NCBI RefSeq assembly: GCF_000422765.1
Contig: NZ_AUGR01000016.1
Coordinates: 1 to 64,000 of the forward strand
Reading direction: 5' to 3'
From: Neptunomonas japonica DSM 18939
GTDB taxonomy: Bacteria > Pseudomonadota > Gammaproteobacteria > Pseudomonadales > Balneatricaceae
Length of the DNA: 64,000 nt
Shown here piece after piece: positions 1 through 64,000 of the stretch. The translations under genes and the position numbers were made by a program. The notes beneath the pieces are model-generated. The model made no database searches and was not told where the DNA came from. It worked only from the letters and a program-made list of their open reading frames with translations. How positions within the stretch are numbered: position 1 is the stretch's first letter; each line of letters begins with the position of its first letter.

Positions 1-230
1 TCAATCTTACAGCTGCAGGTAAAGATTTCTTTACTGCTCCTATTCCTTTCTACAATGTATCTTTCCAATCAGGGCAGTTTGATCAGTTCAATGTTTCAGG
101 AACACAGTCAATCGTAGGTTCTTTGGATGCAGTATTTAACGTTCCAGAGCCAAGTGCTTTAGCATTGTTTGGTTTAGGTTTGTTAGGTATGGGTGGTGTT
201 GCAAGACGTAAAGCTAAAGCAAAAGCTTAA
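1..230 (+). CDS. PEP-CTERM sorting-domain protein, C-terminal part only
   Basis: The gene enters from the left edge; the open frame begins at base 3 and stops at TAA 228-230, so about 75 residues are visible. The C-terminus carries a complete PEP-CTERM signal: a VPEP motif, a hydrophobic stretch (ALALFGLGLLGMGGVA) and a basic RRKAKAKA tail. Proteins with this signal are known to be exported and then processed by an exosortase at the inner membrane. The visible 45 residues upstream match no domain I recognise. A strong terminator follows, so it is the last gene of its transcript. It fits the PEP-CTERM machinery that fills the next 20 kb. Confidence 0.9.
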   Translation, partial: NLTAAGKDFFTAPIPFYNVSFQSGQFDQFNVSGTQSIVGSLDAVFNVPEPSALALFGLGLLGMGGVARRKAKAKA

Positions 231-274
231 TTTCTACGGTAAGTATTACTCTCTATTTTAGTAATACTGTAAAG

Positions 275-305
275 AGCCCTGAAGTTTTCTTCGGGGCTTT
301 TTTAT
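275..305 (+). terminator. Rho-independent terminator of the PEP-CTERM gene
   Basis: A 10-bp stem (AGCCCTGAAG with CTTCGGGGCT, one G-T pair) has a TTTT loop and runs into a T tract, 45 bases after the stop codon. Confidence 0.85.
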
Positions 306-373
306 GCCTGTTGTTTTACTCTTTGTGATTTCTGCTTTTGCATATGTTTCAGGGTTGCTGGTGGGTAAGTTCA

Positions 374-404
374 TAAAAAAAGCCGACATATGCTAGTGTC
401 GGCT
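374..404 (-). terminator. Terminator of the thiF-like operon
   Basis: The perfect 8-bp stem AGCCGACA/TGTCGGCT is preceded on the plus strand by an A tract. Read on the minus strand it is a hairpin followed by TTTTTT, 47 bases beyond the stop of the ThiF-like gene. Confidence 0.8.
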
Positions 405-450
405 TAGTAGTGGTTGGCTCTATTAGTGCCAATTATTATATTCCTTTGTG

Positions 451-1335
451 TTACTTTTGATTTAGTGCGTCGGCCTGATCTCTAAACTGGCGTGCTACTA
501 GCCATTTTTTTAGTTTCTGTATAGGCCCGCGATTACCAAATCTAAGATACCCTGTGCGGTATATTCTTCTATAAGGATCAAATTGAGTATAATGAGGTGC
601 TGCCTTCACTTGTCTTTCGTCTCTATTGAGTAGTAGACAAAGAGCTTCTGTAGTGAGCAAGCCTGAAGCTATATTGCATGCGCTTGATAACGAAGGGCCT
701 GATTGTGAAGTTAAATCAACTTTTGACGAGTCCATGTATTTCCAGTGCGTGCCTCGGGGGCATAGGCCTACAGCAAATGCTACTAGTTTGTTGTAGTTAT
801 CCATCTCGTCATCGATATCAAAATATTCATCAAAACTCATAGAGTCTGCCGTGAATATATGTAATGTTCCAGAAAATCCAAGTGGTGCAGAAAATACAAC
901 TGGTATTTTTAGTTCCCTTGCAGTTTTGTGGAGCAGGCGCCTTGCTTCCATTTGAAAAAAATCGATACTATCAATAACAACATCAACATCCTTCAAAAAA
1001 GCGTGTACGTTTTCAGGTTGAACACCTTCGTTAAAAACCTCCATGGATAAGGAGGGGTGTATGTCTTTTGCCATTTCGGCTAGAACTTCTGTTTTCTTTC
1101 TATCTACAGTGCTGCTCGTCGCGCCAATTTGTCTATTGGAGTTGGCAGCAGAAAACTCGTCTAGATCAGCTATATTAAATGCGCCTATGCCCATCCTTAC
1201 TAGAGTTAGTAGATTGATTCCGCCAAGCCCTCCTAAACCTGCAACAGCAACGCGGCTGGAGAGGAGCTTTTGTTGTTCGTCTGGATTAACAAGGCCGAGA
1301 TTTCTGCAAACAGCTGTTTCGTAATAGGTATTCAT
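451..1335 (-). CDS. ThiF/MoeB/E1-like adenylyltransferase
   Basis: This 294-residue protein has the Rossmann-type ATP-binding fold of the ThiF/MoeB/HesA superfamily: GLGGLG at about residues 33-38, the ADLD acidic pair near 56-59, and the N-x-N-R-Q motif at 65-69. Family members adenylate the C-terminus of a ubiquitin-like or sulfur-carrier protein, or another carboxylate. I see no CxxC zinc pairs as in MoeB; a single Cys in GLCPRG near residue 190 might be catalytic. It is the last gene of a minus-strand operon, 35 bases after an N-acyltransferase. No ubiquitin-like partner is encoded nearby, so its substrate is unknown. A role in modifying an N-acyl product or a PEP-CTERM-related factor is inference. 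Confidence 0.8.
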   Translation of the reverse strand: MNTYYETAVCRNLGLVNPDEQQKLLSSRVAVAGLGGLGGINLLTLVRMGIGAFNIADLDEFSAANSNRQIGATSSTVDRKKTEVLAEMAKDIHPSLSMEVFNEGVQPENVHAFLKDVDVVIDSIDFFQMEARRLLHKTARELKIPVVFSAPLGFSGTLHIFTADSMSFDEYFDIDDEMDNYNKLVAFAVGLCPRGTHWKYMDSSKVDLTSQSGPSLSSACNIASGLLTTEALCLLLNRDERQVKAAPHYTQFDPYRRIYRTGYLRFGNRGPIQKLKKWLVARQFRDQADALNQK

Positions 1336-1370
1336 TATGTAAGTTCCCTATAAAGCACCAATTGCTTTAA

Positions 1371-2336
1371 TCAGAAAGGAAAGACGGAAGAAGATTTTTT
1401 ATGCTCTTCTCTCAGTAAATTCATTGTTGGCTCATCTAGCTGGCTGAGCATCTGAGTGCGCTCAGATAAAAAATACTTTAGTTGCTCCGCTGTTTGCGCT
1501 ACTCCTTCACCCTTAAGGCGGTTTGCCTCAGGCGTGTCAGTAAAGAAGAATGTGAATAAATTAGCGTCAAAGTGGTCAGAGTTGTAAACTTTTTCAGCTG
1601 CAGATTCTGCTTCAGGTATGTTTAAAATATGGCATTGTGTTTCAAGTTGATTAGCTGCTGCATACTTTTTTACTTCACCAATTGGTCTAAATAGCAGCAT
1701 TCTTCTGTAAAAACTTAAATGCTTCTTGGTGACTGAGCAGGCAACATCTGTTGCATTTTTATGCCTCACAAATTCAAACATTAGTTTGTACAAGTACATA
1801 GCAATATTGTGCTTACGATAGTCAGGGTTGATAGCAAGTGAGGTAACTTCTATTAAACGATGACCTTCTTTTCGTAGTTGTTTGATGTTGTTGCCACAAA
1901 TCTCCTCCATAGGTAAGCCTACAGATGAGTCTGTAACTATAGTTAGTGTACCAACTATTATGCTTCCTTCATCGAATTTGGAGAAATCTGGTTTTTCTTT
2001 GTCTAGCTCAGGGTGATAAACCGCAATCAGAATACGAGTGTTGGGTAATAAATGATATTTGGTGAAACGTATTTTGTCGCCTGTATCACTCTGAAGTCCT
2101 GCTTGGACATAAGAGTCCCAAACTAGTTCGTAAGCTTTTTCAATTTCTTCTGTTGATTGGGCTATTTTGAAAGTAATCGCGCAACTGTCGAGGCTATCAA
2201 TCAGGTTGCTTCTACGTAACCTAACTGCACGTCGACGTTCAATATTGTTGTTATCCACATTTGGCCTCATTGATTCGTCGCTAGGTTTGTTAAATGTGCT
2301 GCTTACTAGGAAGATAGCACCACCACATATAAACAT
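1371..2336 (-). CDS. FeeM-like GNAT N-acyltransferase (N-acyl amino acid synthase type)
   Basis: The protein has 321 residues and a GNAT/LuxI-like fold from about residue 52 (ITFKIAQSTEEIEKAYELVW) to 240, including a VTSLAINPDYRKHNIAMYLY stretch like the acyl-donor-binding segment. This pattern resembles N-acyl amino acid synthases of the FeeM type, which join acyl-ACP-derived fatty acids to amino acids. Such synthases are known to cluster with PEP-CTERM/exosortase loci. The start is uncertain: ATG at 2336 adds a hydrophobic N-terminus with no visible ribosome site, and ATG at 2270 is equally possible. It sits between a second acyltransferase and the E1-like gene on the same strand. Confidence 0.7.
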   Translation of the reverse strand: MFICGGAIFLVSSTFNKPSDESMRPNVDNNNIERRRAVRLRRSNLIDSLDSCAITFKIAQSTEEIEKAYELVWDSYVQAGLQSDTGDKIRFTKYHLLPNTRILIAVYHPELDKEKPDFSKFDEGSIIVGTLTIVTDSSVGLPMEEICGNNIKQLRKEGHRLIEVTSLAINPDYRKHNIAMYLYKLMFEFVRHKNATDVACSVTKKHLSFYRRMLLFRPIGEVKKYAAANQLETQCHILNIPEAESAAEKVYNSDHFDANLFTFFFTDTPEANRLKGEGVAQTAEQLKYFLSERTQMLSQLDEPTMNLLREEHKKSSSVFPF

Positions 2337-2468
2337 TATGATAATTTATAAAGTATTTAATATTTATAAATTAGTGTAGGACAATTTGTCGTAGAAGCAA
2401 ATTTTGCACTTGCTATTAGTGTGAGGCCAACTCAGTTTTCAACTGTTGATTTATTTGGTTAGATAGTT

Positions 2469-3224
2469 CTACATATTTGGTGTGTAGTCTTTGCTTATGC
2501 TGTTGTGAATTGCGTCATAAAGCTCTTTGAGTTCAGGCTTCATGTTCTCTATTGCAGACTCAGTTCTAATAAAATATGGAGCCCTTGTTCCATGGTAATC
2601 TATATCCTCGCCGGCTTTTTGAAATATGATACCTGACCTTTTTAATAATCTGGGTAGAAAAGGCTCCATCATAGCAAAAACATTAGTGCGTTCAGAGAGT
2701 GTTGTAAGCGAAGTGGCCGCTAGAAATGCGGAAACAGCAATTAAAGGGAAGTGCCTTCGTTCTTCATCAGTAAATTGAAACTGTTGTGCGTTTCCGAATC
2801 GGTCAGTAGTTTCGTTGGTACGTCGTCTGAAGGTTCCATCTACGGCTAGGCGAGAAATTTCGCAAATTTTATTTCTATCTAAATTTAGCTTCTCTATAAA
2901 CTCCGCGTCTAGGTTGGCACCGCAGTGTTTTTCAAAAGGAAGCAGTGATTGGGATTCGTTAAAATTAGTAGGTACCAGTCTTACGCAGCCTGCTGTTTTT
3001 CCTGACGCTTTGTGCTTGATGAGGCAGTGTAGAGAGCGTAGGTCAAATTCATCGCTTTCTTCTTCGTTGGGAAAATTTTCAGCAGCCTCATAATTAAACT
3101 CTTTGCAATAGACGTTAAATCGTGTACGAAAGCTCTGTTTTTTAAGTTCATCGTTGAAGGCTAAGTTGACAGTGAAATATTCCTGAAAATTATTTGCTAA
3201 TGTTCCTTTCATGCATCGTGCCAT
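2469..3224 (-). CDS. PEP-CTERM/exosortase system-associated acyltransferase
   Basis: This 251-residue protein resembles the family of LuxI-like acyltransferases associated with PEP-CTERM/exosortase systems. The N-terminal FRTRFNVYCKEFNYEAAENF and HCLIKHKASGKTAGCVRLV segments correspond to the R-x-x-V-Y-x-x-E and D-x-x-T-x-x-x-G-x-x-R-L positions of autoinducer-synthase folds, and KICEISRLAVDGTFRRR is the second signature. It probably uses acyl-ACP. It is the first gene of the minus-strand operon, with a good promoter at 3250-3278. ATG at 3224 is used here, but ATG at 3212 is possible because neither has a clear ribosome site. Its product is unknown. Confidence 0.8.
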   Translation of the reverse strand: MARCMKGTLANNFQEYFTVNLAFNDELKKQSFRTRFNVYCKEFNYEAAENFPNEEESDEFDLRSLHCLIKHKASGKTAGCVRLVPTNFNESQSLLPFEKHCGANLDAEFIEKLNLDRNKICEISRLAVDGTFRRRTNETTDRFGNAQQFQFTDEERRHFPLIAVSAFLAATSLTTLSERTNVFAMMEPFLPRLLKRSGIIFQKAGEDIDYHGTRAPYFIRTESAIENMKPELKELYDAIHNSISKDYTPNM

Positions 3225-3249
3225 CCATAGTGTTTTTGCTCGAAAGTAA

Positions 3250-3278
3250 TTTATACAAATAAGAAGAGCTTCTGTAAA
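3250..3278 (-). promoter_or_regulatory. Sigma-70-type promoter of the acyltransferase-thiF operon
   Basis: On the minus strand, TTTACA (3278-3273) and TATAAA (3255-3250) are separated by exactly 17 bases, 26 bases upstream of the ATG at 3224. Confidence 0.55.
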
Positions 3279-3305
3279 GCGATTCAGAGTTTAGTTGTTG
3301 GGTAG

Positions 3306-3849
3306 TGCCGTAGCGGCCAGGATATCAACCCTGGCCTTGATATTGACTTGTTTGATAAAAATATCACTCGTGACAATTCAGGTGATTTTTTGGAAAGTGT
3401 TGATAGCTTGGGTATTATTACCTTAGAGATACAGCTTTGATTTTTTGCTCGATGTTATGAATTAGACTTACCTAAATTGCAGATTATCCTACTGGGAGTT
3501 GGGAATGCATGTTCTAGATGGTTTGGGTTTCGAGGATCAAATTATTTATTTCATCATGAGGGGGGCAGCAGTTTTGCAGAGAAAATACTATCGTTGGTAG
3601 GTTTTTGTTAACTTTCTAAATGAAAAAAGGTTCCCTCAGCAGTAATGGGTATAGCGATTAGCGCTGGAGTTGCCTGTACGCAAGTTCTCAAGTTGCTATT
3701 GAGTCAGGGGATATTGTATCTGCACTAAGAGGCCTGCACTTTGATGCTTACTTAAATAAGCTAAAAAAAGCTGGTGACCTTTTGGTAATCGTAATCCTTT
3801 ACAAAAGATCATGTACAGCCGTATTAAGAAAATACTCGATGAAAAATAG
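3306..3849 (+). pseudogene. Decayed coding remnant, possibly glycosyltransferase-like
   Basis: The plus strand reads as protein-like sequence in three successive frames. Frame A (3306-3611) gives NPGLDIDLFDKNITRDNSG, DSLGIITLEIQL, then TGA at 3438, then LPKLQIILLGVGNA and RGSNYLFHHEGGSSFAEK, ending at TAA 3609. A second frame near 3689 gives AIESGDIVSALRGLHFDAYL, and a third from 3778 gives PFGNRNPLQKIMYSRIKKIL, ending in TAG at 3847. An internal stop plus at least two frameshifts indicate a dead gene. The NYLFHHEGGSSF segment is reminiscent of GT2 glycosyltransferase C-termini, but that assignment is tentative. There is no start codon with a ribosome site. Confidence 0.4.
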
Positions 3850-3992
3850 GTTTCTATGCACCTATTACGTATCGCCAGAATCGATTAAGCCTTTATTTAT
3901 ATAACCTCAAGTATTATGCGCTAATTGATAGGCAGCTTATGAAAACAATATCGGCATTTAGTATACGTGAGGTAGAAGAAGCTATCAGGTAG
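3843..3992 (+). pseudogene. Possible second coding remnant before prsT
   Basis: A 50-codon stop-to-stop frame without its own start reads protein-like, including LYNLKYYALIDRQLMKT and SAFSIREVEEAIR. The last segment recalls the C-terminal end of medium-chain reductase or polyketide enoyl-reductase domains (S-x-x-E-x-E-E-A-F-R), but it is too short to be sure. The rest of the interval up to the prsT start (3993-4137) shows no recognisable feature other than the ribosome site at 4126-4130. Confidence 0.2.
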
Positions 3993-4137
3993 CGAAAATC
4001 GATCACTCCAGTGTTATGATAGCCCGAATCTATGTGCATCTGGTGATGCAGGAATATTAGCTCTTTTGCATACGTGATATGAAAACACATAACGTATATC
4101 AATAGTCAGTACATTGTAGTGATTTAGGAGATGGATT

Positions 4138-6963
4138 TTGAAGATGAATGACAATAAGCCGGTTATCCAGTTCAAGCGCAAAGCAATCACCTCGTTGCTT
4201 TTATGTGGCTTTCTTACGTTACCGGTTTCTCATTTTGCAGCGGCAAGTGTTGAGCCTGAGTATATGCAAGATGTGAACGAGTATTTACAGCAAGGTAAGG
4301 CACGTAGTGCCGTAATTACTTTGAAAAACGTTCTTCAAGACAATCCAAGTGACGCGAATGCTAGGTTTGCTTTAGGTAATATCTATCTGAGTTTAGGGAA
4401 TTTGCCTGCTGCCGAGAAAGAGATTAGTGACGCGTATCTTTTGGAGCCTGAAAACCCTGAAATAAGCATAGCTCTTGCGAAAGTCCTTCTACAATATCGA
4501 AAGTTTGAAAAGCTTCAGAATGTCCTGTCTGTAAAAGATGGTTGGTCTTCTGCTTTTGTTGCCGAGGCTTTTGCTCTTGAAGCGCAAGTTAAAATTTTTC
4601 ATGGGGAAGCTGACGAAGCGAGTAGGTTGCTACTTGAGGCTTCTGAACTTGATTCTGAAAATACAACCGTGCTGTTTGCTAAAGCTCAGTTGCAGGCTAG
4701 CCTTTCTAAGCCAGATTTAGCTGCAAAAAATTTAGAGCAACTGTTTGCGATAGATCCTGACCACGTTCAGGGTTTGGTTTTGCAAGGTAACTTGCTTTTT
4801 CTTGAAAAGAATTATCCAGCCGCCATTAAGTCTTTTGAAAAAATTATTCAAATACAGCCTCAGGTTGGGATAGCAAATCTGCTTTTGGCAAAAGCTTTAA
4901 TGGCTAACCAGCAACTTGACCTAGCAAGTAAGCAGTTGAAAATGGTTTTATCAACGGCTGCAAATCATCCTGAAGCAAATGCTTTACAAGCAAAAATAGA
5001 TTTCTTTAATAAAAACTTTCAGAAAGCAGCAGAGCATGCAGAGGCTAGCTTGCAGCAAATAGAAGGCGATCCTGAAATTCTCTATATTGCGGCTGCGTCG
5101 TATTATTCGTTAAAGAGATATGAAGTTGCATTAAGCCAGATAAACAAGGTTTTAACAGGTAACCCCTCTCATGTAGACTCATTAAAATTAAAAGCCGCTA
5201 TTTCTCTTAAGCTTGATCTTGTTGATGATGCCGCAGAAAGTTTATCTGGTATTAAAGGTGATGCTTTCAAAGAAAGTGACAGTCAGTTGCTAACCTCAAC
5301 GGGCCTTGCGCTGCTGAAAACTAATAAGAATGAGCTTGGTAAGCGTTTGCTAAAGTTGGCAGCAGGTTTAAATAGTGACGATCCTAGGGTTTATTTAGGG
5401 CAGGCTTCTATAGCATCTCAAGAGGGGGATCGTGAGGCAGTGATTGCAGAGCTTCTGACTGCTCTAGATAAAGCCCCTGATGCGTTACAAACAGAAACAG
5501 CACTTATTTTAACCTACCTGCAAAACAATCAAGCAGATTTTGCGCTTAAGCATGCTAAGAGTTTAGCCGAAAAACATCCAGAGAACCCTAATGGCGCTAC
5601 CTTTGAAGGGTTGAGCTACGTCATGATGAAAGATTATGAGAGAGCCGAAAAATCTTTCTTAAATGCTTTAGTGATTGAGCCAGGTAACCCTAATGCTAGT
5701 CATAATCTCGCATCTCTTTTGTCGCGTAAAGGTGCAAGTGCTAGTGAAATAAGTAAAGTTCATGAGAGTGTTATTAAATATCACCCGGAAAACTTAGGCT
5801 CTTTAATTGAGTTGGCTATATTAGACCAAAAATCAGGAGGCGTAGAGCAAGCTACTCGTAGACTTGACCTTGCAATTGAAAGCCATCCTGATGCATTACG
5901 ACCACGAATGGTGTTGTCTGAGTTTTATTTAAAAAATAAACAGCCCTTGAAGGCGATGGCTGTTATTGATGATGCGCTTACCTTAAGACAGGATAGTTCG
6001 GATCTATACATATTGTCAGGTAATGCGAGATTAAGAGGTGGTCAACAAGAAAAAGCTGTTGAACATTATAAAAAAGCGATTCAAATCTCACCAGAAAAGA
6101 CCTCTCCATATTTTGCTTTGGCTCAACTGTATACAAACATAAACCAGTTTGACCTTGCTCTTGCCGCAGTTGATAAAGTGCTTGATCTAGATCCTGATCA
6201 CTTTGGCGCGCTGTTGATTAAAGGGAGAGCGGCTCTTAAAGCAGGTGATGTTAGTGATGCGCAATCTATATCTAAGGACTTGTTAAAAGTTGCTCCAGAA
6301 AGCTCTTACTTAAAAGAGTTTGAAGCACAAATTGCTTTTACTGATAAACAGTTTAATAAAGCGGCCTTGCTGTATAAAGAGACACTTCTTACACGAGAAA
6401 GTAGTCAGGTTAATGTGCAACTCGCCTCTGCGTTGTGGCAGCAGGAGAAGCGTTCTGAAGCTATATCAACACTGTCTAATTGGCTAGAGCGGTTTCCGAA
6501 GGATGTTCTAAATACTAATGTATTAGCTAGTTATTATTTAGCAGATAAGCAAGTTGATGGGGCAATTGAGCAGTTCACAAATTTACTGGTGCTCACACCG
6601 AATAACGCCGTAGCTAATAACAATTTATCTTGGTTGCTAATGCAGCGTGGAGAGTTAAGTAAGGCTGAAGCTTACGCCGAGAAAGCATTAGAGTTGATAC
6701 CTGATAACCCCAAGATAATAGATACACTTGGTACTATATTGTTTAAAAAAGGAGAGTTTGATAAAGCCAAAACTTTATTTATAAATGCTTTGGTTATCGA
6801 CTCTGGCAATTTGGATATTCAGTTGCATTTGGCTCAAACGCTTTTGGAGACAGGAGAGGCGCCTAAAGCTAAGAATTTACTCACGAAAATTCTTAGCGAA
6901 GAATACTCTGAGGTTGCCTTCGCAGGGCGAGGGGTTGCTCGTAAGTTGCTGAGTAGCTTATAA
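4138..6963 (+). CDS. prsT: PEP-CTERM system TPR-repeat protein PrsT
   Basis: This is a 941-residue protein with an N-terminal signal-like segment (ITSLLLCGFLTLPVSHFAAA, about residues 17-36) followed by continuous tetratricopeptide repeats to the C-terminus. Examples are NARFALGNIYLSLGNLPAAE near 55 and NNLSWLLMQRGELSKAEAYA near 825. Length, signal and repeat number match the PrsT family, which co-occurs with XrtA-type exosortase loci. It probably acts in the periplasm or outer membrane in exopolysaccharide/PEP-CTERM export. The start is TTG at 4138, seven bases after AGGAG (4126-4130). ATG at 4144 is the alternative, with a 13-base gap. Decayed sequences lie on both sides. Confidence 0.88.
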   Translation: MKMNDNKPVIQFKRKAITSLLLCGFLTLPVSHFAAASVEPEYMQDVNEYLQQGKARSAVITLKNVLQDNPSDANARFALGNIYLSLGNLPAAEKEISDAYLLEPENPEISIALAKVLLQYRKFEKLQNVLSVKDGWSSAFVAEAFALEAQVKIFHGEADEASRLLLEASELDSENTTVLFAKAQLQASLSKPDLAAKNLEQLFAIDPDHVQGLVLQGNLLFLEKNYPAAIKSFEKIIQIQPQVGIANLLLAKALMANQQLDLASKQLKMVLSTAANHPEANALQAKIDFFNKNFQKAAEHAEASLQQIEGDPEILYIAAASYYSLKRYEVALSQINKVLTGNPSHVDSLKLKAAISLKLDLVDDAAESLSGIKGDAFKESDSQLLTSTGLALLKTNKNELGKRLLKLAAGLNSDDPRVYLGQASIASQEGDREAVIAELLTALDKAPDALQTETALILTYLQNNQADFALKHAKSLAEKHPENPNGATFEGLSYVMMKDYERAEKSFLNALVIEPGNPNASHNLASLLSRKGASASEISKVHESVIKYHPENLGSLIELAILDQKSGGVEQATRRLDLAIESHPDALRPRMVLSEFYLKNKQPLKAMAVIDDALTLRQDSSDLYILSGNARLRGGQQEKAVEHYKKAIQISPEKTSPYFALAQLYTNINQFDLALAAVDKVLDLDPDHFGALLIKGRAALKAGDVSDAQSISKDLLKVAPESSYLKEFEAQIAFTDKQFNKAALLYKETLLTRESSQVNVQLASALWQQEKRSEAISTLSNWLERFPKDVLNTNVLASYYLADKQVDGAIEQFTNLLVLTPNNAVANNNLSWLLMQRGELSKAEAYAEKALELIPDNPKIIDTLGTILFKKGEFDKAKTLFINALVIDSGNLDIQLHLAQTLLETGEAPKAKNLLTKILSEEYSEVAFAGRGVARKLLSSL

Positions 6964-7286
6964 GTTCAATATGGGGAATGTAAGAAAATATAGTAATTAA
7001 AGGTGTGTGCATGGAAATTATGTCTATAATTTCTATGCTTGCACTAAGAAAGACGGTCTACAATACCTGATAAAAGGCTTTAAAATCAGTGCGAAGATGG
7101 ATGTAAGAAGAGAGTTAAGCTGGTGATTTGTTCGTTCTCAATGCACCTGAGTGGTTTGGTTTGTGCTGAGAAGCCGGAGTGGCTTATGAGTGTTGGTTAG
7201 AGTTTTTTGGCTAGCATCACGAGTTGTCTTTTTATTAAAAAACATACGATGCAAAGTGTAATTGTTTAAAAAATTAGGAAAGTTTC
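6964..7286 (+). other. Intergenic region with hairpin and possible coding remnant
   Basis: This 323-base gap holds a 13-bp stem-loop (7009-7021 with 7026-7038, loop GTCT) that lacks a T tract. It also holds protein-like frames broken by stops. Bases 7046-7126 read GLQYLIKGFKISAK and then VRRELSW; bases 7122-7214 read GDLFVLNAPEWFGLC, stop, EAGVAYECWLEFFG. The first piece faintly resembles the N-terminus of CysZ-type proteins. I regard this as probable gene decay of low certainty. AGGAAAG at 7275-7281 is the ribosome site of the next gene. Confidence 0.3.
7009..7038 (+). terminator. Stem-loop after prsT
   Basis: GCATGGAAATTAT pairs with ATAATTTCTATGC through 13 bp (one G-T pair) around a four-base loop, 46 bases after the prsT stop. 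There is no T run, so it may be a weak terminator or an mRNA-stabilising end. Confidence 0.4.
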
Positions 7287-8780
7287 ATGGATAAAGTAAA
7301 TGCTCGTTATGGTAGATCTGATTCGTTATCTGATAATAGAGAGTCAAGAGCGTCGGCTAAACGAGTGAAGCTGCATTTTTGCCATGGGAAGTTCAGAGTG
7401 TTTGGACACTATGTGCATGCTCAGTTTTTGTTGCTTGCGCTGCTCGAGTTTATTTTGTTAGGGGTGGGGAGCTATTTAGTTCATGTTTCTTTTGCTGATA
7501 GCAGTGTTAACCAGACATTGACAGGGTTGGCGGCCAGTGTGCTGTTACCAGCAGTTTTGTTATCTTTGAGCCTTTCAGCAATGGGCTTGTATGATACTCG
7601 CCAAAGGCAGTGTTTGGTTGGTGTGCTGTCGCGTCTTGTCGTAGCTATTGTTTTTGGTATTACATTAACTATTATAATTAATTACTTTTTCCCATATACC
7701 TACGGTGGTTATGCAGTTTTACCTGTTACAGCTTTGGTTTCACTTGCTGGGTTGATGCTGATTAGAGCGCTTTTTTATAACTTTGTTGATGGCAAGCTTT
7801 TACGGCGTCGCGTTCTTGTATTGGGTACAGGTGATAGAGCCTCTTATATTGATAAGTTGCGCCGTAAGGCGGATATGAGAGGTGTAAATCTATTAGGCTT
7901 CATTCAGCTGAATCCAGCAGATGAGAGTTTGGTTTCGAAAGAAAGAATAGTCTCTCCCGGTGATTGTATCCGCAATTACGCAGTATCAAATGATATTGAT
8001 GAGATTGTCATCGCATTAGATGATCGACGTGTGAAATTTCCTGTTAAAGAGCTTTTAGATTGCAGGATGAGCGGCATAGATGTAATTGACATGCTGGACT
8101 TCTTTGAACGAGAAAGAGGGTTAATTCAATTAGACTTGCTGCAGCCAGGGTGGCTTATATTTGCTAAAGGCTTTTCTCCAGATATGTTTCGTGCATTCAA
8201 GAAGCGCACAGTTGATGTGATGGTTAGTTTGGGTTTGTTGGTGGTTTTCTCTCCATTTATGTTGTTGACTGCTCTGGCTATTTATATTGAAAGCCTTGGT
8301 TCTGGAGATATTCTTTATCGGCAAAAACGCGTAGGTCGAAATGGTCGCCCGTTTGATGTAATTAAATTCAGAAGCATGAGAACAGATGCTGAAGCTGATG
8401 GTAAAGCTCGTTGGGCTACGGAAAATGATACTAGGGTTACCGTAGTAGGTAATTTTATCCGTAAGTATAGACTTGATGAGTTGCCACAATTATGGAATGT
8501 ATTGTCCGGCGATATGAGTCTAGTAGGGCCAAGGCCAGAAAGGCCTGAGTTTGTAACAAGGTTGAATCATTTGAACTCCTTGTATGAAGAAAGGCATAGA
8601 TTGAGTCCTGGTGTTACTGGGTGGGCTCAGCTGTGTTATCCCTATGGGGCTTCGGATGAAGACTCTATTCAAAAGCTCGAATACGACCTGTATTACGTTA
8701 AAAACCATAGTATTTTTCTGGATATGTATATTCTGATCCAGACTGTAGAAGTGGTTTTGTTTAAGAAGGGTTCTCGCTAA
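7287..8780 (+). CDS. XrtA/PEP-CTERM system sugar-phosphate transferase (polyprenyl glycosylphosphotransferase)
   Basis: The 497-residue protein has about four membrane segments between residues 45 and 175, a Rossmann-like central domain (RRRVLVLGTGDRASYIDKLR), and a C-terminal bacterial sugar transferase domain. The latter carries the reentrant hydrophobic helix VMVSLGLLVVFSPFMLLTAL, KFRSM, and DELPQLWNVLSGDMSLVGPR. Such enzymes load the first sugar phosphate onto undecaprenyl phosphate for exopolysaccharide synthesis. The architecture matches the subfamily tied to XrtA-type PEP-CTERM loci (EpsB-like). The start ATG follows AGGAAAG. No other glycosyltransferase of the pathway is in the window. 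Confidence 0.85.
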   Translation: MDKVNARYGRSDSLSDNRESRASAKRVKLHFCHGKFRVFGHYVHAQFLLLALLEFILLGVGSYLVHVSFADSSVNQTLTGLAASVLLPAVLLSLSLSAMGLYDTRQRQCLVGVLSRLVVAIVFGITLTIIINYFFPYTYGGYAVLPVTALVSLAGLMLIRALFYNFVDGKLLRRRVLVLGTGDRASYIDKLRRKADMRGVNLLGFIQLNPADESLVSKERIVSPGDCIRNYAVSNDIDEIVIALDDRRVKFPVKELLDCRMSGIDVIDMLDFFERERGLIQLDLLQPGWLIFAKGFSPDMFRAFKKRTVDVMVSLGLLVVFSPFMLLTALAIYIESLGSGDILYRQKRVGRNGRPFDVIKFRSMRTDAEADGKARWATENDTRVTVVGNFIRKYRLDELPQLWNVLSGDMSLVGPRPERPEFVTRLNHLNSLYEERHRLSPGVTGWAQLCYPYGASDEDSIQKLEYDLYYVKNHSIFLDMYILIQTVEVVLFKKGSR

Positions 8781-8794
8781 TATTTAAGTACGTA

Positions 8795-8828
8795 TCGACA
8801 AGGAAAGTAGTGATGCCTTCCTTGTCGA
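8795..8828. terminator. Hairpin between convergent sugar transferase and prsR genes
   Basis: TCGACAAGGAA and TTCCTTGTCGA form a perfect 11-bp stem with a 12-base loop, midway between two convergent stop codons. T tracts are lacking on both sides, so termination is inferred from position. Confidence 0.5.
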
Positions 8829-8847
8829 AAGCAAAGCAGTTTAGCTA

Positions 8848-10209
8848 TTATGTTTTAGGGTGTAGATTGTACTTGTCTAGCATACTGTAAAGAGTAGGGC
8901 GTGTGATTCCAAGTGCTTTTGCTGTATCTGAAATGCTAAAGTCAGCATGGTGTAGTGCTCTTTTGATTGCTTTCTTTTCTGCTTCATCTCTTATTTGCTT
9001 CAGATTTAGTGGGGCGTAATCGGCGTCTTCTGAGCAAAGCTCCAAGTCTTCAGTTGTTATGTATGCGCCATCAGCCATTATGACGGCTCTTTTGATTTTA
9101 CTCTCAATTTCCCGCACATTTCCAGGCCAGTTGTAAGATTCAATTGCTGCTATTGCTTCTGAATCAAAATTTCTAATGGTCTTACCATATTCTTTGTTTA
9201 GTCGTGTCAAAAAAGACTTTGCAAGTAAAAGAGCGTCGCCCTCTCTGTCTTTTAACGAAGGTATCTGAACGGTTATTTCGCTGATTCTGTAGTATAAATC
9301 TTCTCTAAAGCGCCCTTCTTTTATGTGTGTTGTTAAGTCTTGGTGTGTCGCGCATACAATGCGCACATCAATTGGGATTTCCACCCTACCACCAACCCTT
9401 TCAATAATACGCTCTTGAAAAAAACGAAGAAGTTTCGCTTGTAGCTCAAAAGGTAGATCTCCTATCTCGTCGAGAAAAAGTGTCCCGCCGTTGGCTAGTT
9501 CGATTTTTCCTATTGTTTGTTTGGTAGCGCCAGTGAAAGCTCCTTTTTCATGACCAAAAAGTTCGCTTTCAAGTAAGCTATCAGGAATAGCTGCACAGTT
9601 GATAGCAACTATTTTCTCATTAGCGCGAGGGCTTAGTTTGTGGATGGCCTGAGCAAATAGTTCTTTACCAGTTCCGCTTGCGCCTAAAAGCAATGTGGTG
9701 ATGTCAGATGGAGCAACTTTTTCAATTGTTCTGCATGCTTTGAGCATAGGGGCACTTGCAGCAATGATTCCATCTAATGGCATGCTGTGATGGCTTTGTT
9801 GTAGTTGTTTGTTTTCAACTTCTAACTGGTAGACTCTGTATGCTCTTTCTACAATAAGGGTTAATATTTCAGGATCAGCGGGTTTTTGGTAAAAGTCATA
9901 AGCACCTAGTGCTATCGCTTTCACCGCGTTAGTGCGGTCGTTATCCCCTGTGACCACAATAACTTTACATTCAGGAGTTAACGATAATATTTCTTTCAAT
10001 GTAGCGAAGCCTTCAGTCACTCCACCAGGATCAGGAGGGAGTCCTAAGTCAAGGAGAACTACTCCAGGCTGAAGGCGTCGTAATTGTGTAATGGCATCAG
10101 CCCTTGTGCCGCAAATAGCGACTTCAAAACCATCAAAGCACCAGCGTAACTGGCTTTGCAAGCCTTCATCATCCTCAACGATAAGCAGGTTTTTTTTAGA
10201 TCCATTCAT
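8848..10209 (-). CDS. prsR: PEP-CTERM-box sigma-54 response regulator PrsR
   Basis: This 453-residue regulator is of the NtrC/AtoC type. It has a receiver domain at 1-125 with probable phospho-acceptor D54, and an AAA+ sigma-54 interaction domain with Walker A GASGTGKE (176-183), GAFTGA (223-228) and Walker B GGTLFLDE (241-248). A C-terminal Fis-type helix-turn-helix (ISDTAKALGITRPTLYSMLD) completes it. GAFTGA shows it should activate sigma-54 polymerase. It sits 30 bases downstream of its cognate kinase PrsK. The PrsR family is known to control PEP-CTERM genes. A sigma-54 promoter lies upstream of the divergent cassette at 12733-12748 and is a candidate target. Confidence 0.92.
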   Translation of the reverse strand: MNGSKKNLLIVEDDEGLQSQLRWCFDGFEVAICGTRADAITQLRRLQPGVVLLDLGLPPDPGGVTEGFATLKEILSLTPECKVIVVTGDNDRTNAVKAIALGAYDFYQKPADPEILTLIVERAYRVYQLEVENKQLQQSHHSMPLDGIIAASAPMLKACRTIEKVAPSDITTLLLGASGTGKELFAQAIHKLSPRANEKIVAINCAAIPDSLLESELFGHEKGAFTGATKQTIGKIELANGGTLFLDEIGDLPFELQAKLLRFFQERIIERVGGRVEIPIDVRIVCATHQDLTTHIKEGRFREDLYYRISEITVQIPSLKDREGDALLLAKSFLTRLNKEYGKTIRNFDSEAIAAIESYNWPGNVREIESKIKRAVIMADGAYITTEDLELCSEDADYAPLNLKQIRDEAEKKAIKRALHHADFSISDTAKALGITRPTLYSMLDKYNLHPKT

Positions 10210-10239
10210 ATAATAGTTCCTTATTTGCGCATCTTGTAT

Positions 10240-12318
10240 TTAGGATGGGGTTTGGTTGTGTAATGGTAGTGTAATGTGGAATGTTGTTCCGCTACCCAGT
10301 GAACTTGTTACTTGGATATCACCACCAAGAGAGCGAACTACTTCCCTGCTTTCAAAGGCGCCGACGCCCATTCCTGTTAAGCCTTTGGTTGAGTCAAAGG
10401 CTTTGAATAATCTGTGTTGAATAAAGTTTTCATCCATACCGCAGCCACTATCTTTGATTTCAATAATAGCACTAGAAGGAGAGCAGCATAAATTGATCTC
10501 TATACTTCCATGTTCTTCTGTTGCCTCTAAAGCGTTTTGGATGATGTGACTAAAGACATTTGATAGTTGTTCATTATCGGCAAAGACAAAAGCTTGTAAC
10601 TCTGTATCAATGAGTTTTGGCATAGGTAGGCGTGTGCTAAAGCGCTGAATGACCGTTTTAAGTAATTGTTTAATATCAATGGGTACGGGAGTTGTGCCAC
10701 GCATTCCATTGCGCATTTGTTCCATTAGTCGGGTCATTCTTGTGACAGAGTTGCGTACCGTTAGGATGACATCATCTACAAACTCGGGTTTGTGTTTGTG
10801 CTTTTCTGCATTGGAAACGATGAGTGATTGTTGGGCTAAAATATTTTTCAGGTCATGAACAATATAGGCAGATAAGCGATTGAATGCTTCAAACTGTTGA
10901 GCTTGTATAAGTGCTTGGCTTGCTTGGTATTGTGCTAAAAGGCTGGCTGCTTGTTTGCCGGCAATTTTTAGTAGGTCTCGATCTTCCCAATTTATATTCT
11001 TTTGGATATCAGAGTGTTTTACGAGTACAAAGCCATAAACTTCTGCATTAAAGAGTAAGGGGACCATTAGCCATGCATTTGGTATGTCTAATAAACTTGT
11101 TGGAAGATTTAGGTCGTCGTATATGCCTGGAGTTAGTTTGTATTCATCAAAATCAATCACCCATTCTGTTCGTTCAAAAAACTCGCTGATTTCGAGTAAA
11201 TGTGAGGCGCTTATTGCTGGGGCTGCCATATCCCAATTGGTAAGTAGGTGATAAGTTGAATGTTCGTTTCTTCCCCAGATAACACCGCCTTTGCTTTGTA
11301 CTAAGGAGCCAATGGCTGAGCAAATTCGTTCGGGAGTTTCGAGTTCGTGTTCGGAAAGTTGGTGAGTGAACTTTTGCCACTCCTCTCTATAGTCATATTT
11401 GTAGCTAAAGAAATGCTTGCTGAGGACGACGCGGACACTAGAGCGAATCTTGTCTGAAAATAGTAATATGAAAAGAAGCAGTCCAGCTCCGAAAAGAAAA
11501 GTTATTTGTAATACTGAACCCCATGTGCCGCCATAGTATCTAATGAAGTAACCCGCTCCTGACATGAGTACAAGGTAGAACCCAGCCCCTGTTAATGTGG
11601 CGGTATGGAAGACCACTTGACGCGAAACTTGTAAATTAAGTGACCAGTTAGGGTTTCTTGTTAGGGATATCATGATCAGCGGCATTGCGATGCCATTGAT
11701 CACGCCGCGAGCATCCCAAAGCTGTTGATCCAAGTGCTTAAAGAGAAGGGCATCTGCATAAATAAAAAAATCATAGGCAAAAATACTTCCTAGTCCCAAG
11801 CATAGATGTTTAAGAAACCAGTGCTGCTCTTTGGATGAGTTTCTATAAAGCTGCTCTATGAGTAACAAGCCGATTATAGAGAATACCATCCAGGCAATTA
11901 ATGGGATGTCATGTTTTAGGTTTTCGGATGGCTCGCCTAGGGTTGAGCTGCTCATGAGTAAAATCATGCAGCTCAGAATAAATACTATGCTTATCAGAAG
12001 TAATGGAGAGTTTATTAACCTAGTAGCTATAGATGAGCTAATGTTGGTCGAATTCTTATTCGGTGAGATTATTTTTAGTAAGAAAAAGCACCAAGCAACA
12101 TCGCGTAAGATCTCTGTTATCTGTATAGCTTGTAGAGGTACTTCTGTTGAGAAGTAAGAAAAAGCTATTAGGGCTGCCCAGATAAAGGTTGCTATGGTTG
12201 CTGCTTTTACGGGTAAACCAGATTTGTCAGCTTTTGATGATGAGAGTAATACGATGCCGAGTAGTAGATAGCTTACGCAAGCAAATAAGTAACTATAAAA
12301 ACCGACATTGTCGAGCAT
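10240..12318 (-). CDS. prsK: PEP-CTERM system sensor histidine kinase PrsK
   Basis: The protein has 692 residues. The first ~300 form eight or nine membrane helices, followed by a GAF domain (about 320-470) and a HisKA/HATPase module. The phospho-acceptor is H488 in HDLKN. The N box is in FSHIIQNALEATEEHG, G1 is DSGCGMDENF and G2 is TGMGVGAFESREV, ending in GSGTTFHITLPL. The membrane-GAF-kinase layout is that of PrsK. It is the first gene of the prsK-prsR pair and is transcribed away from the Tat/HprK cassette. The signal it senses is unknown. Confidence 0.92.
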   Translation of the reverse strand: MLDNVGFYSYLFACVSYLLLGIVLLSSSKADKSGLPVKAATIATFIWAALIAFSYFSTEVPLQAIQITEILRDVAWCFFLLKIISPNKNSTNISSSIATRLINSPLLLISIVFILSCMILLMSSSTLGEPSENLKHDIPLIAWMVFSIIGLLLIEQLYRNSSKEQHWFLKHLCLGLGSIFAYDFFIYADALLFKHLDQQLWDARGVINGIAMPLIMISLTRNPNWSLNLQVSRQVVFHTATLTGAGFYLVLMSGAGYFIRYYGGTWGSVLQITFLFGAGLLLFILLFSDKIRSSVRVVLSKHFFSYKYDYREEWQKFTHQLSEHELETPERICSAIGSLVQSKGGVIWGRNEHSTYHLLTNWDMAAPAISASHLLEISEFFERTEWVIDFDEYKLTPGIYDDLNLPTSLLDIPNAWLMVPLLFNAEVYGFVLVKHSDIQKNINWEDRDLLKIAGKQAASLLAQYQASQALIQAQQFEAFNRLSAYIVHDLKNILAQQSLIVSNAEKHKHKPEFVDDVILTVRNSVTRMTRLMEQMRNGMRGTTPVPIDIKQLLKTVIQRFSTRLPMPKLIDTELQAFVFADNEQLSNVFSHIIQNALEATEEHGSIEINLCCSPSSAIIEIKDSGCGMDENFIQHRLFKAFDSTKGLTGMGVGAFESREVVRSLGGDIQVTSSLGSGTTFHITLPLHNQTPS

Positions 12319-12819
12319 AGCTGTTTCTCTGGTAGGTTAATGGAACTGAAGTATTTGTATATTGTGTTACTCAGCTTTAGGGTAAACTGTTTTCAATAAA
12401 TAGCTGGTTATGTATGGACATCAGGTTGCTTATTCTTAACGGATTAAATTGTAGCACGTGGTTTGAAAAAGTTTATTAATCTTATATAAATCAGACATGT
12501 TTAAGATTATGTACATAGAACAAGTGCTAAACTGATGGGCATTAAGAAGAAGTGTTGTTCGATGGCTAAAGCGGTCTTATGATATTTCTATTTGCATAGG
12601 CAACGAGTTTCAAACGATGTCATACTAATGTCCTGTGTTGACGTCAGTATTTTTTACAGCGTAGCGTTTGATGTTGTCACCTTATGCAGGATAATAGTTA
12701 AAAGTACTTATGAATCATGCTTTAGGGTTTTAGGGCATGCTTTTTGCAGAACGTATGTTTATATATGAATGCATTTTTAGAATTGCATTACTTAACAGAT
12801 TAACAGTAGGGCTACTCAG
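12319..12819. other. Divergent regulatory region between prsK and the HprK-related cassette
   Basis: These 501 non-coding bases are AT-rich. The only element I can name is the sigma-54 promoter at 12733-12748. The distance from it to prsK leaves ample room for an upstream enhancer, such as a PrsR site, but I could not pick out a convincing inverted repeat. No ORF above 30 codons looks real here. Confidence 0.6.
12733..12748 (+). promoter_or_regulatory. Sigma-54 (RpoN) promoter
   Basis: GGGCAT-N5-TTGCA matches the -24/-12 consensus TGGCAC-N5-TTGCA. GG is at 12734-12735 and GC at 12746-12747, exactly 10 bases apart. The predicted start is near 12759, about 60 bases before the Tat-signal gene. 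The sigma-54 activator PrsR is encoded just across the intergenic region. Confidence 0.75.
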
Positions 12820-13578
12820 ATGAAGGATAAAATGGATCGTCCGAAAAATGACGAATTGCTTACAGATCAAAAGGTAAGCACTGGTCACGAATCATCGGGT
12901 GTTGATTCATCACGCCGACGTATTTTTGGTGTTGGTGTTGCTGCTCCAATTATTTTGAGCATGTCTAGTCGTACCGCGTGGGGTGGTGCTTTGTGTGCCC
13001 CTTCTGCGTTTAATTCGGCAACATTTGCTTCTCACCACCCGGGTGACCCTGCATGTAGCGCTTTGGCTGGAGCTCGCCCGTCAACGTGGGCGGCTTCTCC
13101 AGGCTCTTGGCCGGCACCCTATGTGGCAGATTCTAGTATTGGTGCGCAAACCTCCGATCCGGCACAACAAGCAGCATGTCAAACTATAGCGACAACTGCA
13201 GGGTATCCTTATGTAGGATATTATGTAGATACTGCTAGTACGGTTTACTGTCGTGGTCCGCAGAGTTTTAATGCTATTTTTTCAGCTGCCCTTTCTCCTG
13301 ACGCATCATTATTAGAAGTATTGCTTACAAAACCGAATTCTAGTATTGAATCTCATGCTGTAGCGGCTTTGTTGAATGCGGCTTCTGGGAAAATAACACT
13401 AGGTCTCGTTAGTGGCGGAACATCCGTCGTTGAGAGCAAGGTTATTGATATCTTCAGCGCTCTGATGAATGGAAGTGGTTATACGCTTCCAGAAACAGGG
13501 CAGGTAGTGTTCTGGGATACAGACCCTAATGGCGTTGGTCTTACCATGCAAGGGTATTTCGATACTTATGCAGAGTAA
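12820..13578 (+). CDS. Tat-signal exported protein of an HPr-rel-A-type cassette
   Basis: This 252-residue protein starts with a 30-residue polar extension, then a twin-arginine motif S-R-R-R-I-F (31-36), a hydrophobic core (GVGVAAPIILSMSS) and a likely cleavage site after TAWG near 55. The mature part is rich in Ala, Ser and Gly and has Cys near 59, 77, 118 and 132, which could pair after folded export. I recognise no domain. Position as first gene, upstream of PqqD-like, HprK-like and nucleotidyltransferase genes, suggests it is the substrate or effector of that machinery; this is inference. ATG at 12832 is an alternative start. Expression probably depends on the sigma-54 promoter. Confidence 0.75.
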   Translation: MKDKMDRPKNDELLTDQKVSTGHESSGVDSSRRRIFGVGVAAPIILSMSSRTAWGGALCAPSAFNSATFASHHPGDPACSALAGARPSTWAASPGSWPAPYVADSSIGAQTSDPAQQAACQTIATTAGYPYVGYYVDTASTVYCRGPQSFNAIFSAALSPDASLLEVLLTKPNSSIESHAVAALLNAASGKITLGLVSGGTSVVESKVIDIFSALMNGSGYTLPETGQVVFWDTDPNGVGLTMQGYFDTYAE

Positions 13579-13605
13579 TTAGCACTAGTAAGGGTGGTGG
13601 ATTGA

Positions 13606-13899
13606 ATGTCTATGGTGATCTATAACTCTGCTATAGACTTATCCTCGGCCTTGATTGCTGAGTTTGGTGATATGTCTGTTGTTCATGAGCAGGAAAGTGA
13701 TGGTTTGCACATGTTAAGTGCTTCCATAGTTTCTCTCTTAAAGAGAATTTCTGTAGCTGGTGAGCAAGAGGCGGACATATTGCAGTTAATTCAAGAAACT
13801 ATTTTTTGTGTATCTGCGCAAGGAAATGTGGCTATGGATAGCAGTAAAGAGTACTTAATGTTGCTGATCAGCCAGGGAATTATTAAAAAAATCCAATGA
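13606..13899 (+). CDS. PqqD-family peptide chaperone of the HPr-rel-A system
   Basis: A small 97-residue protein with the PqqD-like layout: two short beta segments, then helices around LHMLSASIVSLLKRISVAG and a C-terminal YLMLLISQGIIKKIQ resembling the L-x-x-L-x-x-x-G-(L/I)-(I/L) ending of PqqD folds. PqqD proteins bind peptide substrates and present them to modifying enzymes. The stop overlaps the next start (ATGA), so it is translationally coupled to the HprK-like kinase. The identification relies on size, pattern and context, because sequence conservation in this family is low. Confidence 0.65.
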   Translation: MSMVIYNSAIDLSSALIAEFGDMSVVHEQESDGLHMLSASIVSLLKRISVAGEQEADILQLIQETIFCVSAQGNVAMDSSKEYLMLLISQGIIKKIQ

Positions 13900-14801
13900 T
13901 AGTGTCTGATTTTTCAGTGGATGAATGTGCCGATCAGCTAGCTTGTGACGGTTTGAGATTGAATGTAGGGCCTTTTTGGTGCCATATTCGATCCTCTCTC
14001 CCATTGGTAGCTGCTCATATTTATCAGTTGTACCCCGATGCGATAATTGATCAAGATAGAGCGTTTGTTGATTTTCCTATACAGATTTCGCGAAAGTCAG
14101 GAACGCGTGGCTGGGTTAAGCCCTTGGTTGAGTTTACGTTTAATGGAAATGTACCTTTTACCCCCTTGTCTTTGAACCAATCCCCGGCATTAGCAGAGTG
14201 GGGTATTAACTGGTGCGTGTCAGCGCACGCACATCAGTACTTGATTTTGCATGCTGCAGCGGTAGAAAAAAATAATAAGGCCATTATTATGCCAGCACCT
14301 TCAGGTTCTGGTAAGAGTACCCTGTGTACTGCTCTTGTTGCTCGTGGTTGGCGCTTATTGTCTGATGAATTGACAATGATCTCTACTAAGAACTCAATGC
14401 TTCAGCCATTGCCAAAACCCATGAGTCTTAAAAATGAGTCTATACAAGTTATTCAAGAATTCTGGCCAGAATCAGTATTTGGTCATATCTGTACTGATAC
14501 GCTAAAAGGTTCGGTAGCTCATGTGAAGCCTCCTGCTGAGAGCGTGCAGCGTTCATCTGAGAAGGCAGAGGCGGCAATTGTGCTTTTCCCGCAATATCAA
14601 GCTGGTGCTGCATTGCAGCTGAAAAGTAAAGAAAAAGCTTATGCTTATATGTCTTTGGTTGAGAATGCATTTAATTATCACTTGCTTGGGTCCCATGCTT
14701 TTCATGCGTTGTCTAATCTAGTACAGCAATCTGATGCTTATGAGCTTGCCTACAGTGATTTAAATGATGCAATATCTCAATTAGAGTTGTTAGTTTCATG
14801 A
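13896..14801 (+). CDS. HprK-related kinase A
   Basis: This 301-residue protein has a P-loop APSGSGKST at 134-142 and a following LLSDELTMI (154-162), as in the C-terminal kinase domain of HPr kinase/phosphorylase. The N-terminal 110 residues do not resemble HprK. The HPr-P-x-G-Y signature typical of true HprK is absent, and no HPr gene is nearby, so the substrate is probably not HPr. The family is known to co-occur with a PqqD-like protein, as here. It overlaps both neighbours by four bases (ATGA), which implies one translational unit. Confidence 0.85.
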   Translation: MIVSDFSVDECADQLACDGLRLNVGPFWCHIRSSLPLVAAHIYQLYPDAIIDQDRAFVDFPIQISRKSGTRGWVKPLVEFTFNGNVPFTPLSLNQSPALAEWGINWCVSAHAHQYLILHAAAVEKNNKAIIMPAPSGSGKSTLCTALVARGWRLLSDELTMISTKNSMLQPLPKPMSLKNESIQVIQEFWPESVFGHICTDTLKGSVAHVKPPAESVQRSSEKAEAAIVLFPQYQAGAALQLKSKEKAYAYMSLVENAFNYHLLGSHAFHALSNLVQQSDAYELAYSDLNDAISQLELLVS

Positions 14802-15889
14802 TGGCTAATAAATTTAAAGTGCTGTGCAGTTTACTTACTGGAGACTGCGCAGCTAAAGATGTCTCTTTGACTCAGTGGAATTTGGTCATCCAGCAAGGGC
14901 GTAGTACGCATGTTTTGAGCATGCTTTACTATCGACTTGAGCAGAGGGAGCAACTGATTGATGTTCCTAAGTCTGTTATGTGGCATCTTGAAGCTGCCTC
15001 GATAGTCTCAGAAAAATATCTACGTGATACGCGCTCTGAAATTAAACGTTTCCTTCCGGTTTTTGCCTCTTTGGGGGTGAAGCTCATTTTGTTGAAAGGG
15101 GCTGCCTACGTTATTTCTGATAAGCCTTGTGCTAAGGGAAGGACGTTTTCTGATATTGACCTTTTAGTTCCAAAGGACAATATTGATAGGTTAGAAGCCG
15201 CGCTTCAATGGCATGGCTGGGCGAGCTCTAATCAAAGTGCCTATGATCAGCGTTATTATCGGGATTGGATGCATGAGATTCCTCCGCTAGTGCATGTTAA
15301 GCGGCACACAGTTATTGATATTCATCATACTATTTTACCTTTGACTGCTTCTCTTAAGCCGGTAGCTAGCAATCTTTTTGCAGGCTCGCAAGAAGTCGAA
15401 GACGGTGTTTGGGCATTATCTGACATTGATATGTTGCTGCACAGTGCTACTCACTTGTTCATGGATACTGAGTTTGATCATGCTTTTAGAGATCTATTAG
15501 ATTTTGATGGGCTAATAAGGGACGTATTGATGCGTGAGTTCGACTGGCAGGCTCTTTTGATTAGAGGGCGGGAGATGGATCTTATACAGCCTCTATACTA
15601 CGCCTTAAGGTATAGTCGTCGTATGTTTAATACCCCTATTCCGTTAGATGTCGTTACTTCCTGTGAACTGGAGTGGACTCCTGTGCTCACGGCAGGTTTT
15701 ATGGATGTATTGTTTGATCGTGTCATTATGCCGCCACACAATAGTGCGCGGTTGGTTGGTACTGCTTTGGCGCGTAAGCTTCTTTTTATCCGCGGGCATT
15801 ACCTGAGAATGCCATTTGGGCTTCTAATCAGGCATCTTTTTCATAAGGCTTTTATTTCACCTAACGAAAAAGAATCCTCGGCAGCTTAA
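14798..15889 (+). CDS. Nucleotidyltransferase-fold protein of the HprK-related cassette
   Basis: The 363-residue protein contains VKLILLKGAAYVI at 94-106 and FSDIDLLVPKDNID at 117-130. This matches the uncharacterised nucleotidyltransferase family (NTP_transf_5 type) with acidic metal-binding residues D119 and D121. Members often lie in peptide-modification clusters beside PqqD-like and HprK-like genes. It could transfer a nucleotidyl or phosphoryl group to the cassette substrate; this is unproven. ATG at 14798 overlaps the kinase stop, and ATG at 14801 is an alternative. It is the last gene of the cassette, convergent with the GAF-domain gene. Confidence 0.75.
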   Translation: MMANKFKVLCSLLTGDCAAKDVSLTQWNLVIQQGRSTHVLSMLYYRLEQREQLIDVPKSVMWHLEAASIVSEKYLRDTRSEIKRFLPVFASLGVKLILLKGAAYVISDKPCAKGRTFSDIDLLVPKDNIDRLEAALQWHGWASSNQSAYDQRYYRDWMHEIPPLVHVKRHTVIDIHHTILPLTASLKPVASNLFAGSQEVEDGVWALSDIDMLLHSATHLFMDTEFDHAFRDLLDFDGLIRDVLMREFDWQALLIRGREMDLIQPLYYALRYSRRMFNTPIPLDVVTSCELEWTPVLTAGFMDVLFDRVIMPPHNSARLVGTALARKLLFIRGHYLRMPFGLLIRHLFHKAFISPNEKESSAA

Positions 15890-15923
15890 GCTCTATTATG
15901 CTTGTGTTGAATGGCCTCTAATT

Positions 15924-16664
15924 TTACTGCTTTTTGTTCTCAAGCTGCTCATTTAATAATGTAATGATTTCCGATACCGCAACAATAATATGGTCTGACT
16001 CAATCCCTGCATGGCAAAGCTCGTGATAAAAGCCTTTAGCTAGAATCTTGGCAACCTTTTTTGGGTTTTGAGTAAAATCACCGATAGGTTGTTTTTGTGC
16101 ATTTTGTTCTCGTTCAAGTGCGGCAATCGCAAATTTAGACCTGAGGATATATTGTAAATGAAGAGTTTGGATGGACTTGGCAACAAACATTCCAAGAATG
16201 GTTGCTAGTTCAAGATCAGATTCTGCAAAAATACGATTGTCTGATGGTTTGCTGATGTTTATGACGCCTATGACAACTTTATCTGTCCAAATAGGTAGCG
16301 ATATGAACCCGCCTTTTTGTCGGGCTGATGCAGAAAACTGACTGTTGTTTATATCAGGAACTAGCAAAGGTTTGCCGGAGCGAGCAACATGCTCAGAGAT
16401 ACCTGATGCTGAAGTAGGTTTGGTGTAAGCGCTATCAGGTAGGGAACCGGAGTGGGCGTGTATACGCAGTGGAAAAGATTCATCTGTATGTTGGTCTTTG
16501 AGTAGCATAATCGAGCAGTTTTCTGTTTTTAAGGTTTTTGCCAAGAGTTCAGCTAGCTCATTTAGTGATGCGTCAATATTTTCGTGGTTGTGTAAAAAGT
16601 GCGATAGGCTTAAGACGCTATCAATGAAGTCGGTACTCGCTTCTACTTCTGTTTGCTCGGTCAT
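15924..16664 (-). CDS. GAF-domain protein
   Basis: This 246-residue soluble protein has a GAF domain at about residues 25-170 (TENCSIMLLKDQ, HVARSGKPLLVPDIN, LPIWTDKVVIGVINISKP), followed by helical sequence with no output domain such as a kinase or GGDEF. GAF domains bind small ligands or mediate signalling contacts. It lies 32 bases downstream of an XrtA-associated ATPase on the same strand, so the two probably form an operon. A link to exopolysaccharide or PEP-CTERM control is inferred from location only. Confidence 0.75.
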   Translation of the reverse strand: MTEQTEVEASTDFIDSVLSLSHFLHNHENIDASLNELAELLAKTLKTENCSIMLLKDQHTDESFPLRIHAHSGSLPDSAYTKPTSASGISEHVARSGKPLLVPDINNSQFSASARQKGGFISLPIWTDKVVIGVINISKPSDNRIFAESDLELATILGMFVAKSIQTLHLQYILRSKFAIAALEREQNAQKQPIGDFTQNPKKVAKILAKGFYHELCHAGIESDHIIVAVSEIITLLNEQLENKKQ

Positions 16665-16696
16665 GATGTAAATCCTTTTTCTTTTTGTTAACGTAT

Positions 16697-17539
16697 TTAT
16701 GCTTCAGCAAGGCTTTTGCTTATTGGAAGAAGTTGCTCTTGAACGAGTTCGTGAATAATGGTGTGTAAGTCTTGTATTTCAAAATAGCTTCTTTTTGTTA
16801 ACCAGCCGTGCAAAAAAAGCCTGCTACATATAAGATTTATTATTCGGGGTATGCCGTTACTGAATCGATAGATATAGTAAAAAATTTTGCTATCAAATTC
16901 GGGGTTTTTCTGCCAGTTACAGTGCGCCAGACGATATAGAATATACTCTTTAGTATCGATTTCGTTTAAAGGGCGCATACGATACGAAGCGGTAATGCGC
17001 TGTCGTAACTGTGTTTGACTTGCGGATGCGATGGTTGAGCGAAGTTTTTCTTGTCCGATAAGAAAGATTTGTAATAGCGGCTTGTTTGTCGTTTGAAGAG
17101 TAGTGAGAAGTCTTAACTCTTCAAGAGCTTTTTCTGAGAGGTTCTGGGCTTCGTCTATAATTAGTAAAGTATGTTTGCCTTTTTTCTGCTGTTCTAAAAA
17201 GTAGCGATGAAGCGAGTGTAATAGTTTGGCACTGTTGCCTTCTTCAGGGAAAAGACCGAAGTTCAGACAAATTAAGCACAGCAGGTCTTCGGCTATCAGT
17301 TGTGATGATGTGATTTGGATGAACGTAATTGTTTCAGGTAGGTGTTCGATGAGATCGCAAATGAGAGTGGACTTCCCCGTGCCTGGTAGTCCTGTAATTA
17401 GAACAAAGCCTTCTTGGCGATGCAGGGCGTAACTCATTGATGCTTTCGCTTTCTGGAACCCAGGGTGTAAAAAGCAAAGGCTTGCATCCGGAGTCAGACG
17501 AAAGGGGTCTGCGGTTAAGCCATAATGTTCTTCGTACAT
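16697..17539 (-). CDS. XrtA/PEP-CTERM system-associated ATPase (ExeA/GspA-like)
   Basis: A 280-residue AAA ATPase starting MYEEHYGLTADPFRL, with Walker A GLPGTGKST (50-58) and Walker B LLIIDEAQ (125-132). The start, length and ExeA-like IIDEAQNLSEKALEELRLL segment match the ATPase family found beside XrtA-type exosortases. It lacks the membrane tail of the ATPase encoded divergently at 17822. GspA/ExeA relatives aid assembly of envelope secretion complexes, so a similar energy role for polysaccharide or protein export is plausible. Confidence 0.85.
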   Translation of the reverse strand: MYEEHYGLTADPFRLTPDASLCFLHPGFQKAKASMSYALHRQEGFVLITGLPGTGKSTLICDLIEHLPETITFIQITSSQLIAEDLLCLICLNFGLFPEEGNSAKLLHSLHRYFLEQQKKGKHTLLIIDEAQNLSEKALEELRLLTTLQTTNKPLLQIFLIGQEKLRSTIASASQTQLRQRITASYRMRPLNEIDTKEYILYRLAHCNWQKNPEFDSKIFYYIYRFSNGIPRIINLICSRLFLHGWLTKRSYFEIQDLHTIIHELVQEQLLPISKSLAEA

Positions 17540-17821
17540 CTGATCTCCAGAACGGGTAACTATAAAACCATAAAGCTATATTTAAATTAGAATGATTTAA
17601 TTTTTATTTGGAAGTTAGATTCTATATGAATAAGGTAGAATATAAAGCCTTGTTAAGTGTCTGTGAATCTTCTTAATGCTATGCTAAAGATTACTCGTTC
17701 AGGCTCGGCGGCTCAAGTCCGATTCGTAGTTTACAGCTGGATGCTATTTCAGGGGCGAAGTAAATGAATTATATGTGGCGATATATCGCTAATGATGTTT
17801 TCAGGTTATGGAATAATACTG

Positions 17822-19132
<1,311 letters not shown>

Positions 19133-19159
19133 AGCTATTGTTAATAGAAGATAAAAAGC

Positions 19160-20068
19160 ATGTGTACTACAGGAAATAGCCGTAAAGCCCTGATGGTGGC
19201 TTTTTTATGCACTCTTTTGGTTTTTTTTACTCTTAATGTACAAGCTGATGCGCCTTACATAGTAGTAGAGGCGAAGTCAGGAACGGTTATTAAGCAGTTA
19301 GATGCTGATGCGCCTTGGTATCCCGCATCGCTAACTAAAATGATGACGCTATATCTCACGTTCCAGACTTTAAAAAAACAGAAGTTATCACTGAATGGCA
19401 CATTGAATGTTTCGATAAGGGCACAGAAGCAACCTCCGATGAAATTGGGTGTGCTAAAAGGGGAGAAAATTACAGTAAGAAAAGCCATTAAAGCCTTAGC
19501 TACAGTTTCATCTAATGATGTGGCTGTGGTTTTGGCTGAAGCGATAAGTGGCACTGAAAAGAAATTTGCCATCAAAATGAACCAGGAAGCTCGGAAAATA
19601 GGCATGCGAGATTCCTTGTTTAAAAATGCAACAGGGCTTCCTGATGCAGAGCAGGTGAGCAGTGCTCGTGACTTGGCAATCTTAGCGAGAAGGTTGTTGT
19701 TAGATTTTCCAGAGTATTACCATTTCTTTTCTAACCGTACACTCAAATATAAAGGGAAATCATTTGTATCACATAACGGTTTTCTAAATTCCTACTCTGG
19801 TGCTGATGGCTTTAAAACAGGTTATACATGCGGCTCTGGATACAACTTAGTAGCATCAGCGTTGAAAGATGATAATCGCTTAATTGTGGTTTTGCTGGGT
19901 GCGCAAAGTGCTAAGCAAAGACGAAGGAAGGTAAAAGAATTAATGGATCAAGGTTTTAAAGTAAACTCTGATGCGCCAGGGCTGACTCTATTAGCTTTAC
20001 GTGGAAGTGTATCAGTTCGTTTAGGTGCGCCAGCTGTATTAAAAGGGGCACATTGCCAATCTTTGTAA
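19160..20068 (+). CDS. D-alanyl-D-alanine carboxypeptidase-like serine peptidase (S11)
   Basis: This 302-residue protein has a signal peptide (about 1-29, ending NVQADA) and all three penicillin-binding motifs: SLTK (57-60), SSN (117-119) and KTG (219-221). It therefore belongs to the DacA/PBP5-7 family that trims peptidoglycan stem peptides or acts as an endopeptidase. It is about 100 residues shorter than PBP5 and lacks the C-terminal beta domain and amphipathic membrane anchor, so it resembles PBP7. It lies 27 bases after the membrane-anchored ATPase and may be cotranscribed, possibly opening the wall for an export complex (inference). Confidence 0.85.
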   Translation: MCTTGNSRKALMVAFLCTLLVFFTLNVQADAPYIVVEAKSGTVIKQLDADAPWYPASLTKMMTLYLTFQTLKKQKLSLNGTLNVSIRAQKQPPMKLGVLKGEKITVRKAIKALATVSSNDVAVVLAEAISGTEKKFAIKMNQEARKIGMRDSLFKNATGLPDAEQVSSARDLAILARRLLLDFPEYYHFFSNRTLKYKGKSFVSHNGFLNSYSGADGFKTGYTCGSGYNLVASALKDDNRLIVVLLGAQSAKQRRRKVKELMDQGFKVNSDAPGLTLLALRGSVSVRLGAPAVLKGAHCQSL

Positions 20069-20324
20069 TGGTGAAGAGTTAGGTTGTAGCTCTTTGCCCC
20101 GCAGTTAAGTCCTTCGTGTACCCCTGTTATTGCTAACCCATATTACTGAACAATCGAGTAATCCTGTAAATCAGCATCACAGTAAAGTTATTCGCTGGTG
20201 ATACTTTCGTGAGATTTGACTCCTAAACTTAAACTTTCTTGCTCGTGGACTCGAAAGGTGCCATTTGACGCAAGGGTTTGGGCGCCTAATGTGCCTGAGA
20301 AATTAGCAGAAATTAGGAGTATTC
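20069..20324. other. Intergenic region before the spondin-domain gene
   Basis: These 256 bases hold no gene. I found neither a convincing sigma-54 site nor a clear sigma-70 promoter. TTAGGAG at 20313-20319 is the ribosome site of the next gene. Confidence 0.5.
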
Positions 20325-21131
20325 ATGTTCACGAATAAACAGCGCACAACGCGCCTACGCAACGGGGCTACGGGCCTTGCTTTGCTAGCTCTGCTCGCCA
20401 GCGCAAACGCCAATGCCTTGCAGGTTACGGTCTCTATCGATAATTTAAGCGTTGACAACGGTTTGTATCTGACTCCTTTGTGGGTCGGCTTTCATGATGG
20501 TAGCTTTGATCTATTTGATAGTGGCGCTCTTGCCAGTCAGGGCTTGGAAGACCTTGCTGAAGAAGGTGACCCTTCAGGCCTGAATTCTGGCGGTGTTGAC
20601 GGTGTCATCTTTGGACCTGCTGGCTTTGCTGGTGCCCCTATTATAGATCCAGGTGAGACGGCATCGTTGTCCTTCGAGCTAGATCCAGTAGCCAACCGGT
20701 ATTTTAGCTTTGCTTCGATGGTTATTCCCTCCAATGATGCCTTCATCGGAAATGCCGAGAGTATCGAGATTTTTGATGCCGCAGGCTACTTTTTAGGGCT
20801 CGACTTAACAGTGTTAGGCTCTCAAGTTTACGATGTTGGAACTGAGGATAATAATGGCTTGGGCGCTGCTTTCTCTACTAATGGTGGCGCGTCAACCGAT
20901 ACCAATAATCCTATCGCTCTGCATAGCGGTCTAGGCCCTCTGCTTGGCAGCACGAACGGGGCGGGTAATTTTGTTGGTACAGCGGCTAATAATTTCGCTG
21001 AAGCAGACTTCACACAAGTGGGCTTTGAAGTAGCACGCATTGGTGTTAACGCTGTCCCAGAGCCGGGTACCTTGAGTTTGCTGGGTTTGAGTCTGTTTGC
21101 TTTAATGAGTAGGCGGATTAAGCGCGCGTAA
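20325..21131 (+). CDS. PEP-CTERM protein with spondin domain
   Basis: The 268-residue protein has a signal peptide (residues about 1-32, ALLASANANA), then a spondin_N-like domain beginning LQVTVSIDNLSVDNGLYLTP with WVGFHDGSFDLFDSG, and a C-terminal VPEPGTLSLLGLSLFALMSR sorting signal with the basic end RIKRA. Spondin-domain proteins of bacteria are secreted and presumed adhesive or matrix-bound. This is the only full-length PEP-CTERM substrate in the window. Its codons look richer in G and C than prsT or the ATPases, hinting at a different origin. ATG is preceded by TTAGGAG. Confidence 0.9.
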   Translation: MFTNKQRTTRLRNGATGLALLALLASANANALQVTVSIDNLSVDNGLYLTPLWVGFHDGSFDLFDSGALASQGLEDLAEEGDPSGLNSGGVDGVIFGPAGFAGAPIIDPGETASLSFELDPVANRYFSFASMVIPSNDAFIGNAESIEIFDAAGYFLGLDLTVLGSQVYDVGTEDNNGLGAAFSTNGGASTDTNNPIALHSGLGPLLGSTNGAGNFVGTAANNFAEADFTQVGFEVARIGVNAVPEPGTLSLLGLSLFALMSRRIKRA

Positions 21132-21142
21132 TAACGCTCTTG

Positions 21143-21166
21143 CAGCGCTCTCATGTGTGAGCGCTG
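21143..21166 (+). terminator. Hairpin after the spondin-domain gene
   Basis: CAGCGCTC/GAGCGCTG is an 8-bp perfect stem with an 8-base loop, 12 bases past the stop and followed by a pyrimidine-rich stretch. Confidence 0.65.
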
Positions 21167-21296
21167 TATCTCTATGCTCTTTCCAATCTTTTGATATACC
21201 ACTAAGACCTTTCGTTATCACGTATTAAACTTTATCATTACATTGCTAGGTTTTTGATTCCGCTATAGTTTAACGATCTATTTCGTAGGGTATTCA

Positions 21297-21617
21297 ATGC
21301 TTTATAAGGCTAATCCATTAACTGTTGTGGTTCTGTTGCTAGTGGTTTTTGTTGCTCATTTATCTGCCAACTCTGTGCTGGTGCTCGAGCATTCCCAGAA
21401 TGAAGTATGCGAGGGGCTCATTTCTGATTTATGTGAAAGTCAGGTGGACTGTGAAGGGTGTGAGGTTTGCTCTGCTCAATGCTCCTGTTTTAATAACTGT
21501 ATTCACTCTGCATGCACCTCAATAGCTGATAGTATTTCTTTTATAAATTATCCTGTGATTTCTCAGAAGTTGCTCTCACGAACCGTGCGGCAAGACCGGC
21601 CTCCCATTTACTTATAA
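21297..21617 (+). CDS. Small Cys-rich exported protein, unknown function
   Basis: A 106-residue protein with an N-terminal hydrophobic segment (TVVVLLLVVFVAHLSA) and ten Cys within about 40 residues. The Cys cluster contains C-E-G-C-E-V-C-S-A-Q-C-S-C and then N-C-I-H-S-A-C. The C-terminus RQDRPPIYL recalls the R-P-P ending of short proteins in metal-efflux operons. I do not recognise a family. The next gene is a DUF411 lipoprotein, so a metal-binding role, perhaps copper, is a reasonable inference. Confidence 0.65.
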   Translation: MLYKANPLTVVVLLLVVFVAHLSANSVLVLEHSQNEVCEGLISDLCESQVDCEGCEVCSAQCSCFNNCIHSACTSIADSISFINYPVISQKLLSRTVRQDRPPIYL

Positions 21618-21737
21618 TCCTTATTTTTTTAATTGCCTAGCTGCTATTGTCGGCAGCAGTGGGTGCGCTCAAATTTAAATAGCGCACTAATAATTAATGG
21701 CTATAGGGTGAATTCAAGCCCTATTGGAGGAGCTGTG

Positions 21738-22262
21738 ATGTATTCAAAAACTATTTCTGTATTGATTTTTATTTCTACTTTATTACTTACTGCCTGTTCC
21801 GATTCAAGTGAGCCTTTTGAGCTTACCGAGTTAACTGTAGAAACAGCGCAAAAAGTGGATAATAATAAGGTGTTTAATGTGTATAAGAGCCCAGCATGTG
21901 GTTGTTGTACCAGTTGGATAGAGTATCTTGAAAAGCAAGGAGCTGATGTTGACTCAATTCACCCTGGGAACTTGAGTGAGATCAAAAGTCAACTAGGTGT
22001 TTTACCTAGATACCGTTCTTGCCATACGGCGGTTTCTGCTGAAGGTTATGTATTTGAGGGGCATGTTCCTGTTAAGTATATTAATCAATTTTTAGCAAAT
22101 AAGCCTGTTGATGCGATTGGTTTAGCAGTCCCTGGCATGCCTGTGGGGAGTCCGGGAATGGAGGTGGGAGACAGGCTGTCGCCATACGCTGTTCTACTAT
22201 TGAAAAAAGATGGTACTAGTTCGGTTTATGCACAAGTTAATGCTTTCGCCGAACAGTATTAA
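21738..22262 (+). CDS. DUF411 family metal-binding lipoprotein
   Basis: The start is set at ATG 21738, preceded by GGAGG at 21726-21730. The 174-residue product has a lipoprotein signal with lipobox LTAC. The mature domain is DUF411: VYKSPACGCCTSWIEYLEK, then a conserved Cys/His pair in YRSCHTA, EGHVP and GLAVPGMPVGSPGME. DUF411 proteins are found in copper-resistance contexts and the C-x-C-C motif is likely metal-binding. It lies 120 bases after the Cys-rich gene on the same strand. Confidence 0.88.
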   Translation: MYSKTISVLIFISTLLLTACSDSSEPFELTELTVETAQKVDNNKVFNVYKSPACGCCTSWIEYLEKQGADVDSIHPGNLSEIKSQLGVLPRYRSCHTAVSAEGYVFEGHVPVKYINQFLANKPVDAIGLAVPGMPVGSPGMEVGDRLSPYAVLLLKKDGTSSVYAQVNAFAEQY

Positions 22263-22519
22263 TCTAAGGAAGCTGAGTGCATAAGGGCTGAAAATGGACG
22301 TTGAATTAAACGATAAGAGTATCATTATTTGCGGTACTTAGATATGTGCAAGAGATAACTCTCACTGATATTAGCGAGTGGTATGTTTGGCATTTCAACG
22401 TCTATTTCTATTGTCGTGCTTTAGGTGTTAGTGAGTGCACTCACTCAAGCTAAATGTGTTAAAGTTTATTTTTCAGACCTTGTAATAGCATTGAGTCTGT
22501 GTGGAAAGTCGGACTATAT
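22263..22519. other. Intergenic region upstream of trpG
   Basis: It holds no recognisable gene, apart from a 16-codon ATG frame at about 22293 that contains no Trp and so is not a trp leader peptide. The notable element is the 16-base palindrome at 22430-22445. Confidence 0.5.
22430..22445. promoter_or_regulatory. Perfect 16-base palindrome, candidate operator upstream of trpGDC
   Basis: AGTGAGTGCACTCACT is fully self-complementary without a loop, typical of a dimeric repressor site rather than a hairpin terminator. It lies 75 bases before the trpG start and does not resemble the E. coli TrpR operator. Confidence 0.45.
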
Positions 22520-23098
22520 ATGCTGTTGATGATTGATAATTTTGATTCGTTTACCTTTAATATTGTGCAATACCTAGGTGAGCTTGGTGCTGATGTTCAA
22601 GTGTATCGTAATAATGAGATTAGCTTGGAGCAAATTGAAGCGCTTAGCCCTACTCACTTAGTTATATCTCCAGGACCTTGTTCTCCCAATGAAGCGGGTA
22701 TTTCTTTAGCTGCTATTGAGCATTTTGCGGGCAAAATTCCTATATTAGGCATCTGTTTAGGGCATCAAAGTATTGGGCAAGTTTTTGGTGGTATGATTGT
22801 GCGGGCTAAAGAGGTGATGCATGGAAAAAACTCACCAATATATCATCACTCTGTGGGCGTCTTTAAAGACTTAAATCGACCGCTTGATGTTACGCGTTAT
22901 CATTCGCTGGTGGTTGAAAAAAATTCACTACCGGATTGTCTCGAAGTGACAGCTTGGACCGAGAACTCTGTGGGGGCAGTCGATGAGATTATGGGCTTGC
23001 GGCATAGAGAGTATGATATTGAAGGTGTGCAGTTCCACCCTGAGGCTATTTTGACTGAGCAGGGGCACTCTCTGCTAGCTAACTTTTTACGTCGGTAA
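22520..23098 (+). CDS. trpG: Anthranilate synthase component II (glutamine amidotransferase)
   Basis: This class I glutamine amidotransferase has 192 residues from ATG 22520 ([20 protein letters not shown]). A GTG at 22499 would add seven residues unusual for the family. Catalytic residues are visible: C79 in GICLGHQ, and the His/Glu pair in VQFHPEA. It supplies ammonia to TrpE for anthranilate synthesis and may also serve PabB for folate. It starts a trpG-trpD-trpC run. trpE is not in the window. Confidence 0.92.
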
Positions 23099-23138
23099 CA
23101 ATAAATACGCCGTTAATAATAAGAGAAAGGAGCTTTTG

Positions 23139-24161
23139 ATGGATATTAAGCAGGCATTGGCGGTAGTTGTTGAGCGCCGTGACCTTTCTATCGATGAGAT
23201 GCAGGCTGTAATGCACCAAATAATGTCTGGGCAAGCAACAGATGCTCAGATAGGAGGGTTGTTAATCGCTTTACGTATGAAGGGCGAAACAGTCGATGAA
23301 ATTACTGCTGCTGCAAGTGTTATGCGCTCTTTGGCTGTACCTGTTTCTATAAGCGCTCCCCATGCAGTGGACATTGTAGGGACCGGAGGAGATAGTGCTA
23401 ACTTATTTAATGTTTCTTCTGCTTGTGGGTTCGTTGTAGCTGCAGCGGGAGGGCATGTTGCTAAACATGGCAATCGTTCGGTTTCATCAAGTTCGGGTTC
23501 GGCTGACTTATTAGAAGCTGCGGGCGTTAATTTATCACTCACTCCTGAGCAGATAGCACGTTGTATCGATGAGGTGGGTGTTGGCTTTATGTTTGCTCCT
23601 CAGCATCATAGTGCAATGAAATATGCGATAGGCGCACGAAAAGAGATGGCGCTTCGTACATTGTTTAATATTTTAGGTCCGTTAACCAACCCTGCTGGTG
23701 TTAAGCATTATTTGTTAGGTGTTTTTGATAAGGCATTATGTCGGCCTATGGTTGAGGCGTTGAAGGCATTAGGGGCAACTCATGCACTGGTAGTGCATGC
23801 AGCGGAAGGGCTTGATGAGATCAGTTTAGCAGGTGAAACTCAAGTTGCTGAATTAAAACAAGGTGAAGTAACTGAGTACACCTTGGTGCCAGAAGATGCC
23901 GGGTTGCATAGGCAGTCGTTGGAAGGCTTGCAAGTAGGGAGTTCAGCCGAAAGCTTAGCGCTAATTCAAGCCGCATTTGCAGGCAACAATGCAAAAGCTA
24001 TTGATATGATTGCGCTTAATTCTGGCGCTGCTTTATATGCGGCCGATAAGGCAGCTACTCTGAAAGAAGGGGTGGCTTTGGCTAAAGAGGCAATGCTTAA
24101 TGGCTCTGCTGCGAATAAACTGGCTCAACTGGTAGAGTTTGGCCAAGGATTTAAAGAGTAA
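23139..24161 (+). CDS. trpD: Anthranilate phosphoribosyltransferase
   Basis: The start is ATG 23139, six bases after AAGGAG. The 340-residue protein shows the family motifs [15 protein letters not shown] and [19 protein letters not shown] (PRPP and anthranilate binding) and [13 protein letters not shown]. It transfers phosphoribose from PRPP to anthranilate, the second step of tryptophan synthesis. It lies 40 bases after trpG and 4 bases before trpC. Confidence 0.95.
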
Positions 24162-24165
24162 AAAA

Positions 24166-24978
24166 ATGTCTGATACACCTACTATTTTAAAGAAAATTTT
24201 ACAGCGTAAATTCGAAGAAATTGAAGAGCGAAATGCAACAGTTTCTTTGGGTGACATAGAAAAGCAAATCAAAAATCAGTTAAATGATGAAGATATGAAG
24301 CCCAGAGGCTTCACTAATGTGATGGCTCATTCCATTGCTGGCGGCATCTCTGCAGTTATTGCTGAAATTAAAAAGGCGAGCCCTTCTAAAGGACTGTTAA
24401 GAGATCCTTTTATACCGGCGGATATCGCTAAATCCTATCAGCGAGGCGGCGCGAGTTGTCTTTCAGTACTCACCGATGCGGACTTCTTTCAAGGGCATGA
24501 AACTTATCTTAAAGAAGCGCGTGCGGCATGTTCGCTGCCTGTGATTCGTAAAGACTTTATTGTAGATCCATACCAAGTATTTGAAGCTCGAGCTATTGGT
24601 GCAGATTGTATTCTTCTCATCGTATCAGCACTTGAAGATGCGCAGATGCAGGAGCTAAATCGCATTGCTCATAAGTTGGGTATGGATGTGCTGGTGGAAG
24701 TGCATGGCGGTGACGAATTGGAAAGAGCGCTGCGATTAGATAACAGGATGCTAGGTATCAATAATCGGAACTTGCATACTTTTGAAGTCACGCTAGACAA
24801 TACGTTTGATTTATTGCGAGAGATTCCGGATAACCGTATCGTAGTGACCGAAAGTGGAATACTGACGCGTGAAGATGTAAAAGCAATGCGAGATCATAAG
24901 GTGTTCAGCTTTTTAGTAGGTGAAACCTTTATGCGTGCGGATGACCCGGGCGAAAAATTAAAAGAGCTTTTCAGTTAA
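24166..24978 (+). CDS. trpC: Indole-3-glycerol phosphate synthase
   Basis: The start is ATG 24166 ([19 protein letters not shown]), four bases after the trpD stop. It is a 270-residue single-domain TIM barrel, not fused to TrpF as in enterics. Signatures are [11 protein letters not shown] (phosphate/catalytic Lys), [21 protein letters not shown] and VTESGI. It catalyses ring closure to indole glycerol phosphate. Confidence 0.95.
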
Positions 24979-24989
24979 GGAGCAGTGTA

Positions 24990-25406
24990 GTGACGATGAA
25001 TGCAACAGTTAAGTGGGATGGTGATGTACGCTTTCAAGGAACCACCGGGTCTGGTTTTGATATTACCTTGGATGGAGAGCTAAAAGCGGGCCCACGCCCA
25101 ATGGAACTGATGCTGCTAGGGCTCGGCGGTTGCACTAGTTATGATGTAGTCGGTATTTTGAAAAAAACACGACAAGATGTTGTTGATTGTGTTGCCGAAA
25201 TTTCTGCACAAAGAGCGGATGCTGTACCCGCCGTTTTTACTAAAATTCACGTCAAGTTTATTGTTAGTGGCCGTGGTTTAAAAGAAAAGCAGGTGGCACG
25301 AGCGGTTAAGTTATCTGCAGAACAGTATTGCTCTGCTTCTCTGATGCTTGAGCGTGGCGGTGTAGAAATTACACATAGTCACGAAATTATAGAGGTAGGT
25401 AAGTAA
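24990..25406 (+). CDS. OsmC family protein
   Basis: A 138-residue OsmC/Ohr-fold protein with MELMLLGLGGCTSYDVVGIL and EQYCSASLMLERGGVEITHS, containing the two family Cys positions. The fold is known for thiol-based peroxide reduction, though members of this YhfA-like branch are poorly characterised. The start is GTG 24990, seven bases after AAGGAG; ATG 24996 is less well spaced. It lies 11 bases after trpC and is probably cotranscribed. Confidence 0.85.
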   Translation: MTMNATVKWDGDVRFQGTTGSGFDITLDGELKAGPRPMELMLLGLGGCTSYDVVGILKKTRQDVVDCVAEISAQRADAVPAVFTKIHVKFIVSGRGLKEKQVARAVKLSAEQYCSASLMLERGGVEITHSHEIIEVGK

Positions 25407-25414
25407 AGCGACAG

Positions 25415-25438
25415 CAGCGTTAATGTTTATTGACGCTG
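25415..25438. terminator. Bidirectional hairpin between convergent genes
   Basis: CAGCGTTA pairs with TGACGCTG (8 bp, one G-T) around an 8-base loop. It is followed on the plus strand by TTACTTTTTCTTT. The hairpin falls between the OsmC stop and the stop of the minus-strand DUF4124-like gene. Confidence 0.65.
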
Positions 25439-25720
25439 TTACTTTTTCTTTGAGCCTTTGTCGTTAGGCTTTTGCATTCCTTCTTTGGTGGTCGCTGTGC
25501 CGTTAAGTAGTTCTCCTTGTCGAGGAGGTAAGTCTTCAGCCACTTTACGGGCGGGTGCAAGGTTTCTGTATTCTTCTCTAGTGGCATTTGGTCCACAAGG
25601 TAAACCGCTAAATACTTTCCTGCCTTCTGAGCTTTTACACTTGTATACAAAGTCCGCATTAACAGCAGAAGATAATGTTAACAGTGTTATCGTTAACAGC
25701 AGCGGTTTCATACAAGCCAT
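25439..25720 (-). CDS. Exported DUF4124-like protein
   Basis: The 93-residue product has a Sec signal peptide (KPLLLTITLLTLSSAVNA) and a short DUF4124-like segment: FVYKCKSSEGRKVFSGLPCG, the usual Y-(K/R)-W/C-x-x-x-x-G-x-x-x-(F/Y)-S-x-x-P-C-G pattern. The two Cys probably form a disulfide. The tail is charged and low in complexity (KPNDKGSKKK). ATG at 25711 is an alternative start that gives a more usual MKPLL signal. The function of the family is unknown. Confidence 0.75.
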   Translation of the reverse strand: MACMKPLLLTITLLTLSSAVNADFVYKCKSSEGRKVFSGLPCGPNATREEYRNLAPARKVAEDLPPRQGELLNGTATTKEGMQKPNDKGSKKK

Positions 25721-25809
25721 GTGTCACTCCGAAAGTGTTGGGGTTCCAGTTCCCCTATCAAATTAAATATAGCACACTCATTTTAATGAGAGCCTTGATT
25801 TCACGTGTA

Positions 25810-25838
25810 TTGCATATATTGCTGTAAATACGTATAAT
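25810..25838 (+). promoter_or_regulatory. Sigma-70 promoter of the rpsF operon
   Basis: TTGCAT (25810-25815) and a perfect TATAAT (25833-25838) are separated by 17 bases, giving a 5' leader of about 100 bases before rpsF. Confidence 0.75.
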
Positions 25839-25904
25839 TTCGCGCTCTCTTTGAGAGAATACTATTAACCTCCTTGTTTTTGGCACTGTTTAAATTTTTA
25901 AATA

Positions 25905-25940
25905 GCTTAGTTTGTCCAAAGACTTCAAACCGTAAGGAGC
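25905..25940 (+). promoter_or_regulatory. Candidate S6:S18 autoregulatory leader element
   Basis: Just before rpsF, GTTTG (25910-25914) can pair with CAAAC (25926-25930), immediately followed by CCG (25930-25932) and the ribosome site AAGGAG (25934-25939). A hairpin with an exposed CCG next to the rpsF start is the hallmark of the known S6:S18-binding leader. The assignment is from this pattern alone. Confidence 0.35.
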
Positions 25941-25944
25941 TACA

Positions 25945-26370
25945 ATGCGTCATTACGAAATCGTATTCATGGTTCATCCGAACCAGAGCGAACAAGTTCC
26001 AGCAATGGTCGAGCGTTACACTGGTGTTATCGAAGGTGCTGACGGTAAAATCCATCGCATGGAAGACTGGGGCCGTCGTCAGTTGGCTTACCCAATCAAC
26101 AATGCTCACAAAGCACATTACATTCTGATGAACATCGAGTGCAACCAGGAAACTCTGGATGAACTAGAAAACATGTTCCGTTATAACGATGCTGTTTTGC
26201 GTAACATGATGATCCGTCGCAAAGAAGCGGTCACAGAAGTATCTCCAATCAAAGCATCTGAAGCACGTGAAGAGCGCAAGCCTCGTCGTACTGAAGAGCC
26301 GCGCCAGGAAGAAAAACCTGCTGCTGCCCCTGTTGCTGAAGCGCCTGCTGTTGAAGCGGCTGCTGAATAA
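25945..26370 (+). CDS. rpsF: 30S ribosomal protein S6
   Basis: This 141-residue protein begins [19 protein letters not shown] and contains [11 protein letters not shown], typical of S6. After the ~100-residue core it has a charged tail and then an Ala/Pro/Glu-rich end ([16 protein letters not shown]), longer than in E. coli. S6 binds 16S rRNA with S18 on the platform of the small subunit. It is the first gene of rpsF-rpsR-rplI-dnaB. Confidence 0.98.
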
Positions 26371-26393
26371 TTTAACAATTAGGAGATATCAAG

Positions 26394-26621
26394 ATGGCTC
26401 GTTTTTTTCGTCGTCGCAAATTTTGCCGTTTTACTGCTGAAGGTGTTACTGAGATCGATTATAAAGATCTTGAAGTACTAAAAGGCTACGTAAGCGAAAC
26501 TGGTAAAATCGTACCAAGCCGTATCACAGGTACTAAAGCTCGTTACCAGCGTCAGCTGGCTACTGCTATCAAGCGTGCTCGTTTTCTAGCATTGTTGCCT
26601 TACTCTGATAGCCATCAGTAA
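26394..26621 (+). CDS. rpsR: 30S ribosomal protein S18
   Basis: The 75-residue protein is [17 protein letters not shown]..., with the typical [18 protein letters not shown] and ARFLALLPY core. It is the partner of S6. It sits 23 bases after rpsF with no priB between, unlike enteric bacteria. The ribosome site is AGGAG at 26381-26385. Confidence 0.98.
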
Positions 26622-26679
26622 GTCATAGTTATTTGTTTTTGTCTTATCGACATTAATAGATAGCGCTTAGGTGATTGCG

Positions 26680-26760
26680 GGGCTGGTAAGTGACTTTCTT
26701 GAAAATAGAAAGTGATAAGCCAGCTGAGATTTAGTACTGCAGTAAGTAAGCTGCAGAACA
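26680..26760 (+). other. Structured rpsR-rplI spacer
   Basis: The 154-base spacer between rpsR and rplI contains two stem-loops. In the first, GCTGG/CCAGC encloses an inner ACTTTC/GAAAGT stem; the second is CTGCAG-N8-CTGCAG. Neither has a T tract, so they look like RNA processing or translation-control structures rather than terminators. Confidence 0.4.
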
Positions 26761-26775
26761 AATGAGGTTTACGAG

Positions 26776-27225
26776 ATGGAAGTTATCCTGCTCGAAAAAA
26801 TTGGTAAGCTGGGTGCATTAGGCGATAAAGTGTCTGTGAAATCTGGTTTCGGACGTAACTACCTTTTTCCACAAGGTAAAGCAGTCCCAGCAACAGCTGT
26901 TAATGTTGCAAAATTCGAAGAACGTCGTGCTGAGCTAGAAGCAACTGCTGCTGAAAAGCTAAACGCTGCTAACGTTCGCGCTGAAGCGTTGTCTGGCCTT
27001 ACTGTTACTATCGCTTCTAAAGCGGGTGACGAAGGTAAATTGTTCGGTTCTATCGGTACTCGCGATATTGCTGAAGCAATTACTGCTGCTGGCCAGGCTG
27101 TTGATAAGAGCGAAGTTCGTTTACCTGAAGGTGCTTTGCGCCACACAGGTGAATTTGAAGTCGTTCTGCATTTGCACGCTGAAGTAAATGCGACTGCAAT
27201 CGTGAGTGTTGTTGGCGCGAACTAA
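26776..27225 (+). CDS. rplI: 50S ribosomal protein L9
   Basis: This 149-residue L9 starts [20 protein letters not shown] and contains [13 protein letters not shown] of the N-terminal rRNA-binding domain. The connecting helix ([16 protein letters not shown]) leads to a C-terminal domain with [11 protein letters not shown]. The length is the same as in E. coli. A strong terminator follows. Confidence 0.98.
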
Positions 27226-27251
27226 TTCGCAAAAAAACATTCAAGTAATGA

Positions 27252-27290
27252 AAAGCACTGCGTAGAATATACGTGGTGCTTTTTTATTTT
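27252..27290 (+). terminator. Terminator between rplI and dnaB
   Basis: AAGCACTGCGTA pairs with TACGTGGTGCTT (12 bp, two G-T pairs) around GAATA and is followed by a T tract. It separates the ribosomal genes from dnaB at least partly. Confidence 0.85.
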
Positions 27291-27306
27291 CAGGGGTATG
27301 GTTTCG

Positions 27307-28692
27307 ATGGATTTTGCCGAACTGCATGATGAAGAGGTTGCGAACGTTAAGGTTTCTCCTCATTCAATAGAGGCTGAGCAATCTGTTCTTGGCGGTTTAA
27401 TGTTGGATAACGATGCTTGGGATACTGCATCCGAAGTGGTTACCGAAGAACATTTCTATCGTCATGATCACCGCCTGATTTTTCGTGTGATGCAGAAGCT
27501 GGTGAATAACCAGCAACCTGTCGATGTCGTTACCCTGTCTGAAGAGTTGGACCGCATAGCTGAGCTTGATAAAGCCGGCGGTCTTGATTACCTCGTTAAG
27601 CTAGCTCGAAACACACCAAGTGCTTCAAACATTCGTGCGTATTCTGAGATTGTGCGTGACCGTGCATTGCTTCGCCAGATGATTAGCGTAGCGCATGAAA
27701 TAGCAGAAAATGCTTTTAGCCCTGAAGGTAGGGGATCGGAAGAGATCTTAAATGATGCGGAACAGCGCATTTTTGAGATTGCTGAAAACCGTCCAAACCA
27801 AGGGGGTCCAGAACCGGTTAACCCGTTGTTAAAACGTGCTGTTGATCGCATAGATTTTTTGTTTAATAACAGTGATCAGATAACAGGGGTTACCACAGGT
27901 TTTGATGATCTTGATGATCGTACCGCAGGTATGCAACCGTCAGATTTAATTATTGTTGCGGCGCGTCCCTCTATGGGCAAAACTACTTTTGCCATGAACC
28001 TTGTTGAAAACGCCCTAATGGCTGAAGAAAAGCCTGTGTTAGTTTTTAGTCTAGAGATGCCTGCTGATCAGCTGCTTTCTCGTATGCTATCTTCTGTTGG
28101 TAGAATAGATCAGACCAAGGTTCGTTCTGGTCAGCTGGACGAAGAAGATTGGCCGAAGCTGACTACTGCCGTTAATATGCTGCGAGATAAACCATTATTT
28201 ATTGATGATACTTCAGGCATTAGCCCAAATGAGATGCGTACAAGGGCGCGACGCATTGTGCGTGAGCATGGTGAGTTGGGTATGATCATGGTTGATTATC
28301 TTCAGTTAATGCAGATCAAAACGGGTAAGGCAAACAGTCGTACTGAAGAAATTTCAGAAATTTCTCGCTCCTTGAAAGCGTTAGCTAAAGAGATGCAGTG
28401 TCCAGTGATTGCATTATCTCAGCTTAACCGTAGTTTGGAGAACAGGCCCAATAAACGTCCGGTTAACTCTGACTTACGAGAGTCTGGAGCGATAGAGCAG
28501 GATGCCGATGTCATCATGTTTATATATCGCGATGAAGTTTATAACGAAGATTCAGTAGATAAGGGTATCGCTGAAATCATTATTGGTAAGCAGCGTAATG
28601 GGCCAATAGGATCTTTGAAGCTGGCGTTTATTGGTAAATATACGCGTTTTGAAAATCTGGCTAAAGGAAGTTACGCCGACTTCGACGAGTAG
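27307..28692 (+). CDS. dnaB: Replicative DNA helicase DnaB
   Basis: The start is set at ATG 27307, with GGGG ten bases upstream; ATG 27298 is only one base from that site. The 461-residue protein has the DnaB N-terminal domain (PHSIEAEQSVLGGLMLDN) and the RecA-like helicase domain with Walker A ARPSMGKTTFAMN. It also has EMPADQLLSRML, Walker B MIMVDYLQLM and QLNRSLENRPNKRP. There is no intein. It unwinds DNA at the replication fork. Confidence 0.97.
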   Translation: MDFAELHDEEVANVKVSPHSIEAEQSVLGGLMLDNDAWDTASEVVTEEHFYRHDHRLIFRVMQKLVNNQQPVDVVTLSEELDRIAELDKAGGLDYLVKLARNTPSASNIRAYSEIVRDRALLRQMISVAHEIAENAFSPEGRGSEEILNDAEQRIFEIAENRPNQGGPEPVNPLLKRAVDRIDFLFNNSDQITGVTTGFDDLDDRTAGMQPSDLIIVAARPSMGKTTFAMNLVENALMAEEKPVLVFSLEMPADQLLSRMLSSVGRIDQTKVRSGQLDEEDWPKLTTAVNMLRDKPLFIDDTSGISPNEMRTRARRIVREHGELGMIMVDYLQLMQIKTGKANSRTEEISEISRSLKALAKEMQCPVIALSQLNRSLENRPNKRPVNSDLRESGAIEQDADVIMFIYRDEVYNEDSVDKGIAEIIIGKQRNGPIGSLKLAFIGKYTRFENLAKGSYADFDE

Positions 28693-28748
28693 TGGGTTGT
28701 TGATCAGCAGGTAAAACGCTTACGTGTTGTTCTGCCGAGTAATGTTAA

Positions 28749-28777
28749 TTAGGGCAATATTGTTACTATTGCCCTAA
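28749..28777. terminator. Hairpin between convergent dnaB and thioesterase genes
   Basis: TTAGGGCAATA and TATTGCCCTAA form a perfect 11-bp stem with a 7-base loop, located between two stop codons. It is probably a bidirectional terminator, though T tracts are short. Confidence 0.6.
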
Positions 28778-28793
28778 TGCCATGCTCTTAACG

Positions 28794-29225
28794 TTATGCG
28801 TCTTTTTCCATGCTGGCTTTGAAGCCTTCTGGAACAGGTATTACTTTACGTTGCTCATAATCAAAAAATACAATACCAGTTTTGGCATGGGCAATTTCAG
28901 CCGCAGTTTTCTTGTTGGATAACACGTAATAGATATCACAGCCGTATTTGTTAAAATCTCCCACCGTAACATCAAGTTGTATCATATCTCCATGAAAGCC
29001 CTCAGCACGATAGACTATTGCAGAATCGGTCATGATGATGCCTGCGCCTTCAACATCTAGCTCGGTGTAGTGATAATAGTTGAGAAAACGAATTCTGGCT
29101 TCGTGAATCATAGAAAGCACAGCATCATTGCCTAAGTGCCCGCCATAATTGATATCACTTATTCTGACCGGAAGCTCAGTAGTAAATGTATAATGATCCG
29201 GCATGTCAATTTTAATTCGCGCCAT
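28794..29225 (-). CDS. Acyl-CoA thioesterase (hotdog, 4HBT type)
   Basis: A 143-residue hotdog-fold protein. The stretch VRISDINYGGHLGNDAVLSM carries the D-x-N-x-x-x-H-x-x-N active-site pattern of 4-hydroxybenzoyl-CoA/YbgC-like thioesterases, followed by IHEARIRFLNYY. The natural substrate cannot be told from sequence. It stands alone, convergent to dnaB and divergent from the methyltransferase. Confidence 0.8.
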   Translation of the reverse strand: MARIKIDMPDHYTFTTELPVRISDINYGGHLGNDAVLSMIHEARIRFLNYYHYTELDVEGAGIIMTDSAIVYRAEGFHGDMIQLDVTVGDFNKYGCDIYYVLSNKKTAAEIAHAKTGIVFFDYEQRKVIPVPEGFKASMEKDA

Positions 29226-29278
29226 ATAGGTTCCTTTTAAATTACAGCAATTTCTAACATCTTAGCAGAGCGGGCGAG

Positions 29279-29905
29279 ATGATAAACCTCTATCGAAAGC
29301 ATATTTTTCCATATCTTCTAGATAAGGTGTCTAGAAAGTTAAATACAGACAGGCAGCGGATTTTGCCGTTTCTGACGGGTGATGTGCTTGAGTTAGGAGT
29401 AGGAACAGGCGTTAACTTCTCGTTCTATTCTCCAACTATTAATTCATTGATTGCTATAGAGCCTGATGCAGCGTTATTGCAACGAGCGGCTAAACAAAAA
29501 GCGGTATTGGAAGTTGTGCAGGCGGGTAAATTTTACCTGGTACAGGGTGATGGGCATGAGCTGCCATTGGCTTCTAACAGTTTAGATACAGTACTTTGCT
29601 GCTTGGTATTGTGTTCTATTTCGAATCCATTACGTGCATTGTCAGAAATATATAGAGTCTTAAAACCTGGTGGTCATCTAGTGTTATTTGAGCATGTTAA
29701 AAGTGATCATAGAGTGACGCATGCTTTTCAGCAGGTTTTGAACCCTGTTTGGCGTCCATTGGCGTGTGGCTGTTGTTTGCAAAGAGATACCTTGCAGCTC
29801 ATTAAGCAGGCTGGTTTTTTAACGGATGATCTGTTGATATATCGTCATAATGACCTTCCAGCACTTGTCGGCACCATGCTGGAAGGTGTAGCTACTAAGC
29901 CTTAA
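29279..29905 (+). CDS. Class I SAM-dependent methyltransferase
   Basis: The 208-residue protein has motif I LELGVGTGVNFSFY, an acidic IAIEPDAALL loop and VLKPGGHLVLFEHVKSDHRV, typical of UbiE/phospholipid-type methyltransferases. An RPLACGCCLQRDTLQLIKQAG segment near the C-terminus is shared with METTL7/phosphatidylethanolamine methyltransferase-like proteins. The substrate is not known. Confidence 0.75.
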   Translation: MINLYRKHIFPYLLDKVSRKLNTDRQRILPFLTGDVLELGVGTGVNFSFYSPTINSLIAIEPDAALLQRAAKQKAVLEVVQAGKFYLVQGDGHELPLASNSLDTVLCCLVLCSISNPLRALSEIYRVLKPGGHLVLFEHVKSDHRVTHAFQQVLNPVWRPLACGCCLQRDTLQLIKQAGFLTDDLLIYRHNDLPALVGTMLEGVATKP

Positions 29906-29931
29906 GGTTGTTGGTTTAATCTTTTGGCCGT

Positions 29932-31227
29932 TTAATGCTTTAGATAGCTGTGAAGTACGTCAATGATACCTGAGGTAAGTTGGTTGAGTGTTTCCGTATC
30001 CATGACATAGGGAGGCATGATATAGACGAGCTTGCCAAACGGTCTTACCCAAATACCTTTCTCTACGAACATCTTTTGTATTTTGGCTGAGTCCACGCCT
30101 CGCTGTAGTTCAATGACACCAATGCCACCTAAACAGCGTACTTCTGCGACTCCATTCATTGCTGCTGCTGGTCCAAGACCTTGTTTAAGGGCTGTTTCAA
30201 TGCGTTGCATATTCGGTTGCCAATCAGAATCGGTTAGCAACTGTAAGCTTGTGTTGGCGACAGCGCATGCCAATGGGTTACCCATGAAAGTAGGGCCATG
30301 CATAAAGCAACCAGCGCCACCTGTAGAGATGGTTTGGGCAATCTTCGTTGTAGTAAGGGTGGCTGCTAATGACATATAGCCCCCAGTTATTGCCTTTCCT
30401 AAGCAAATAATATCGGGTATTACGTCTGCATGTTGGCAAGCAAACATCTTCCCTGTTCTAGCAAAGCCAGTAGCGATTTCGTCGGCAATTAAGAGGAGTC
30501 CGTATTCATCACATAGCGCTTTTGCCGCTTTTAAGTAGTGTGGAGAGTAAAAGCGCATACCGCCAGCGCCTTGCACAATTGGCTCAAGTATTAATGCTGC
30601 AAGTTCATGATGCTGCTGTTCGATGATGCTTTTTAGAGAAGCTATATCGGCGTCATCCCATGCTTGGTTAAAACCTATTTGCGGTGCTTCGGCAAAGTGG
30701 TGTTTAGGCAAAACGGCCGTAAAGATTTCATGCATACCATTGACTGGATCGCATACGGACATCGCACCAAATGTGTCTCCGTGATAGCCATTTCTGATAG
30801 TAACTAGCTTATGCTTTTCAGGTTTGCCTAGTGCATGCCAGTACTGTATTGCCATTTTAATAGCGACTTCGACAGCGACGGATCCTGAGTCTGCAATAAA
30901 GACTTTATCTAAAGGCTCTGGTGTTAGGTCTACTAGCTTTCTAGCTAGCTCTATAGCAGGGGCGTGAGTTATGCCCCCAAACATCACATGTGACATTAGG
31001 TCGATCTGGTTATGTGCAGCAGCATTGAGTGCTGGGTTGTTATAGCCATGAATAGTCGACCACCAAGATGCCATGCCATCAATGAGTTCTCGTCCATCTG
31101 CCATTTTAAGGCGAACCCCTTTGGCTGAAACAATAGGATAAGCCGGTGGTGGGTTGATCATTGATGAGTAGGGGTGCCAGATGTGATCCTGATCATAACG
31201 GATCTGTTCGGCGCTAATGGTTGTCAT
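29932..31227 (-). CDS. bioA: Adenosylmethionine-8-amino-7-oxononanoate aminotransferase
   Basis: The start is set at ATG 31227 (MTTISAEQIRYDQDHIWHPY), the normal BioA beginning. The open frame extends to 31290, but through a terminator hairpin. This 431-residue class III aminotransferase has WHPYSSM, MASWWSTIHGYNNP, the PLP-site LLIADEIATGFARTGKMFAC, and the Lys in CLGKAITGGYMSL. It converts KAPA to DAPA using SAM as amino donor. It is separated by 5 kb from bioBFHCD and transcribed in the opposite direction. Confidence 0.95.
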   Translation of the reverse strand: MTTISAEQIRYDQDHIWHPYSSMINPPPAYPIVSAKGVRLKMADGRELIDGMASWWSTIHGYNNPALNAAAHNQIDLMSHVMFGGITHAPAIELARKLVDLTPEPLDKVFIADSGSVAVEVAIKMAIQYWHALGKPEKHKLVTIRNGYHGDTFGAMSVCDPVNGMHEIFTAVLPKHHFAEAPQIGFNQAWDDADIASLKSIIEQQHHELAALILEPIVQGAGGMRFYSPHYLKAAKALCDEYGLLLIADEIATGFARTGKMFACQHADVIPDIICLGKAITGGYMSLAATLTTTKIAQTISTGGAGCFMHGPTFMGNPLACAVANTSLQLLTDSDWQPNMQRIETALKQGLGPAAAMNGVAEVRCLGGIGVIELQRGVDSAKIQKMFVEKGIWVRPFGKLVYIMPPYVMDTETLNQLTSGIIDVLHSYLKH

Positions 31228-31244
31228 CCTGAGGGCCTCTGCGA

Positions 31245-31272
31245 TAAAAAAAACGGGCTTTATTAGAGCCCG
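31245..31272 (-). terminator. Terminator of the SLAC1-like gene
   Basis: On the minus strand, CGGGCT-N7-AGCCCG is followed by eight T residues. It lies 65 bases past the stop of the transporter gene and just upstream of the bioA start, so bioA needs its own promoter or readthrough. Confidence 0.85.
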
Positions 31273-31337
31273 ATCTAGAGAGGAGTGCAAGAGTGTAAGT
31301 TGTTTAGGCGCAGGATGGCTAGCAAAGGCCTTAGTAG

Positions 31338-32321
31338 CTAATCTGGTTTAAATACATTTCCACTGATAATAGCTTTAGCTGTTTTGTAGAGCAAAAGACT
31401 GACGACCAGTGAAACAACAGCAAGCATCAGATAGCTTATCGTTGCAAATCCAGGGCTCCCTGTTCTTGCATACATGACGAGTGAGGCAATTGTGAAAGCT
31501 GCCAGGGGGAATGAATAGGCCCACCAGGACATGAAGAATTGAATACGCAAAAAACGGCTAAACTGTGTCATTAGGAGCAGTACTAAAAAGGCCGCTGTGT
31601 AATACAAAATGCGTGCAAACCCATCGACAACCTCATGGTTTAACTTCATGTAGGAAAGAAAGCCAACAGCAGGAGGTGCTATGAGAATAAATAAGGTGGG
31701 TAGTAGTTTTTCAGGTAGTGGGTCATGAAAAATAATACGGTTAAAAATTAATGTTTTCAAAATGATCCAATAGATAATGCCAATGCTGAAGAAAAACCAT
31801 GATATTTCATAAAAATCGTGCTCCACACCTGAAATAGGTACCAGAATATTCCCGACCACAGGAATGAACCATGCAGGGGTGCTGTGTGCTATCTGAAAAT
31901 GCTGGTGGTGAATCCAGCGTGTTAGAACATTTAGAGTGAAAATTAATTGCAGTGTACTGCCTAGTATCCACAGAAACCGAGATAGCTCACTCGAAACTTC
32001 TAGCGTTGCGATGCTTGTTAGAATAATACCGATAGAAAAGGCAGGGAAAAAACTCATTTTAATGGGATGGTTAAACTCGGCAATGACTTCGGGAGCATGA
32101 CGTATTATTTTCAGCAGGTAAACACTCACAATGACAGCGAATATCGTAGCAGATACGATCAGTAATACGTCCGAGATGATAGGAGGCAGGGCTAAAACAT
32201 GAGCTGATTTTTGCCATGCTAGTGTTAAGCCGAGTGTTCCCATAACCATAGCGAAAAAGGCCACGGGAAAGTGTTGCAAGCGTCTGCTGGCCGTTGTATT
32301 TGCAGAAGATGAATCTGACAT
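31338..32321 (-). CDS. SLAC1/TehA family anion channel or transporter
   Basis: The start is set at ATG 32321 (MSDSSSANTTASRRLQHFPV). The 327-residue protein has about ten membrane helices, with FPVAFFAMVMGTLGLTLAWQ at the N-terminus, a motif typical of the tellurite-resistance/dicarboxylate transporter (TDT) family that includes TehA, Mae1 and plant SLAC1. The substrate is probably a small anion, but specificity cannot be read. It lies downstream of trmO on the same strand. Confidence 0.8.
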   Translation of the reverse strand: MSDSSSANTTASRRLQHFPVAFFAMVMGTLGLTLAWQKSAHVLALPPIISDVLLIVSATIFAVIVSVYLLKIIRHAPEVIAEFNHPIKMSFFPAFSIGIILTSIATLEVSSELSRFLWILGSTLQLIFTLNVLTRWIHHQHFQIAHSTPAWFIPVVGNILVPISGVEHDFYEISWFFFSIGIIYWIILKTLIFNRIIFHDPLPEKLLPTLFILIAPPAVGFLSYMKLNHEVVDGFARILYYTAAFLVLLLMTQFSRFLRIQFFMSWWAYSFPLAAFTIASLVMYARTGSPGFATISYLMLAVVSLVVSLLLYKTAKAIISGNVFKPD

Positions 32322-32395
32322 ATGCTTTCCAGTTATTAATTTAGAATATTCTAATATATTAGTGTTTTTATGCTCTTGGGCCAAGCTGAATTACA

Positions 32396-33112
32396 TTAAT
32401 TATTTAAAACATCTGTAGTCATTTCTATCGAGTGTACATAGATTGCTTCTTCGTCGGTAATTGACCAACGAACATTGTAGTCGTGTAAGCGGATTCCATA
32501 TTCGCGCTCTGCTGAACGTTGGTAAGCAGGACGGGGGTCGCAGCGTAAAATCTCTGTGATCTGCTGCTCTATAGGTAATTTTGTTTTTTGCTTAATAATA
32601 TCGCACTGCTGTTTGGCTTCATTATTAAATATGACAGGGACCTCCAAAGCCCGATAACTCTCCGCTAAAGAAAACTCTGCTGTTGGGATCTGATCTGAGT
32701 AGGGTAAATAAGGTTTAATATCTAAAATGGGCGTTTGGTCCATCAAATCAGCTCCGCTGACTTGTAGCTGAACTTTGCCGTGGCTGCATATTACGCCGTC
32801 TAGTTTTACGGCAGAAAGGCCAATAGGGTTGGGCCGAAAGGGAGATCGTGTCGCTAAAACCCCAACACGACGGTTCCCTCCTAGTCTCGGAGGGCGAACA
32901 GTTGGGGTCCAGCCTTTATCCGCGCAAGCACTGAAGATAAATATGAGCCAGATGTGTGAGCAGCCTTCTAGTCCTCTGACAATCTCTTCAGAGGCGTAGC
33001 CTGGTAGTAGTTCAATGCTTGCCTGCATTGAGCTAGCGAGCCCTGGTTGGCGTGGGATGCCAAATTTTTCTTTAAATCCAGAGTGGATTATACCTATTGG
33101 TTCAAAGTTCAT
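32396..33112 (-). CDS. trmO: tRNA (N6-threonylcarbamoyladenosine(37)-N6)-methyltransferase
   Basis: This 238-residue protein of the TsaA/TrmO family has FEPIGIIHSGFKEKFGIPRQ, the LEGCSHIWLIFIF segment, the RPPRLGGNRRVGVLATRSPF block and RPNPIGLSAVKLD. It methylates the t6A37 base of threonine tRNA to m6t6A. The C-terminal domain (IEQQITEILRCDPRPAYQ) is also present. Confidence 0.93.
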   Translation of the reverse strand: MNFEPIGIIHSGFKEKFGIPRQPGLASSMQASIELLPGYASEEIVRGLEGCSHIWLIFIFSACADKGWTPTVRPPRLGGNRRVGVLATRSPFRPNPIGLSAVKLDGVICSHGKVQLQVSGADLMDQTPILDIKPYLPYSDQIPTAEFSLAESYRALEVPVIFNNEAKQQCDIIKQKTKLPIEQQITEILRCDPRPAYQRSAEREYGIRLHDYNVRWSITDEEAIYVHSIEMTTDVLNN

Positions 33113-33172
33113 TGATGTAATCGCTATCGGTTGAGTAGTTATGACGTGGCGTTGCTAATTAATAGCTAGGTT

Positions 33173-33913
33173 TTAAAACGCATCAAAGAGTAATTTTAGG
33201 CCCATTATAAACAGGAATGTGTAGCAGAGCTGATAGAACCACTTGTCCGGTATTTTATGATGTAAACGCACTCCTAGCAGGACGCCTATTGGCGCGAAGA
33301 TAGCTAAGGCAGCAGCAGTGCTTAAGGTCTCGTAAGTGAATTGTCCTAAAAAGGTGTAGGGCACTAGTTTAATAAAATTGATGGCACTGAAAAAAATAAT
33401 ACTGGTGCCGACATAATCATATTTTTCTAACTTTAGCGGTAGAAGGTAAGCGTTAAGTGGTGCACCGCCAGCGTGCACGCCAAAGCTAGTAAAGCCTGCA
33501 ATGGTTCCCCAAAAGCTACCACGCAATCGGCTAGGTTTTTTAGGCGTACTGTTTTTAGGTTTTAACCAGAAGTTAAGTGAAAAAGTGACGGCAATGATCC
33601 CAACAATAATACGGATGCTATCGGCTGAAAAATACCTAAAAGTCAGAGCGCCAATGATAATACCAATACAAGCAGAGGGCAGTAGTGTTTGCAGGGCATG
33701 ACGGTTAGCTTTGCCCCGAAAGCTCCATATGCCGACGATGTCCATTAAACAGAGAATAGGCAGTAAGATGGCCGCTGCCTGTTGGGGGGCGATGATCAGC
33801 GCCATAATGGGAACGCCGAGTAAGCCGAGCCCACCACCGAAGCCTCCTTTAGAAACGGCAGTGATTAATACTGCGGGTATGGCGACAGCATAAAACCATG
33901 GATCAGAAATCAT
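33173..33913 (-). CDS. TauE/SafE family sulfite-exporter-like membrane protein
   Basis: A 246-residue protein with about eight membrane helices and a Gly-rich first segment (AVSKGGFGGGLGLLGVPIMA), the hallmark of the TauE/SafE family, repeated in weaker form at GSFWGTIAGFTSFGVHAGGA. Family members are proposed exporters of sulfite or organosulfonates. The substrate here is unknown. Confidence 0.85.
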   Translation of the reverse strand: MISDPWFYAVAIPAVLITAVSKGGFGGGLGLLGVPIMALIIAPQQAAAILLPILCLMDIVGIWSFRGKANRHALQTLLPSACIGIIIGALTFRYFSADSIRIIVGIIAVTFSLNFWLKPKNSTPKKPSRLRGSFWGTIAGFTSFGVHAGGAPLNAYLLPLKLEKYDYVGTSIIFFSAINFIKLVPYTFLGQFTYETLSTAAALAIFAPIGVLLGVRLHHKIPDKWFYQLCYTFLFIMGLKLLFDAF

Positions 33914-33940
33914 TTGGTTATCGACTCAGATGATTAAGCA

Positions 33941-35578
33941 TTATGCTGAAGTAGCAGATGATGCGCCGCGTGAATGTATAGGTAACATGCTACTCCAATA
34001 TGATGAAGACTTTTCTGCTTGTTCGGCTAGGCGGCGCAAGTGGCTTAGAGCGTCCAGTAAAGTAACACTTTCTGTTGCGTCTAGTTTTCCTGAGGTGGCA
34101 GCGTTGAGAATTTCTGTTTTTAGCGCTTGGTAATTATATTCTAATTTATGCAAAATTTTGCGTGCGGGTTCGCTCTGAGTATCACTCTCTTTTTCAATCC
34201 GGCTAGCTTGTAGTAGTTTGCTAATATCTTTTTTAAAGATGAATACGTTTTGCTTGATGCTGGTGTCAGAGATGTTTTCAAGTGTTTCGTGATAATCCAC
34301 TAGGCGAGTGGATAGCCGTGCTATTTCGTTGAGGTAACGAGCGGTGCGTAAAGAAGAAGGTAAGATGTCAGTAATATCGGGATCAAGGTTTTGCTGAGCA
34401 ATCTGCTGATTAAACTCTCCAACTGCGGATACTAGCGTCATTACACTAGTGAGTTCTTTCTCTAGCTGAGGTGGATTTGGGCCTTCTTCACTCACTGCGG
34501 CAAGCGCCATTGAAGAGCATAGCCGGCTGACTCTTCCGAGCTCCATGGTCATTGCTTCAACAGCTAGATAAGGAGTTGATAGTATATTTTTATCAAGATA
34601 TTGGGGTTTACTGATGTTCTCTTCTTGAGAGAGGAAGCGGCGTTTCAATAGTTTTACCATCGCATCAGTTAAGGGCCACATGATAACCACCCCGAGTACA
34701 TTGAAGACTGTATGAAACAGTGCAAGCAAGGTCACTGTGCTAATGATCTCTTGGTTGTGTAGGTTATTTACTTGTGACGAGAAAAGTATTAAAAGCGAAA
34801 AACCTACTGCACCTGTAATGACGTTAAAAATGACATGAGCGGCCGCAATCCTTTTAGCATTGGGAGTTGCTCCAATGACAGCCAACATGGCAGTAGAGGT
34901 TGTGCCTAAATTAGCGCCGATGACAAGCGCTGCAGCAGCGGTAATGCTAATAGAGCCGGTAGCAGCCAATGACAAAGTAATAGCCATTGAGGCAGCCGAT
35001 GCTTGCATCAAAAAAGTGAGCATGAAGCCCGCGACTAAAAACAACAATAGACTGAACGGTAGGGCGCTAATAACAGTGAGATCAATATTTTTTTCCAGAT
35101 CTTCAAAACTTCCTTTGAGAAAGTCTAGACCAATGAAGAATACACCGAAGCCAGCTAAAGCGAAGCCAATTTGGCGAAAGCGCTCTTTTGATGCCACAGT
35201 ATTCAGCAACATGCCTAAAGCGATGATAGGCAGAGCAAATGCGCTTATTTTAAATTTAAAACCTATTAGAGCAACAAGCCAGCCAGTCATTGTTGTGCCA
35301 ATGTTACATCCATAAATAACGGCAACTGATTGTGGAATGGTTAACAAGCCGGCATTTACAAAACCGATAGTGGCTACGGTGACCGCACTCGATGATTGCA
35401 CGAGAGCTGTAATTAATGTGCCAGATAGCAAACCTTTTAGGCGACTTTGGGTGGCAGCATGTAGGACGTTCTTTAATGATTTACCGGCCGCTTGGCGCAG
35501 CCCTTGCGTCATGAGATGCATGCCCAATAAAAACAGGCCAATACCGCCCGCTAGGCTACCTAAAATCGCAATATCCAA
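33941..35578 (-). CDS. Na/Pi cotransporter family protein
   Basis: The 545-residue protein has two Na/Pi-cotransporter repeats (GLFLLGMHLMTQGLRQAAG, LVQSSSAVTVATIGFVNAG and the second QASAASMAITLSL), with about nine helices up to residue 310. A cytoplasmic PhoU-like helical domain (about 335-530) follows. This is the layout of YjbB/NptA proteins, which move phosphate, often outward. It lies 28 bases upstream of the TauE-like gene on the same strand. Confidence 0.88.
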   Translation of the reverse strand: MDIAILGSLAGGIGLFLLGMHLMTQGLRQAAGKSLKNVLHAATQSRLKGLLSGTLITALVQSSSAVTVATIGFVNAGLLTIPQSVAVIYGCNIGTTMTGWLVALIGFKFKISAFALPIIALGMLLNTVASKERFRQIGFALAGFGVFFIGLDFLKGSFEDLEKNIDLTVISALPFSLLLFLVAGFMLTFLMQASAASMAITLSLAATGSISITAAAALVIGANLGTTSTAMLAVIGATPNAKRIAAAHVIFNVITGAVGFSLLILFSSQVNNLHNQEIISTVTLLALFHTVFNVLGVVIMWPLTDAMVKLLKRRFLSQEENISKPQYLDKNILSTPYLAVEAMTMELGRVSRLCSSMALAAVSEEGPNPPQLEKELTSVMTLVSAVGEFNQQIAQQNLDPDITDILPSSLRTARYLNEIARLSTRLVDYHETLENISDTSIKQNVFIFKKDISKLLQASRIEKESDTQSEPARKILHKLEYNYQALKTEILNAATSGKLDATESVTLLDALSHLRRLAEQAEKSSSYWSSMLPIHSRGASSATSA

Positions 35579-35701
35579 TTACGAACTCCTTTAATTAACA
35601 CTTATCATAATCATAGTCTCAATAAATAAGAGGATCTATTTATTAAGAAAAACTTTGTAAATCAATCCAAAACGCTATGTTGTTGTATATGTAAATAGTT
35701 T

Positions 35702-36406
35702 TCAACTAGGTGCTGGTGTGCGTGCGATAACCCAGATATCTATACGCTGTATACCGGCTTGTCGCAGAACACTGCTAATCTCTTTTATTGTTGTGCCAGT
35801 GGTTACAACATCATCAACGAGTGCAATGTGTTTGAGACTTGGGCCATTATAAGTAAACGCATGTTGGAGATTTGTTTTTCTTTGCTGAGCCGACAATGTT
35901 GATTGAGACTTTGTACGTTTTACCTTTTTTAGATGGTTAAGCAATAAGGGGATTTTTAAGTGTTGGCTTAACTGGCTTGCGATCAATGAGGACTGATTAA
36001 ATCCGCGGCTAATTAATCGCAATGAGTGTACGGGGACTGGAATAATAGCTTGTGGCCAAGCTTGAGGCTGTTCTAATAAGCGATTCAGTAAACAGCTGGC
36101 CAGCCATGTTGTGTGGTGTAATCCATTATGATGCTTAATTTGGGGAATAATGGCATTGATCGGGAAGCGGTAAAGAAATACGGCCTGTGTACTGGAAAAA
36201 ACAGGTGGGTTTTTTAGGCACTCTCCGCAGATACGAGGGGCATCTGTTGCTGTAAGAGGCAGGGCGCAAATATGGCAAGCAGAGGTTAGCCATGGGAGAT
36301 CTTCATAGCAGCTTTTACAAAGAGCTATGTCTGAGGAGGCTTCAGAGTGACATAATGCGCAATTTTGGTTTGTTTTTGTACAGATGTTTTCAAATAAAGT
36401 AAACAT
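35702..36406 (-). CDS. comF: ComF family phosphoribosyltransferase-like protein
   Basis: A 234-residue protein with an N-terminal zinc-ribbon-like part (CALCHSE, CKSCYEDL, CHICALPL, CGECLKNP) and a type I phosphoribosyltransferase fold with PRPP motif ALVDDVVTTGTT. ComF/GntX proteins are linked to DNA uptake and utilisation. It is divergent from bioB, as in many gammaproteobacteria. Confidence 0.9.
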   Translation of the reverse strand: MFTLFENICTKTNQNCALCHSEASSDIALCKSCYEDLPWLTSACHICALPLTATDAPRICGECLKNPPVFSSTQAVFLYRFPINAIIPQIKHHNGLHHTTWLASCLLNRLLEQPQAWPQAIIPVPVHSLRLISRGFNQSSLIASQLSQHLKIPLLLNHLKKVKRTKSQSTLSAQQRKTNLQHAFTYNGPSLKHIALVDDVVTTGTTIKEISSVLRQAGIQRIDIWVIARTPAPS

Positions 36407-36409
36407 AAG

Positions 36410-36437
36410 TTGACAGTTCCTTCTGTCGAATTATCAT
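36410..36437 (+). promoter_or_regulatory. Promoter of the biotin operon with overlapping inverted repeat
   Basis: TTGACA (36410-36415) and TATCAT (36432-36437) are 16 bases apart. The inverted repeat GACAG-N6-CTGTC (36412-36427) overlaps the -35 box and could be an operator. No BirA-type TTGTAAACC box is visible. Confidence 0.6.
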
Positions 36438-36494
36438 AAGTGACTATTAGCAGTATTTTTTAGCTCAAAGCCAGATTAAAAGGGGAAAGCACGC

Positions 36495-37538
36495 ATGACC
36501 GGTAAAGCGCCTGTTCGTAATGATTGGACTGTAGAAGAGGTGCAAGCCCTTTTTGATCTTCCCTTTAATGATCTTATGTTTAATGCACAAACAGTGCATA
36601 GGCAATACTTTAATCCTAATGAAGTACAAGTAAGTACTTTACTCTCTATCAAGACCGGTGCATGTCCTGAAGATTGTAAGTACTGCCCGCAAAGTGGGCA
36701 TTACAACACAGGTCTTGAAAAAGAGCGTTTGATGAAGGTAGATAAAGTGCTTGAGAAAGCGCGTCAGGCCAAAGCCTCAGGCTCAACGCGCTTCTGTATG
36801 GGGGCGGCTTGGAAGCACCCAGCTGATAAAGATATGCCTTATGTCGTTGATATGGTGAAACAGGTTAAAGCGCTAGGGTTAGAAACCTGTATGACGTTAG
36901 GTATGTTGGATGAAGGTAAAGCTGATCAACTTGCCGATGCTGGCTTGGATTACTATAACCACAATTTAGATACCTCACCTGAGTATTACGACAAGATCAT
37001 CACAACCCGTACTTTCCAAGATCGCTTGGATACATTGCAGAATGTACGCGATTCAGGCATGAAAATTTGCAGTGGTGGTATTTTAGGTATGGGCGAAACA
37101 GCGACTGACCGCATAGGTCTGCTACGCCAGTTGGCAAATATGCCGGTTCAACCTGAAAGTGTGCCTATTAATATGCTGGTGAAAGTTAAAGGTACGCCAA
37201 TGGAAAATGTTGAAGACCTCGATCATTTGGTCTTTATACGTACTATTGCTGTTGCTCGTATTATGATGCCAGCGTCTCATGTTCGCTTATCCGCAGGGCG
37301 CGAGAGCATGAGTGATGAGATGCAAGCGATGACTTTCTTTGCTGGAGCAAACTCGATCTTTTACGGAGACTGTTTGCTGACAACGCCTAATCCTGAAACA
37401 AACCGTGATCTACAGTTGTTTAAGCGTTTGGGTATCAATCCAGAGCAGCGTATCTCTGTCGATGATGATGTGCAGGAAGCCGCTATCATCAAAGATCTGC
37501 AAAAGCAGCAAGATAGTAAGCATTTCTACGAAGCCTAA
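36495..37538 (+). CDS. bioB: Biotin synthase
   Basis: This 347-residue radical-SAM enzyme has C57, C61 and C64 in [16 protein letters not shown], binding the [4Fe-4S] cluster. Also visible are [13 protein letters not shown] and [15 protein letters not shown], with R-x-S-A-G-R-E in [10 protein letters not shown]. It inserts sulfur into dethiobiotin. It is the first gene of bioB-F-H-C-D, but a hairpin separates it from bioF. Confidence 0.98.
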
Positions 37539-37546
37539 CGAATTAT

Positions 37547-37572
37547 AAGGCAGCCTGTAATATGGCTGCCTT
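37547..37572 (+). terminator. Hairpin between bioB and bioF
   Basis: AAGGCAGCC/GGCTGCCTT is a perfect 9-bp stem with an 8-base loop, followed by CTCTCATTCTTG rather than a clean T tract. It is a possible partial terminator that would set bioB above bioFHCD expression. Confidence 0.55.
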
Positions 37573-37609
37573 CTCTCATTCTTGTCTAGACACTCTCAGG
37601 TGAATAAAC

Positions 37610-38764
37610 ATGTCATTTGATCAGTTAGCATCTGAGTTGCATGCACGTAAACAAGCATCCTTGTATCGCGAACGTAAGGTCTTGCAAAGCCCGCAACAGC
37701 CTGATGTGATTGTTGATGGTAAAGCCTACCTAGCTTTTTGTTCAAATGATTATCTTGGTCTGGCTAATCATCCAGCTATTATTGCCGAGTTTAAGCAGGC
37801 TGCTGATGAATACGGTGTAGGTGGTGGAGCTTCACACTTGGTGAATGGTCATAGTTTTCATCATCATGCGCTTGAGGAAGAGTTGGCTGAATTTACGGGT
37901 AGATCGCGAGCTCTGCTTTTCTCAAATGGTTACATGGCGAACATTGGAACGATTAATGCGCTGTTAAATAAGCAAGATGCCGTGTTTGAAGATCGCCTTA
38001 ATCATGCATCGCTACTTGATGCGGGCTTGCTCAGTGGCGCACGCTTTCAGCGTTACTTACACAATGATGTGAATAGCCTTTCGCAACGTTTAAGCAAAGC
38101 TACTGCAAGACGCTCATTGGTAGTGACTGATGGTGTGTTTAGCATGGATGGCGATATCGCTGATCTGCCAGCTATATGTGACACCGCCAATGAGCATAAT
38201 GCTTGGGTAATGGTAGATGATGCACATGGTATAGGCTGTTTAGGTGGCAATGGGGGCGGTTGCGCTGAATATTTTGAGCTGTCTCAGCAGCAGTTACCTG
38301 TGTTGATGGGGACCTTAGGGAAAGCGTTTGGTACTTCTGGTGCGTTTGTCGCTGGTAGTGAGGAGTTGATTGAAACCTTAATTCAGCATGCGAGAACGTA
38401 TATCTATACCACGAGTATGCCTCCCGCTATTGCTGCCGCTACAAGAGCAAGTCTCAAGTTAGTGCAAGCAGATCACTGGCGACGTGAGCATTTGAATGAG
38501 CTTATCAAACGTTTTCGTGATGGTTGTGAGCAGCTGGGGCTAAACCTCATGGACTCTCTTACACCGATACAGCCTATTCTTATTGGGGATGCAGATAAGG
38601 CTATGTCTATTAGTGAAGCGCTACGTGAGAAGGGAGTGTTTGTTACGGCTATTCGCCCGCCAACTGTCCCTAGTGGCAGTGCGCGACTTCGCGTTACTCT
38701 CAGTGCTAGTCACTCATTGGAACATGTTGATCGTCTGCTAGATGCTTTGGATCAGGTGAAATAA
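37610..38764 (+). CDS. bioF: 8-amino-7-oxononanoate synthase
   Basis: The 384-residue alpha-oxoamine synthase has the PLP lysine K238 in [13 protein letters not shown]. Other motifs are [13 protein letters not shown] near the N-terminus and [12 protein letters not shown] and VDDAHGIG in the middle. It condenses pimeloyl-ACP with alanine. Its stop overlaps the bioH start by one base (TAATG). Confidence 0.97.
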
Positions 38765-39567
38765 TGGGCTTATATCATGAGTCTTTTGGCAGTAAAGATA
38801 ATCCTACACTGATTTTATTACATGGCTGGGGGATGAGTTCTTCTATTTGGAGCTCTTTACTTCCCATACTAACTCCACATTTTTATGTGACAGTTGTTGA
38901 TCTTCCAGGGCTAGGTCGTTCAGCGAGCACTGACACCGCCATGACCTTAGAGAAGGTGGCCTCATCTATTGTTAGTGAGTTAGAAAGCAGTACCGCTGAG
39001 CCGTTAACGCAGCCTGCTTATTGGCTAGGCTGGTCTTTGGGTGGAATGGTTGCTCTGCAAATTGCCAGTCAATACCCAGAAAAGGCACATGCTTTAATGA
39101 CGGTGGCTTCTAACCCTTGTTTTGTACAAAAAGAAGGCTGGGAGCATGGAATGAATCCTGTGATGTATCGACAGTTTAAAGCGGCGATAGAGTCTTCACC
39201 CCAAAAAACCTTATCACGCTTTGCGATGCTGCAAATACAGGGTGGGGAAGCAGCTAAACCTATTCTAAAGCAGATCAAGGCTGTTCTGGCTGATAGCCAG
39301 CCTACACAGCTGTTAGCAACATTAGCGTTATTAGAAAACGATCTTAGAGAGCCTTTGTCTAAATTGAGTTGCCCTGTTCTGCATATGTATGGAAGTGAAG
39401 ATCACCTAGTGCCTAATAGTACTATTGCTGCTATCCAGGCGCAGGCTAGAGCGCAGCAGAAAACAGTGAGTTTTCCGGGCGCGGGTCATTTACCATTTTT
39501 GTCATCCCCAGAGGCGTTTTTACAGGCGATTCTGGTCTTTATTGAATCGATAAAAAAACATGGGTGA
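38764..39567 (+). CDS. bioH: Pimeloyl-ACP methyl ester carboxylesterase
   Basis: This 267-residue alpha/beta hydrolase has nucleophile motif GWSLGGM, an Asp in YGSEDHLVP and His in GAGHLPF. The opening LLHGWGMSSSIW matches BioH, which releases pimeloyl-ACP from its methyl ester. Position between bioF and bioC supports the assignment. Overlaps are 1 base with bioF and 8 bases with bioC. Confidence 0.93.
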   Translation: MGLYHESFGSKDNPTLILLHGWGMSSSIWSSLLPILTPHFYVTVVDLPGLGRSASTDTAMTLEKVASSIVSELESSTAEPLTQPAYWLGWSLGGMVALQIASQYPEKAHALMTVASNPCFVQKEGWEHGMNPVMYRQFKAAIESSPQKTLSRFAMLQIQGGEAAKPILKQIKAVLADSQPTQLLATLALLENDLREPLSKLSCPVLHMYGSEDHLVPNSTIAAIQAQARAQQKTVSFPGAGHLPFLSSPEAFLQAILVFIESIKKHG

Positions 39568-40360
39568 ATTGATAAATAAGCAGCGTGTGGCTGAGTCTTT
39601 TAGTAAGGCTGCCTCTACCTATGATAACGAGGCGGCTTTGCAACGAGATATCGGCCACCAGTTGTTGCTTAAGCTACCTGTTGATTTGGAGGTTGCTAAG
39701 TCTTCTAGACTCTTAGATCTAGGATGCGGTACTGGTTATTTCACTTCTCAATTGCACAGGATGTTTTCTGAAAACCGTTTAGTCGGCTTGGATATTGCTT
39801 CAGGTATGTTGGCTCATGCTCGTCACCATCGCGAACTGGGTTGTGAGGTTTCCTGGGTGTGTGGTGATGCTGAGAGCCTTCCTTTAAAAAGCCAATCATC
39901 CTCAATGGTGTTTTCAAGTTTAGCGATTCAATGGTGTGAGAATAGCGTCGCGCTTTTTTCTGAGATTTCTCGCGTTTTACAGTCTGATGGTATTGCGTGT
40001 CTTGCTACCCTGGGTCCTAAAACCTTGTTCGAGTTGCGAGAGTCATGGTCAACCGTAGACGATTATCGGCATGTTAATCAGTTCCAGTCTATGGAAAATC
40101 TTATTGAAGCATTACCGAGTGATCTTGAGGTTGTTCAAAGTGAGAGTGAGATGCGAGTATTGCATTACTCACACTTAAAAGAACTGACTCATGAACTCAA
40201 AGGGATCGGTGCGCATAATATGAATGCAGGGCAGGCCAAAGGCTTAACAGGACCTGCTAGGGTGAAAGCCTTTAGAAAGGCATATGAGTCGTTTCGTGAC
40301 CCACAAGGGTACTTGCCGGCAAGTTATGAAGTGCTCTATTTGATTTTGAGGAAGCGTTAA
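39560..40360 (+). CDS. bioC: Malonyl-ACP O-methyltransferase
   Basis: The 266-residue SAM methyltransferase begins with INKQRVAESFSKAASTYDNE, typical of BioC, and has motif I LLDLGCGTGYFT. It methylates malonyl-ACP so that fatty acid synthesis can build the pimeloyl chain. The start ATG lies inside the end of bioH and the stop overlaps bioD (TAATG). Confidence 0.95.
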   Translation: MGELINKQRVAESFSKAASTYDNEAALQRDIGHQLLLKLPVDLEVAKSSRLLDLGCGTGYFTSQLHRMFSENRLVGLDIASGMLAHARHHRELGCEVSWVCGDAESLPLKSQSSSMVFSSLAIQWCENSVALFSEISRVLQSDGIACLATLGPKTLFELRESWSTVDDYRHVNQFQSMENLIEALPSDLEVVQSESEMRVLHYSHLKELTHELKGIGAHNMNAGQAKGLTGPARVKAFRKAYESFRDPQGYLPASYEVLYLILRKR

Positions 40361-41046
40361 TGGCCAAGCGACAGTTTTTTGTAGCGGGAACTGATACTGA
40401 CGTAGGTAAGACGGTAGTAACCGCAGGTTTGCTTGAAAAAGCTAATCAGCAAGGCTTGCGAACTATTGGTTTGAAGCCTGTTGCCGCGGGTTGTGTGCAG
40501 ACAGAAGAAGGGCTGCAAAACAGTGATGCGCTATTATTACAAAAAACCGCCAGTGTTAAGTTGAGTTATAGCGAAGTAAACCCTATTGCTTTTGAGGCAG
40601 CGATTGCTCCGCATATTGCTGCCGAACAAACAGGCAGACGCTTATCAGCGGATCGAATCGCAGCAATATGCCGAGGTTCGATGATGAATCCTTCAGACTT
40701 TTTACTAATAGAGGGGGCTGGTGGTTGGCGAGTTCCGTTTAGCCGTAAAGAAACTTTTGCTGATGTTCCCAAATTGTTGGGCACTCCTGTAATTCTTGTG
40801 GTTGGAGTAAAGCTGGGATGTATTAATCACGCATTATTAACGGCGGAGGCGATTGTGAGAGATGGGCTGCAGCTTGTTGGATGGGTGGCTAATCGTATAG
40901 ATCCCGATATGAGTTGCTATGAAGATAACGTCGCGACGATAGACACTATGTTTCAAGCCCCTTTATTGGGTGAAATACCTTACCTTGATGATTTATCCCC
41001 GAGTTCTGTTGCTGAGTTTTTGGATATTAGTAGTTTAATCGTCTAA
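40360..41046 (+). CDS. bioD: Dethiobiotin synthetase
   Basis: This 228-residue ATPase of the BioD family has P-loop GTDTDVGKTVVTAGLL, GLKPVAAGC and IEGAGGWRVPF. It closes the ureido ring of dethiobiotin from DAPA, CO2 and ATP. It is the last gene of the biotin operon. Confidence 0.97.
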   Translation: MAKRQFFVAGTDTDVGKTVVTAGLLEKANQQGLRTIGLKPVAAGCVQTEEGLQNSDALLLQKTASVKLSYSEVNPIAFEAAIAPHIAAEQTGRRLSADRIAAICRGSMMNPSDFLLIEGAGGWRVPFSRKETFADVPKLLGTPVILVVGVKLGCINHALLTAEAIVRDGLQLVGWVANRIDPDMSCYEDNVATIDTMFQAPLLGEIPYLDDLSPSSVAEFLDISSLIV

Positions 41047-41142
41047 ATCTGTACAAAAAACAGCCAGCTTTGTGATGTTGTTCTATACTGAGGGTGCGGT
41101 ATATTTATTTGGCATTTTAAACTTAGTATGTAGGTTAGTATC

Positions 41143-41388
41143 ATGAACGTGACTGGAGCCTTACAAACGGGCGTTATTGGTTTAAACCGCACGTTAGACA
41201 ATACGCTCAAATCTTCTAGTGATCAGGTCGGCAGTGGCAAGCCTGAAGTGCCTGAACTCGCTTCTGGAAAAGCATTGAATAGTGCAGTAACTGAAACAAC
41301 ATTAGATGCGAGCGCACAGGCACCATCAACCAAGGTGGTGACGGATGCTGGTGAAGTGTTAGGTACGAATATTGATACGCGAGCTTAA
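41143..41388 (+). CDS. Small hypothetical protein
   Basis: The 81-residue protein starts MNVTGALQTGVIGLNRTLDN and then becomes low in complexity (Ser, Ala, Thr). It has no signal peptide and no family I recognise. ATG is preceded by a weak GTAGGT site. The next gene, 62 bases downstream, encodes an SprA-like putative metalloprotease with a similarly Ser/Ala-rich N-terminus, so the two may be linked. Confidence 0.55.
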   Translation: MNVTGALQTGVIGLNRTLDNTLKSSSDQVGSGKPEVPELASGKALNSAVTETTLDASAQAPSTKVVTDAGEVLGTNIDTRA

Positions 41389-41450
41389 TTCTTAAAAGGA
41401 TGACGTTTAGCTCGCTATTAAATTGGGTTAAATAAAGAAAGGATAGCAGG

Positions 41451-42377
41451 GTGATTATTAGCAATTACTCTTCAGTAATGGCCATATCATCGCAGACCGA
41501 GAGTGCTTCTGCGGCTAAAGCTATTACGTCTGATCAATCTAAAACCCATCTGTCTTCTTCGCACTCTCAAACGCAGGCTGCGATAGCTGATCCAGCAAAA
41601 AATGTAGATAAGCTCTCCTCGCAAGGCGCATCAGTCAGCCAAACAAGTGTCTCTGCCAGCCAAGCAACTACCCACCAATCATCGGATAAGTCTTCTAAGC
41701 AGGCAGAAGCAGATAAGACTATCATTCAGAACCTTGCGCAGCGTGATCGTGAGGTTAAAAACCATGAGCGAATACATGCCTCAATTGGTGGCGCTTTCGC
41801 ATCAGCTCCCAACTTTACTTATCAAAAAGGCCCGGATGGTCAGCTTTATGCGGTGGGGGGAGATGTTAGTATTGATACTTCTGCCGTAGCGGGTGATCCG
41901 CGTGCCACCCTAGAAAAGGCTCAAGTTATTATTCGTGCAGCACTTTCTGTGCCTGAGCCTTCAGTTCAAGACCGGCAGGTTGCCGCTCAAGCACGTGTTA
42001 TGGCTACAGAGGCTCAAGCAGAAATGGCGTTGCTTGAATCGCCAAATGAGAAAGCTACACAAACCGATGATGCTGTAGATGAATCGATTCGAATTCGTAG
42101 TGATGCAGGAAATGAAAAAGAGATCGAGGCTTCAGCAAAGAGTTCAGAAAAAAATGAAGAAGAACCTGATGAGAATAATAAAGACAGAAAAACTCTTGCA
42201 CAAGTAAATGCAGAAACAACAGCGTCGGCACAAGCTGTAACAGAATCTTTACAAGAGTTTAATAGTCGTTTGAACGATATCAATAAAACCCTGCATGATA
42301 TTAATCTACGTTTAGTTGATGCAGGCGTATTCCAAAAGCTTTTTCCTGAAGGCACTATCATTGACAAAAATGTGTAG
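41451..42377 (+). CDS. SprA-related putative metalloprotease (CJM1_0395-like)
   Basis: The start is GTG 41451, with AAGGA about 9 bases upstream. The 308-residue protein has a disordered Ser/Gln/Ala-rich N-terminus (1-95) and a conserved core at about 95-190. The core carries AQRDREVKNHERIHASIGG, holding an H-E-x-x-H zinc-type motif, then YQKGPDGQLYAVGGDVSIDT and ATLEKAQVIIRAALS. This matches the SprA-related family, whose role is not established. An acidic linker and an amphipathic C-terminal helix follow. There is no signal peptide. Confidence 0.75.
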   Translation: MIISNYSSVMAISSQTESASAAKAITSDQSKTHLSSSHSQTQAAIADPAKNVDKLSSQGASVSQTSVSASQATTHQSSDKSSKQAEADKTIIQNLAQRDREVKNHERIHASIGGAFASAPNFTYQKGPDGQLYAVGGDVSIDTSAVAGDPRATLEKAQVIIRAALSVPEPSVQDRQVAAQARVMATEAQAEMALLESPNEKATQTDDAVDESIRIRSDAGNEKEIEASAKSSEKNEEEPDENNKDRKTLAQVNAETTASAQAVTESLQEFNSRLNDINKTLHDINLRLVDAGVFQKLFPEGTIIDKNV

Positions 42378-42479
42378 TGTGTAAACTCGCTGAGTTTGTC
42401 AGTATTTGAACCTAAGTGTTTTTAAAAGCCACTTCCACAATACCGTAAGCTGAAGCTTGTTATAGCAAGTGCTTTACTA

Positions 42480-43241
42480 TTAAGCTCGTAGAAAATTGAG
42501 TAGTAACTTTGTGAAGACTACAGGTTTTTCTGCATGAGGCCAGTGCCCTGCACCTTGTATTAGCTTATATGTTGCTTGCGGGAATAGCGCTAGTATTGAG
42601 TCGCGATGCTCTGCTTGAATATAGTCAGACTCGATACCTTTAATGAATAGTGTATTACCAGTAAAGGGTGTGCCTGATGGTGCTTCACTGATATTGCTAT
42701 ATGCTTTGCTGAGTACAGGTAAGTTCATTCGCCATTGGAATTGCTTGTCGTCATTCCGATATAGGTTCTTTAATAAAAAAGCTCTGACTCCTGGCTCGCT
42801 AATGTAAGTGCTGAGTTGTTTATCAGCTTCTGTACGAGACTTAACCTGCTGAAGGTCTATTGAAAACAGCCCTTTTAAAACATCTTTATGGTGGTGTGGG
42901 TAGGTGACAGGTGATATATCAACAACAATGAGTTTTTGTATGCGTGCAGGGTAGGTGAGTGCCAGTTGCATGGCGACTTTTCCACCCATCGAATGCCCCA
43001 TTAAGTCGACTGAATCTAGCTCTAGTTCATCGAGAAGCTCGATAATATCTTCCACCATAGCAGGGTAGTTCATGGTGTCAGAATGAGGGCTGCGTCCATG
43101 GTTTCGTATGTCTACTGCAATGACTTGAAAGTGCTCAGATAGTGTTTTGATTTGGCTGCCCCAATTCTCCAGCGTACCAAATAAGCCATGAAGGATAACC
43201 AAAGGGGTTCCTGTGCCATGTTGTTGGTAGTGAAGTTTCAT
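42480..43241 (-). CDS. Alpha/beta hydrolase, YbfF-type esterase
   Basis: A 253-residue hydrolase with LHGLFGTLENWGSQIK (oxyanion loop), nucleophile GHSMGGKVAM, Asp in KGIESDY and His in GAGHWPHAEKP. The pattern and length match the YbfF esterases that act on short-chain acyl esters or thioesters. It lies downstream of fklB on the same strand, with a terminator between. Confidence 0.85.
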   Translation of the reverse strand: MKLHYQQHGTGTPLVILHGLFGTLENWGSQIKTLSEHFQVIAVDIRNHGRSPHSDTMNYPAMVEDIIELLDELELDSVDLMGHSMGGKVAMQLALTYPARIQKLIVVDISPVTYPHHHKDVLKGLFSIDLQQVKSRTEADKQLSTYISEPGVRAFLLKNLYRNDDKQFQWRMNLPVLSKAYSNISEAPSGTPFTGNTLFIKGIESDYIQAEHRDSILALFPQATYKLIQGAGHWPHAEKPVVFTKLLLNFLRA

Positions 43242-43267
43242 GAAGGCCTCGGATAAAATGGGGGATA

Positions 43268-43294
43268 AAACCGGGCATGTGTATTGCCCGGTTT
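43268..43294 (-). terminator. Terminator of fklB
   Basis: AAACCGGGCA/TGCCCGGTTT, a 10-bp perfect stem with a 7-base loop, reads into GGTTTTATCC on the minus strand, 11 bases past the stop. Confidence 0.75.
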
Positions 43295-43304
43295 CTGCAA
43301 CTGC

Positions 43305-43931
43305 TTACAGAATGTCGAGTAGTTCTACATCGAACACTAGTGTAGCAAATGGAGGGATGCCGCCTGGTGAACCCTGTTCGCCGTAAGCAAGGTGGTAAGG
43401 AACAGTTAAGCGCCATTTTGCACCCGTGTTCATTAGCTGTAGAGCTTCAGTCCAGCCAGCAATAACGCCGTTCACTGGGAACTCAGCGGGTTGCCCACGA
43501 TCATATGAACTATCAAAAACCTTACCGTCAGGGAAGGTGCCGTGATAATGCACGCGAACAGTAGATGCTGCATTTGGTTTATCGCTTTCAGCGTTACCTG
43601 CTTCAGTGATTTCGTATTGAAGACCAGATTCAAGTACGAAAACGCCTTCACGTTTTGCATTTTCAGCCAAAAGAGCTTCGCCAGCAGCGCCTGCTTCTTT
43701 TGCTGCTGCTTCACGTGCTGCCTGAATGCGAGTGTTAATTTCGTTAAAAGCAGTTTGAATGCTTTCAACAGGTACTGCGAGCTCTTCACCTGCGTAAGAA
43801 TCTTTCAAACCTGCAGCAACTGCATCAAGGTCAATACCTTCGAAGCCGTTTTGTGCAAGTTGGTCACCCATTTGGCGGCCGATACCATAGCTGGCGTGTT
43901 GTTCTAGTGTTTCAAATTTTAGTTCAGACAT
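43305..43931 (-). CDS. fklB: FKBP-type peptidyl-prolyl isomerase
   Basis: The 208-residue protein has an N-terminal dimerisation domain (ASYGIGRQMGDQLAQNGFEG) and a C-terminal FKBP domain (VRVHYHGTFPDGKVFDSSYD, VIAGWTEALQLM, WRLTVPYHLAYGEQG). This is the FklB/FKBP22 layout. It has no signal peptide, so it acts in the cytoplasm as a proline isomerase and chaperone. Confidence 0.92.
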   Translation of the reverse strand: MSELKFETLEQHASYGIGRQMGDQLAQNGFEGIDLDAVAAGLKDSYAGEELAVPVESIQTAFNEINTRIQAAREAAAKEAGAAGEALLAENAKREGVFVLESGLQYEITEAGNAESDKPNAASTVRVHYHGTFPDGKVFDSSYDRGQPAEFPVNGVIAGWTEALQLMNTGAKWRLTVPYHLAYGEQGSPGGIPPFATLVFDVELLDIL

Positions 43932-43975
43932 TCTTTTTTCTACCGATGAAAATGAAGCTGCAGATTAACATATTA

Positions 43976-44818
43976 TTATTGGCTTTTCTCGGTCACAAAG
44001 AGAAGAGGGTCAACGCGGGTATTGTTAAGGCTAACGCCCCAATGAAGGTGCGGCCCTGTAACACGTCCTGTCTTACCAATCTCACCTATTACGTCGCCTG
44101 TGTTGAGCTTGTCGCCTACTTTGACATCAATTTTACTCATATGGCAGTACATAGTTGTTAGGCCGTTGCCGTGATCTAAAATAACGGTGTTGCCATTAAA
44201 AAAATAGTTACCTACAGCGGCAACAGTAGCGTTTGCTGGAGCCCAGATGGGAGCACCCATTGGCGCTGCGATATCTAGCCCGCTATGGGGGTTGCGAGCT
44301 TGCTTATTAAAAAAACGTTTTAAACCGAAGGGACTGCTAAAAGGCCCTTTTGCTGGCAGAATGAATTCGCTGACGGTTTGCTCAGGGGTTGTCCATAGTT
44401 TGAAAGCCGCGACCATTTCTGCTTTTTCACGTTTCCAGCGCTCTATTTGCTTAGGATCTGGGTTGACATGCTTCTTATTTTTAATGGTGAGGTACTGTGC
44501 TTTGTATTCTTTGCCCTCAATAGTAAATGGGTAGGAAATGCCGTTGGCGACCAATAGCTGCTCTTTCGTATGTTTGGCCGATAGGCGAATACCGACAATA
44601 GCTAACCACTTTGCCTTATCTGCATAAGGCGTGGCTTTGCTTGCAACCACCATGACACGGTTGCTTCTATACCACGCATTGGGTAAGCGCTCAGAAATGA
44701 TGCCCTCGAGCGGCACAATGACTATGCCTCCCGGGGTGTTGGAATCTTTCGGTAAGGTTAGCGCGTAACTGTTAACTGAAAGTAAAAGGCCGATAAAAAC
44801 GATGAAAGATCTAATCAT
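43976..44818 (-). CDS. M23 family peptidoglycan endopeptidase-like protein
   Basis: The start is set at ATG 44818, six bases after AAGGA. The 280-residue product has a signal peptide (SFIVFIGLLLSVNSYA), a beta-rich N-terminal region and a LytM/M23 domain with NPHSGLDIAAPMGAPIWAPA and HLHWGV. All zinc ligands (H-x-x-x-D, H-x-H) are visible, so it may be an active hydrolase. It overlaps the xseA stop by 8 bases, indicating translational coupling. Confidence 0.9.
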   Translation of the reverse strand: MIRSFIVFIGLLLSVNSYALTLPKDSNTPGGIVIVPLEGIISERLPNAWYRSNRVMVVASKATPYADKAKWLAIVGIRLSAKHTKEQLLVANGISYPFTIEGKEYKAQYLTIKNKKHVNPDPKQIERWKREKAEMVAAFKLWTTPEQTVSEFILPAKGPFSSPFGLKRFFNKQARNPHSGLDIAAPMGAPIWAPANATVAAVGNYFFNGNTVILDHGNGLTTMYCHMSKIDVKVGDKLNTGDVIGEIGKTGRVTGPHLHWGVSLNNTRVDPLLFVTEKSQ

Positions 44819-46190
44819 GTTCATTCCTTGGATTAGCCGGTTTGTTATCTGGGTATATGGCTTCAACACGGCTATTAAATGAGCCCTTATGAAGTCGGTT
44901 TGTGACAATGTCACCAATATTTATTTGTTCTGATTGTGTAATCACTTTGCCGTTAGCGCTTTGAACAATAGCATAGCCTCGTTCAAGGGTTGCTAAAGGG
45001 CTGACAGCATTAAGGCGTGTGACGAGCTGCCCTAGAGTGTAGCGTCTTTGGTCGCTGCGCTGATGTAATAGATGAGTGAGGTGCTCCTCATGTCTCAGTA
45101 GTAGTGAACGTCTCTGCTCAATTTTACTGCTGGGATGCAATTGGTTGAGTTTTTGGTCTTGCAGAGAGAAGCTGTGTTTGGCTTTTGTTAAATGCTGATT
45201 GATTGCCGAGATCAAGCGCTGCTGTGTGGTGTTAAGTTTATTCTGTTGTTCTCTTATACGCTCTCCGGGGTGGCGCAATCGCTGGCGTAAGTGTAAAACA
45301 CGCTGATGCTGGCGGGATAGTAACTCTTTGAATTGCCTGCTCAAGCGATTAGTTTGCTGGTCTAGTAGTATGTGCATAGCATCTTGGTCGGGACTGATGA
45401 CCTCAGCAGCAGCAGAGGGGGTGGGTGCTCTGAGATCAGCGACTAAGTCGGCTATAGAAAAATCTACCTCATGCCCGACGGCACTAATAATAGGAATTGG
45501 GCAGGCAAATATAGCTCGTGCTAGTGCTTCATCATTGAATGGCCAAAGGTCTTCAAGAGAGCCACCGCCACGTCCAATAATGATTAAGTCAGCCTGGTTG
45601 TGTTGTTGGGCTAACGTTAATGCCGCTTTTAGCTGCGGGGCCGCTTCTGCTCCCTGTACGGCGGAAGGGTAAATAGTGACAGGAAGGCTAGGAAAGCGGC
45701 GCTTAAGGACTGACAAAATATCATGAACAGCAGCCCCGCTTGGTGAGGTAATAACGCCTAGGTGTTTAGGGTGATTTGGGATTGGCTGTTTGTGCTCAGT
45801 TGAAAATAGTCCTTCTTTGGAAAGTGAGGCTTTTAGTGCCTCGTAGGCTTGCTGTAGTTGGCCTTCACCGTCGGCTTCAAGCATTTCTCCGATCAATTGG
45901 AAATCACCGCGACCTTCGTAAAGACTAACTTTAGCCGTGAGTACTACTTGATCGCCGTCTTTAGGTAAAAATTTAACGCGAAGGTTTTTATTGCGAAAAA
46001 GTGCGCATTTAACCTGCGCCTTTCCATCTTTTAAGGTGAAATACCAATGGCCAGATGAGGGCTTGGCAAAGTTAGAAATCTCCCCTTGAACCCTGACTTG
46101 TAAAAAGGAAGATTCGAGTAGTGACTTAACTTGGCGGTTAAGTTCGGAAACGCTAAAAGCGTGATGAGATCGGTCAGAAAATGAATGCAT
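44811..46190 (-). CDS. xseA: Exodeoxyribonuclease VII large subunit
   Basis: This 459-residue protein has an N-terminal OB fold (FLQVRVQGEISNFAKPSSGH, WYFTLKDGKAQVKCALFR) and the XseA catalytic region with IIGRGGGSLEDLWPFNDE, VGHEVDFSIADLVADLRAPT and a long coiled-coil C-terminus. It degrades single-stranded DNA with XseB, which is not encoded here. Confidence 0.97.
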   Translation of the reverse strand: MHSFSDRSHHAFSVSELNRQVKSLLESSFLQVRVQGEISNFAKPSSGHWYFTLKDGKAQVKCALFRNKNLRVKFLPKDGDQVVLTAKVSLYEGRGDFQLIGEMLEADGEGQLQQAYEALKASLSKEGLFSTEHKQPIPNHPKHLGVITSPSGAAVHDILSVLKRRFPSLPVTIYPSAVQGAEAAPQLKAALTLAQQHNQADLIIIGRGGGSLEDLWPFNDEALARAIFACPIPIISAVGHEVDFSIADLVADLRAPTPSAAAEVISPDQDAMHILLDQQTNRLSRQFKELLSRQHQRVLHLRQRLRHPGERIREQQNKLNTTQQRLISAINQHLTKAKHSFSLQDQKLNQLHPSSKIEQRRSLLLRHEEHLTHLLHQRSDQRRYTLGQLVTRLNAVSPLATLERGYAIVQSANGKVITQSEQINIGDIVTNRLHKGSFNSRVEAIYPDNKPANPRNEHD

Positions 46191-46264
46191 GGGGCTATCT
46201 TAATCTAAGCTTTGCAGAATAGTCATTAAGCTAAAACATTTCACTGCTTAAAATGCAAATATGA

Positions 46265-46293
46265 TTGTTCGTATATGGCTAAATCTGTATAAT
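46265..46293 (+). promoter_or_regulatory. Promoter of guaB
   Basis: TTGTTC (46265-46270) and a perfect TATAAT (46288-46293) are 17 bases apart, 42 bases upstream of the guaB ATG. Confidence 0.7.
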
Positions 46294-46335
46294 TGATCGA
46301 TTAAATTTTTCTTAAAGAAACGGGTTGTTTAGACA

Positions 46336-47805
46336 ATGTTACGAATCGTTGAAGAAGCACTGACTTTTGATGATGTTTTACTGATGCCTGGGTATTCAGA
46401 AGTTCTGCCGAAGGACGTTTCTCTGGCTACTCAGATCACTAAAGGGATCTCTCTGAATATACCATTGGTATCTGCTGCGATGGATACTGTAACTGAGTCT
46501 CGATTGGCAATTGCCATGGCTCAGGAAGGTGGTATTGGTATTATTCATAAAAATCTGACCATTGAAGAGCAGGCAAACGAAGTTCGTAAAGTTAAAAAAT
46601 ACGAAGCGGGTGTTGTTAGTGACCCTATTACTTGTTCTTCAGATATGACGGTTGGCGAGCTGCGCCAAATGGCTGTTCGATTAGGTTTTTCTGGCTTCCC
46701 TGTTATCGATAATGGCGAGCTAGTGGGTATTGTTACTAGCCGTGATATGCGTTTTGAAAACTACCTAGATGCTACCGTTGCTTCTGTTATGACACCTAAA
46801 GATCGTTTAGTGACGGTTGATGAAGGTGTTGATAAAGACAAAGTTCGTAATTTGCTACGCAAGCATCGCATCGAAAAGATTTTAGTAGTCGATGGTGCCT
46901 TCAAGCTAAAAGGCATGATGACTGTTAAAGATATGTATAAAGCTGAAGCTTTTCCGCATGCAGCAAAAGACAGTAAGGGCCGTTTGATTGTCGGTGCAGC
47001 TGTTGGTACCGGTCCTGAAACACCGGATCGTGTGACTGCGCTTGCTGAATCTGGGGTTGACGTTATTGTTGTTGATACAGCACATGGTCATTCTAAGGGT
47101 GTAATTGAACGTGTATCGTGGGTGAAGAAAAACTTTCCTAAGGTACAGGTTATTGGCGGAAATATTGCTACAGCCGCTGCAGCAACAGCATTGGCTGATG
47201 CTGGAGCAGACGGTGTTAAAGTAGGTATTGGTCCTGGTTCTATTTGCACAACACGTATTGTGTCAGGTATCGGTGTTCCACAAATTACAGCAGTAGCAAA
47301 TGTTGCTGAAGCCCTAAAAGGGCGCGGTGTTCCTTTGATTGCTGATGGTGGTATTCGTTTCTCTGGTGATATCGCTAAAGCGATTGCGGCAGGGGCCTCT
47401 GCAGTCATGGTTGGGTCTATGTTGGCGGGGACTGATGAAGCACCGGGTGAAGTAGAACTTTTCCAGGGACGAGCTTATAAGTCATACCGTGGTATGGGTT
47501 CTATTGGTGCGATGGCACAAAGCACAGGTTCATCTGATCGCTACTTCCAAGATGCTTCAGAAGGTGCTGAGAAACTAGTACCAGAAGGTATCGAAGGGCG
47601 TGTTGCCTGTAAAGGGCCTATGGTAGGCGTTGTTCATCAATTGATGGGTGGTGTACGTGCTTCCATGGGGTATACCGGTAGCCAAGATATTGAAGAGATG
47701 CGTACTAAGCCTCAGTTTGTACGTATTACTAATGCAGGTATGAATGAAAGCCACGTACATGATGTGAGCATTACTAAAGAAGCTCCTAACTATCGCGTCG
47801 GTTAA
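46336..47805 (+). CDS. guaB: IMP dehydrogenase
   Basis: The 489-residue protein has a TIM barrel interrupted by two CBS domains (about 95-200). The catalytic Cys is C304 in [10 protein letters not shown], and other motifs are [17 protein letters not shown] and the flap RGMGSIGAM. It oxidises IMP to XMP, the first step to GMP. Start codon and length agree with the family. It is followed by guaA. Confidence 0.98.
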
Positions 47806-47825
47806 ATTTCTAGATTTTTATTAAG

Positions 47826-47854
47826 TGGGGCGCTGCTATGGTTGCCCCATTTTT
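47826..47854 (+). terminator. Terminator or attenuator between guaB and guaA
   Basis: TGGGGC-N12-GCCCCA is followed by TTTTT, 20 bases past the guaB stop. A second small stem, GGCTGT-TAA-ACAGCC (47864-47878), lies just before guaA and does not cover its ribosome site. Confidence 0.7.
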
Positions 47855-47898
47855 AGTTTTAAGGGCTGTTAAACAGCCATTCGGTGGAGCCACTGAGC

Positions 47899-49479
47899 AT
47901 GACTACAGATATTCACGCACAACGTATACTAATTCTTGATTTTGGATCTCAATACACGCAATTAATCGCACGTCGTATTCGTGAGATTGGAGTGTATTGT
48001 GAAATTCGTGCCTGGGATATGGAAGAGGCAGAAATTCGTGAGTTTAACCCTAAGGGGGTTATTCTGGCGGGTGGCCCTGAATCGGTAACTGAAGGTGATT
48101 CACCACGAGCTCCTGAACTGGTGTTTGATCTGGGTGTTCCTGTGTTGGGTATCTGTTATGGCATGCAAACTATGGCAGCTCAATTGGGAGGTAAAGTCGA
48201 AACCTCTGATCAGCGTGAGTTTGGTTATGCAAAAGTACGCTTGTCCGATAGTGCGAGCCGTTTGCTGGAAGGTATAGAAGATCACATTGCTAATAATGGG
48301 TCTTTGTTACTGGATGTATGGATGAGCCACGGTGATAAAGTGACAGAATTGCCAGAAGGCTTTGCTGTTATTGCTTCTACTGATTCTGCTCCTATCGCTG
48401 CTATTTGCCATCCAGCTAAACACTTTTACGGTGTTCAGTTTCACCCAGAGGTTACGCACACCAAGCAAGGTGGGCGTATTCTTGAGCGTTTCGTTCGTGA
48501 AATTTGCCAAACAGAAGCGCTGTGGACTGCTGAAAATATTATCAGTGATCAGATCGAAAAAGTGCGTGAGCAAGTTGGTGATCAAAAAGTGCTTTTGGGG
48601 CTTTCTGGTGGTGTGGACTCCTCTGTTGTAGCGGCATTACTACACAAGGCAATTGGTGATCAGCTGACATGTGTCTTCGTTGATAACGGTTTGTTGCGTA
48701 AGAACGAAGGTGACCAGGTGATGGATATGTTCGCTAAGAACATGGGTGTCAAAGTGATCCGTTCAGATAGCGCTGACCTGTTTTTGGGGCGCTTGAAAGG
48801 CGAAAATGACCCTGAGAAAAAACGTAAAATCATTGGCAATTCTTTTATCGAGGTATTTGATGAAGAAGCGACCAAGCTTAAAGACGTTAACTTCCTTGCG
48901 CAGGGGACTATTTACCCTGATGTAATTGAGTCTGCAGGTGCTAAAACAGGTAAGGCTCATGTCATAAAATCCCACCACAATGTAGGTGGTTTGCCTGATG
49001 ATATGAAGATGGACTTAGTTGAGCCTCTTCGTGAATTATTTAAAGACGAAGTGCGCAAAATCGGCCTTGAGCTAGGCTTGCCGTATGATATGGTTTATCG
49101 CCATCCGTTTCCTGGGCCGGGTCTAGGTGTGCGTATCTTAGGCGAAGTGAAAAAAGAATATGCTGATATTCTACGCGAAGCGGATGCAATCTTTCTTGAA
49201 GAGTTGCATAAAGCGGATTGGTATCATAAAACCAGCCAGGCATTTGCTGTCTTCTTGCCAGTGAAATCTGTCGGAGTGGTAGGTGATGGGCGTCGTTATG
49301 AATATGTTATTGCTATTCGTGCGGTTGAAACGATCGACTTTATGACAGCACGCTGGGCGCATCTGCCTTATGAGCTGCTAGAAACGGTCTCAGGCCGTAT
49401 TATCAACGAGATTCCAAAGGTTTCCCGCGTTGCTTATGATGTATCTAGTAAGCCGCCTGCAACTATCGAGTGGGAATAA
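47899..49479 (+). CDS. guaA: GMP synthase (glutamine-hydrolysing)
   Basis: The start is set at ATG 47899, nine bases after GGAG. The 526-residue enzyme has a class I amidotransferase domain (C86 in [15 protein letters not shown]) and an ATP pyrophosphatase domain (PP-loop [13 protein letters not shown]). The C-terminal dimerisation domain ends in KPPATIEWE. It converts XMP to GMP. Confidence 0.98.
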
Positions 49480-49517
49480 GCTGCGAGTAATTTGCGCTTA
49501 AGTAATTGATAACATTT

Positions 49518-49544
49518 AAAAGCTCACATAAGGTGAGCTTTTTT
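49518..49544 (+). terminator. Terminator of guaA
   Basis: AAGCTCAC/GTGAGCTT, an 8-bp perfect stem with a 5-base loop, is followed by a run of T. Confidence 0.9.
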
Positions 49545-49566
49545 GTGGGTGTGGTGGAATAGTTAA

Positions 49567-50127
49567 ATGCAGCACAAAGACGATCAAGGTGTAGTTGAAG
49601 AGAGTGAAGAGTCTCAGTCAGGCTCTCAGCAAGAATTAATAGATCAGGGGTGGATGTTAAAAGCTTTGTTGCTTGCTGATAAGGCTGCAGAGCTTGGTGA
49701 GGTGCCAGTAGGTGCTGTTGTGGTATTAGATGGAGAAATCATCGGGCAAGGCTGGAATCAGCCGATTGGTCTTCATGATCCTACCGCGCATGCTGAGATA
49801 ATAGCGCTACGAGAAGCTGCATCTAATGTAGGTAATTATCGGGTTGTTAATGCAGATCTTTATGTGACGCTTGAGCCTTGCTCTATGTGCGCTGGGGCTA
49901 TGGTGCATGCGCGTGTCCGTCGGGTGATTTTTGGTGCTTACGAGCCCAAAGCTGGCGTAATTGTGAGTCAGCAGCACTTCTTAGAGCAGGGCTGGCTAAA
50001 TCATAACGTAGAGCATACCGCAGGAGTGTTAGCAGATGTCTGTAGTAAGAAACTAAGTCAGTTTTTCAAAAGTAGACGAGCGCAAAAGCGTCGTGATAAA
50101 GATCAAGACGCGGATCAAAAATTATAG
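49567..50127 (+). CDS. tadA: tRNA-specific adenosine deaminase
   Basis: This 186-residue cytidine-deaminase-fold protein has zinc ligands in HAE (75-77) and PCSMC (104-108), with E77 as proton shuttle, and GAYEPKAG. It edits A34 of tRNA-Arg to inosine. An acidic, Gln/Ser-rich N-terminal extension of about 27 residues is unusual, and GTG/ATG starts further in are possible (MLKALLLAD at residue 30). Its end overlaps the convergent mltF by 6 bases. Confidence 0.93.
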   Translation: MQHKDDQGVVEESEESQSGSQQELIDQGWMLKALLLADKAAELGEVPVGAVVVLDGEIIGQGWNQPIGLHDPTAHAEIIALREAASNVGNYRVVNADLYVTLEPCSMCAGAMVHARVRRVIFGAYEPKAGVIVSQQHFLEQGWLNHNVEHTAGVLADVCSKKLSQFFKSRRAQKRRDKDQDADQKL

Positions 50128-51603
50128 CGTTGCAGGAATGCTTTGTAGTTCAATCAGTGCAGCGGGTTCGGTTTTAGCTTTCTGCTCAGCGCGTAATGAT
50201 GCGTCGCGTGCTTTTCTTATTTGCTGAATCTGCTTTTCCCACTCAAGTAACTCTATATATTTCTTGATGTTTGCAACGTACTGAACCGGCTCTTGGCCGC
50301 GTGCGTAGCCGTATTTGACGGTAGAAAAATATTTCTTCTTAGACAGTAGTGGTAAAAACTCTTTAACATCATCCCACTTGTCAGGATCTTTATTGGCACG
50401 TTGTGTCAGTACTCTGGCATCTTCTAAATGTCCAAAGCCTACATTGTACCCAGCTAGCGCAAACCATGTATGGTCAGGCTCCTTTATGCGCTCAGGGATT
50501 TTCCTTTTCACATTGAGTAAGTATTCAGCGCCCCCCCGAATGCTTTGAATAGGGTCAGTTCGGTCAGCAACCCCGACTTCTTTTGCTGCCGCATTGGTGA
50601 GCATCATGATGCCCCTTACGCCAGTTGGTGATACCGCATCGGCTTTCCAGTGCGACTCTTGGTAAGCAATTGAGGCTAATAGCATCCAATCAAAGTCTGT
50701 TTCTTGTTCAGCCATATAGAAATACTGCTCTAAACAGGAAAGGCGAGTTTCCATGTCTTGCTTAAATGTGACCGTGTCAAAATAGTTGAGAGGGTTGCGT
50801 TTTTCGAAGTATTTCTCTTTTAGGCTTTTGATTAACGTTTTTGTTTTGGGCTTTTCCAGAAACTTATTAACCGCGCGTTTGAGAGATCCGTCTTGGTTTG
50901 GTGTTAGTACCCAGGCGATAGGTTGGCTTTTGCCAATAGTAAATGCAGAGTTTAAGCCGGGGTAGAATGAGCTTTGAGACTCGTAAACGCTTGAATCAAC
51001 GATGGCGTAATCGACTTCTTGCGAAAATACCTTGTCGAGAATATCTGTGTTGGTTAATTCGCTAGTTGCTTGCCAAGCTAAGTTAGGATGTGCAGATTTT
51101 ATATTTTCAAGTTGCTCTTCTTGAATTGAGTTTGCTAGTACAAGTGTTTTTTTGTCTATTAGGTCATCAACGCTTTTGGGGGCTGGGATGCCTTGTTTTA
51201 GGCGGTAGATGACAGTGGAAATACTTTCAGCATAAGGCGTGGAGAATTCAAAAGAAGTTTGTCGTGCACTGGAAATATTAATGCCCGCGGCCACGATATG
51301 GGCGTCACGCTTCTCAATGGTTTGGAAAAGTCCATTGATAGTGTCTGGGATGATGAGGTCTATTTCTACACCCAAATCATCTGCAAAGGCCTTCGCTAGC
51401 TCATATTCGAATCCGGCAGGTCCGCTTTTATCAATGTAGTAAGCGCTAGGAGTATTGCGTGTGGCGACTCTGATGCTGCCGTTGGCTTGGATCACTTCGA
51501 GCTGAGATATGGTGTTATAACTGACAAGCGCAGGCAAACTGATGATCACGAGGATCGTCAGCAGGTGTAAAACGTCTTTTCTTCTGCGTAAGTTAAATAA
51601 CAT
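50122..51603 (-). CDS. mltF: Membrane-bound lytic murein transglycosylase F
   Basis: The 493-residue protein has an N-terminal membrane or signal segment ([15 protein letters not shown]) and a periplasmic solute-binding-like domain (about 35-275, [14 protein letters not shown]). The C-terminal lytic transglycosylase domain has the catalytic Glu in [20 protein letters not shown], then GVRGIMMLT and [13 protein letters not shown]. It cleaves peptidoglycan strands at the membrane. It is divergent from purL, a common arrangement in gammaproteobacteria. Confidence 0.95.
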
Positions 51604-51697
51604 AGGGTGGTTTTCTGGTACTCAAGTGATAATTTCGGGTAAAATGCCTGTTTTCTTTCCTGTCTGTTTTTGCTCATTCAAGAGGCTCGAGATCAAC

Positions 51698-54600
51698 ATG
51701 CTAGTAATGCGTGGAGCGCCTGCTCTTTCTGCCTTCCGTCACGATAAACTGTTAGCCGCTTTACAGAGTGAAATTTCTGTAGTGACCGCTGTTTATGGTG
51801 AATTTTATCACTTTGCCGACATCTCTGAAGAGTTGACTGATGACGAGCAGCAAATACTGTCTCGTATTCTTCGTTATGGCCCTAAAGCCGAGGTTCAAGA
51901 GCCTGCAGGCTTGATGCAATTGGTTGTCCCTCGTCCCGGTACTATCTCTCCTTGGTCAAGCAAGGCAACAGATATTGCCAGAAATTGCGGCCTAAGCAAA
52001 ATTAATCGTCTCGAAAGAGGTGTCGCTTACTCTGTTGAATCATCGGCTGCACTATCTGAAGAGCAAAAATCTGCTGTGGCAGCGCTGTTACATGACCGTA
52101 TGGTTGAGCGTGTATTGTCTGATATTGAAGCTGCCGGTGAGTTGTTTATTCATACTCAGCCTAAGCCTCTTAACCTTATTAGCATTAAGGGAGATGGTCA
52201 TAAGGCATTAGCCAAAGCCAATGTTGATTTGGGTTTAGCGCTGGCTGAAGATGAAATTGATTATCTAGTTTCTAGCTTTACTACATTACAGCGTGACCCT
52301 TCTGATGTTGAGTTGATGATGTTTGCGCAAGCAAACTCTGAGCATTGCCGTCATAAGATTTTTAATGCGTCGTGGGATATTGATGGCGAAGCGCAGGAAA
52401 AATCACTCTTTTCTATGATTCGTAATACGAATGAGTTGGGCGGCGAAAATGTACTGTCGGCTTATTCTGATAACGCGGCTGTTATTGCGGGAAGTAAAGC
52501 AGGGCGTTTCTTCCCAGATCCACAAACTGCTGAGTATTCTGCTAATCAGGAAGATATACATATCTTGATTAAGGTGGAAACACATAACCATCCTACGGCT
52601 ATTGCTCCGCATCCTGGTGCGGCAACTGGTTCCGGTGGTGAAATCCGTGATGAGGGTGCAACAGGTAAAGGTGGTAAACCAAAAGCAGGCTTGTCTGGGT
52701 TTACGGTTTCAGATCTTAATATTCCTGGTTTTGGTCAGCCTTGGGAGTCTCAGTACGGTAAGCCGGGGCGTATCGTTTCTGCCTTAGATATCATGCTTGA
52801 AGGACCTATCGGCGGAGCTGCATTCAATAATGAGTTTGGTCGTCCAAATCTGACAGGTTATTTCAGAACATTCGAGCAAAAAGTTAATGGTGCTGCAGGT
52901 GAAGAAGTACGTGGTTACCACAAGCCGATCATGATTGCCGGTGGTATGGGCAATATCCGTGATGGTCACGTTGATAAAGGCCAGATTAGTGTGGGTGCTA
53001 AGTTGATCTGCTTGGGCGGTCCTGCCATGTTAATTGGTCTGGGAGGTGGTGCTGCATCTTCTATGTCATCGGGTACGTCTTCTGAGAATTTAGATTTTGC
53101 ATCGGTTCAGCGTGACAATCCTGAACTGGAACGTCGTTGTCAGGAAGTAATTGATCGCTGCTGGCAGCAAGGGGAAAACAACCCTATCGCATTTATCCAT
53201 GATGTTGGGGCAGGTGGTTTGTCTAACGCATTCCCTGAGCTTGTTAAAGATGGCGGTTGTGGTGGGCATTTTGAACTGCGTAATGTGAATAATGATGAGC
53301 CAGGCATGTCTCCTTTGGAGATCTGGTGTAACGAAGCTCAAGAGCGTTATGTCATGGCTGTTAAGCCAGAAGATATGGCGCGTTTTGAAGCTTTGTGCGC
53401 GCGCGAGCGTTGCCCATATGCTGTTGTTGGGGATGCGACTGCTGAGCATCACTTAACGCTTGGTGATACGCACTTTGATAATAAGCCTGTTGATCTGCCA
53501 ATGAACGTGCTTTTTGGTAAGCCGCCAAAAATGCATCGATCAGTAGAGCGTATTGCTTATCAAGTGCCTGAATTCGTAACAAGCGATATTCAGCTGGGTG
53601 AAGCAATTGAGCGTGTTCTTAAGTTCCCGGCGGTAGCCTCAAAATCATTCTTGATCACCATTGGTGACCGTTCCATTACTGGGCAGGTTGCACGTGATCA
53701 GATGGTGGGTCCTTGGCAGGTTCCTGTAGCTGATTGTGCTGTTACTACTGCTGCATATGATACTTATGCCGGAGAAGCGATGGCTATGGGTGAGCGCACG
53801 CCGCTCGCGTTGGTTGATGCTGCCGCTTCAGGGCGAATGGCTATTGGTGAAGTGCTAACAAATATTGCAGCAGCGCCTATCGCTGATATTTCCGATGTGA
53901 AGCTATCAGCTAACTGGATGTGTGCTGCAGGGCATCCCGGTGAAGATGAGAAGCTGTATGACACGGTGAAAGCTGTCGGTATGGAGCTGTGTCCTGAGCT
54001 AGGTATTACTGTGCCCGTGGGTAAAGACTCTATGTCGATGCGCACGGTATGGAAAGATGGTGAGGAAGATAAGAGCGTAACGGCGCCACTATCACTAATT
54101 ATTTCTGGTTTTGCTCCTGTGACTGACGCGCGTAAAGCGTTAACACCGCAGTTGCGTTCTGATCAGGGGCATACAGATCTGATTCTGCTTGATCTTGGTA
54201 ATGGCAAAAACCGTTTGGGTTTATCTGCCTTGGCGCAGGTTTATAACCGCGTTGGTACGACGGTGCCTAATGTCGATGATGCACAGCAGTTGGCGACATT
54301 CTTTTCTGCTATTCAAGAGCTTAATAACTTAGGGCTGTTGTTGGCTTATCATGACCGTTCTGATGGTGGGTTGTTAGCAACTATTACTGAAATGTCTTTT
54401 GCAGGGCATGTTGGTGTTGATCTTAATCTAGACCTGATTGCTGAAGATAAATCAGAATGGCTTGCGTCTCTCTTTAATGAAGAGTTGGGTGCAGTTATTC
54501 AGGTAAGGCGTGAAGATACTGAGCGTGTATTGGTGGAGTTAAACGCTGCAGGCTTGGGTGATATTGTCATGGTTGTAGGGTCGACTAACTCTGATGATGA

Positions 54601-55600
54601 GATACGTCTGCACTTTGATGAAGATGAGATTTATAGTGCGTCGCGTGTGCAGCTACAGCGTTGGTGGTCTGAAACTTCTTATTGTTTACAGTCTTTGCGT
54701 GATAACTCTTCGTGTGCAGACCAAGAATTTGATCGTGTGTTGGATAAAGCAGATCCAGGTATTCAAGTTGCATTGTCATATGATGTTAATGAAGATGTGG
54801 CAGCGCCTCTAATTGCCTCTGGTGAGCGTCCGCGCGTTGCTATTCTTCGTGAGCAAGGCGTTAATGGCCAGATAGAGATGGCGGCTGCGTTTGATCGTGC
54901 AGGTTTTGCGACTATTGATGTTCATATGAGCGATATTCTTGAAGGGCGTGTTTCTTTAGATGCGTTTAAAGGCTTAGTGGCATGTGGTGGTTTCTCGTAC
55001 GGTGATGTATTGGGGGCAGGAGAGGGGTGGGCTAAATCCATTCTTTTCAATCAGCTTGCGCGCGAGCAATTTAGTGCATTTTTCAAGCGTGAAGACACAT
55101 TCACGCTAGGGGTTTGTAATGGTTGTCAGATGCTGTCCAACTTGCACGAGCTTATTCCTGGTGCTGAGCTGTGGCCTCACTTTGTACGCAACATGTCTGA
55201 GCAGTTTGAAGCGCGTGTTGCTACGGTTGAAGTGCAAGAAAGTGATTCTATTTTCTTGAAAGGAATGGAAGGTTCACGTATGCCAATCGCTGTAGCGCAT
55301 GGAGAAGGGCATGCGGAGTTTGCTTCCTCTGAGCAGTTGGCGGCGTTGCAGTCGTCCGGTACGGTTGCCTTAAAGTATGTAGATAACTACGGTAAGGTTA
55401 CGCAAGAATACCCTCTGAATCCAAATGGTTCTGTGGGCGGTATTACAGGACTGACTACGCCTGATGGTCGCGTCACTATTATGATGCCTCACCCTGAGCG
55501 TGTCTTTAGAGCAGTTCAAAACTCTTGGGCTCCAGATGAGTGGAGTGAAGATGGGGCGTGGATGCGGATGTTCCGTAATGCGCGTGTTTGGGTTGGTTAG
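51698..55600 (+). CDS. purL: Phosphoribosylformylglycinamidine synthase
   Basis: The start is set at ATG 51698 ([18 protein letters not shown]), the usual family start; the open frame extends 52 codons upstream across the mltF start. This large single-chain form (about 1300 residues) has an N-terminal FGAM synthase region with [20 protein letters not shown]. Two ATP-grasp-like AIRS domains follow ([14 protein letters not shown] type motifs, [10 protein letters not shown]). The C-terminal glutamine amidotransferase has Cys in LGVCNGCQM and ends with MMPHPERVF. It makes FGAM in purine synthesis. Confidence 0.97.
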
Positions 55601-55631
55601 TCGCTTAGCTAAATACTGAATAGATCCATTT

Positions 55632-55660
55632 AAAAGGCAGCTAATCTAGCTGCCTTTTTT
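55632..55660 (+). terminator. Terminator of purL
   Basis: AAAAGGCAGCTA/TAGCTGCCTTTT, a 12-bp stem around a 3-base loop, continues into TTTTTT. It can also act for the convergent rhodanese gene. Confidence 0.9.
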
Positions 55661-56000
55661 ATGAATTTTCTGTAGGGAAATTGTGTTTCCACCAGAGTCG
55701 CATTCCGCCGTGGAGTTCGTAGGCATCATATCCATGACGTAATAGTTCTCTAACAACCGGCGTACTTCGGTGGGCTGTTAGGCAGATACAAATAATGGTT
55801 TTATCTTTGGGGATATTGGATAGGTTTACGTTAAAAACCGAGTTGGAATGACTTGAAGGAATATGGCTTAATTTCCACTCAGTATGGCTGCGTACATCAA
55901 GTAAGAATAGGTTGTGATGTTCCTCGCTCAGCTGTTTGTTTAATGCTTGAGCTGAAATTTGAGGGGTTGACGTAAATGATAGCCAGTCTTTGATTTTCAT
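55659..56000 (-). CDS. Rhodanese-like domain protein
   Basis: The 113-residue single rhodanese domain has NLFLLDVRSHTEWKLSHIPS and an active loop C-L-T-A-H-R-S that keeps the catalytic Cys, followed by YELHGGMRLWWKHNFP. It probably handles sulfane sulfur. No signal peptide is seen, so it is cytoplasmic. Its ATG overlaps the stop of the DsrE-like gene (ATGA), which implies coupled synthesis. Confidence 0.85.
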   Translation of the reverse strand: MKIKDWLSFTSTPQISAQALNKQLSEEHHNLFLLDVRSHTEWKLSHIPSSHSNSVFNVNLSNIPKDKTIICICLTAHRSTPVVRELLRHGYDAYELHGGMRLWWKHNFPTENS

Positions 56001-56434
56001 GGGCGCACGTATATGTAGCCTTTCTGTTGTAGATCAACAATGGTAGGTAAGCCTGCTTGAACAACATCTTCTTCTTCCACTTCGTATAGATCTTCGCGAG
56101 TAATATTATAGCCATCAAGTGTATTGCCGCACATGATAAACTGCACATCCCTAAGGCGAAGGGAGTCTATGCTTATCTGTTTTGCTTGATCCTCTACTGC
56201 GTCCATAAAATATTCAATGGCTCTACCGTGAACGACTACCTTGATATCAATATGCTCTTCTCCAAGTGATTGAAGGTGGTTTGATATGTTAGTCATTGTT
56301 TCGGCGATGCGGCTCTCATCATGATAATTCATGTGATAGACAACTTTTTGATCGTTGTAGAGAGGGGCTGAAAAACTATTGAGGCTTAGTAATAATAGGC
56401 CGGCTGCTAAAATAAGTGTTTTAAGGGCACGCAT
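55997..56434 (-). CDS. Periplasmic DsrE/DsrF-like protein
   Basis: This 145-residue protein has a clear signal peptide (TLILAAGLLLLSLNSFSA). The mature part is DsrE-like: VVYHMNYHDESRIAETMTNI, KVVVHGRAIEYFMDA, VQFIMCGNTL with the conserved Cys, and ending VDLQQKGYIYVRP. The family is related to sulfur-transfer subunits. It is translated together with a rhodanese gene, but the two proteins should lie on opposite sides of the inner membrane. Confidence 0.85.
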   Translation of the reverse strand: MRALKTLILAAGLLLLSLNSFSAPLYNDQKVVYHMNYHDESRIAETMTNISNHLQSLGEEHIDIKVVVHGRAIEYFMDAVEDQAKQISIDSLRLRDVQFIMCGNTLDGYNITREDLYEVEEEDVVQAGLPTIVDLQQKGYIYVRP

Positions 56435-56458
56435 ATAATCACCTGCTAAAAAAAGATT

Positions 56459-56490
56459 AAAAAAAAGGCCGACACAGGGTCAGCCTTTTT
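56459..56490 (-). terminator. Terminator of the OmpA-family gene
   Basis: AAAAAGGCCGAC and GTCAGCCTTTTT form a 12-bp stem (one mismatch) with a 5-base loop. On the minus strand it ends in a long T tract, 15 bases beyond the stop at 56505. Confidence 0.85.
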
Positions 56491-56504
56491 CTAAAAGCAA
56501 AGTA

Positions 56505-57104
56505 TTACTTCTTGCCAGAGATCTGAACGTCTACGCGACGATCAGCACGTAGGCAGCTGATTAAAGCAGCACCACGGCCAGAGCATTGAGCGATAGGAGC
56601 AGTTTCACCTAGAGCGTCAACAGTCATAGCGTTGCTATCAACACCAGCAGAGCGAAGAGCTGCTGCAACGTTGTCAGCACGACGACGAGATAGGGCGTCA
56701 TTGTATGCGCTTGAACCGATAGGGTCAGCGTTACCGATTAAGCGGATGCTCTTAACAGTAGCCAAACCGTTAACGTAGTTAGCGATGTCAGAAACGCTAT
56801 CTACAACAGCGCTATCGAAATCAAAGAATACAGCGAATTTTTTGTCAGCAGCCATCATTGCTGGAGCTGGAGCAGCTGGTGTTGGAGCTGGAGCAGCGGC
56901 AGTCATTTTCTGGTAACCGTCACAACCTTCAACTGTTGCGTCGTCTTGTCCCCAGGTACCAGTATGCCAGCACTCACCAAAACCTGTGCGCCATACAGTA
57001 TCACCAGAGTCAGTAACGTAACCGCTGTTTACTGGGTGAGCCAGGGCAGCAGCTGACATGCTCATCGCAAGAGCGAAACCTGCGGTCATAGCGAGCTTTT
57101 TCAT
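56505..57104 (-). CDS. OmpA-family C-terminal-domain protein (no beta barrel)
   Basis: The 199-residue protein has a signal peptide (MTAGFALAMSMSAAALA) and a short N-terminal region with a Cys pair (GECWHTGTWGQD, VEGCDGY). A Pro/Ala linker (APAPTPAAPAPAM) leads to a complete OmpA-like peptidoglycan-binding domain (FDFDSAVVDSVSDIANYV, RLIGNADPIGSSAYNDALS, RRADNVAAAL, RADRRVDVQI). The usual eight-strand barrel is missing, so anchorage is unclear. A strong promoter and structured leader suggest abundant expression. Confidence 0.9.
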   Translation of the reverse strand: MKKLAMTAGFALAMSMSAAALAHPVNSGYVTDSGDTVWRTGFGECWHTGTWGQDDATVEGCDGYQKMTAAAPAPTPAAPAPAMMAADKKFAVFFDFDSAVVDSVSDIANYVNGLATVKSIRLIGNADPIGSSAYNDALSRRRADNVAAALRSAGVDSNAMTVDALGETAPIAQCSGRGAALISCLRADRRVDVQISGKK

Positions 57105-57122
57105 ATTAATATCCTTGTAAAA

Positions 57123-57165
57123 AGTGGGTTATAGCATTCGTAATATTTCATGAATCTAGCCCACT
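57123..57165 (-). other. Stem-loop in the 5' leader of the OmpA-family mRNA
   Basis: AGTGGG (57123-57128) pairs with CCCACT (57160-57165), with an inner ATTC/GAAT stem, between the promoter and start codon. Such leader hairpins are known to stabilise E. coli ompA mRNA; the same role here is inference. Confidence 0.45.
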
Positions 57166-57222
57166 GTCTATTAATCTACGTTTAGCAGATCTAAAAATGG
57201 GAAAACATTCATATACATAAGC

Positions 57223-57251
57223 TTTATAGTATTTTACGTTGACTGTCGCAA
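57223..57251 (-). promoter_or_regulatory. Promoter of the OmpA-family gene
   Basis: On the minus strand, TTGCGA (57251-57246) and TATAAA (57228-57223) are 17 bases apart, giving a leader of about 110 bases. Confidence 0.65.
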
Positions 57252-57297
57252 GTTTGGAACCATTTAAAGCCACTATTATTAATAATTTAGCTTTTAT

Positions 57298-57597
57298 TTA
57301 GGGCAATACTTTCTTATAAGGCTTTACAGTGACTTTGGCATAAACTCCGGCGGCCACATAAGGGTCGGTGTTAGCCCAGTCTTGTGCCTGCGCTAATGAG
57401 TCAAACTCTGCAATCACAAGGCTGCCAGTAAAGCCGGCTGATCCTGGATCCTCTGAATCAATAGCGGGATGTGGGCCCGCTACAAATAGCTTGCCTTGGT
57501 CTTTCAGTGCAACCAATCTACTGAGGTGGTCGGGTCTGGCGGCCATGCGAGCATCGTGAGTGCCGGGTTTGTCTTCAGCGATAATAGCGTAAAACAT
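57298..57597 (-). CDS. yciI: YciI family protein
   Basis: The 99-residue protein of the YciI family (dimeric alpha-beta barrel) has [41 protein letters not shown] and the [20 protein letters not shown] end. The family keeps a His-Asp pair, but its reaction is unknown. It lies 13 bases downstream of yciB in the usual yciB-yciI order. Confidence 0.92.
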
Positions 57598-57610
57598 AAG
57601 GTAAGGTTTC

Positions 57611-58147
57611 CTAGTCTGTGTTCTTTATATATTTAGACATATAAAGCCCCTGAAGGACTATAAATACAATAGTGAGCCCTAGCATGCCAAATAGCTTAAA
57701 GTTGACCCATGTTTCTTCGGAAAAATTATAGGCAACAGCCAAGTTGATCACACCCATGGCAAGGAAGAAGGCAACCCAGGCTATATTAAGTGTTTTCCAC
57801 GCATGTTGAGGTAATTCGATATTACCAGACATGATCCTTTCAATAATGGTTTTAGTACCGATGAATTGGCTTCCTAGGAAAGCGATTCCAAACAACCAGT
57901 TGACGACAGTAGGTTTCCATTGAATGAAGGTCTTGTCTTGAAATATAACAGTAGCGCCGCCCATTATTATGACAAGCACTAGAGTGACTAACTGCATTTT
58001 TTCGATTTTGTGCTCTTTGAACCATGTGTAAAGCATCTGAATCAGGGTTGCTGGAATCAGTACGGCAGTTGCCATGATGATATCATCCGTGTACTTGTAC
58101 ACGCCGAAAAAAATAATTATTGGGAAAAAGTCGAGAAGTAGTTTCAT
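57611..58147 (-). CDS. yciB: Inner membrane septation protein YciB
   Basis: This 178-residue protein has about five membrane helices: [53 protein letters not shown], the [17 protein letters not shown] segment and [16 protein letters not shown]. These match YciB/IspA, an envelope protein tied to septation and ZipA-type interactions. It is the first gene of yciB-yciI and divergent from the PHP gene. Confidence 0.93.
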
Positions 58148-58216
58148 AGTCGTATAATTAGTTAAAGGGCTCTAAAGTATATAGAGCTGTCTCCTGCTTA
58201 TAAACCCGGAATTGAT

Positions 58217-59053
58217 ATGCTGGCACATTCTTATGACTTTCATACTCACTCGACCGCGTCGGACGGGACTTTAGCGCCGCAAGTGCTGATAGAAAAAGCG
58301 AGCGAGGCGGGTGTAAAGCTGATGGCGTTGACAGATCATGACTCCATGAGCGGTTATCAAGCATTGATCAGTTCAGGGTTTAGCGCTGATATAGAGCTGA
58401 TTTCTGGTGTGGAGTTAACCTGTCGATTAGATAAACAGGTGGTTCATGTGGTTGGTTTAAATCTTGATGCAGCCAACGAACGATTATATGCCCATTTGCT
58501 GGGGCTTGACCGATTACGTATGGAGCGGGCCAAAGCGATAGCATTACGCTTACATAAAGCGGGTTTACCTGACTTGCTCGAGGCAGCCATTGAGTGCTCA
58601 GGTGGAGGGCAAATAGGGCGGCCTCATTTTGCGCAAGCGCTCTTAAATATGGGTTTGGTAAGCGATCAGCAACAAGCATTTAAAAAATACTTAGGAGCGG
58701 GTAAAAAAGGTGATGTTAAGGTTGAGTGGCCGCAGCTTGCTTCAATTATTGAAATTATTCATGAGGCGGGTGGTGTAAGCATATTGGCTCACCCTACGAA
58801 ATATAATTTAACCTTGAATAAAGTTCGCTATTTAGTGGCGCAGTTTAGTGAGTTGGGTGGCGATGCATTAGAAGTTGGTTATCCGGCAGTGACGGCGGAT
58901 CATCAAAAGTCGCTATCTATTTTGGTTGAGAAGCATCAGTTAATGGCCTCTGGTGGGAGTGATTTTCATAACCCTGATTATCATTGGACAGGGTTGGGGC
59001 GTTTTCCGAGAGTACCAGAGCATCTACCGCATGTATTAGATGCGATTCGTTAG
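58217..59053 (+). CDS. rnm: PHP-domain phosphoesterase (RNase AM / YciV)
   Basis: A 278-residue PHP protein with metal-binding motifs DFHTHSTASDGTLAP, ALTDHDS, GVELTCR, ILAHPTKY and SGGSDFHNPD. This set and length match YciV/RNase AM, which removes short 5' extensions from RNA and acts on 3',5'-bisphosphates. It is followed by yciO, the classic pairing. Confidence 0.9.
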   Translation: MLAHSYDFHTHSTASDGTLAPQVLIEKASEAGVKLMALTDHDSMSGYQALISSGFSADIELISGVELTCRLDKQVVHVVGLNLDAANERLYAHLLGLDRLRMERAKAIALRLHKAGLPDLLEAAIECSGGGQIGRPHFAQALLNMGLVSDQQQAFKKYLGAGKKGDVKVEWPQLASIIEIIHEAGGVSILAHPTKYNLTLNKVRYLVAQFSELGGDALEVGYPAVTADHQKSLSILVEKHQLMASGGSDFHNPDYHWTGLGRFPRVPEHLPHVLDAIR

Positions 59054-59078
59054 TGGATATTAACTTTGGGGTTATATT

Positions 59079-59699
59079 GTGAGCCAGTTTTTTCAGATAC
59101 ACACAGAAAATCCGCAAAAAAGGCTAATTCAGCAGGCGGTGGATATTATTAATAAGGGTGGGGTTATTGTATACCCAACGGATTGTGCTTATGCGCTAGG
59201 ATGTCATTTAGGTGATAAGTCAGCGCTTGATAAAATAAAGCGTATTCGCAAGTTGGATGATAAGCATAATTTTACATTGGTTTGTCGTGATTTAAGTGAA
59301 ATCGGAACCTATGCAAAAGTAGATAATCAGATGTATAGGCTTTTAAAAGCGCATACTCCGGGCGCCTATACTTTTATATTAAAAGCGACAACAGAAGTTC
59401 CTAGGCGCTTACTGCATCCTAAAAGGAGAGCGATTGGCTTACGAATTCCGGATAATAAAATAGCTCAGGCGCTACTAGAAGCACTGGGTGAGCCTATTAT
59501 GAGCACCTCTTTAATTATGCCAGGAGATGAGGAGCCGCTTTCAGATCCTTATGATATTCGTGACTTATTACAGCATGAAATAGACTTGGTTATTGACGGT
59601 GGTTATTGCGGGGTAGCGGCTACAACGGTTATTGGTTTAATGGATGATCAACCTGAAGTTATCAGAGAAGGAGCGGGTGATATTTCCGATTTTGAATAA
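59079..59699 (+). CDS. yciO: YciO family Sua5/YrdC-like protein
   Basis: The 206-residue protein has the YrdC fold: VVYPTDCAYALGCHLGDKSA, the K-R-x-R-K motif IKRIRKLDDKHNFTLVC, PGAYTFILKAT and RRAIGLRIPDN. YciO is a paralogue of threonylcarbamoyl-AMP synthase. The start is GTG 59079, as ATG is lacking near the conserved N-terminus. It lies 25 bases after rnm. Confidence 0.92.
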   Translation: MSQFFQIHTENPQKRLIQQAVDIINKGGVIVYPTDCAYALGCHLGDKSALDKIKRIRKLDDKHNFTLVCRDLSEIGTYAKVDNQMYRLLKAHTPGAYTFILKATTEVPRRLLHPKRRAIGLRIPDNKIAQALLEALGEPIMSTSLIMPGDEEPLSDPYDIRDLLQHEIDLVIDGGYCGVAATTVIGLMDDQPEVIREGAGDISDFE

Positions 59700-59809
59700 A
59701 TACGCTATTATTGTTAATTATATTATGTAATAAAATGTTAATTTCTTGAATTAATATTTTATTTGACGATAATGCCTTGCAAGCTAATTAATATTTATTG
59801 AGTTGAATA

Positions 59810-60202
59810 ATGACTGATATCGTAAAAATCTTAACAAGGAAGAATTCTCTGCGTAAGCAGTGTCAGGACTTATCAATAACGGACATTGAAAAAATAATCG
59901 TTGATCTTTCAGATATACTGAAAGAAAAAGAAGCATTTGAATTAGAGCGTGCAGAAGCTGATCGTGAGAAAAATGCGAAAATCGATATGATTCGCAAAAC
60001 GATGCAAGAAGCGGGTATAGGCTTTGATGATATTAAAGACTTGGTAGCAACTTCTCCTAAGAAAAAAGTAGAAGCTAAATACCGTATTATAGATGCAAAT
60101 GGCGATACGCATGAATGGTCTGGTCGTGGTAGAACGCCATTGGCTTTCCAAGAATACTTTGATACGCATGGTGTTACTAAAGATGCTTGCTTAATTAAGT
60201 AA
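59810..60202 (+). CDS. H-NS family nucleoid-associated protein
   Basis: This 130-residue protein has a coiled-coil N-terminus (about 1-65) and a C-terminal DNA-binding domain ending in YRIIDANGDTHEWSGRGRTP, the conserved W-S-G-R-G-R-x-P hook of H-NS/StpA/MvaT-like xenogeneic silencers. The upstream 110 bases are very AT-rich, a feature that favours autoregulation by H-NS (inference). Confidence 0.9.
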   Translation: MTDIVKILTRKNSLRKQCQDLSITDIEKIIVDLSDILKEKEAFELERAEADREKNAKIDMIRKTMQEAGIGFDDIKDLVATSPKKKVEAKYRIIDANGDTHEWSGRGRTPLAFQEYFDTHGVTKDACLIK

Positions 60203-60228
60203 TTCTATCGTTTGTGATTTGTTATTAT

Positions 60229-60260
60229 AAGCTCTTCGGTTTTTGCTGAAGAGCTTTTTT
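60229..60260 (+). terminator. Terminator of the H-NS family gene
   Basis: AAGCTCTTC/GAAGAGCTT, a 9-bp perfect stem, is followed by TTTTTT. Confidence 0.88.
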
Positions 60261-60282
60261 GTTTTCTGCGTAGGAGCGTCAC

Positions 60283-61128
60283 ATGTCAGATGAAAAGTTA
60301 CAAAAAGTGTTGGCGCGCTCTGGATATGGCTCACGTCGTGAGATGGAGCGCTGGATAGGTGAGGGGCGGGTGTCCGTAAATGGACGCACTGCAACATTGG
60401 GGGATCGGGTTAGTCATCGCGACCAGATTCAAGTAAATGGGCGGGCAGCAAATATTGTTTCTGAAGCTGAAAGCCCTCGTCGAGTACTAATTTATAATAA
60501 GCCTGTTGGTGAAGTGTCTACTCGGCACGACCCAGAAGGGCGTCCTACTGTTTATGATCACCTTCCCCCGTTAAGAACAGGGCGTTGGATTGCTATAGGG
60601 CGTTTGGATTTGAATACCAGTGGTTTACTGGTGTTTACAACCGATGGCGAGTTGGCGCATATGATGATGCACCCATCTGCTAATATTGATCGCGAATATG
60701 CTGTGCGTGTTTTGGGTAATGTGCCTGAAGAGATGCTAACGCGTCTTAAAGAAGGTGTTTTACTTGAAGATGGAATGGCTAAATTTACAGATGTTCGTTT
60801 CTTTGATGGTGATGGCGCTAATAAGTGGTATCACTGTGTGGTAATGGAAGGGCGAAACCGTGAGGTACGTCGCTTGTGGGAGTCGCAGGGCTTGCAAGTG
60901 AGTCGTCTAAAGCGTGTGCGCTACGGTTCACTATTTTTGCCTAGTGATGTTAAGGCAGGAACCTGGAAAGAGCTTACCTCAAAAGATATTAAAGTGTTGG
61001 CTAGCAAGCTGGGTATTGATCAGAAAAAACCTGTGCGAATGAAGCCGGCAGAAAAAGAAAAGCTTGAGCGTCGCTATAAGCATCAACAGATACGTCATTC
61101 TGTTGGGCCTAAGCACCGTAAGGACTAA
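60283..61128 (+). CDS. rluB: 23S rRNA pseudouridine(2605) synthase
   Basis: The 281-residue protein has an N-terminal S4 domain (EKLQKVLARSGYGSRREMER) and an RsuA-type catalytic domain with IGRLDLNTSGLLVFTTDGEL (catalytic Asp), REYAVRVLG and EGRNREVRRLWES. Length with a basic tail (KLERRYKHQQIRHSV) fits RluB better than RluE/F. It lies downstream of yciO and the H-NS gene. Confidence 0.92.
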   Translation: MSDEKLQKVLARSGYGSRREMERWIGEGRVSVNGRTATLGDRVSHRDQIQVNGRAANIVSEAESPRRVLIYNKPVGEVSTRHDPEGRPTVYDHLPPLRTGRWIAIGRLDLNTSGLLVFTTDGELAHMMMHPSANIDREYAVRVLGNVPEEMLTRLKEGVLLEDGMAKFTDVRFFDGDGANKWYHCVVMEGRNREVRRLWESQGLQVSRLKRVRYGSLFLPSDVKAGTWKELTSKDIKVLASKLGIDQKKPVRMKPAEKEKLERRYKHQQIRHSVGPKHRKD

Positions 61129-61152
61129 TCTTTTTAAAGTAAAAGTTACAAT

Positions 61153-61181
61153 AAAAACGCAGCCAAAAGGCTGCGTTTTTT
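61153..61181. terminator. Bidirectional terminator between rluB and yciK
   Basis: AAAACGCAGCC/GGCTGCGTTTT, an 11-bp perfect stem with an AAAA loop, has A and T tracts on either side and lies between two convergent stops. Confidence 0.92.
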
Positions 61182-61211
61182 ATGGCTTTCATAATGCGAC
61201 GAGGCGATAGA

Positions 61212-61952
61212 TTATTGAGCGTTTAGCGATTGGCCGTTCAAATCATTGCTATCGCTACCCATTAGATACAGGTATAGCGGCATAATGCTGGCTGGTTCTG
61301 GATTGGTTTCTGGTTGTTCGCCAGGGTATGCGTAGGCACGCATTTTAGTGCGTGTAGCGCCAGGGTTAATGCAGTTAACTCTAATGTTGGCGGTGTTTTC
61401 CACTTCGTCTGCCATGACCTGCATAAGGCCCTCAGTAGCAAACTTTGAAACGCTATAAGCACCCCAGTATGCACGCCCTTTTCTTCCTACTCCTGAGGAG
61501 GTGAAGATGATGGATGCATTCTCAGAGCGGTGTAATAGAGGCATAAGCGTTTGCGTTAGGATAAACGGAGCGTTGATGTTTACCTGCATGACCTGTTGCC
61601 AAATGATAGGGTCATATGACTCTATGGGCGTTCTTACACCAAGTAGTGAGGCGTTGTGTAGTAATCCGTCAATATGTCCAAACTCATTGTCTAAGATGTT
61701 AGTTAGATCAATATAGTCATGCTCAGTCGCTGTTTCTAAGTTGAGCGGTACTATGGCGGGCTTGGGGCCGCCTGCGGCTTCTATTTCGTCGTAAACGTTT
61801 TCCAGCTTTTCGGTTGTTTTGCCTACGAGTATGACAGTGGCGCCATGTGCGGCATATGTTAATGCAGCAGCGCGTCCGATGCCGTCGCCAGCGCCTGTGA
61901 CAAGGATTACTTTGTTTTCAAGAAGGTTGTTGGGAGCGTTGTATTCAAACAT
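61212..61952 (-). CDS. yciK: YciK family short-chain oxidoreductase
   Basis: This 246-residue classical SDR has VTGAGDGIGRAAALTYAAHG for NAD(P) binding, LHNASLLG, the active Ser in FTSSGVG and the Y-x-x-x-K of YSVSKFATEG. Motifs and its place after mupP match YciK, whose substrate is unknown. It is the last gene of ubiG-mupP-yciK. Confidence 0.9.
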   Translation of the reverse strand: MFEYNAPNNLLENKVILVTGAGDGIGRAAALTYAAHGATVILVGKTTEKLENVYDEIEAAGGPKPAIVPLNLETATEHDYIDLTNILDNEFGHIDGLLHNASLLGVRTPIESYDPIIWQQVMQVNINAPFILTQTLMPLLHRSENASIIFTSSGVGRKGRAYWGAYSVSKFATEGLMQVMADEVENTANIRVNCINPGATRTKMRAYAYPGEQPETNPEPASIMPLYLYLMGSDSNDLNGQSLNAQ

Positions 61953-61982
61953 CGAAAGCGTCCTTATTCGTTACGACGGCTC

Positions 61983-62663
61983 TCAAAAATGCGCGTCTAT
62001 TACAGATAGAATCTGATCTGCATGCTTAACATAGGCGTTAGCATTCCAGCTATCAGAGTTCTCCGATTCGTTAATATAGCCATATAATGCGCCAATTGTG
62101 AACATGTCTGCGCGATTTCCGGCGTCTATATCACGTATATGGTCACCAATATAAATACAATTTTGTGGAGCTGCCTGTATTTGCTGGCAAGCCAAAAATA
62201 GTGGTTCAGGATCAGGTTTGGTTTTGGTTACATGGTCTGGGCAGATGGTACTTGCGCTTCGTATGCTTAGTTTTAAAGTATCTAAAATAGGTGTGGTGAA
62301 GCGTTCAGGCTTGTTGGTGACAATGCCCCAGGGGATTTGTTTTTCTTCTAATGTGGCCAGTAGTAATTCAATACCAGGAAATAATTTGCTGTCGCTGGCT
62401 AGGTGTTGAGCATAAAGACTGAGCATCTGCTGATTCAGCCTCGGTAGTTTGCTATCGTCATCGCTGAGCCTGAATGCTGCTTTTAGCATGGCGTTTGCGC
62501 CATTAGAAACGTGCTTGCGTAATTCTACGTAAGGTTGTTCTGGCAGATTGTTCTTGGTCAGCAGCTGGTTGATAACCCAGTGAAAGTCAGGTGCAGTATC
62601 AAGAAGCGTTCCATCAAGGTCGAACAGAACGGCTTCCGGTTTTTTTGTTTTACTTATTTTCAC
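61983..62663 (-). CDS. mupP: HAD-IA phosphatase, probable N-acetylmuramic acid 6-phosphatase MupP
   Basis: The 226-residue HAD hydrolase has motif I LFDLDGTLLDTAPDF, motif II GIVTNKPE, and motif IV YIGDHIRDIDAGNRA. Position between ubiG and yciK is the known site of mupP in Pseudomonas and relatives, where it acts in cell-wall recycling; the older name is phosphoglycolate phosphatase. Sequence alone cannot exclude Gph. It lies 2 bases after ubiG. Confidence 0.82.
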   Translation of the reverse strand: MKISKTKKPEAVLFDLDGTLLDTAPDFHWVINQLLTKNNLPEQPYVELRKHVSNGANAMLKAAFRLSDDDSKLPRLNQQMLSLYAQHLASDSKLFPGIELLLATLEEKQIPWGIVTNKPERFTTPILDTLKLSIRSASTICPDHVTKTKPDPEPLFLACQQIQAAPQNCIYIGDHIRDIDAGNRADMFTIGALYGYINESENSDSWNANAYVKHADQILSVIDAHF

Positions 62664-62665
62664 GT

Positions 62666-63388
62666 TTATAGCTCAGGGCGAGTGGTCGCAATGATAAAGT
62701 TGACGTCGACATCAGTAGTGTCTAGGCGATACTGCTTGGTGAACGGGTTGTACGTCATGCCCGTAATGTCGTTAGCTTTAAGTTTTGATTGGCGAATCCA
62801 CGTAGCTAGTTCTGATGGGCGAATGAATTTTTTAAAGTCATGAGTGCCTTGTGGAACGAGCTTTAGCACATGTTCTGCACCTAATATGGCAAATAGGTAG
62901 CTCTTTGGGTTGCGGTTCAGCGTTGAGAAAAATACATGTCCGCCTGGCTTTACCATTTTGGCACATGCCTGAACAATAGAGGATGGGTCAGGAACGTGCT
63001 CTAGCATTTCCATGCAGGTGACAACATCAAATGTTGCTGGGTTAGCTTCTGCCATCTCTTCTGCGGTGATTTGTTGGTACTTAACCGATACGCCGCTTTC
63101 TAAGCCGTGCAACTTGGCTATTTTAAGTGGTGCTGCCCCCATATCTATACCAGACACTTCTGCGCCACGTACAGCCATGGATTCAGATAGAATCCCACCG
63201 CCGCAGCCTACATCTAGTACTTTTTTTCCAGCAAGTGATGCAATGCGGTCGATATAGCCAACACGTAATGGGTTGATATCATGAAGTGGTTTGAACTCAC
63301 TGTCTTTGTCCCACCACCGGCTAGCCAATTCTTCAAATTTGGCAATTTCAGAAGGGTCAATGTTTGCAGAATAAGTTTGATCGGTCAT
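62666..63388 (-). CDS. ubiG: Ubiquinone biosynthesis O-methyltransferase
   Basis: The 240-residue SAM methyltransferase starts with [20 protein letters not shown]-like sequence and has [29 protein letters not shown] and [13 protein letters not shown]. It performs both O-methylations in ubiquinone synthesis. It is first in the operon with mupP and yciK and divergent from gyrA, the common arrangement. Confidence 0.96.
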
Positions 63389-63498
63389 AGGGAATGGTAT
63401 CTGAATAGTATTTCGAATGGCTCTATTCTAACACTGGCTAGTGCTCTTAAACAGCTAGCGCAACATATTCATTTTGCGGGAATCTTTTTGAAATCTTG

Positions 63499-63507
63499 TG
63501 GTATACT
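63499..63507 (+). promoter_or_regulatory. Extended -10 promoter of gyrA
   Basis: TGG-TATACT (TATACT at 63502-63507) is an extended -10 element with no good -35 at 17 bases. The predicted leader is about 85 bases. Confidence 0.5.
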
Positions 63508-63516
63508 CGTTCGGTT

Positions 63517-63583
63517 AAAAACAGGTCCTGTTTTTCTGGGCTTGATTGACTAGAACGAATCAAGATTAGCAGACCGAATCAAG
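63517..63583 (+). other. Structured gyrA leader with competing hairpins
   Basis: The palindrome AAAAACAGG-T-CCTGTTTTT (63517-63535) is followed by CTTGATT (63541-63547). The latter can pair with either copy of a direct repeat, CGAATCAAG, at 63556-63564 and 63575-63583. The second copy overlaps the AAGGA ribosome site. Confidence 0.5.
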
Positions 63584-63597
63584 GAAAGCTGAAACGC

Positions 63598-64000
63598 ATG
63601 GGTGATTTAACCAAAGAAATTTTGCCGGTAAATATCGAAGATGAGATGAAACAGTCTTATCTCGATTATGCCATGAGTGTTATCGTTGGCCGGGCCTTGC
63701 CTGATGTCCGTGATGGCTTAAAGCCTGTTCACCGTCGTGTTTTGTTTGCGATGAGTGAGCTTAGCAATGACTGGAATAAACCGTATAAAAAATCTGCACG
63801 TGTGGTGGGTGATGTAATTGGTAAGTATCACCCGCATGGTGATAGTGCTGTTTATGACACCATTGTACGTATGGCGCAGGATTTTTCGATGCGGTATACG
63901 CTGGTAGATGGACAAGGTAACTTCGGTTCCGTCGATGGCGATTCAGCAGCAGCAATGCGATATACCGAAATTCGCATGGATAAAATCTCCCATGAGCTGC
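63598..64000 (+). CDS. gyrA: DNA gyrase subunit A, N-terminal part
   Basis: The first 134 codons are in the window and the gene continues to the right. Numbering matches E. coli exactly: S83 and D87 of the quinolone region ([20 protein letters not shown]) are wild type and the DNA-linking tyrosine is Y122 in [10 protein letters not shown]. The start ATG follows AAGGA with a rather long 12-base gap. Confidence 0.98.

Follow-up and report, generated by a model that had tools for sequence, protein, structure and literature searches.

A candidate oxazolone-type module without a flavin oxidase in a PEP-CTERM/exosortase locus of Neptunomonas japonica

Why should an E1-like adenylating enzyme follow two N-acyltransferase genes in a PEP-CTERM/exosortase locus? 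We addressed this question in a window of 64,000 nucleotides from N. japonica DSM 18939, which starts at base 1 of its contig (C13) in an assembly of 39 contigs. Three open reading frames are present at 451-3224, where the earlier note had placed them, all on the minus strand and transcribed in the order TIGR03694 acyltransferase, FeeM-type N-acyl amino acid synthase (NAS), ThiF-fold enzyme, with intergenic gaps of 132 and 35 nt, respectively (Table 1). The identification of these genes as two N-acyltransferases and an E1-like enzyme was borne out, all three proteins scoring far over curated cut-offs; the assignment of the putative FeeM rests on a profile search and is further suggested by its match to FeeM itself (PDB 2g0b, E = 3.7e-7). 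The start of the feeM-like gene is uncertain, the first 22 residues having no counterpart in the sister species (locus L004). Because the window begins at contig base 1, only 450 nt lie beyond ThiF, and they hold the end of a PEP-CTERM protein gene convergent with it. In L004, the neighbour of ThiF is a floc_PepA-like gene (190.7 bits).

Table 1. Features of the window discussed in the text.
Feature	Position	Strand	Evidence
PEP-CTERM protein gene, 3' end, cut by the contig edge	1-229	+	C-terminus VPEPSALALFGLGLLGMGGVARRKAKAKA
Intrinsic-terminator-like hairpin downstream of ThiF	380-405	-	9-pair stem and T run
Stand-alone ThiF-fold (E1-like) adenylating enzyme, NF006077/PRK08223 family, 294 aa	451-1335	-	NF006077, 363.8 bits (curated cut-off 266); PF00899, 154.7 bits (cut-off 28.1)
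Putative FeeM-type NAS, 321 aa	1371-2336	-	PF21926, 126.5 bits (gathering cut-off 27)
PEP-CTERM/exosortase-associated acyltransferase, 251 aa	2469-3224	-	TIGR03694, 232.4 bits (cut-off 111.95)
XrtA/PEP-CTERM system TPR protein PrsT	4138-6963	+	TIGR02917, 631.3 bits
XrtA/PEP-CTERM system sugar transferase (EpsB_2)	7287-8780	+	TIGR03013, 545.5 bits
PEP-CTERM-box response regulator	8848-10209	-	TIGR02915, 691.8 bits
Histidine kinase PrsK	10240-12318	-	TIGR02916, 744.4 bits

The bounds proposed for the unit, a terminator at 374-404 and a promoter at 3250-3278, held in part. A terminator-like stem does lie at 405-380, which is weak alone because the number of such sites in positions 1-3900 (5) is near that in shuffled sequence (3.0 ± 1.9). 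No promoter was found at 3250-3278; promoter-like sites numbered 8 against 10.3 expected, with none at that position.

A basis for comparison is provided by the oxazolone pathways OxzAB, TyzACB and TrzAS, in which, according to the accessible text of PMC12856293 and PMC10404671, the ThiF half (OxzB, TyzB, TrzS) needs no ubiquitin-like partner and a flavin oxidase (FDO) is part of the cluster. The window resembles these pathways in having a NAS gene directly upstream of a ThiF-fold gene, with no gene for such a partner found within 3 kb of it. The window ThiF may be of the same clade as their cyclases, as NF006077 covers both it and the ThiF part of ThiF-nitroreductase fusions. The window differs in that no FDO is fused to ThiF, lies beside it or was detected elsewhere in the genome, and in belonging to a PEP-CTERM/XrtA locus. 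NAS and ThiF genes also occur together in gene clusters of bacteria that make stieleriacine, kyonggic acid or thalassotalic acid, for which no oxazolone was observed; unlike the window, these clusters keep a nitroreductase, tied to 2,3-dehydrotyrosine products (PMC12479983). As for the accessible parts of PMC3226654, PMC8776678 and PMC11631085, they hold nothing on a ThiF with a NAS.

We consider, at about an even chance, that the locus encodes an FDO-free oxazolone module of NAS plus cyclase with a saturated product. FeeM would couple a fatty acyl group with an amino acid, as the TIGR03694 enzyme would separately; ThiF would use ATP to adenylate the carboxylate of the N-acyl amino acid, and the amide oxygen would then close on the activated carboxylate, yielding a saturated 5(4H)-oxazolone (azlactone). 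Alternatively, the activated ester may be hydrolysed or handed to a nucleophile. With the flavin oxidase missing, no desaturation step is envisaged. Against an azlactone as the product speak the reactivity of its saturated form and the lack of an observed oxazolone in the NAS-ThiF-nitroreductase clusters mentioned above. The accessible text of PMC12856293 describes homologous ThiF proteins that use ATP in the cyclisation of N-acyl amino acids, and a saturated cyclised intermediate that builds up with TrzS under limited O2 or with a crippled FDO; as a counterpoint, it also reports that the cyclised saturated species was undetected in the strains studied. The suggestion in the earlier note that the three enzymes make and activate a lipid-amino acid by adenylating an N-acyl amino acid is thus probably right in kind, and not new in kind, since it matches the published ThiF biochemistry (PMC10404671, PMC12856293, as far as their accessible text goes); the three-gene unit to which it was attached did not survive, as detailed below.

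The missing FDO, on which the earlier note did not remark, is the unusual point of the locus. No FDO was found in the window or in the L004 flank, and 74 of the 125 loci with an NF006077 ThiF, window included, are FDO-less, a call that can be false for single loci because flanks were short or cut (about 9 kb for L044-L060 and 7 kb for later loci, some truncated by contig ends; 450 nt on one side of the window). One locus (L111) was left out as lying on the same contig as L004, and the f9 set comprised 66 loci (65 plus G372). An unduly narrow FDO profile was rejected as the cause, as rebuilding it from 51 sequences added no locus. The FDO adjacent to ThiF in L054 matched the Rv1355c (TrzS) family model (E = 1.8e-25, 89 bits, under the cut-off of 476). 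A single loss of the FDO is disfavoured by a quick ThiF tree, on which the FDO state changed 13 times, a number that is only indicative because 47 of 121 inner branches had support below 80 and several rows formed long branches.

An ordinary dehydro-oxazolone (tyrazolone-like) pathway, with desaturation carried out in trans by another nitroreductase of the genome, is unlikely. It would accord with the four PF00881 proteins encoded on other contigs of the source genome, with a distant FDO-like protein (67-115 bits) in 9 of the 74 FDO-less genomes, one of them that of the sister species (G894), and with the interchangeable order of desaturation and cyclisation in the tyrazolone pathway (accessible text of PMC12856293). 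However, the PF00881 proteins are short (open frames of 190-249 aa) and unlinked to the locus, and the FDO profile matched nothing at E <= 0.001 anywhere in 61 of the 74 FDO-less genomes, the source genome among them; of the two FDO-bearing controls, G868 reached 319 bits and G869 331 bits, both sequences being rows of the profile. A substitute oxidase near ThiF was also sought and rejected, no desaturase-like family appearing among the neighbour clusters enriched in FDO-less loci (clusters of at least 10 loci, P < 0.05, each identified from a single member or a few). Those enriched were PrsT, trypsin-like, patatin, sugar-nucleotide dehydrogenase, epimerase, DUF218 and exosortase families, together with three clusters with PEP-CTERM members and the stand-alone ThiF. 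Patatin occurred near ThiF in 35 of 74 FDO-less and 10 of 51 FDO-bearing loci, which may be clade inheritance. The same may apply to two neighbour families restricted to FDO-less loci (21 and 20 loci versus 0 FDO-bearing) and one restricted to FDO-bearing loci (12 versus 0).

The surroundings of the FDO-less ThiFs suggest a different role, namely that the NAS-ThiF product serves the exosortase, with an activated N-acyl amino acid supplying or becoming a lipid on PEP-CTERM proteins or exopolysaccharide. Exosortase was found in 72 of the 74 FDO-less genomes; in 51 of these 72 it shared a contig with ThiF and lay no more than 60 kb from it. In nine loci, all FDO-less, NAS, ThiF, PrsT, exosortase and a PEP-CTERM gene share one strand, and in five of the nine they are consecutive gene calls. 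Moreover, a PEP-CTERM gene follows ThiF (or ThiF plus FDO) within 400 nt in 55 of 125 loci (52 of these neighbours were scanned, three near-identical ones being omitted). We nevertheless regard this role as distinctly unlikely: the evidence for it consists of gene linkage, and FDO-bearing ThiFs occur in like settings, with exosortase in 27 of the 30 FDO-bearing genomes tested (P = 0.14 against the FDO-less genomes) and a PEP-CTERM gene no more than 400 nt away in 18 of 51 FDO-bearing versus 37 of 74 FDO-less loci (P = 0.14). In addition, the FDO-less genomes G865 and G891 gave no exosortase match, nor did G296, one of the FDO-bearing genomes tested, and 83 of the 125 exosortase genomes compared are missing a ThiF of the NF006077 kind. 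Going by its title, a 2011 study by Craig et al. reportedly linked FeeM/NasY N-acyl amino acid synthases to PEP-CTERM; by that title, the locus is of the same kind as in the window, where a putative activating ThiF follows.

Among the relatives, the conserved element is NAS plus ThiF, not the full trio. The earlier note had staked its unit on conservation of the trio, but TIGR03694, FeeM and ThiF share one strand in a single locus of 125, and the sister species has its TIGR03694 gene 5.6 kb off on the opposite strand, which rules out a conserved three-gene unit. In contrast to the trio, a NAS (>40 bits) was present in the fetched flank of 111 of the 125 loci; among the remaining 14, rebuilt profiles gave weak matches in three (25-39 bits) and nothing in 11. 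For 7 of the 74 FDO-less loci the flank contained no NAS, which counts against the reading as NAS plus cyclase. FeeM directly precedes ThiF also in L004, L044, L045 and L084, with domain-to-domain spacings of 42, 52, 149 and 82 nt. A gathering of three unrelated neighbours in an EPS/PEP-CTERM region, with no joint function, is very improbable: the trio is indeed not conserved and TIGR03694 genes occur without an NF006077 ThiF in 22 of 38 genomes, but the idea is contradicted for NAS and ThiF by their frequent pairing and by the recurrence of FeeM before ThiF on separate tree branches (L044, L045, L084 and window/L004), although the TIGR03694 gene may be such an independent neighbour in this particular locus. 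TIGR03694 exceeded its cut-off in 16 of 18 NF006077 genomes versus 22 of 379 others (P = 2e-16), and in the two NF006077 genomes without it FeeM adjoins ThiF. Finally, the 989-aa model NF011425 matches FeeM (6-270), ThiF (309-587) and, weakly, an FDO (615-791; E = 0.0011), as if the three formed one protein.

The window ThiF belongs to a family labelled 'hypothetical protein' in NCBIfam (NF006077) and shares 45.8% identity with the ThiF portion of L052, a ThiF-nitroreductase fusion of 683 aa; it scored 74.3 bits with the Rv1355c (TrzS) family model, under the cut-off of 476. E1-like enzymes such as TcdA, MccB and AclA act without a ubiquitin-like protein; on AclA, no paper was found in our literature search. 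The window ThiF appears to share their fold, yet it falls under the TcdA cut-off (NF011696; 72.1 versus 304 bits). In its predicted structure (AF2 pLDDT 95), comparison with AclA (PDB 9egb, Z = 27.3), ThiF (27.1) and MoeB (26.5) gave a tie. A conventional E1-like enzyme activating a ubiquitin-like or sulfur-carrier protein of the ThiS/MoaD type would fit this modelled tie with ThiF and MoeB, but is extremely improbable, given scores far under the equivalog cut-offs (MoeB, 69.5 versus 376.55 bits; ThiF, 105.2 versus 275.25), two further ThiF-family genes in the source genome, the consistent NAS linkage and the lack of a conserved GG-ending small ORF within 3 kb of ThiF in the 125 loci. In the window and L004 no small ORF within that distance ends in GG, and across the loci GG occurred near the C-terminus of 57 of 1737 small ORFs, with matches between loci as single pairs only. 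No conserved ubiquitin-like partner was thus found within this range, in line with the earlier note. CxxC metal motifs are a feature of the ThiF/MoeB sulfur-carrier E1 enzymes; CxxC is absent from the window ThiF, and 37 of the 125 family members have a match to it.

ThiFs without an FDO retain the same consensus residues as those with one. The window ThiF has the residues of all 28 columns invariant among the 125 members, and 76 of the 88 columns conserved at >=90% in FDO-bearing loci are equally so in FDO-less loci, the remaining 12 being looser, not switched, where listed (columns were picked within each group). The ThiF dN/dS between the window and L004 was about 0.045, with dS near saturation. 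The substrate of the window ThiF may differ, since these two ThiFs share a long branch (1.51) in the quick tree and the window ThiF departs from the consensus in 18 of the 77 columns with at least 90% conservation.

We also entertain, as quite doubtful, the bolder possibility that FDO-free ThiFs are a dedicated part of the exosortase system and not crippled oxazolone enzymes, in which case they would produce, together with FeeM or the TIGR03694 enzyme, an azlactone or acyl adenylate to be passed to an amine of sorted PEP-CTERM proteins, of a membrane lipid or of the exopolysaccharide. To our knowledge, no lipid used in PEP-CTERM anchoring has been identified, and an activated N-acyl amino acid would, if this were true, give such a lipid. 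A conserved, putatively activating enzyme that lies beside the synthase, and in some loci shares a strand with the exosortase, makes for a concrete two-gene chemical hypothesis, which proposes a reaction for NF006077 and sets this family apart from ubiquitin-like systems.

All three open reading frames that the earlier note had placed in one operon were borne out on the minus strand. A terminator-like hairpin is also present 3' of ThiF, and the promoter claimed for the unit found no support. Upstream of the trio, the XrtA/PEP-CTERM system is represented by the genes for PrsT, PrsR/PrsK and the sugar transferase EpsB_2. The first base of the window is the first base of its contig (C13, in an assembly of 39 contigs), and the exosortase of this genome lies on a separate contig, C6.

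Genes of the window and example genes from the neighbourhoods of other ThiF loci (L, locus; FDO, flavin-dependent oxidase)
Feature	Location	Strand	Transcription order	Evidence or distribution
PEP-CTERM/exosortase-associated acyltransferase	window 2469-3224	-	1st	TIGR03694, 232.4 bits (cut-off 111.95)
FeeM-type N-acyl amino acid synthase	window 1371-2336	-	2nd	PF21926, 126.5 bits (cut-off 27)
ThiF-fold enzyme	window 451-1335	-	3rd	NF006077/PRK08223, 363.8 bits (cut-off 266)
HprK-related kinase A	window 13896-14801			TIGR04352
XrtA/PEP-CTERM-associated ATPase	window 17792-19132			TIGR03015, score slightly under cut-off
Patatin-like phospholipase	L058:10350-11216			PF01734; flanks of 45/125 loci
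Trypsin-like protease	L051:10037-10804			63/125 loci (49 FDO-less, 14 FDO-bearing)
Neighbour family with PEP-CTERM members	L052:6813-7616			FDO-bearing loci only (12)
Neighbour family with PEP-CTERM members	L046:3696-4685			FDO-less loci only (21)
Neighbour family with PEP-CTERM members	L055:7945-8835			FDO-less loci only (20)

In a phylum sample of 397 genomes, the ThiF model NF006077 passed its cut-off in 18, the weakest of them at 335 bits and well separated from the best failing score of 116, and TIGR03694 in 38. TIGR03694 was present in 16/18 ThiF genomes versus 22/379 others (P = 2e-16), and the other two ThiF genomes carry a FeeM gene immediately 5' of ThiF. Wider searches recovered NF006077 in 44/370 genomes of the class, 65/118 of family f9 and 12/60 of the window's own family. 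After removal of one duplicate, 125 loci were scored with profiles made in this analysis: the window, L004 from Neptunomonas qingdaonensis, whose ThiF is 86% identical to that of the window, and 123 others. An N-acyl amino acid synthase (NAS) gene is found in the ThiF flank of 111 loci and, in 64, precedes ThiF by no more than 200 nt on its own strand (42/74 FDO-less and 22/51 FDO-bearing loci). FeeM-type NAS genes occur near ThiF in six loci, one of which has an oppositely oriented gene that matches weakly, at 48 bits, and only the window and L004 have both FeeM and TIGR03694 types. Since L004 retains the FeeM-ThiF pair (42 nt) with its TIGR03694 gene 5.6 kb off on the other strand, all three genes share a strand in just 1/125 loci, and the trio is not conserved as the unit proposed in the earlier note.

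In 26 loci the FDO and ThiF form a single fusion gene; the FDO lies within 1.5 kb in 22 and farther away in three, and was not found in 74, including the window. Family f9 contributes 49 of these 74; in the class sample, the broadest, an NAS was found in 33 of 44 loci and the FDO was absent in 17. Rebuilding the profile from all 51 FDO sequences yielded no additional FDO loci. Across the 74 FDO-less genomes (profile A2, E ≤ 0.001), nothing was detected in 61, the window's own among them, with distant matches of 67-115 bits in nine, including the sister species N. qingdaonensis, and fragments of about 20 bits in four; two FDO-bearing control genomes reached 319 and 331 bits with a profile that includes their own sequences. 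At L110, from the window's genus, the FDO gene is convergent with ThiF on the opposite strand across a 31 nt gap, and no NAS was found near ThiF. The window's genome encodes four short PF00881 nitroreductases, all on other contigs, and desaturation in trans by one of these unlinked enzymes is therefore possible.

Judged by its residues, the FDO-less ThiF appears to be still an enzyme of the oxazolone-ThiF kind. Of 88 columns at least 90% conserved in the 51 FDO-bearing ThiFs, 76 are likewise conserved in 72 FDO-less ThiFs (window and L004 excluded); only six fall below 80%, with the commonest residue unchanged, and the window matches at all six. Across all 125 sequences 28 columns are invariant, and in a 62-row alignment the 29 invariant positions include ThiF 59 (D), 65 (N), 68 (R), 81 (K), 122 (D) and 125 (D); by analogy, the invariant residues would bind or act on ATP. 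The AF2 model of the window ThiF is confident (pLDDT 95.0), and its best solved structures are tied (AclA 9egb, Z 27.3; ThiF 1zud, 27.1; MoeB, 26.5). A quick tree requires 13 changes between FDO states and contains one 64-row group (support 91), 60 rows of which are FDO-less, with mixed support elsewhere. The window and L004 ThiFs pair on one long branch (1.51), and the window departs from consensus at 18/77 columns of at least 90% conservation, so the substrate of these two enzymes may be special. Comparison of the two genes gives a dN/dS of roughly 0.045, at nearly saturated dS.

In the class sample, an exosortase (PF09721) was found in 42/44 ThiF genomes versus 83/326 others (P = 4e-20), the two exceptions (G471 and G685) being draft genomes with a fused FDO. 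Among FDO-less genomes the count was 72/74 (17/17 in the class sample, 55/57 in the remainder), including a weak 58-bit match in G115; the two without a match are G865 and G891, the latter 71% complete. Within f9, all 49 FDO-less genomes have an exosortase versus 11 of the first 20 in the list of 53 genomes without this ThiF (P = 3e-6). No clear contrast was seen with the FDO-bearing genomes (27/30 tested, 25/27 plus 2/3; P = 0.14 versus FDO-less), and the exosortase link is therefore common to the NF006077 ThiF as a whole, not restricted to the FDO-less form. ThiF and the exosortase share a contig and are no more than 60 kb apart in 51 of the 72 FDO-less exosortase genomes.

In 10 loci, every one FDO-less, an exosortase of one subtype is 3.6-5.5 kb from ThiF; three of the 10 were scanned, scoring above cut-off with TIGR02602 and under cut-off with the XrtA model. 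Seven loci (L046, L048, L114, L116, L119, L127 and L132) have the one-strand order NAS, ThiF, PrsT, exosortase, PEP-CTERM, as consecutive gene calls in five; one gene intervenes between NAS and ThiF in L116 and two in L127. In L118 and L120, also on one strand, NAS comes first and the PEP-CTERM gene directly follows ThiF, ahead of PrsT and exosortase, and in the tenth locus, L141, the exosortase is on the opposite strand. More broadly, 55/125 loci carry a PEP-CTERM gene no more than 400 nt downstream of ThiF (or ThiF plus FDO); the FDO-less (37/74) and FDO-bearing (18/51) groups do not differ significantly. The floc_PepA model matched 45/52 PEP-CTERM neighbours scanned (E ≤ 1e-5), to which the shared sorting tail may contribute. 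Patatin-like genes are commoner in FDO-less loci (35/74 versus 10/51) and stand upstream in all one-strand loci except L116.

The original paper on OxzAB is reportedly that of de Rond et al. 2021. Pathways combining NAS, ThiF and FDO are already described in PMC12856293, PMC10404671 and PMC12479983. The N-acyl amino acid activation guessed in the earlier note is thus a known kind of reaction among ThiF relatives, and not new in kind. According to PMC12856293, ThiF nodes adjoin 'an FDO, an acyltransferase, or both', wording by which its authors may already have observed acyltransferase-only cases. The title of Craig et al. 2011 names the linkage of NAS with PEP-CTERM, and a table in PMC3684757 gives UBA/ThiF-type genes in a Rubrivivax EPS/PEP-CTERM region. 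In the open-licence literature searched, we found no description of FDO-free ThiFs and no tie between this ThiF and an exosortase.

In PMC12856293, the saturated cyclised intermediate of TrzS, a ThiF-fold oxazolone cyclase, accumulates under limited O2 or with a mutated FDO; a ThiF domain of the TrzS kind can therefore cyclise without prior desaturation. In the window, FeeM, immediately 5' of ThiF, is most likely the N-acyl amino acid maker, and the TIGR03694 enzyme may produce a second one. ThiF would adenylate the N-acyl amino acid, followed either by azlactone ring closure as in its relatives or by passage of the acyl adenylate to a nucleophile, and the product would remain saturated. As FDO-bearing relatives occupy similar loci, linkage alone is no proof of a PEP-CTERM role; the exosortase link suggests a ThiF product made for PEP-CTERM sorting, in which it might act as a lipid donor.
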